The notes under the pieces were generated by a model that was not told where the DNA came from, ran no database searches, and was given only the letters and a program-made list of their open reading frames with translations. Shown here piece by piece: positions 1 to 17,017 of a stretch of DNA of 17,017 bases. The translations under genes and the position numbers were made by a program. Source of the DNA: Campylobacterales bacterium (GTDB taxonomy: Bacteria > Campylobacterota > Campylobacteria > Campylobacterales > Nitratiruptoraceae); the NCBI GenBank assembly GCA_027068245.1, contig JAMOUF010000024.1, forward strand, positions 1 to 17,017, in the 5' to 3' direction. The number at the start of each line of letters is the position of its first letter. Within the stretch, counting starts at the first letter, position 1.

Positions 1-1
1 C

Positions 2-145
2 ACGGCGGTCAGCCACAGGGCCTATGCGGACGCCCTGACCGCTTACAAAATCGTGCAGATGGCTTTGAAAAAGCTTCCAAAGGAGGTGAAGACCACCGAG
101 GATTTGATAGATTTCGCCAAACAGGGCAAAAAGCTCAACGCCTAA
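2..145 (+). CDS. C-terminal end of a DnaQ-like (DEDDh) 3'-5' exonuclease, partial
   Basis: A reading frame enters from the left edge and stops with TAA at 143-145, giving 47 residues. It contains SHRAYADA followed by a helix of the type TAYKIVQMALKKLP. The HxAxxDA pattern is what exonuclease motif III of DEDDh nucleases (the DnaQ / DNA polymerase III epsilon family) looks like near the C-terminus, with His as general base and Asp as metal ligand. The start and the first two exonuclease motifs lie outside the window, so the family call rests on one short motif; a different nuclease or an unrelated protein is possible. The gene converges on the minus-strand symporter and overlaps its last 11 nt, so no separate terminator fits between them. 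Confidence 0.55.
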   Translation, partial: TAVSHRAYADALTAYKIVQMALKKLPKEVKTTEDLIDFAKQGKKLNA

Positions 146-1334
146 ACACCAGTCTGTCTATAATCTTCGCCCCAAGCAGGTCCCCCCATACGTTTATCGC
201 CGTTCTAAACATATCCAAAAACCTGTCTACGGTGATAATAAGAGCGATATACTCCACAGGAAGCCCCACGCTGTCCAAAATAAGCGTCATCATAATAAGC
301 CCGGCCCCGGGTATTCCCGCCGCCCCAATGGAAGCGAAGGTGGCCGTTATGAATATGATTATCTGCTGAGAGAGGCTTAAATCCACTCCGGCAAGATTTG
401 CTATATACATAACGGCTATCGATTCATAAAGAGCCGTTCCGTCCATATTGATGGTGGCTCCCAAAGGGAGCACGAATCCAGCCACTTTTTTATCAACGCC
501 ACCCTTTGTCTCGGCAACCTCTATCGATACGGGAAGAGTTGCGGAGCTGGAGGCCGTGGAGAAGGCTACGATAACCGCCTCTTTGATTTTTAAAAAGTAT
601 TCATAAGGGTTGAACCTTCCTACCAGATAGGCAATAAGTGGCAGCGTAACTAAAGCGTGCGTAAAAAGCGCCGCCAGCACCGTCAGCACATAGCTGTAGA
701 GATTGAAAATGGGCTCGAGCCCGTTTTTGCCTACCGTATAGGCTATGAGGAAAAAGACACCGATTGGGGTCAGGTTGATGACCCATTTGGCTATTACCAT
801 AAAGGCGTCGTTTATGGAGTCGAAATAGGTATAAAGAAACTCTTTTTTACTCTTTTGGATATACAAAGAGGCTATGGCAAACAAAATGGTGAAAAATATG
901 ATAGGCAGTATGGCACCTTCGCTTAAAGCCTTGAATATATTTTGTGGTATGAAAGAGAGTATAAAATCCGAGAAACTGAGCTCCTTTGGCTCAACTGGCG
1001 GAGTATCTACCGTAAGCGCGCTCACTGCCCCGCTTCCCGGATTGAATATGTTAAATACAATCAGCCCAAGTAATACCGCAAGCGCCGTTGTGGTAAGGTA
1101 GTAGACGAATGCCTTGATACCGATGCTTTTAAGCTCATCGGTGTCGTTGAGGCCAGTTATCGCCACATAAATGCTCGCTACCACGATAGGGATGATAAGC
1201 ATTTTCAGCAATGAGATATAGACATCTCCGATAAATTTCAGCTCCACGGCCGCATCTTTGAAATATAACCCAAAGGCGATACCGGCAATTATCGCCAAAA
1301 GGGTCAGGTTTTCCAATGAGAGCAGCTTTTTCAT
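135..1334 (-). CDS. Dicarboxylate/amino-acid:cation symporter (DAACS / SDF family)
   Basis: A 399-residue inner-membrane secondary transporter, close to the usual size of GltP/DctA-type proteins. Members couple uptake of glutamate, aspartate or C4-dicarboxylates to sodium or protons. The family signatures are present in order: the serine-rich re-entrant loop AFSTASSSATLPV at 257-269, the PLGATINMDGTAL segment at 290-302 with the NMDGT cation/substrate motif at 296-300, a second glycine-rich re-entrant loop near 335-346 (SIGAAGIPGAG), and the last core helix with D370, R371, D374, R377 and N381 (DRFLDMFRTAINVWGD). Several hydrophobic helices precede these. The substrate cannot be read from the sequence. 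Its ATG overlaps the TGA of the upstream deformylase-like gene (ATGA), suggesting coupled translation as the last gene of the sqr group. Confidence 0.93.
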   Translation of the reverse strand: MKKLLSLENLTLLAIIAGIAFGLYFKDAAVELKFIGDVYISLLKMLIIPIVVASIYVAITGLNDTDELKSIGIKAFVYYLTTTALAVLLGLIVFNIFNPGSGAVSALTVDTPPVEPKELSFSDFILSFIPQNIFKALSEGAILPIIFFTILFAIASLYIQKSKKEFLYTYFDSINDAFMVIAKWVINLTPIGVFFLIAYTVGKNGLEPIFNLYSYVLTVLAALFTHALVTLPLIAYLVGRFNPYEYFLKIKEAVIVAFSTASSSATLPVSIEVAETKGGVDKKVAGFVLPLGATINMDGTALYESIAVMYIANLAGVDLSLSQQIIIFITATFASIGAAGIPGAGLIMMTLILDSVGLPVEYIALIITVDRFLDMFRTAINVWGDLLGAKIIDRLVFRR

Positions 1335-2122
1335 CTCAATCCCAAAATCAACGAAACTATATACATCCCAACAATCCCCGCCAAATACATGGCAGCCGTT
1401 CCCAACACATTGGCTCCCTGGCAGGAGGTGCAGTTTTTGTATTTCGTCGTCTCATATTTTGCATAAATAGCGTAAAAGAGCAGAACCGCAAGCTCGATGG
1501 CGGCCAGTGCCAGGTTGTGCCGTATGACAAACCGGAAGCTCTCAAAAAAAAGCGATAAAATAAGTGCCAGAAAATGGAGTACCATAAAAAATTTGAGGCC
1601 TTGTAAAATCCTGTCCTTTATGAAATAGGTGGGACAGGTATCCCCATAATCACCATGCTCTTTGAAAAACTTTTTCTGCTCCTTTTTTGAGAGCTTGTCA
1701 AAGAGATATCCTCCAAAAATCATATCGATTTTTCGTTGAAGTATTATAGCCTCTTCACCTTTTGCCGTATAAAACCTGTCATTTCCATCGATATCTTGAT
1801 ACATAATTTTCACTACCGGATATCTTGGAACGCTTAGGGTAGCGCCTGGCAGGCTCTCGTCGCTTTCGCTTGAGTAGAACAGCTCCCCCTCTTTTCCAAA
1901 TATGGTAGGGTTTATCATAATGAGGTAGCCGCTTTCCTGTTTTAAAAGCACAACCCTTATAGGTCTTCCTATCTGAACGGCGGCCAGGGCTTTTAAACCG
2001 TTCTCTTCCATACTCTTTTTCATATCTTCAATCAGCGTTTTAAGTTTCGGGTCTTTGAAGTCTCTTACATATCCGGATATCTGCAATAGTCTATGGTCCG
2101 GATAGGTCAGTAGTTCGGGCAT
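1331..2122 (-). CDS. Peptide-deformylase-like pseudoenzyme fused to a C-terminal membrane domain
   Basis: A 263-residue protein. Residues 1-155 align by eye along the whole peptide deformylase fold (PELLTYPDHRLLQ at the start, INPTI near 70-74, a final LFDKLSKKEQK helix), but the catalytic motifs are gone. Motif 1 keeps only the Gln (LAAVQIG, Q50). Motif 2, normally EGCLS, reads GATLS (94-98), losing the metal-binding Cys. Motif 3, normally HExDH, reads RKIDM (130-134), losing both His ligands and the catalytic Glu. Residues 176-195, 203-221 and 241-261 look like three membrane helices, with a CTSC pair at 231-234 between the second and third. The frame is open up to an ATG at 2185 inside the preceding small gene; I chose the ATG at 2120-2122 because AAAAGG lies just upstream and the family begins there. 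Deformylase activity is unlikely; the actual role is unknown. Confidence 0.8.
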   Translation of the reverse strand: MPELLTYPDHRLLQISGYVRDFKDPKLKTLIEDMKKSMEENGLKALAAVQIGRPIRVVLLKQESGYLIMINPTIFGKEGELFYSSESDESLPGATLSVPRYPVVKIMYQDIDGNDRFYTAKGEEAIILQRKIDMIFGGYLFDKLSKKEQKKFFKEHGDYGDTCPTYFIKDRILQGLKFFMVLHFLALILSLFFESFRFVIRHNLALAAIELAVLLFYAIYAKYETTKYKNCTSCQGANVLGTAAMYLAGIVGMYIVSLILGLR

Positions 2123-2145
2123 AATTGAACCTTTTGAAGTGTTGT

Positions 2146-2158
2146 GGGGCAAAGCCCC
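2146..2158 (-). other. Small intercistronic hairpin
   Basis: GGGGC, AAA, GCCCC form a perfect 5-bp all-GC stem with a 3-nt loop in the 40-nt gap between the 59-codon gene and the deformylase-like gene. No U-run follows on the minus strand, so a standalone terminator is unlikely. It could pause transcription or slow 3' decay, changing the ratio of sqr to downstream products. It is short enough to be chance. Confidence 0.35.
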
Positions 2159-2162
2159 GGGA

Positions 2163-2342
2163 TTAGTGGTGGGATTTAGCCACAACCATAAGCATTTTTA
2201 GGTTGATGACTATAAAGCGGATAAACTGCCATATAAGGCATTTTCTCAAAAATCTTTGAAAAGGCCCAGGAACCATCGTTCCAAAGCTCTTTCCGTCGTA
2301 TGGTGTGATATTTTTTTGAACGTCCAAGTAATCTTTTGCCAT
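2163..2342 (-). CDS. Small membrane-associated protein encoded directly behind sqr (59 aa)
   Basis: A short gene starting MAKDYLDVQK and ending with TAA at 2163-2165. It begins 12 nt after the sqr stop and has a near-perfect Shine-Dalgarno (AAGGAG, 5 nt before ATG). Residues 1-30 are soluble and Gly/Pro-containing (DGKSFGTMVPGPFQ). Residues 31-55 form a hydrophobic, basic helix (about CLIWQFIRFIVINLKMLMVV), in which Q39, R42 and K49 recur on one face, as in a monotopic amphipathic helix; a transmembrane span is the alternative. There is one Cys, C35. I recognise no named family. Position and spacing argue that it is co-translated with sqr and may assist the membrane-bound SQR, but that function is inference. 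Confidence 0.75.
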   Translation of the reverse strand: MAKDYLDVQKNITPYDGKSFGTMVPGPFQRFLRKCLIWQFIRFIVINLKMLMVVAKSHH

Positions 2343-2347
2343 TATCT

Positions 2348-2353
2348 CTCCTT
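2348..2353 (-). promoter_or_regulatory. Strong ribosome binding site of the 59-codon gene
   Basis: AAGGAG on the minus strand, separated by AGATA from the ATG at 2340-2342. It lies in the 12-nt gap after the sqr stop codon. This is the main reason to accept the short frame and to reject the longer overlapping frame that starts inside sqr. Confidence 0.75.
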
Positions 2354-2354
2354 C

Positions 2355-3830
2355 TTATTCTGGTATTAAAGTCCAGCCCGGTTTTAGTTGGGCTTTCCAC
2401 ATAAACAGATGGTGTAGAATGTGTTTTATCCAGTGGCCGGCCAGACCAACTTCCCCGAATGTATACTCAGGGTCTCTACCGGTTCCCGGATATTTTTCAT
2501 AGTCCGGAACCACAGGATAGACCGTAAGAGCCACCGCACTACCGTCAAGCAGGCCTTTACCAGCAGATGCCACACAAGCCGCTCCCATTTCGGCCATAGA
2601 GGCGTGATGCCCTTTTTCGGGAACCTCGTCAAGGCTGTATTTGCCCTGAATGACCTCGGTTATTGTCTGAGCTACCGTTTTACCGATAATTCCAGAAGGC
2701 ATACCGGTTCTTGGAGGAGCCGGTGTTATAGGCGTTCCGTTTACCGATTTTGCAGGTTTGCTTATCGGATGAGGCGGAGCGAATGCGATACCCACTGCGA
2801 ACATATTTTTGTAATCGGGGTTTTGATAGTATTTTGGCCAGTCGCTTGCCTTCCACTCTTCAAAGGGTTTTGGCGTATAATCTGCATCGACTTTCATAAA
2901 TCCGTTTGGCATAAATACTTTATCGGTAATGTCGTTACCCTCTTTATCGTATGCTTTAAGTCCCACACCGGTAAATGGCGGTATAAGCATAGAAAAGTCG
3001 AACTCCTCCTCACCTTCCGTTCCATCAAGCAGCTCGTAGGTTAGTTTGCCCTTTTGAACCTCTTTGACGTGGGCTCCGGTTATCCAGTCCACTCCTCTTT
3101 CAACGAAGAGCGATTCTGCGAGTACTTTGCTCGATACGATATGTCCGCCCCATTTGATATGGACGCCCGCAACGCCAAAATCTCCCAAAAACTGCTCGTT
3201 TGAAATCCATTTAATCTCCGCTTTATCCCTAACGCCGGCTTTTCTAAGTTCGTGCTCGATATTGAAGATATATTCAAACGCCGCTCCCTGACAGGTACAC
3301 ATTCCATGGCCCGTTCCTATCAGAAATTTCTGTTTTTCACCCTTTTTCATCTTCTCTATGGCTTCTTGAAAGTAGGTGTTGGCTTCGGCCGCGTGTCCGT
3401 ATGTACAAACAGAGAGTGAATTTCCCTCTTCCGGCCCAAGACCTGGAGTTGCCGCAAAGTTCAGTTTCGGTCCCGTTGCGTTTATAAGATAGTCATACTC
3501 TACCTCTTCTGTCTGACCCTGTTTGTTGGGGTCCGTATACTCTATGGTGACATAGGGTTTTTCGCTATCTTGTTTCCCTTCCGGATGGATGGATACCGCT
3601 TTTGCCTGTCTAAAATCAATCCCGGCTTTCTCGTAAACCGGAGCCAGCTCAAATACAACATCCTCAGGCGTCATCTCACCGACGCCAACCCAGATGTTTG
3701 AAGGAATCCAGTTCCATTTACTATTTGGAGATACGACTACCACTTCATGGTCTTTTCCAAGCCAGTGCTTGGCAAAAGTAGCAGCAGTATGTCCAGATAC
3801 TCCAGCTCCTAAAACAACAATTCTTGCCAT
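2355..3830 (-). CDS. sqr: Sulfide:quinone oxidoreductase family flavoprotein
   Basis: A 491-residue FAD-dependent disulfide-oxidoreductase-fold protein. It should oxidise sulfide to polysulfide/sulfur and pass electrons to membrane quinone from the periplasmic membrane face. The N-terminal GAGVSG (8-13) is the FAD dinucleotide-binding loop; INATG at 116-120 and NMFAVGIAFAPP at 342-353 are the later flavin-contacting segments. Cysteines are C142, C178, C180 and C419. C142 and C178/C180 (MCTCQG) fit the first two conserved Cys positions. Where type I enzymes have AVCFADMG, this protein has HASMAEMG (Ser at 411), with C419 eight residues later. The C-terminus (about 458-480, HWIKHILHHLFMWK) looks like the amphipathic membrane anchor. 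At 491 aa it is longer than classical 430-aa enzymes; type III, IV or VI is likely and I cannot choose. AAGGGG precedes the ATG. A related FAD oxidoreductase without SQR activity is the main alternative. Confidence 0.85.
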   Translation of the reverse strand: MARIVVLGAGVSGHTAATFAKHWLGKDHEVVVVSPNSKWNWIPSNIWVGVGEMTPEDVVFELAPVYEKAGIDFRQAKAVSIHPEGKQDSEKPYVTIEYTDPNKQGQTEEVEYDYLINATGPKLNFAATPGLGPEEGNSLSVCTYGHAAEANTYFQEAIEKMKKGEKQKFLIGTGHGMCTCQGAAFEYIFNIEHELRKAGVRDKAEIKWISNEQFLGDFGVAGVHIKWGGHIVSSKVLAESLFVERGVDWITGAHVKEVQKGKLTYELLDGTEGEEEFDFSMLIPPFTGVGLKAYDKEGNDITDKVFMPNGFMKVDADYTPKPFEEWKASDWPKYYQNPDYKNMFAVGIAFAPPHPISKPAKSVNGTPITPAPPRTGMPSGIIGKTVAQTITEVIQGKYSLDEVPEKGHHASMAEMGAACVASAGKGLLDGSAVALTVYPVVPDYEKYPGTGRDPEYTFGEVGLAGHWIKHILHHLFMWKAQLKPGWTLIPE

Positions 3831-3862
3831 TTTCGCCCCTTCATAAAATTTATTGACAAAAC

Positions 3863-3868
3863 ATTATA
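3863..3868 (-). promoter_or_regulatory. Predicted -10 element for the sqr operon
   Basis: A perfect TATAAT on the minus strand in the 116-bp gap between the gamma carbonic anhydrase stop and the sqr start, ending 32 nt before the sqr ATG. There is no TTGACA at -35; the equivalent position is T-rich (TTTATTTTTTATTAAAG), as described for Campylobacterales vegetative promoters, which depend on T-rich periodic tracts more than on a -35 box. The rest of the gap is very AT-rich and holds nothing else I can support. Confidence 0.6.
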
Positions 3869-3946
3869 GCCCTTCAAACTTTAATAAAAAATAAAAATTA
3901 ATTAACCAAATTGAGACTATAATAAGAAATAATGAATTATATAAAT

Positions 3947-4483
3947 TTAGCTTATGAAATTCAGATATTCGTTCTTGAAATCAACATACCTAAGCGCCGA
4001 GGCATAAAGTTCGTCAACCTCTTTTTGGGTAAGCTCTCTTACTACCCTGGCCGGACTTCCCATAATAAGGCTCCTTGGTGGAAACTTTTTACCGCCTGTC
4101 ACCAAACTGCCGGCACCCACGATACTCTCCTTGCCGATAACAGCGCCGTCGAGTATGGTGGAGTTCATACCTATCAAGCAGGCATCCTCTATGGTGCATC
4201 CATGCAGCATAACCCTGTGGCCCACCGTCACATCGTTGCCTATGATGGTGGGATAGCCATCGCTCATATCAGGTTTTTTGTAGTGTGTGACGTGTATCAT
4301 CGACAAATCCTGGATATTGGTTCTTTTTCCTATATTTATATAGTGCACGTCACCTCTGACAACGCAGCCAAACCATATGGAGGCATCATCTCCAAGTTCT
4401 ACGTTGCCTATGATAGTGGCGTTTGGGGCTATCCAGACATCGTTGCCCGTTTTTGGAAACCACTCTTTGTATCTTAGTAACAT
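3947..4483 (-). CDS. Gamma-class carbonic anhydrase family protein (left-handed beta-helix)
   Basis: A 178-residue hexapeptide-repeat protein of the YrdA/PaaY/gamma carbonic anhydrase group, which reversibly hydrates CO2 when active. Hexapeptide turns run from about 15 to 130 (IAPNATIIGNVELG, AVIGKESIVGAGSLV). The expected zinc ligands are visible: H64 (SMIHVTH), H89 (VTVGH) and H94 (MLHG). R43 and D45 (RGD) and Q58 (NIQD) match the conserved trimer-interface and active-site residues of Cam-type enzymes. A helical tail (148-175) caps the fold. The start codon overlaps the ppk stop by one base (TGATG) and AAAGGAG precedes it, so it is probably translated from the ppk mRNA. Many YrdA relatives lack measurable anhydrase activity, so the reaction is less certain than the fold. 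Confidence 0.88.
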   Translation of the reverse strand: MLLRYKEWFPKTGNDVWIAPNATIIGNVELGDDASIWFGCVVRGDVHYINIGKRTNIQDLSMIHVTHYKKPDMSDGYPTIIGNDVTVGHRVMLHGCTIEDACLIGMNSTILDGAVIGKESIVGAGSLVTGGKKFPPRSLIMGSPARVVRELTQKEVDELYASALRYVDFKNEYLNFIS

Positions 4484-6579
4484 CAGCTCTCCTTTAGCAG
4501 CCGTTTTGCCAGCTTTATAGGTTTTGGGGTTTTGTTTTTCTGGTGGGAGTTGTAAAGCAGCTTGGTAAACTCCTCCATCAAAATCTGGGAGTTTATCTCA
4601 GGCTGGCCCGGTGCTCTTTGCACTTTTCTGTACTCTCCGTTTGGCAGCAGCTCCCTGGCTTTTACGTTGTCTTTTAGCTGGATGTTCAAAATCTCCAGCA
4701 GCCGCTCGTCCAGCTCTTTGTCAAATATGGGCGTCATAAGCTCTATGCGTCTTTCAAGGTTCCTTGGCATCCAGTCGGCGCTGGATATGAACATGGTGGG
4801 GTTTGAGTGTTTGAAATAGAAAATACGTGCGTGCTCCAGGTATTTGCCAACTATCGATATTACCCGGATATTTTCGCTTATACCTTCGATTCCGGGCCTT
4901 AGACAGCAGATGCCTCTGATAATCAAATCGATTTTTACCCCTGCCATAGAGGCTTTGTAAAGCTCGATTATGATGTCCTGGTCCACCAGGGAGTTCATTT
5001 TGGCGATAATGTGACCCTCTTTGCCCTTTTTGGCCTCGTTTTGTATCATTGATATAAGTTTTGGTTTTATCTGTGTGGGAGACATATAAAGCGTATTTAG
5101 TTTGCCCTTTTTTGAAAAGCCGGTGAGATAGTGGAAAAATCTGGTGGCATCGGCGGTTATATCCTCCCTTGTGGTGAAGTAGCTTACGTCGGTGTATATT
5201 CTGGCGGTGGTTGGATTGTAGTTTCCGGTAGCCAGGTGGACATACTGTTTGAGCTTGTCTCCATCTTTTTTTATCACCTGGGCTATCTTTGCGTGGACCT
5301 TGAACCCTGGTATGCCAAATATCACGTGGGCTCCCGATTTTTCGAGCCTTCTGGCCCAGATAAGGTTGTTCTCCTCATCGAACCTGGCCTTGAGTTCCAC
5401 CATAGCCGTCACCTGTTTTCCGCTCTCGGCGGCTTCTATGAGAGCTTTTACGATGGGAGAGTTCTTACCCACCCTGTAAAGCGTCATCCTGATAGCCAGC
5501 ACATCCGGGTCCTTGCTGGCTTCGGATATAAACCTCACCACCGGGTCGAAACTCTCATACGGGTGGTAGAGCATCGCGTCTTTTTCATGGTCTAAAATAT
5601 TGAAAATCGGCTCGTTGCTGTCAAACGGTGGAAGGATTTTTGGAGTATAGGGCTCAAAGAGCAGGTGGGGGAAGTTTTTGTTGGATACTATCTCCCACAG
5701 TCCGGCAAGGTTTAGGGGCATTCTGTATTTATAGATATCCCCTTTGTGAACTTTGAGATGTTCGTTTAAAAACTCTATCAAATCCTCCTCGGCCTCCCTG
5801 CCGATTTCAAGCCGGACTATCTCACCTTTTCTTCTAAGCTTCAAACCCTCCTCCAAAAGCTCCATAAAGTCGTCTGCCTCCTCCTCCTCTATCTCGATAT
5901 CGGCGTTTCTGGTTACTCTAAAAGGAGCCGATGAGAGAACTTTGTATCCGGGAAAGAGGGATTCTAAGTGGGCCTGGACCACGGACTCGATGGGGATGTA
6001 GGTGTTTTCTATCTGTATGAATCTTGGCAAAACCCTGGGAATCCTCACCAGACCGTATCTAATCTCGCCGTCCTGGGTATCTTGGAGTTTCAAAACCAGA
6101 GCGAAGCTCAGGTTGTTTAGATGGGGAAAGGGGTGTGTCGCGTCAACGGCTATGGGAAGGATTACCGGATAGAGGTTTGAGTAGAAATAGTCGTTTATCC
6201 TCTTTTTCGTCTCATCATCCAGCTCATCGTAGTTTTTAAGGTATAGCCCCTCCTTTTTCAAAGCCTCGATGATTTCGAAAAAGGTATCTTCCAGCACCAC
6301 CTGCTCTTTATGCAGATACTCCCTGATAGCCTTTAGCTGCTCCAAAGGGGTCATCTTGTCCGGGCCGGTTACTCTGATGCGGTATTTGAAAAGTTTTTTA
6401 AGTCCGGCAACGCGTATCATATAGAACTCATCCAGGTTCGTTCCGTATATGGCGATAAATTTCAGCCTCTCCAGCAGCGGATTGGTTCTATCCTGCGCCT
6501 CCTCCAAAACACGGGTGTTGAACCTGAGCCAAGAGAGTTCACGGTTTATATAGAGTTTCGGGTCTTTTAGGTCCACCAT
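4483..6579 (-). CDS. ppk: Polyphosphate kinase (PPK1)
   Basis: A 698-residue enzyme, the usual PPK1 length. It makes long-chain polyphosphate from the gamma-phosphate of ATP, reversibly, and usually associates with the membrane. The four-domain architecture can be followed: N-terminal helical domain ([12 protein letters not shown] at 10-21), head domain (about 120-320), and two PLD-like catalytic domains. The autophosphorylated His is H429 in GFKVHAK, followed by HLATGNYNP at 448-456. The second catalytic His is H583 in KYLEHARIF, near [14 protein letters not shown] (600-613). R364 (IRMTLYR) and R409 (WARRLEKSG) lie at conserved nucleotide/metal-contact segments. AAAGGAA precedes the ATG. It is first in a two-gene unit with the gamma carbonic anhydrase and diverges from the beta carbonic anhydrase. 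Confidence 0.96.
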
Positions 6580-6650
6580 CGATATGTTCCTTTTTAAACT
6601 TTATTTCCATTTTAACAAAAAGTAGCTAAAATCGAGAAAAAAGGCTTTGG
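6580..6650. promoter_or_regulatory. Divergent promoter region between ppk and the beta carbonic anhydrase
   Basis: A 71-bp AT-rich spacer with divergent starts. A plus-strand TAAAAT lies at 6627-6632 with a weak TTTCCA 17 bp upstream; a minus-strand TAAAAT lies at 6609-6614. AAAAAGG sits before the anhydrase ATG and AAAGGAA before the ppk ATG. Both -10 elements are non-consensus, so the region is more secure than the exact boxes. Confidence 0.4.
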
Positions 6651-7283
6651 ATGGGTATCGAAAGGCTTATAAAACAGCACAGGGAGTTCAAGGAGCTACA
6701 TTTCAAAGAGTATGAGAAACTCTTTTTGGAGCTGGTGGAAAAGGGGCAGCATCCAAAGGTGCTATTTATAGGGTGCAGCGATTCGAGGGTGGTTCCGGAT
6801 TTGATAACGGGTGCGGGGCCCGGCGAGCTTTTCGTGTTTAGAAACGTGGGAAACTTCGTTCCCCCTTTTAAACCGGACAAGGATTTTCATGCCACGGCCG
6901 CCGCCATAGAGTATGCGGTAAGCGTGCTGGAGGTGGAGGATGTGATAGTCTGCGGCCACAGCCATTGTGGGGCATGCGAGAGTCTGTATAAGGATATTCC
7001 GGACAGATTGGAGCTGATTCATACCAAAAAGTGGCTCGAACTTGGAAAAAGGGCAAAAGAGGAGGCTTTGAAGTGCTGCTCGGATGATAAGGAGAAGCTG
7101 TTAAGGGCCACTGAGAGGATATCGGTAATCTTTCAATTAGAAAACCTCCTAACCTATCCGGATGTGAAAAAAAGAGTGGAGGAGGGGAGGTTGAGGGTTC
7201 ATGGATGGTACTACAAAATAGAGAGCGGCGAGATAGAGTATTATGACGATGAGAAGGAGAGCTTTTTGCCTATAAAACCTTGA
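6651..7283 (+). CDS. Beta-class carbonic anhydrase
   Basis: A 210-residue zinc enzyme that interconverts CO2 and bicarbonate; in an autotroph it would supply the carboxylating enzymes and buffer pH. The classical motifs are complete: C42-S-D44-S-R46, with the zinc ligand Cys and the Asp-Arg dyad, and CGHSHCGAC at 101-109, providing zinc ligands H103 and C106. RNVGNFVPP (64-72) and [11 protein letters not shown] (80-90) are conserved packing segments of the bacterial beta class. No signal peptide is evident, so it is cytoplasmic. Its stop lies 14 nt inside the convergent uvrB 3' end. It is the second, unrelated carbonic anhydrase in the window. Confidence 0.94.
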
Positions 7284-9297
7284 TTTTCTCTATCTCGTCC
7301 CTAAGCCTTGCGGCCTCTTCGAACTCCAGGTTCTTTGCCGCCTCGTTCATCTTTTTTCTAAGCTCTTTGATGATTTTTTCCCTCTCTTTTGGCGGCAAGG
7401 TGTCGAGCTTTTTCTTTTTTTGATAGAGCATATCCAAATCCTCGCTTTTGAGGTTTTCATCCAGTTTTCTCGAGACGCTTTTGGGAGTGATTGAGTGTTT
7501 TTTGTTGAAATCCTCCTGGATTTTTCTTCTTTCTATCGTGGTTTTGATGGCTCTGTGCATGGAGCCGGTGATTTTATCGCCCAGCTTTTCCAGCTCTTTT
7601 ACGCTTTTTAGCTCCACCCTTTTGTCTATTTTGTCCCCAAACATCAAAACCCTTCCCTCAAGATGTCTCGCCGCTCTTCCCATAGTCTGTATCAGTGAGG
7701 TCTCGCTTCTTAAAAAACCCTCCTTGTCCGCATCCAGGATGGCTACGAGGCTGACTTCGGGCAGGTCGAGCCCCTCTCTTAAAAGGTTGATGCCAACCAG
7801 CACGTCATACTCTTTTCGTCTTAGCCCACGGATAAGCTGGTTTCTCTCTATCGCATCGATATCCGAGTGCATATAACGCACCTTGATTCCCAAATCAGCG
7901 TAATATTTCGTCAGCTCCTCGGCCATCTTCTTCGTCAGCGTCGTAACCAAAACCCTGTTGTCTTTTTCTATCTCCTTTTTTATCTCGTCATACAGCGTCT
8001 CTACCTGGTTTTGGGCCGGGGCCAGCTCGATTCTTGGCTCGAGCAGTCCGGTGGGTCTGATAAGCTGCTGGGCGACTACGCTTGAGAGCTCCAGCTCTTT
8101 TTCACCCGGAGTTGCCGATACAAAGAGATAGTGGGGCGCTTTTTCTATGAACTCCTCAAACTTCAGGGGCCTGTTGTCAAGGGCGCTTGGGAGTCTGAAC
8201 CCATACTCCACCAGCACCTCTTTGCGGCTCCTGTCACCCGCATACATACCACGAAACTGCGGCAGGCTCACATGGGATTCGTCCACTATGATGAGGTAGT
8301 CCCCTTTCATGGCGAAATAGTCTATAAGGGAGTAGGGAGTCTCACCGGGCTTTTTGCCCGTAAGGTGCCTGGAGTAGTTCTCTATACCCTTGCAGGTTCC
8401 TGTGGTCTCCAGCATCTCCAAATCGAATTCCGTCCGTTGTTTTAGCCGCTGATACTCCACAAGCTTGTTGTTCTGTTTGAAATACTCCAACCTCTCGCCG
8501 AGCTCTTTTTCTATGCTCTTTATGGCGCTTCCAAGCCTTTCCTGGCCCACTATGAACTGGTTTGCAGCATAGATGGTAATGGAGTCCAGCTCTTTGGTCT
8601 TTTTGTTGGTCAATACCTCGAATCTGTAAATCCTCTCTATCTCATCGCCGAAAAACTCTACCCTAACGGCCTCCTCTTCAAAGTATGCCGGATAGATGTC
8701 GATGACGTCTCCGCTGACTCTGAAGTTTCCCCTGTCAAAAAATTTATCCTCTCTTTTGTAACCCATCTCGAGCAGTCTTAGCATCAGCTCCCGTTGGCCT
8801 ATCTCGTTGCCTACTTCAAATTTGTATACCATCTTTTTGTACTCTTTAGGGTTGCCAAGACCGTAGTTGGCGCTTACCGAGGCCACCACGATAACGTCGT
8901 CGTATTCAAGCAGACTGGCGGTGGCGCTGAGCCTTAGGCGCTCAAGCTCGTCGTTTATCGAGCTGTCCTTTTCTATGAACATATCCTGTCTTGGCAGATA
9001 GGCTTCAGGCTGATAGTAATCATAGTAACTGATAAAATACTCTACATGATTTTTCGGAAAAAAACCTTTGAACTCACTGTAAAGCTGGGCGGCCAGGGTT
9101 TTGTTGTGCGTCATTATAAGTGTTGGAAGCTGCAGCTCTTCTATGATTTTCGCCATGGAAAATGTTTTTCCGCTTCCGGTTACGCCCAGAAGAGTCTGGT
9201 ATCTGTTGCCGCTTTTTATGGATAATGAGATGTTTTTTATGGCTTGTGGCTGGTCGCCGGCCGGTTTTAGAGATGTATGAATTTTGAATTTAGCCAA
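7270..9297 (-). CDS. uvrB: UvrABC system protein B, TTG start
   Basis: UvrB is the damage-verifying helicase-like subunit of nucleotide excision repair, loaded by UvrA and then recruiting UvrC. With a TTG start the protein is 675 residues, the normal size. Visible features: Walker A GVTGSGKT (38-45), the beta-hairpin region [12 protein letters not shown] (91-102), the DEAD-like box DESH (339-342), motif V/VI around [11 protein letters not shown] (505-515) and QTMGRAAR (537-544), and a C-terminal UVR motif for UvrC contact (about 643-672, [11 protein letters not shown]). The frame stays open a further 92 codons upstream, but that stretch is hydrophobic noise antisense to the divergent coiled-coil gene. 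The TTG has AAAGG seven nt upstream and begins [20 protein letters not shown], the family N-terminus. Confidence 0.95.
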
Positions 9298-9357
9298 TTT
9301 ATAGCCTTTTTTTGATACAATTTTAGCAAAATTTAAACAAAACTTAAAAGAGGTGTG
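9298..9357. promoter_or_regulatory. Divergent promoter region between uvrB and the coiled-coil gene
   Basis: A 60-bp AT-rich spacer. Plus strand: TACAAT at 9316-9321, followed 37 nt later by the coiled-coil ATG. Minus strand: a TAAAAT (9320-9325 complement) before the uvrB TTG, with the uvrB ribosome binding site AAAGG at 9305-9309. No convincing -35 box or LexA-like operator was seen on either strand. Confidence 0.35.
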
Positions 9358-9564
9358 ATGGAGAGCGTTACTATAGTTGAAAAGCTGTCTCAAAAGATTG
9401 AGGAGCTTATGAAAAGGTACGAAGAGATGAAAGAGGAAAACGGAAGGCTGAAAGAGGAGCTGGCAGCCAAAGAGGCTCAGTTGCAAAAAACCAAAGAGGA
9501 GCTTGAACTTAGGGATTTGGAGATGGACGAGATAATCAAAAAGATAGAGAACCTCATAGGATAG
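9358..9564 (+). CDS. Small coiled-coil protein, unknown function (68 aa)
   Basis: A 68-residue, highly charged protein ([17 protein letters not shown] start) that is predicted to be one continuous coiled coil: Leu/Ile/Met recur at heptad spacing from about residue 6 to 66 with Glu/Lys between them. It has no Cys, signal peptide or catalytic motif. In overall form it recalls ZapB-type cell-division or structural coiled coils, but the likeness is only compositional. A GTG at 9355 is also in frame; AAAAGAGG fits the ATG at 9358 better (about 4 nt versus 1 nt). It is directly followed by another small gene with no gap. From memory, C. jejuni also has two small genes between uvrB and priA, so this is probably a conserved Campylobacterota gene. 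Confidence 0.72.
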
Positions 9565-9777
9565 GTGTTGCAAAAGATAACCATCAAGATAGAGGGCAAA
9601 GAGTATGGGCTTGAACTGCAGGATGATTTTGCCTCATATATGAAAAAGGAGTTGGAAAAAAACCTCAATCCATACTCCAACAATACCATTAAAGAGGTGC
9701 TGAACGCCTATTTGAAAAAGTGTTACGAGTGCTACCTGAGTGAAAAAAAACTTCAAAACCTCTTAAAAAAAATCTGA
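9565..9777 (+). CDS. Small conserved-looking protein with a CxxC pair, unknown function (70 aa)
   Basis: Starts at GTG 9565, the very next base after the previous stop (TAG-GTG), or at the adjacent TTG 9568; AGGATAGG just upstream serves either. The 70-residue product begins with a short beta-like segment ([14 protein letters not shown], 5-18), then helical, lysine-rich sequence. C53 and C56 (KKCYECYL) form a CxxC within a predicted helix. The N-terminus is faintly reminiscent of ZapA (a short strand pair then helices), which would pair logically with a coiled-coil neighbour, but I cannot support that assignment. Codon overlap with the upstream gene implies coupled translation. The stop codon lies within the first copy of an 11-bp tandem repeat. 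Confidence 0.68.
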
Positions 9778-9794
9778 TTTAACTCTGATTTAAC
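9773..9794. repeat. Perfect tandem repeat, 2 x 11 bp, upstream of the pilin promoter
   Basis: TCTGATTTAAC occurs twice back-to-back (9773-9783 and 9784-9794). The 11-bp period is about one DNA helical turn, so both copies present the same face. The array ends 24 bp before the predicted -10 at 9819, the position where activators often bind. The first copy contains the stop codon of the preceding gene. Confidence 0.85.
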
Positions 9795-9818
9795 TAAACT
9801 TTAAGTTCTATTATCCGA

Positions 9819-9824
9819 TAATAT
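9819..9824 (+). promoter_or_regulatory. Predicted -10 element for the pilin cluster
   Basis: TAATAT in CCGATAATATG, 44 nt before the first pilin ATG, in a 91-bp intergenic region. The -35 position has only an AAACTT-like sequence. The tandem 11-bp repeat lies immediately upstream of that position. The alternative is read-through from the two small genes. Confidence 0.4.
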
Positions 9825-9829
9825 GAACT

Positions 9830-9856
9830 GCAGGAAGCCCTGCGAGAAATTTTTTT
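9830..9856 (+). terminator. Weak hairpin plus T-run before the first pilin gene
   Basis: GCAGG-AAGC-CCTGC forms a 5-bp stem with a 4-nt loop (9830-9843), followed after six bases by seven T. It could be a weak or partial terminator for the small-gene pair, or a leader hairpin controlling access to the pilin mRNA. The gap between stem and T-run is longer than in a good intrinsic terminator. Confidence 0.3.
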
Positions 9857-9868
9857 AAAGGAGACGTC

Positions 9869-10336
9869 ATGAGACGAGGTGGTTTTACTATGATCGAGTT
9901 GATCTTCGTGATTGTTATTTTAGGTATTTTGGCTGCTGTTGCGCTTCCAAAGTTCATCGGTGTTAGCGAGCAGGCAAAAGAGGGTAAGATTAAAGCGTTC
10001 GTCGGAACTATGAACAGAACCGTTGGCCCAACTCTTTGGAGTAAGAGTATAACGGAAGGTAAAAATGGTGATATAAAATATCTAGCATTAAAAGAATCGA
10101 ATATCACTGATTATGTTGATTTACCCGATGAAATAAGTTCAGTTGATTTGAGTAACTGTGATGATCCAGATCAGAACAAAACTGTAATGCTTCTTGATGA
10201 AAATGCTATGGGTGGCAAGTATTATATTACTTGTAAAGATGGAAGTATAGCCAAAGCTCCTGAGTTTCATCTGTGGAAAGGTAGCCTATCAAGTTTGGGA
10301 AGTACTCCTGGAGGAACTGATAAGGCTTTAAACTAA
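9869..10336 (+). CDS. Type IV pilin-like protein 1 (class III signal peptide)
   Basis: A 155-residue prepilin. The leader MRRGG is followed by FTMIELIFVIVILGILAAVALP, so prepilin peptidase should cut after G5 and N-methylate F6; the mature E5 (E10 here) needed for assembly is present. The hydrophobic N-terminal helix spans 6-28. The globular part holds two cysteines, C97 (LSNCDD) and C122 (YITCKDG), placed as in the C-terminal disulfide loop of type IV pilins. AAAGGAGA lies 5 nt before the ATG, the strongest ribosome site in the cluster, as expected for an abundant subunit. It is clearly paralogous to the next gene (KAF, RTVG, LWSKSI, SNC and CxDG blocks). Whether it builds a pilus, a secretion pseudopilus or a DNA-uptake fibre is not visible. 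Confidence 0.88.
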   Translation: MRRGGFTMIELIFVIVILGILAAVALPKFIGVSEQAKEGKIKAFVGTMNRTVGPTLWSKSITEGKNGDIKYLALKESNITDYVDLPDEISSVDLSNCDDPDQNKTVMLLDENAMGGKYYITCKDGSIAKAPEFHLWKGSLSSLGSTPGGTDKALN

Positions 10337-10345
10337 TCGCATATT

Positions 10346-10792
10346 GTGAAGACAGCATTTACGTTAGCTGAAATAGTCTTCATAATAATTGTTCTCGGGA
10401 TATTAGCCGCTGTGGCTGTCCCGAGGTATTTTTATGTTGAAAAACAGGCTCAGGAAAATATCGTTAAAGCTTTTACCGCAACACTTTACCGAACCGTCGG
10501 TCACTCTCTTTGGTCCAAATCTATCTCAAGTGGAAAATTGGGTTCTATAAAAAGTGATGATGATGGTGATGGTGGAAAGTTTTTCGGTAAAAGTTTGGAA
10601 GAATACATAACTATTCCAAAATATTTCGATAAAGAGAGTGTCGATTTTAGCAACTGTGCCTCTCCTGGCACACTGGCTCAGCCGTTTATAGAAAAAAGTG
10701 AAATAGGTGAGTACAACATCTTTTGCCGTGACGGAAACAGCTCGACCGCCCCTTATTTTACGGTAAGTAAAGAGAATAGATACCAGTTTTAA
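10346..10792 (+). CDS. Type IV pilin-like protein 2, GTG start, paralogue of pilin 1
   Basis: A 148-residue prepilin starting at GTG (10346-10348); no better upstream start exists and the ribosome site is poor (AAGG about 20 nt away), so expression is probably low or coupled. The leader is KTA followed by FTLAEIVFIIIVLGILAAVAVP, with Ala instead of Gly at the cleavage site and mature E5 kept (E9 here). It shares with pilin 1 the blocks KAF (41-43), RTVGHSLWSKSI (49-60), FSNC (101-104, C104) and IFCRDG (125-130, C127). It carries an extra acidic loop, DDDGDG at 71-76, that fits the DxDxDG pattern of calcium-binding loops. It is likely a minor pilin that arose by tandem duplication and then diverged. 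Confidence 0.85.
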   Translation: MKTAFTLAEIVFIIIVLGILAAVAVPRYFYVEKQAQENIVKAFTATLYRTVGHSLWSKSISSGKLGSIKSDDDGDGGKFFGKSLEEYITIPKYFDKESVDFSNCASPGTLAQPFIEKSEIGEYNIFCRDGNSSTAPYFTVSKENRYQF

Positions 10793-10801
10793 GAGACAAT
10801 A

Positions 10802-11221
10802 ATGAAAAAATCGTTTACCATAATCGAACTTATCTTTGTCATCGTTGTTTTAGGAATTATTGCAGCTGTTGCGCTTCCAAAATTTAGTGAAAACTTGAAA
10901 CAGGCAAATATCTCCAAAGCACAGTCGAAAGTAACCGCCATAAGAAGTGCGATACAGGTTTATAAAAACAAACATATACTTCTTGGTGACGAGACCCCTT
11001 ACCCGGACTCACTGACAGATACCAAACCCTTTGACGTTATACTCTCTCCTGGGGTTGAAGAGGGGAGTGATGCCGGTGAATGGGAGGATTTGGGCAATGA
11101 AAAGTATAAATTTCATATCTCGGATGATGAATACGCCGTATTTGAATACAACAATACTGAAGGAACTTTCGAGTGCAGTAAGAGCAGTTCAAATCCCTCA
11201 AAGGTATGTAACAGCTTTTGA
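10802..11221 (+). CDS. Type IV pilin-like / pseudopilin protein 3
   Basis: A 139-residue prepilin with leader MKKS then FTIIELIFVIVVLGIIAAVALP: Ser at the -1 position and mature E5 present (E9 here). After the N-terminal helix comes SKAQSKVTAIRSAIQVYKNK (38-57), typical of the GspG/PulG-like pseudopilin helix, then a C-terminal cysteine pair (C125, C136). It lacks the LWSKSI block of pilins 1 and 2, so it is a different subtype. AAGAGA precedes the ATG. Its TGA overlaps the priA ATG by one base, so it is translationally coupled to priA. I recall that C. jejuni has a pilin-like gene, Cj0683, at this position before priA, so this is probably the ancestral member and pilins 1 and 2 the additions. 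Confidence 0.87.
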   Translation: MKKSFTIIELIFVIVVLGIIAAVALPKFSENLKQANISKAQSKVTAIRSAIQVYKNKHILLGDETPYPDSLTDTKPFDVILSPGVEEGSDAGEWEDLGNEKYKFHISDDEYAVFEYNNTEGTFECSKSSSNPSKVCNSF

Positions 11222-13035
11222 TGTATTATGAAGTGGCTATATTAAACAGACCTTTGAACCTTACCTACTCTTCGGATAAGCCGGTAAGCCCTGGTAGTGT
11301 CGTTGAAGTGGCAATCAGGGGCAAAAAGAGCAGGGCCGTTGTGATAAAGGAGGTTGAAAAGCCCTCTTTCAAAACGATGCGGCTGCAGCCAACTTCTTAT
11401 TACTACTCATCTTCACAGCTTGAAATCGCCAGATTCATATCCACATATTACTTTTGCTCAATAGGTGAAGCTTTGGGCCTTTTTGTCCCCCATAAAGAGG
11501 AGAAGCAGGATTTTAGTCCATCCATCCTGGACCAGCCTACGCTCTCCCAAAGCCAAAAGGAGGCGGTGGAGTTTATAAAGAAGCATAAAAGGACGCTGCT
11601 GTTTGGAGATACCGGAAGCGGTAAAACCGAGATTTATATAAGCCTTATGGCCGATACGCTGAAAGAGGGCAAAAGGGCCCTTTTACTGATGCCGGAAATC
11701 TCGCTGACGCCCCAGATGGAGCAAAGACTTAAAAAATTTTTTGGCGAAGGTGTGGTGATATGGCACAGCCGTCTTGGGAAAAAGGCCAAAGAGCAGGCTT
11801 TGGAAAAAATCTACAGTGGCAAAGCTACGATAATCGCCGGGCCCAGAAGCTCTCTTTTTCTTCCCGTAAAAAACCTGGGGCTTATAGTAGTGGACGAGGA
11901 GCATGACGACAGTTACAAAGCACAGAACAGACCCCGCATCAACGCCAAAGATATAGCGCTTTATATGGGAAAGAAGTTTGACATACCCGTTGTTTTGGGA
12001 AGTGCCACGCCGCTGGTGAAAAGCTATCACAACTATCCCGTTTTCAGACTCAAGGGGACTTTCTACAAAACAGAAAAAGATACCCTCTTCGATATAGGAA
12101 GCGGTATAAACCCTGTGGTACTGCAAGAACTTGAGAGGGTTTTAAGGGCTGACAAACAGGCTTTGATATTTGTCCCTACCAGAGCCCATTTCAAATATCT
12201 TATCTGCGACAGCTGCGGCAGCAGCGTGAAGTGTCCCTACTGTGACGTGGGTATGAGCGTTCATTTCGATAAAAGGGCGGTGGTGTGCCACTACTGCAAT
12301 TTTACCCAGTTTATCCCATCCGGATGCGAGTGTGGAGGAGAGCTTAGGGCCGATAGGGTAGGGACCTCCGAGATAGTGGAGCGGCTTTCGGATATATTTG
12401 CTGACAAAGTTATAAAAAAATTCGACAGGGATGAGATAACCACACATAAAAAGCTTATAAAGACATTGAAAGATTTTTCCCAAAAAAAAATCGACGTGTT
12501 GGTGGGAACGCAGATGTTATCCAAGGGGCACGACTATCCGGATGTGGCCCTAAGCGTCATAACGGACATCGACTATATGCTCGCTATGGCGGATTACAGG
12601 GCCAGGGAGAGGGCTATGAGCCTTTATCTTCAGGTTGCCGGCAGAAGCGGCAGAAAAGAGAGGGGAAGGGTTTTGGTACAGACGAAAAACAGGGAGTTTT
12701 TCGAAATGTATCAAGATTATGAGGATTTTATAAAAGATGAGCTGGAATTTAGAAAAATGGCACTCTATCCCCCTTTTGTGAGGCTGGCACAGCTCAATTT
12801 TGCGCATAAAGAGGAGAACAGGGCCAAAGAGGCTATGGAGGAGGTTTTGAAAAATCTGAAAAATTTCGATGTGACGGTGGTGGGATATGGCAAAAACGCC
12901 ATAGAAAAAATCGCCTCCAAATACAGATACCATATTTTGATAAAGTCCGCTTCCGCCAAAAAACTGCTCGAGGCCATATATGCCAGTAAAAACGAGCTTT
13001 GCGAGGTGGATATTGACCCGGTGAATATAGCGTGA
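11221..13035 (+). CDS. priA: Primosomal protein N' (replication restart helicase PriA)
   Basis: A 604-residue 3'-5' superfamily 2 helicase that recognises abandoned forks and D-loops and starts reloading of DnaB. It is shorter than E. coli PriA (732 aa). The N-terminal DNA-binding region (1-95) is trimmed. Walker A is GDTGSGKT at 129-136, the DEEH box is DEEHD at 225-229, and motif VI is QVAGRSGR at 471-478. Eight zinc cysteines that bind two Zn are all present: C329, C332, C338, C341, C356, C359, C369 and C371. The ATG overlaps the pilin 3 stop (TGATG); a TTG one codon earlier is also in frame. No close Shine-Dalgarno is seen, so coupling is likely. An A9 run at 12482-12490 lies within the C-terminal helicase lobe. 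The ispG promoter lies in its final codons. Confidence 0.95.
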   Translation: MYYEVAILNRPLNLTYSSDKPVSPGSVVEVAIRGKKSRAVVIKEVEKPSFKTMRLQPTSYYYSSSQLEIARFISTYYFCSIGEALGLFVPHKEEKQDFSPSILDQPTLSQSQKEAVEFIKKHKRTLLFGDTGSGKTEIYISLMADTLKEGKRALLLMPEISLTPQMEQRLKKFFGEGVVIWHSRLGKKAKEQALEKIYSGKATIIAGPRSSLFLPVKNLGLIVVDEEHDDSYKAQNRPRINAKDIALYMGKKFDIPVVLGSATPLVKSYHNYPVFRLKGTFYKTEKDTLFDIGSGINPVVLQELERVLRADKQALIFVPTRAHFKYLICDSCGSSVKCPYCDVGMSVHFDKRAVVCHYCNFTQFIPSGCECGGELRADRVGTSEIVERLSDIFADKVIKKFDRDEITTHKKLIKTLKDFSQKKIDVLVGTQMLSKGHDYPDVALSVITDIDYMLAMADYRARERAMSLYLQVAGRSGRKERGRVLVQTKNREFFEMYQDYEDFIKDELEFRKMALYPPFVRLAQLNFAHKEENRAKEAMEEVLKNLKNFDVTVVGYGKNAIEKIASKYRYHILIKSASAKKLLEAIYASKNELCEVDIDPVNIA

Positions 13036-13041
13036 TATAAT
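13013..13041 (+). promoter_or_regulatory. Near-consensus sigma-70 promoter at the end of priA, driving ispG-dnaB-comEC
   Basis: TTGACC (13013-13018), a 17-bp spacer, and a perfect TATAAT (13036-13041) preceded by TGA, which makes an extended -10 (TGnTATAAT). The -35 box codes for the end of PriA and the TG of the extended -10 is part of its stop codon. Transcription would begin about 20 nt before the ispG ATG. Confidence 0.7.
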
Positions 13042-13067
13042 CGGGGAAAATATCCAAAGAGAGGCTG

Positions 13068-14126
13068 ATGGAAAGATACCCTACAAAAAAGATATATGTG
13101 GGCGGCGTGGCCGTGGGCGGCGATGCTCCAATAAGCGTTCAGTCCATGACATACAGCAAAACTGCGGATGTGGAAGCGACGGTGGAGCAGATAAAGAGAC
13201 TCCATTTCGCCGGTGCCGATATGGTAAGAGTAGCGGTTCCCGAGATGGAGGACGCTCTGGCTTTGAAAGAGATAAAAAGAAGAATCTCTCTGCCTTTGAT
13301 AGCCGATATCCATTTCAATTACAAACTGGCTCTCATAGCCTCCCAGTCCGTAGACTGTATCCGGATAAACCCGGGAAACATAGGGGACAAGGGGCGTATA
13401 AAAGAGGTTGTAAAGGCCTGTAAAGAAAGAGGTATCCCCATTCGTATCGGCGTAAACGCGGGAAGCCTTGAGAAAAATATAGAGAGTAGATATGGTGCTA
13501 CCTCGGAAGCTATGGTGCAAAGCGCTCTTTATCACATAAAACTTCTGGAGGATTTGGATTTTACCGATATCAAGGTTAGTTTGAAAGCCAGCGACGTAAA
13601 ACGGACGGTAGATGCGTATAGGAAGCTCAGGCCTTTGGTGGAGTATCCCTTTCATCTGGGCGTGACGGAGGCCGGGACTGTTTTTCATGCCACTATAAAG
13701 TCCGCCATAGGTATAGGCTCGCTTCTTTTGGATGGTATCGGTGATACAGTAAGGGTATCGATAACGGGAGAGCTTGAAAAAGAGATAGAGGTGGGCCGTG
13801 CGATTATAAAGGATGCGGGACGCTCAAACGAGGGGGTCAACATAATCTCCTGTCCAACCTGCGGAAGAATCGAGGCCGATTTGGTAAAGGCGGTGGCCGA
13901 GGTGGAGGAGAGGACCAAACATATAAAAAGTCCGCTCAACATCTCCGTAATGGGATGCGTGGTAAATGCCATAGGAGAGGCGAAAGAGGCCGATGTGGCG
14001 ATAGCTTACGGTAAAGGCAGCGGCCTGATAATGGTAAAAGGAGAAGTGGTGGCGAAACTGTCCGAGGAGAAATTGGTGGAGAGATTCATCGAAGAAGTGG
14101 AAAAAGCAGCGAAGGAAGAGGAGTAA
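13068..14126 (+). CDS. ispG: (E)-4-hydroxy-3-methylbut-2-enyl-diphosphate synthase
   Basis: IspG (GcpE) is the penultimate enzyme of the MEP isoprenoid pathway, converting MEcPP to HMBPP with a [4Fe-4S] cluster, and so feeds quinone and undecaprenyl synthesis. The 352 residues cover the short bacterial two-domain form: a TIM barrel (about 1-245, with RVAVPE at 54-59, ADIHFN at 79-84 and RINPGNIG at 99-106) and the cluster domain. Cluster ligands are C262, C265 (SCPTCGR) and C297 ([10 protein letters not shown]), with E304 as the fourth ligand. AAAGAGAGG precedes the ATG. The stop overlaps the dnaB start by one base (TAATG). I recall gcpE lying near priA in C. jejuni as well. Confidence 0.96.
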
Positions 14127-15559
14127 TGGAGAGTCACCTGTTTAATTTAAATATCGAAAGGGCCGTGTTAAGTTCGATTATATTCGACCCGAACCTCTAT
14201 GAGGATGTGGCGGCGGTACTGGAGCCAAAGGATTTTTATCACCCTTTCCATCAGGAGATTTTCAAGGCTATGGAGGAGCTTGAAAGGGAAGGGGAGCCGA
14301 TAGATGAGGAGTTTTTAAAAGAGAAGCTTCAGAAAAAAGGCAAATTTGACGAAGACAAGTTTTTGGAGATTTTAGCCGCAAACCCCATCTCCAATACGGC
14401 GGCCTATGTAAAAGAGATAAAAGAGAAAGCTATTAAAAGAGAGCTTATACACCTGACTACCGAGATAAAAAAGGTGACGATAGAGGAGGATTTGCCTGTA
14501 AGCGACGTTATAGACGAGATACAGTCGAAACTTTTCAAAATCATCACCGAGAGCAGCAGTGGCGATTTTAAACACTCCAGCGAGGCTATAAAGGATACGT
14601 TGAATCATATCTTGAAGATGAAAGAGAAAGGCAACTCCATACTTACAGGCCTTGATACCGGATTTCACGAGCTAAACATCAAAACCGCCGGCTTCAATCC
14701 GGGAGACTTGATAATCATAGCGGCCAGACCTTCGATGGGTAAAACCGCTTTTAGCCTAAATATCGCTCAGTCGGTGCTGGATAACAACAAAGGCGTTGCT
14801 ATATTTTCTCTGGAGATGCCGGCTGAACAGCTGCTTTTAAGAATGCTTAGCGCAAAGGCATCCATACCTTTGCAAAGGCTCAGGGTGGGAAGCCTGAACG
14901 ATTTGGAGTGGAGCGAGGTTAGCCGGGTGAGCGACTATCTTGCAAGCAGACCACTTTTTATCGACGACGAGGGGCTCATAAACGTGCATCAGCTAAGAGC
15001 GAAACTAAGAAAGCTCAAATCCACCCATCCGGAAGTGGAACTTGCCATTATCGACTATCTTCAGCTGATGAGTGGCAGTGGCAAAAAAGACAGGCATCTT
15101 GAGATAAGCGAAATCAGCCGTAGCCTGAAACTTTTAGCCAGGGAGCTTCAAATTCCTATCATAGCCCTTTCGCAGCTAAACCGTTCCCTGGAGAGCAGGG
15201 TGGATAAAAGGCCTATGCTTAGTGACTTGAGGGAGTCCGGTGCCATCGAGCAGGATGCGGATGTGATACTCTTTGTATACAGAGACGACGTTTATAAGTT
15301 AAAAGAGCTCAAAGAGAAACAGAAAGAGGCTCAAAAACAGGGTAAAAAGCCGGAAAATATCGATTTTCAGGAGAAGAAGGTGGAAGAGGCGGAGATAATC
15401 ATAGGAAAACAGAGAAACGGCCCCACCGGAGTGGTGAGACTCTATTTTCATAAAGACTACGTTAAATTTACCGAAGAGGCCACTGAAATCAACCGCCAGT
15501 ATCAGGCGAAAGAGACCAGTTTCCAGCCCGATGACAGTGTGAGCGTCTCCAATATCTGA
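14126..15559 (+). CDS. dnaB: Replicative DNA helicase DnaB
   Basis: A 477-residue hexameric 5'-3' fork helicase. The N-terminal primase-interacting domain (about 1-110; FNLNIERAVLSSII) is followed by a linker and a RecA-type ATPase. Walker A is RPSMGKT at 201-207, the Walker B strand is LAIIDYLQL at 306-314, and the arginine-finger segment is GKQRNGPTG at 427-435. Between RDDVY (386-390) and EAEIIIGK is a highly charged insertion of about 30 residues (391-420) rich in Lys and Glu. An insertion at this place is a known feature of H. pylori DnaB, which works without a DnaC loader. Start and stop overlap ispG and comEC by one base each. There is no intein or other break. Confidence 0.96.
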   Translation: MESHLFNLNIERAVLSSIIFDPNLYEDVAAVLEPKDFYHPFHQEIFKAMEELEREGEPIDEEFLKEKLQKKGKFDEDKFLEILAANPISNTAAYVKEIKEKAIKRELIHLTTEIKKVTIEEDLPVSDVIDEIQSKLFKIITESSSGDFKHSSEAIKDTLNHILKMKEKGNSILTGLDTGFHELNIKTAGFNPGDLIIIAARPSMGKTAFSLNIAQSVLDNNKGVAIFSLEMPAEQLLLRMLSAKASIPLQRLRVGSLNDLEWSEVSRVSDYLASRPLFIDDEGLINVHQLRAKLRKLKSTHPEVELAIIDYLQLMSGSGKKDRHLEISEISRSLKLLARELQIPIIALSQLNRSLESRVDKRPMLSDLRESGAIEQDADVILFVYRDDVYKLKELKEKQKEAQKQGKKPENIDFQEKKVEEAEIIIGKQRNGPTGVVRLYFHKDYVKFTEEATEINRQYQAKETSFQPDDSVSVSNI

Positions 15560-16806
15560 TGCAAAAGGTCCCTCTCTTTCAAAGTACAAAAGAGAGAGCG
15601 CTTTTTGCCCTGGCTCTAATACTCATAGCCTCATTGAACCTGGCTTACCGCTATACTCTTTACAAAGATATAACCTCTAAAAAATTCTATCACACCGAGG
15701 CCAAAGTTTTGAACCAGTATAAAAAGGGCAGGAAGTGGGTTTTGAAACTGAAAAGCGAAAATTTTACCTTTTACACCTCAACGAAAGAGGATTTGAAGGA
15801 TTTAAGGGACAGAACCGTTGATGTTATGCTGATAAAAAGCAGATATGGCCCGACGTTTTTGAAATTTTTAAAAGGCGGATACTTTGTCTCGTATATAAAA
15901 AAGGTCCATCCAAAGGATATGAGGATGAGGGTAAAGGAGTATATATCCTCGCAGCACCAAAGCACTGTGGCAAAAGAGATTTTTCCGGCTCTTTTTCTGG
16001 CAACACCGATAAGTTACGATATCAGACAGAACCTGTCGGCTCTATCCCTTAGCCATCTGGTGGCTATAAGCGGCTATCATCTGGGAATTTTGGCGGCCTT
16101 CGTATCCGCTCTTTTTCTCTTTTTGCTAAAACCAATTTTTCAATGCTTTTTCCCCTATCTGCATATGGGCCGTATTGTTGCCATACTCACTGTTTTGGCG
16201 GCTTTTTCATATCTGCTGTTTATAGGGGATACTCCATCTTTGATAAGGGCCTTCGTGCTGCTTGCCATTGGGGCTTTTTTGTATGACAGGCATATCGATA
16301 TACTATCTTTTGAGCTGCTTTTTTGGGTGGCTCTTCTCATACTTGCCCTCTATCCCCAATATCTCTTTTCAATAGGATTTTGGCTCTCCGTAGCCGGAGT
16401 GTTCTTTATCTATCTTTTTTTGAGACACTTTACCCTATCCGGATGGAAAGGGGTGATATTGCTGAATTTCTGGTTGTATCTTGTGATGCTTCCGCTGGTT
16501 CATTTTGTATTCGAGGATTTTTCATATCTGCAGCTTCTGTCGCCGTTTATCAGTATGGCCTTTGTGCTCTTTTATCCGGTGGCGGCCCTTTTGCACCTGT
16601 TCGGACTTGGCGGGATGCTGGATTTTTCGGTGGAGTGGATTGATGGTGATTTTACGCTCTTTAAGCTAAAAACGCCTCTTTGGTTTATGGGACTCTATGT
16701 GGCCCTGGCTTTTTTGTCAATCTATAAACATAGGGTCCTCTACCTCTTCATTCTCATCAATCTGCTCTTTTTGGTTTATTATATAGCAAAGTTTCAGGCC
16801 GTATAG
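15559..16806 (+). CDS. comEC: ComEC/Rec2-type DNA uptake channel, short form without the beta-lactamase-like domain
   Basis: A 415-residue polytopic inner-membrane protein. ComEC carries single-stranded transforming DNA across the inner membrane. Residues 12-30 form a first membrane helix; 45-115 form a beta-rich periplasmic OB-like segment; from about 140 on the competence domain begins with its signature LSHLVAISGYHLGIL (164-178), followed by many membrane helices to residue 410. The C-terminal metallo-beta-lactamase-like nuclease domain of Bacillus ComEC (about 770 aa) is absent, as in H. pylori ComE3. The ATG overlaps the dnaB stop (TGATG) and has no clear ribosome site of its own, so translation is probably coupled and low. 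Its last 90 nt are also coding on the other strand. Confidence 0.9.
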   Translation: MQKVPLFQSTKERALFALALILIASLNLAYRYTLYKDITSKKFYHTEAKVLNQYKKGRKWVLKLKSENFTFYTSTKEDLKDLRDRTVDVMLIKSRYGPTFLKFLKGGYFVSYIKKVHPKDMRMRVKEYISSQHQSTVAKEIFPALFLATPISYDIRQNLSALSLSHLVAISGYHLGILAAFVSALFLFLLKPIFQCFFPYLHMGRIVAILTVLAAFSYLLFIGDTPSLIRAFVLLAIGAFLYDRHIDILSFELLFWVALLILALYPQYLFSIGFWLSVAGVFFIYLFLRHFTLSGWKGVILLNFWLYLVMLPLVHFVFEDFSYLQLLSPFISMAFVLFYPVAALLHLFGLGGMLDFSVEWIDGDFTLFKLKTPLWFMGLYVALAFLSIYKHRVLYLFILINLLFLVYYIAKFQAV

Positions 16807-17017
16807 ATATATTAGCCATGAGATGTAAATCCATAAAAAGAAGAATAGTATAGTGGCGAAGGAGCCGTAAAGTGTGATATAGGTCTTGTTATAGATAACG
16901 TAATAAACAAAGGCGATTTTACCTATATACCAGACTGCGGAGGCCAAAAAGGAGGATATTACCACCGATTTGAAACTAAGAGGGGTATTGATGGATATTT
17001 TGTAGTTTATCAAAAAC
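16717..17017 (-). CDS. YihY/BrkB family membrane protein, C-terminal part
   Basis: The frame runs in from the right edge (a Phe codon precedes the first in-frame TTG at 17011-17013), so only about the last 99 residues are visible. Pattern by residue from the TTG: PLSFKSVVISSFLASAVWYIGK, then YITLYGSFATILFFFLWIYISWLIYLYGLKL. The block of SFK, AxxW, GK, YGSxAxxxxFxxWIYxSW and YG matches the C-terminal end of YihY/BrkB (UPF0761) proteins, six-helix inner-membrane proteins of unclear function; the old RNase BN name is a misannotation. The tail after about residue 76 is acidic (DENEEVEDP) and variable. It converges on comEC and overlaps its end by 90 nt. Confidence 0.82.
   Translation of the reverse strand, partial: FLINYKISINTPLSFKSVVISSFLASAVWYIGKIAFVYYVIYNKTYITLYGSFATILFFFLWIYISWLIYLYGLKLCYIINQKEQIDENEEVEDPMFID

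What the first reader, a model, noticed from the sequence alone, without database searches (positions are those of the whole stretch)
1331..2122. Metal-less peptide deformylase pseudoenzyme fused to membrane helices
Seen: the whole deformylase fold is followed, but EGCLS has become GATLS, HExDH has become RKIDM, and motif 1 keeps only its Gln. All three metal ligands and the catalytic Glu are lost together, while the scaffold between them stays recognisable. Three membrane helices with a CTSC pair follow. Known: deformylases need these residues. Inference: the domain has been repurposed as a binding or scaffold module at the membrane, possibly recognising N-terminal formyl-Met or nascent chains without hydrolysis, or as a partner of its operon mates SQR and the symporter. 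I know of no described protein with this architecture.
Basis: partly seen in the sequence, partly recalled or inferred. Interest (0 to 1): 0.72.

Follow-up and report, generated by a model that had tools for sequence, protein, structure and literature searches.

The report
Dead deformylase beside sulfide oxidase
A protein annotated as an enzyme that trims new proteins has lost its catalytic metal site, is tethered to the membrane, and in sulfur-eating relatives of Campylobacter usually sits beside a sulfide-oxidising enzyme and a tiny uncharacterised protein, which suggests the old enzyme fold was reused in sulfide metabolism.

Summary
The gene is on the minus strand (2122..1331, 263 aa). Residues 1-156 have a peptide deformylase (PDF) fold (Pfam 6e-33; PDB TM-score 0.90). 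The Cys-His-His ligands and catalytic Glu are gone. Among 163 distinct full-length relatives Cys survives in 2, the first His in 1, Glu and the second His in 0. The genome also has a normal def.

It is a Campylobacterota family under purifying selection, in 120 of 398 order genomes; 117 of these carry one sulfide:quinone oxidoreductase, SQR. Between sqr and this gene lies an unlisted 59-aa protein, "KSH", without Pfam match. KSH and this SQR co-occur in 191 genomes, with 4 exceptions each way. KSH lies directly upstream of at least 98 of 128 pseudo-PDF copies.

Best reading: a dead, membrane-anchored accessory subunit of an SQR-KSH module; the fold would dock, and the conserved cysteines form a redox or sulfur site (inferred). 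The symporter link is not conserved. Formyl-Met recognition is untested.

The parts
1331..2122 (-). pseudo-deformylase with C-terminal membrane domain, 263 aa; its stop overlaps the next ATG (1334) by the sequence ATGA
1655..2122 (-). deformylase-fold domain, residues 1-156
   Evidence: Pfam 6e-33; model and Foldseek
1973..1999 (-). motif 1 remnant, residues 42-50 GLKALAAVQ (canonical GIGLAAIQ); Gln50 kept
1853..1867 (-). motif 2 remnant, residues 86-90 ESDES (canonical EGCLS); the ligand Cys is Asp88
1721..1738 (-). motif 3 remnant, residues 129-134 QRKIDM (canonical QHExDH)
1634..1636 (-). Cys163, before the first membrane helix (Cys in 162 of 163 relatives)
1553..1621 (-). membrane helix 1, residues 168-190
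1442..1516 (-). membrane helix 2, residues 203-227
1418..1432 (-). CTSCQ, residues 231-235; CxxCQ in 163 of 163 relatives (part of that set was found through this motif); cytosolic side inferred
1337..1429 (-). membrane helix 3, residues 232-262
2163..2342 (-). small protein called KSH here, 59 aa, ending VVAKSHH; ribosome-binding-like AAGGAG just upstream; no Pfam match
2355..3830 (-). sulfide:quinone oxidoreductase, 491 aa; conserved upstream partner
   Evidence: PDB match 3hyv E=1.2e-38

Best explanation
The gene encodes a catalytically dead deformylase domain fixed to the inner membrane by three helices. It serves as an accessory, docking or assembly subunit of a sulfide-oxidising module whose core is SQR plus the small KSH protein. 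Shown: fold, loss of the metal-site residues, purifying selection, conserved gene order sqr-KSH-pseudo-PDF, near-confinement to genomes with this SQR. Inferred: loss of activity itself; physical contact with SQR or KSH; cytosolic placement of the domain and of CxxCQ; that the conserved cysteines (163, 231, 234) form a redox, metal or persulfide site handling SQR's sulfur product.
For: Loss of ligands across the family: Cys kept in 2, first His in 1, Glu in 0, second His in 0 of 163; all kept in 9 of 9 canonical ones. dN/dS 0.00-0.16 for the PDF domain in the pairs listed. 97 pseudo-PDF rows separate from 13 canonical rows with 100/100 support, and sqr-adjacent members occur in both large subgroups. 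Pseudo-PDF in 120 of 398 order genomes, 117 of which have this SQR. KSH directly upstream of at least 98 of 128 pseudo-PDF copies. SQR upstream on the same strand in 61 of 98 loci, a KSH ORF between them in 61 of 61. SQR and KSH together in 191 genomes, 4 SQR-only, 4 KSH-only. A DsrE/F-like gene directly upstream in 6 of 98 loci, gap 0-77 nt. Pseudo-PDF-specific near-invariants include R20, R130, K131, C163, C231, C234, Q235.
Against: 74 genomes have SQR+KSH without a detected pseudo-PDF, so the core does not need it. In 30 of 128 copies no adjacent KSH was found; neighbours there include recR/aroE, rpoN or a ribonucleotide reductase subunit. Co-occurrence was not corrected for shared ancestry. 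No complex could be modelled; no coordinates or PAE were returned, so whether the three cysteines meet is unknown. No expression or interaction data on the pseudo-PDF turned up in the paper searches listed below.
Confidence: 0.58

Rival explanations
1. Sulfur relay: the cytosolic CxxCQ (with Cys163) accepts sulfane sulfur from SQR and passes it to DsrE-like carriers or other acceptors; the dead domain is only the dock. (A sharper form of the best explanation, so the odds overlap.)
For: CxxCQ in 163 of 163 and Cys163 in 162 of 163; sqr neighbourhood; DsrE/F directly upstream in 6 of 98 loci.
Against: 80 of the loci were found through a C[TS]SCQ pattern, so the CxxCQ figure is partly built in; it is also invariant in the 45-row alignment found by full-length search. 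DsrE linkage is rare and within one group of the tree. The cysteines could equally bind a metal or be structural.
Confidence: 0.22
2. Formyl-Met or nascent-chain receptor: the domain binds formylated N-termini without hydrolysis and holds ribosomes or new proteins (such as SQR or KSH) at the membrane.
For: Gln50, Glu86 and Arg100 and much of motif 1 are kept; in deformylases such positions line or support the substrate site (recalled). A basic helix precedes the membrane part in the window's lineage.
Against: The kept residues are shared with canonical def and may only hold the fold. R130/K131 and Y/M/F at the second His position probably fill the old pocket (inferred, not seen in coordinates). 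The basic helix is not kept in the Sulfurimonas-type rows (by eye). Near-confinement to SQR genomes is not explained.
Confidence: 0.08
3. Regulatory or general membrane scaffold with no direct role in SQR chemistry; sqr adjacency is inherited gene order.
For: Copies in other neighbourhoods persist under similar constraint; 74 SQR+KSH genomes do without it.
Against: The arrangement recurs across both large subgroups and several families, and 117 of 120 pseudo-PDF genomes carry this SQR.
Confidence: 0.12

Closest known systems
Peptide deformylase, Def (PF01327; e.g. H. pylori 2ew7, E. coli 3k6l)
   Same: Whole fold and scaffold residues (P8, F22, Q50, N71-P72, E86, R100, Q129, D133, G137).
   Different: No metal ligands, no catalytic Glu, three added membrane helices with CxxCQ, association with sqr. 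Below the cut-off of each of the 6 NCBIfam deformylase models matched (best 74 bits against 190). Several public records still name it peptide deformylase.
Sulfide:quinone oxidoreductase (solved structures 3hyv, 3t31; probably type IV of Campylobacterota)
   Same: The partner gene is an SQR: the PDB alignment covers residues 3-302 and two of its cysteines align with cysteines of 3hyv.
   Different: The matched PDB entries are named as SQR; whether they hold other chains was not checked. I found no paper describing KSH or a pseudo-PDF as SQR subunits in the searches listed. Type IV is inferred from a review (PMC4584964, passages), not tested.
DsrE/F-like sulfur carriers (PF02635)
   Same: Neighbour of some pseudo-PDF copies; a cysteine-based sulfur-handling role is proposed.
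   Different: The Pfam scan of the window protein at E<=1 shows PF01327 only.

Membership tests
Peptide deformylase (active enzyme) | Deformylase fold / PF01327 domain | tested here: met
   6e-33, 114 bits against cut-off 22.8; Foldseek
Peptide deformylase (active enzyme) | Metal ligands Cys (EGCLS) and two His (HExxH) | tested here: not met
   Asp88, Arg130, Met134 in the window; across 163 relatives Cys 2, first His 1, second His 0
Peptide deformylase (active enzyme) | Catalytic Glu of HExxH | tested here: not met
   Lys131; Glu in 0 of 163
Peptide deformylase (active enzyme) | Metal-dependent deformylation | not testable with these tools
   needs an assay
Sulfide:quinone oxidoreductase (partner gene) | Homology to solved SQRs, cysteines kept | tested here: met
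   3hyv 1.2e-38; two Cys aligned; the third catalytic Cys (recalled) lies outside the aligned part
Sulfide:quinone oxidoreductase (partner gene) | Type IV by the published typing | not tested
   inferred from PMC4584964
Cysteine sulfur carrier or relay | Conserved reactive cysteines | tested here: inconclusive
   C163, C231, C234 conserved; reactivity and proximity not testable here

The most novel reading that the evidence does not exclude
In sulfur-oxidising Campylobacterota, sulfide oxidation by this SQR is carried out by a three-part membrane machine: SQR, a ~55-aa amphipathic KSH subunit, and a retired deformylase that docks on it and carries sulfane sulfur through CxxCQ into the cytosol.
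Probability: 0.2. Interest if true: 0.82.

Novelty: new variant of a known kind. Interest (0 to 1): 0.63.

Why it matters
Several records label this family peptide deformylase, which misleads def counts and reconstructions of vent Campylobacterota. More important, a review lists as unresolved which products different SQRs make and says there is no experimental evidence for the distinct SQR roles in these genera (PMC4584964, passages); two conserved, uncharacterised neighbours (KSH and the pseudo-PDF) give direct genetic and biochemical handles on that. It is also a clear case of a translation-processing enzyme losing its metal site as a family and being kept under selection in another setting.

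Tried and rejected
Sequencing or alignment error: rejected, the replacements are family-wide. Decaying pseudogene: rejected, low dN/dS. Replacement of the normal def: unlikely but not excluded. I tested 12 genomes with PF01327: 3 of 3 single-contig genomes with a pseudo-PDF (G117, G151, G024) have both; G016 has no pseudo-PDF and a normal def; 8 drafts, picked because one search had shown one match, gave no full canonical def. I put this down to incompleteness, unproven: G019 and G370 are 99% complete, and G358 (99%) has a piece at a contig start. Symporter partnership: rejected as a family feature. Distribution beyond the order: the phylum search (298 genomes, 71 with KSH) listed only same-order genomes; 207 no-match genomes are unlisted, so it was uninformative. 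Search with the C-terminal region found 27 proteins, all already known members. KSH model is weak (pLDDT 68, helix 36-58). Promoters 12 against 7.8 in shuffles, terminators 5 against 4.8: not used.

Literature: deformylase with pseudoenzyme, and with Sulfurimonas: 0 papers each. Sulfide quinone with deformylase: 2 papers, listing and abstract starts seen; 1 paper, listing; 20 of 66 listed; 9 of 9 listed; 10 of 43 listed; 7 of 7 listed. None of the listings pointed to such a protein. PMC4584964 and PMC10045233 were read as passages; the word deformylase occurs in neither. Subscription journals and unlisted rows are not covered.

Full report
OBSERVATION. The coordinates hold a 263-aa ORF on the minus strand. 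Its only Pfam match at E<=1 is PF01327, 6e-33, residues 3-149; the six NCBIfam deformylase models that match are all below their cut-offs. phmmer against PDB finds deformylases (best 2ew5, 5.4e-13). An AlphaFold2 model from a 45-row alignment has mean pLDDT 89.2 and pTM 0.67; the 50 Foldseek PDB matches shown are all deformylases, TM-score by target length up to 0.90 (0.51-0.54 by the full query, since only one domain matches). So the fold claim stands.

MOTIFS. The ligand Cys is Asp88; QHExDH is QRKIDM; motif 1 keeps L-A-A-x-Q. I compared 163 distinct full-length relatives with 9 canonical short ones. In the long set Cys90 is C in 2, His132 is H in 1, Glu133 is E in 0, His136 is H in 0, Gln50 is Q in 158, Glu88 is E in 163. 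The 9 short ones keep all. Two states dominate at Cys/His/Glu/His: T-R-K-Y (82) and D-R-K-M (58). The two members that keep Cys (P0045, P0046) have lost both His. Long-only near-invariants (at least 93%) are R20, R130, K131, C163, P164, D170, Y220, E224, C231, S233, C234, Q235, N238 and G241.

A FAMILY UNDER SELECTION. The protein search returned 46 members of this family among 53 hits, one of them partial. In the window's family 21 of 22 genomes have the long form; G016 does not. Among 398 genomes of the order, drawn evenly from a larger group, I counted 128 long copies in 120 genomes (my selection of listed rows with E below about 1e-38 reaching into the C-terminal part; G042, G046 and G335 are partial, and the row list ended near 3e-29, so weaker members may be missed). 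A scan of public species genomes with a CxxCQ pattern gave 164 relatives, of which 80 were returned; their titles name Campylobacterota groups (Sulfurimonas, Sulfuricurvum, Sulfurovum, Nitratiruptor, Hydrogenimonas, Nitratifractor and others) except one titled only bacterium. dN/dS for the PDF domain in the pairs listed is 0.00-0.16 (Nei-Gojobori; some dS are saturated). In a tree of 110 rows the 97 pseudo-PDFs and 13 canonical ones separate at 100/100 (midpoint root, for drawing only).

NEIGHBOURHOOD. I clustered ORFs of 101 loci (20, 80, the window); the pseudo-PDF was called in 98. SQR lies within three called ORFs upstream on the same strand in 61 of 98; several of the rest are cut by contig ends. 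In 61 of 61 the gap (160-386 nt between stop-to-stop ORFs) holds a small ORF of one family, here called KSH after its last residues. In the window it is 2163-2342 minus. Its profile hits 106 ORFs in the 154 loci then held plus the window, many loci overlapping one another, and one hit being a weak, longer ORF. A 16-row alignment has 15 invariant columns, ending K-S-H. Two members tested have no Pfam match; a wide protein search returned 1511 relatives, 120 listed, the named ones mostly hypothetical proteins.

CO-OCCURRENCE. Of the 398 genomes, 195 have KSH at E<=0.001 and 195 have this SQR at E<=1e-50. By hand-copied lists, 191 have both, 4 only KSH (G157, G239, G258, G360), 4 only SQR (G028, G123, G160, G243). 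Some KSH matches, notably in groups f16 and f23, are weak (1e-5 to 1e-16) and, where rows are shown for f16, most stop before the KSH end. The pseudo-PDF occurs in 120, of which 117 have SQR; exceptions G042 (only a C-terminal fragment matched), G258 and G360. 74 genomes have SQR+KSH without it. Fisher p is 3e-43 but ignores relatedness. By coordinates, KSH is directly upstream of 98 of 128 pseudo-PDF copies, 21-272 nt apart, in 96 of 120 genomes. I gave that script only part of the KSH rows: rows of most genomes without a pseudo-PDF, and six rows of pseudo-PDF genomes that lie on other contigs, were left out, and itself did not list its weakest rows; 98 is therefore a lower bound. In 20 further loci fetched around KSH with no adjacent pseudo-PDF, KSH follows SQR in 19 by ORF calling; in the 20th, L164, my greedy calling displaced the SQR ORF, and one search places SQR directly upstream. 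So SQR-KSH is the core and the pseudo-PDF an addition kept in many lineages.

OTHER SETTINGS. Copies away from sqr fall mainly in one 22-row group (100/95, with one sqr-adjacent row, L122). Labels over the 98 loci give a carboxymuconolactone-decarboxylase-like neighbour in 8 and a DsrE/F-like one in 6 (identities), the DsrE/F-like gene directly upstream with a gap of 0-77 nt. A second group lies near aroE/recR. The window's symporter recurs in three loci, the window included.

HOW IT MAY WORK. A hydropathy scan shows no hydrophobic stretch before residue 170, so the N-terminal domain should be cytosolic (inferred; no signal-peptide program was run). Three helices then put CTSCQ, between helices 2 and 3, on the same side as Cys163 and the domain. 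I infer that the dead domain docks on SQR or KSH at the membrane surface, with Arg130 and Lys131 replacing metal-site residues, and that the cysteines form a redox, metal or sulfur-transfer site. The KSH helix is hydrophobic with a large simple hydrophobic moment (uncalibrated), which would suit a surface-bound helix; that is a lead only. No coordinates or PAE were available.

KNOWN OR NEW. It fails the defining catalytic features of peptide deformylase, though it belongs to that fold and homology group. A Sulfurimonas review says type IV SQR is conserved in all sequenced Sulfurimonas and that types I and IV group together (PMC4584964, passages); the window SQR matches 3hyv best (type I by recall and the review), so I infer type IV. 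In Sulfurovum indicum, type IV and type VI sqr are reported up 2.07-2.32-fold during sulfur reduction (PMC10045233, passages); whether that gene is this SQR was not checked. No paper found describes a deformylase pseudoenzyme of this kind (open-access library, capped listings).

CHECK.

Noticed in passing
window 2163-2342 (-): Unlisted 59-aa gene (KSH), near-constant companion of this SQR in the Campylobacterales genomes searched and present with SQR but without the pseudo-PDF in 74 genomes; perhaps the more important find.
   Followed up: yes
window 135-1334 (-): Sodium:dicarboxylate symporter (PF00375) whose start overlaps the pseudo-PDF stop by ATGA; cluster in 3 of 101 loci.
   Followed up: partly
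window 3947-4483 (-) and 6651-7283 (+): A gamma-carbonic-anhydrase-like hexapeptide protein (below its cut-off) and a protein that looks like a beta-carbonic anhydrase (recalled motif), on either side of a polyphosphate-kinase-like gene (4483-6579, recalled).
   Followed up: no
window 9869-11221 (+): Three tandem genes with prepilin-like N-termini (FT..E[LI][IV]F[VI]I...G[IL].AAVA[LV]P[KR]), by eye.
   Followed up: no
P0045, P0046: Two divergent relatives keep the motif-2 Cys (ESCIT, EHCVS) with QRTINM in motif 3, perhaps an earlier stage of decay.
   Followed up: partly
L136:2536-5103 and 26 other loci: An M1 aminopeptidase (PepN-like) cluster near sqr, typically just upstream, in 27 loci.
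   Followed up: no
G007: One draft genome (79% complete) carries two SQR-KSH-pseudo-PDF sets.
   Followed up: no
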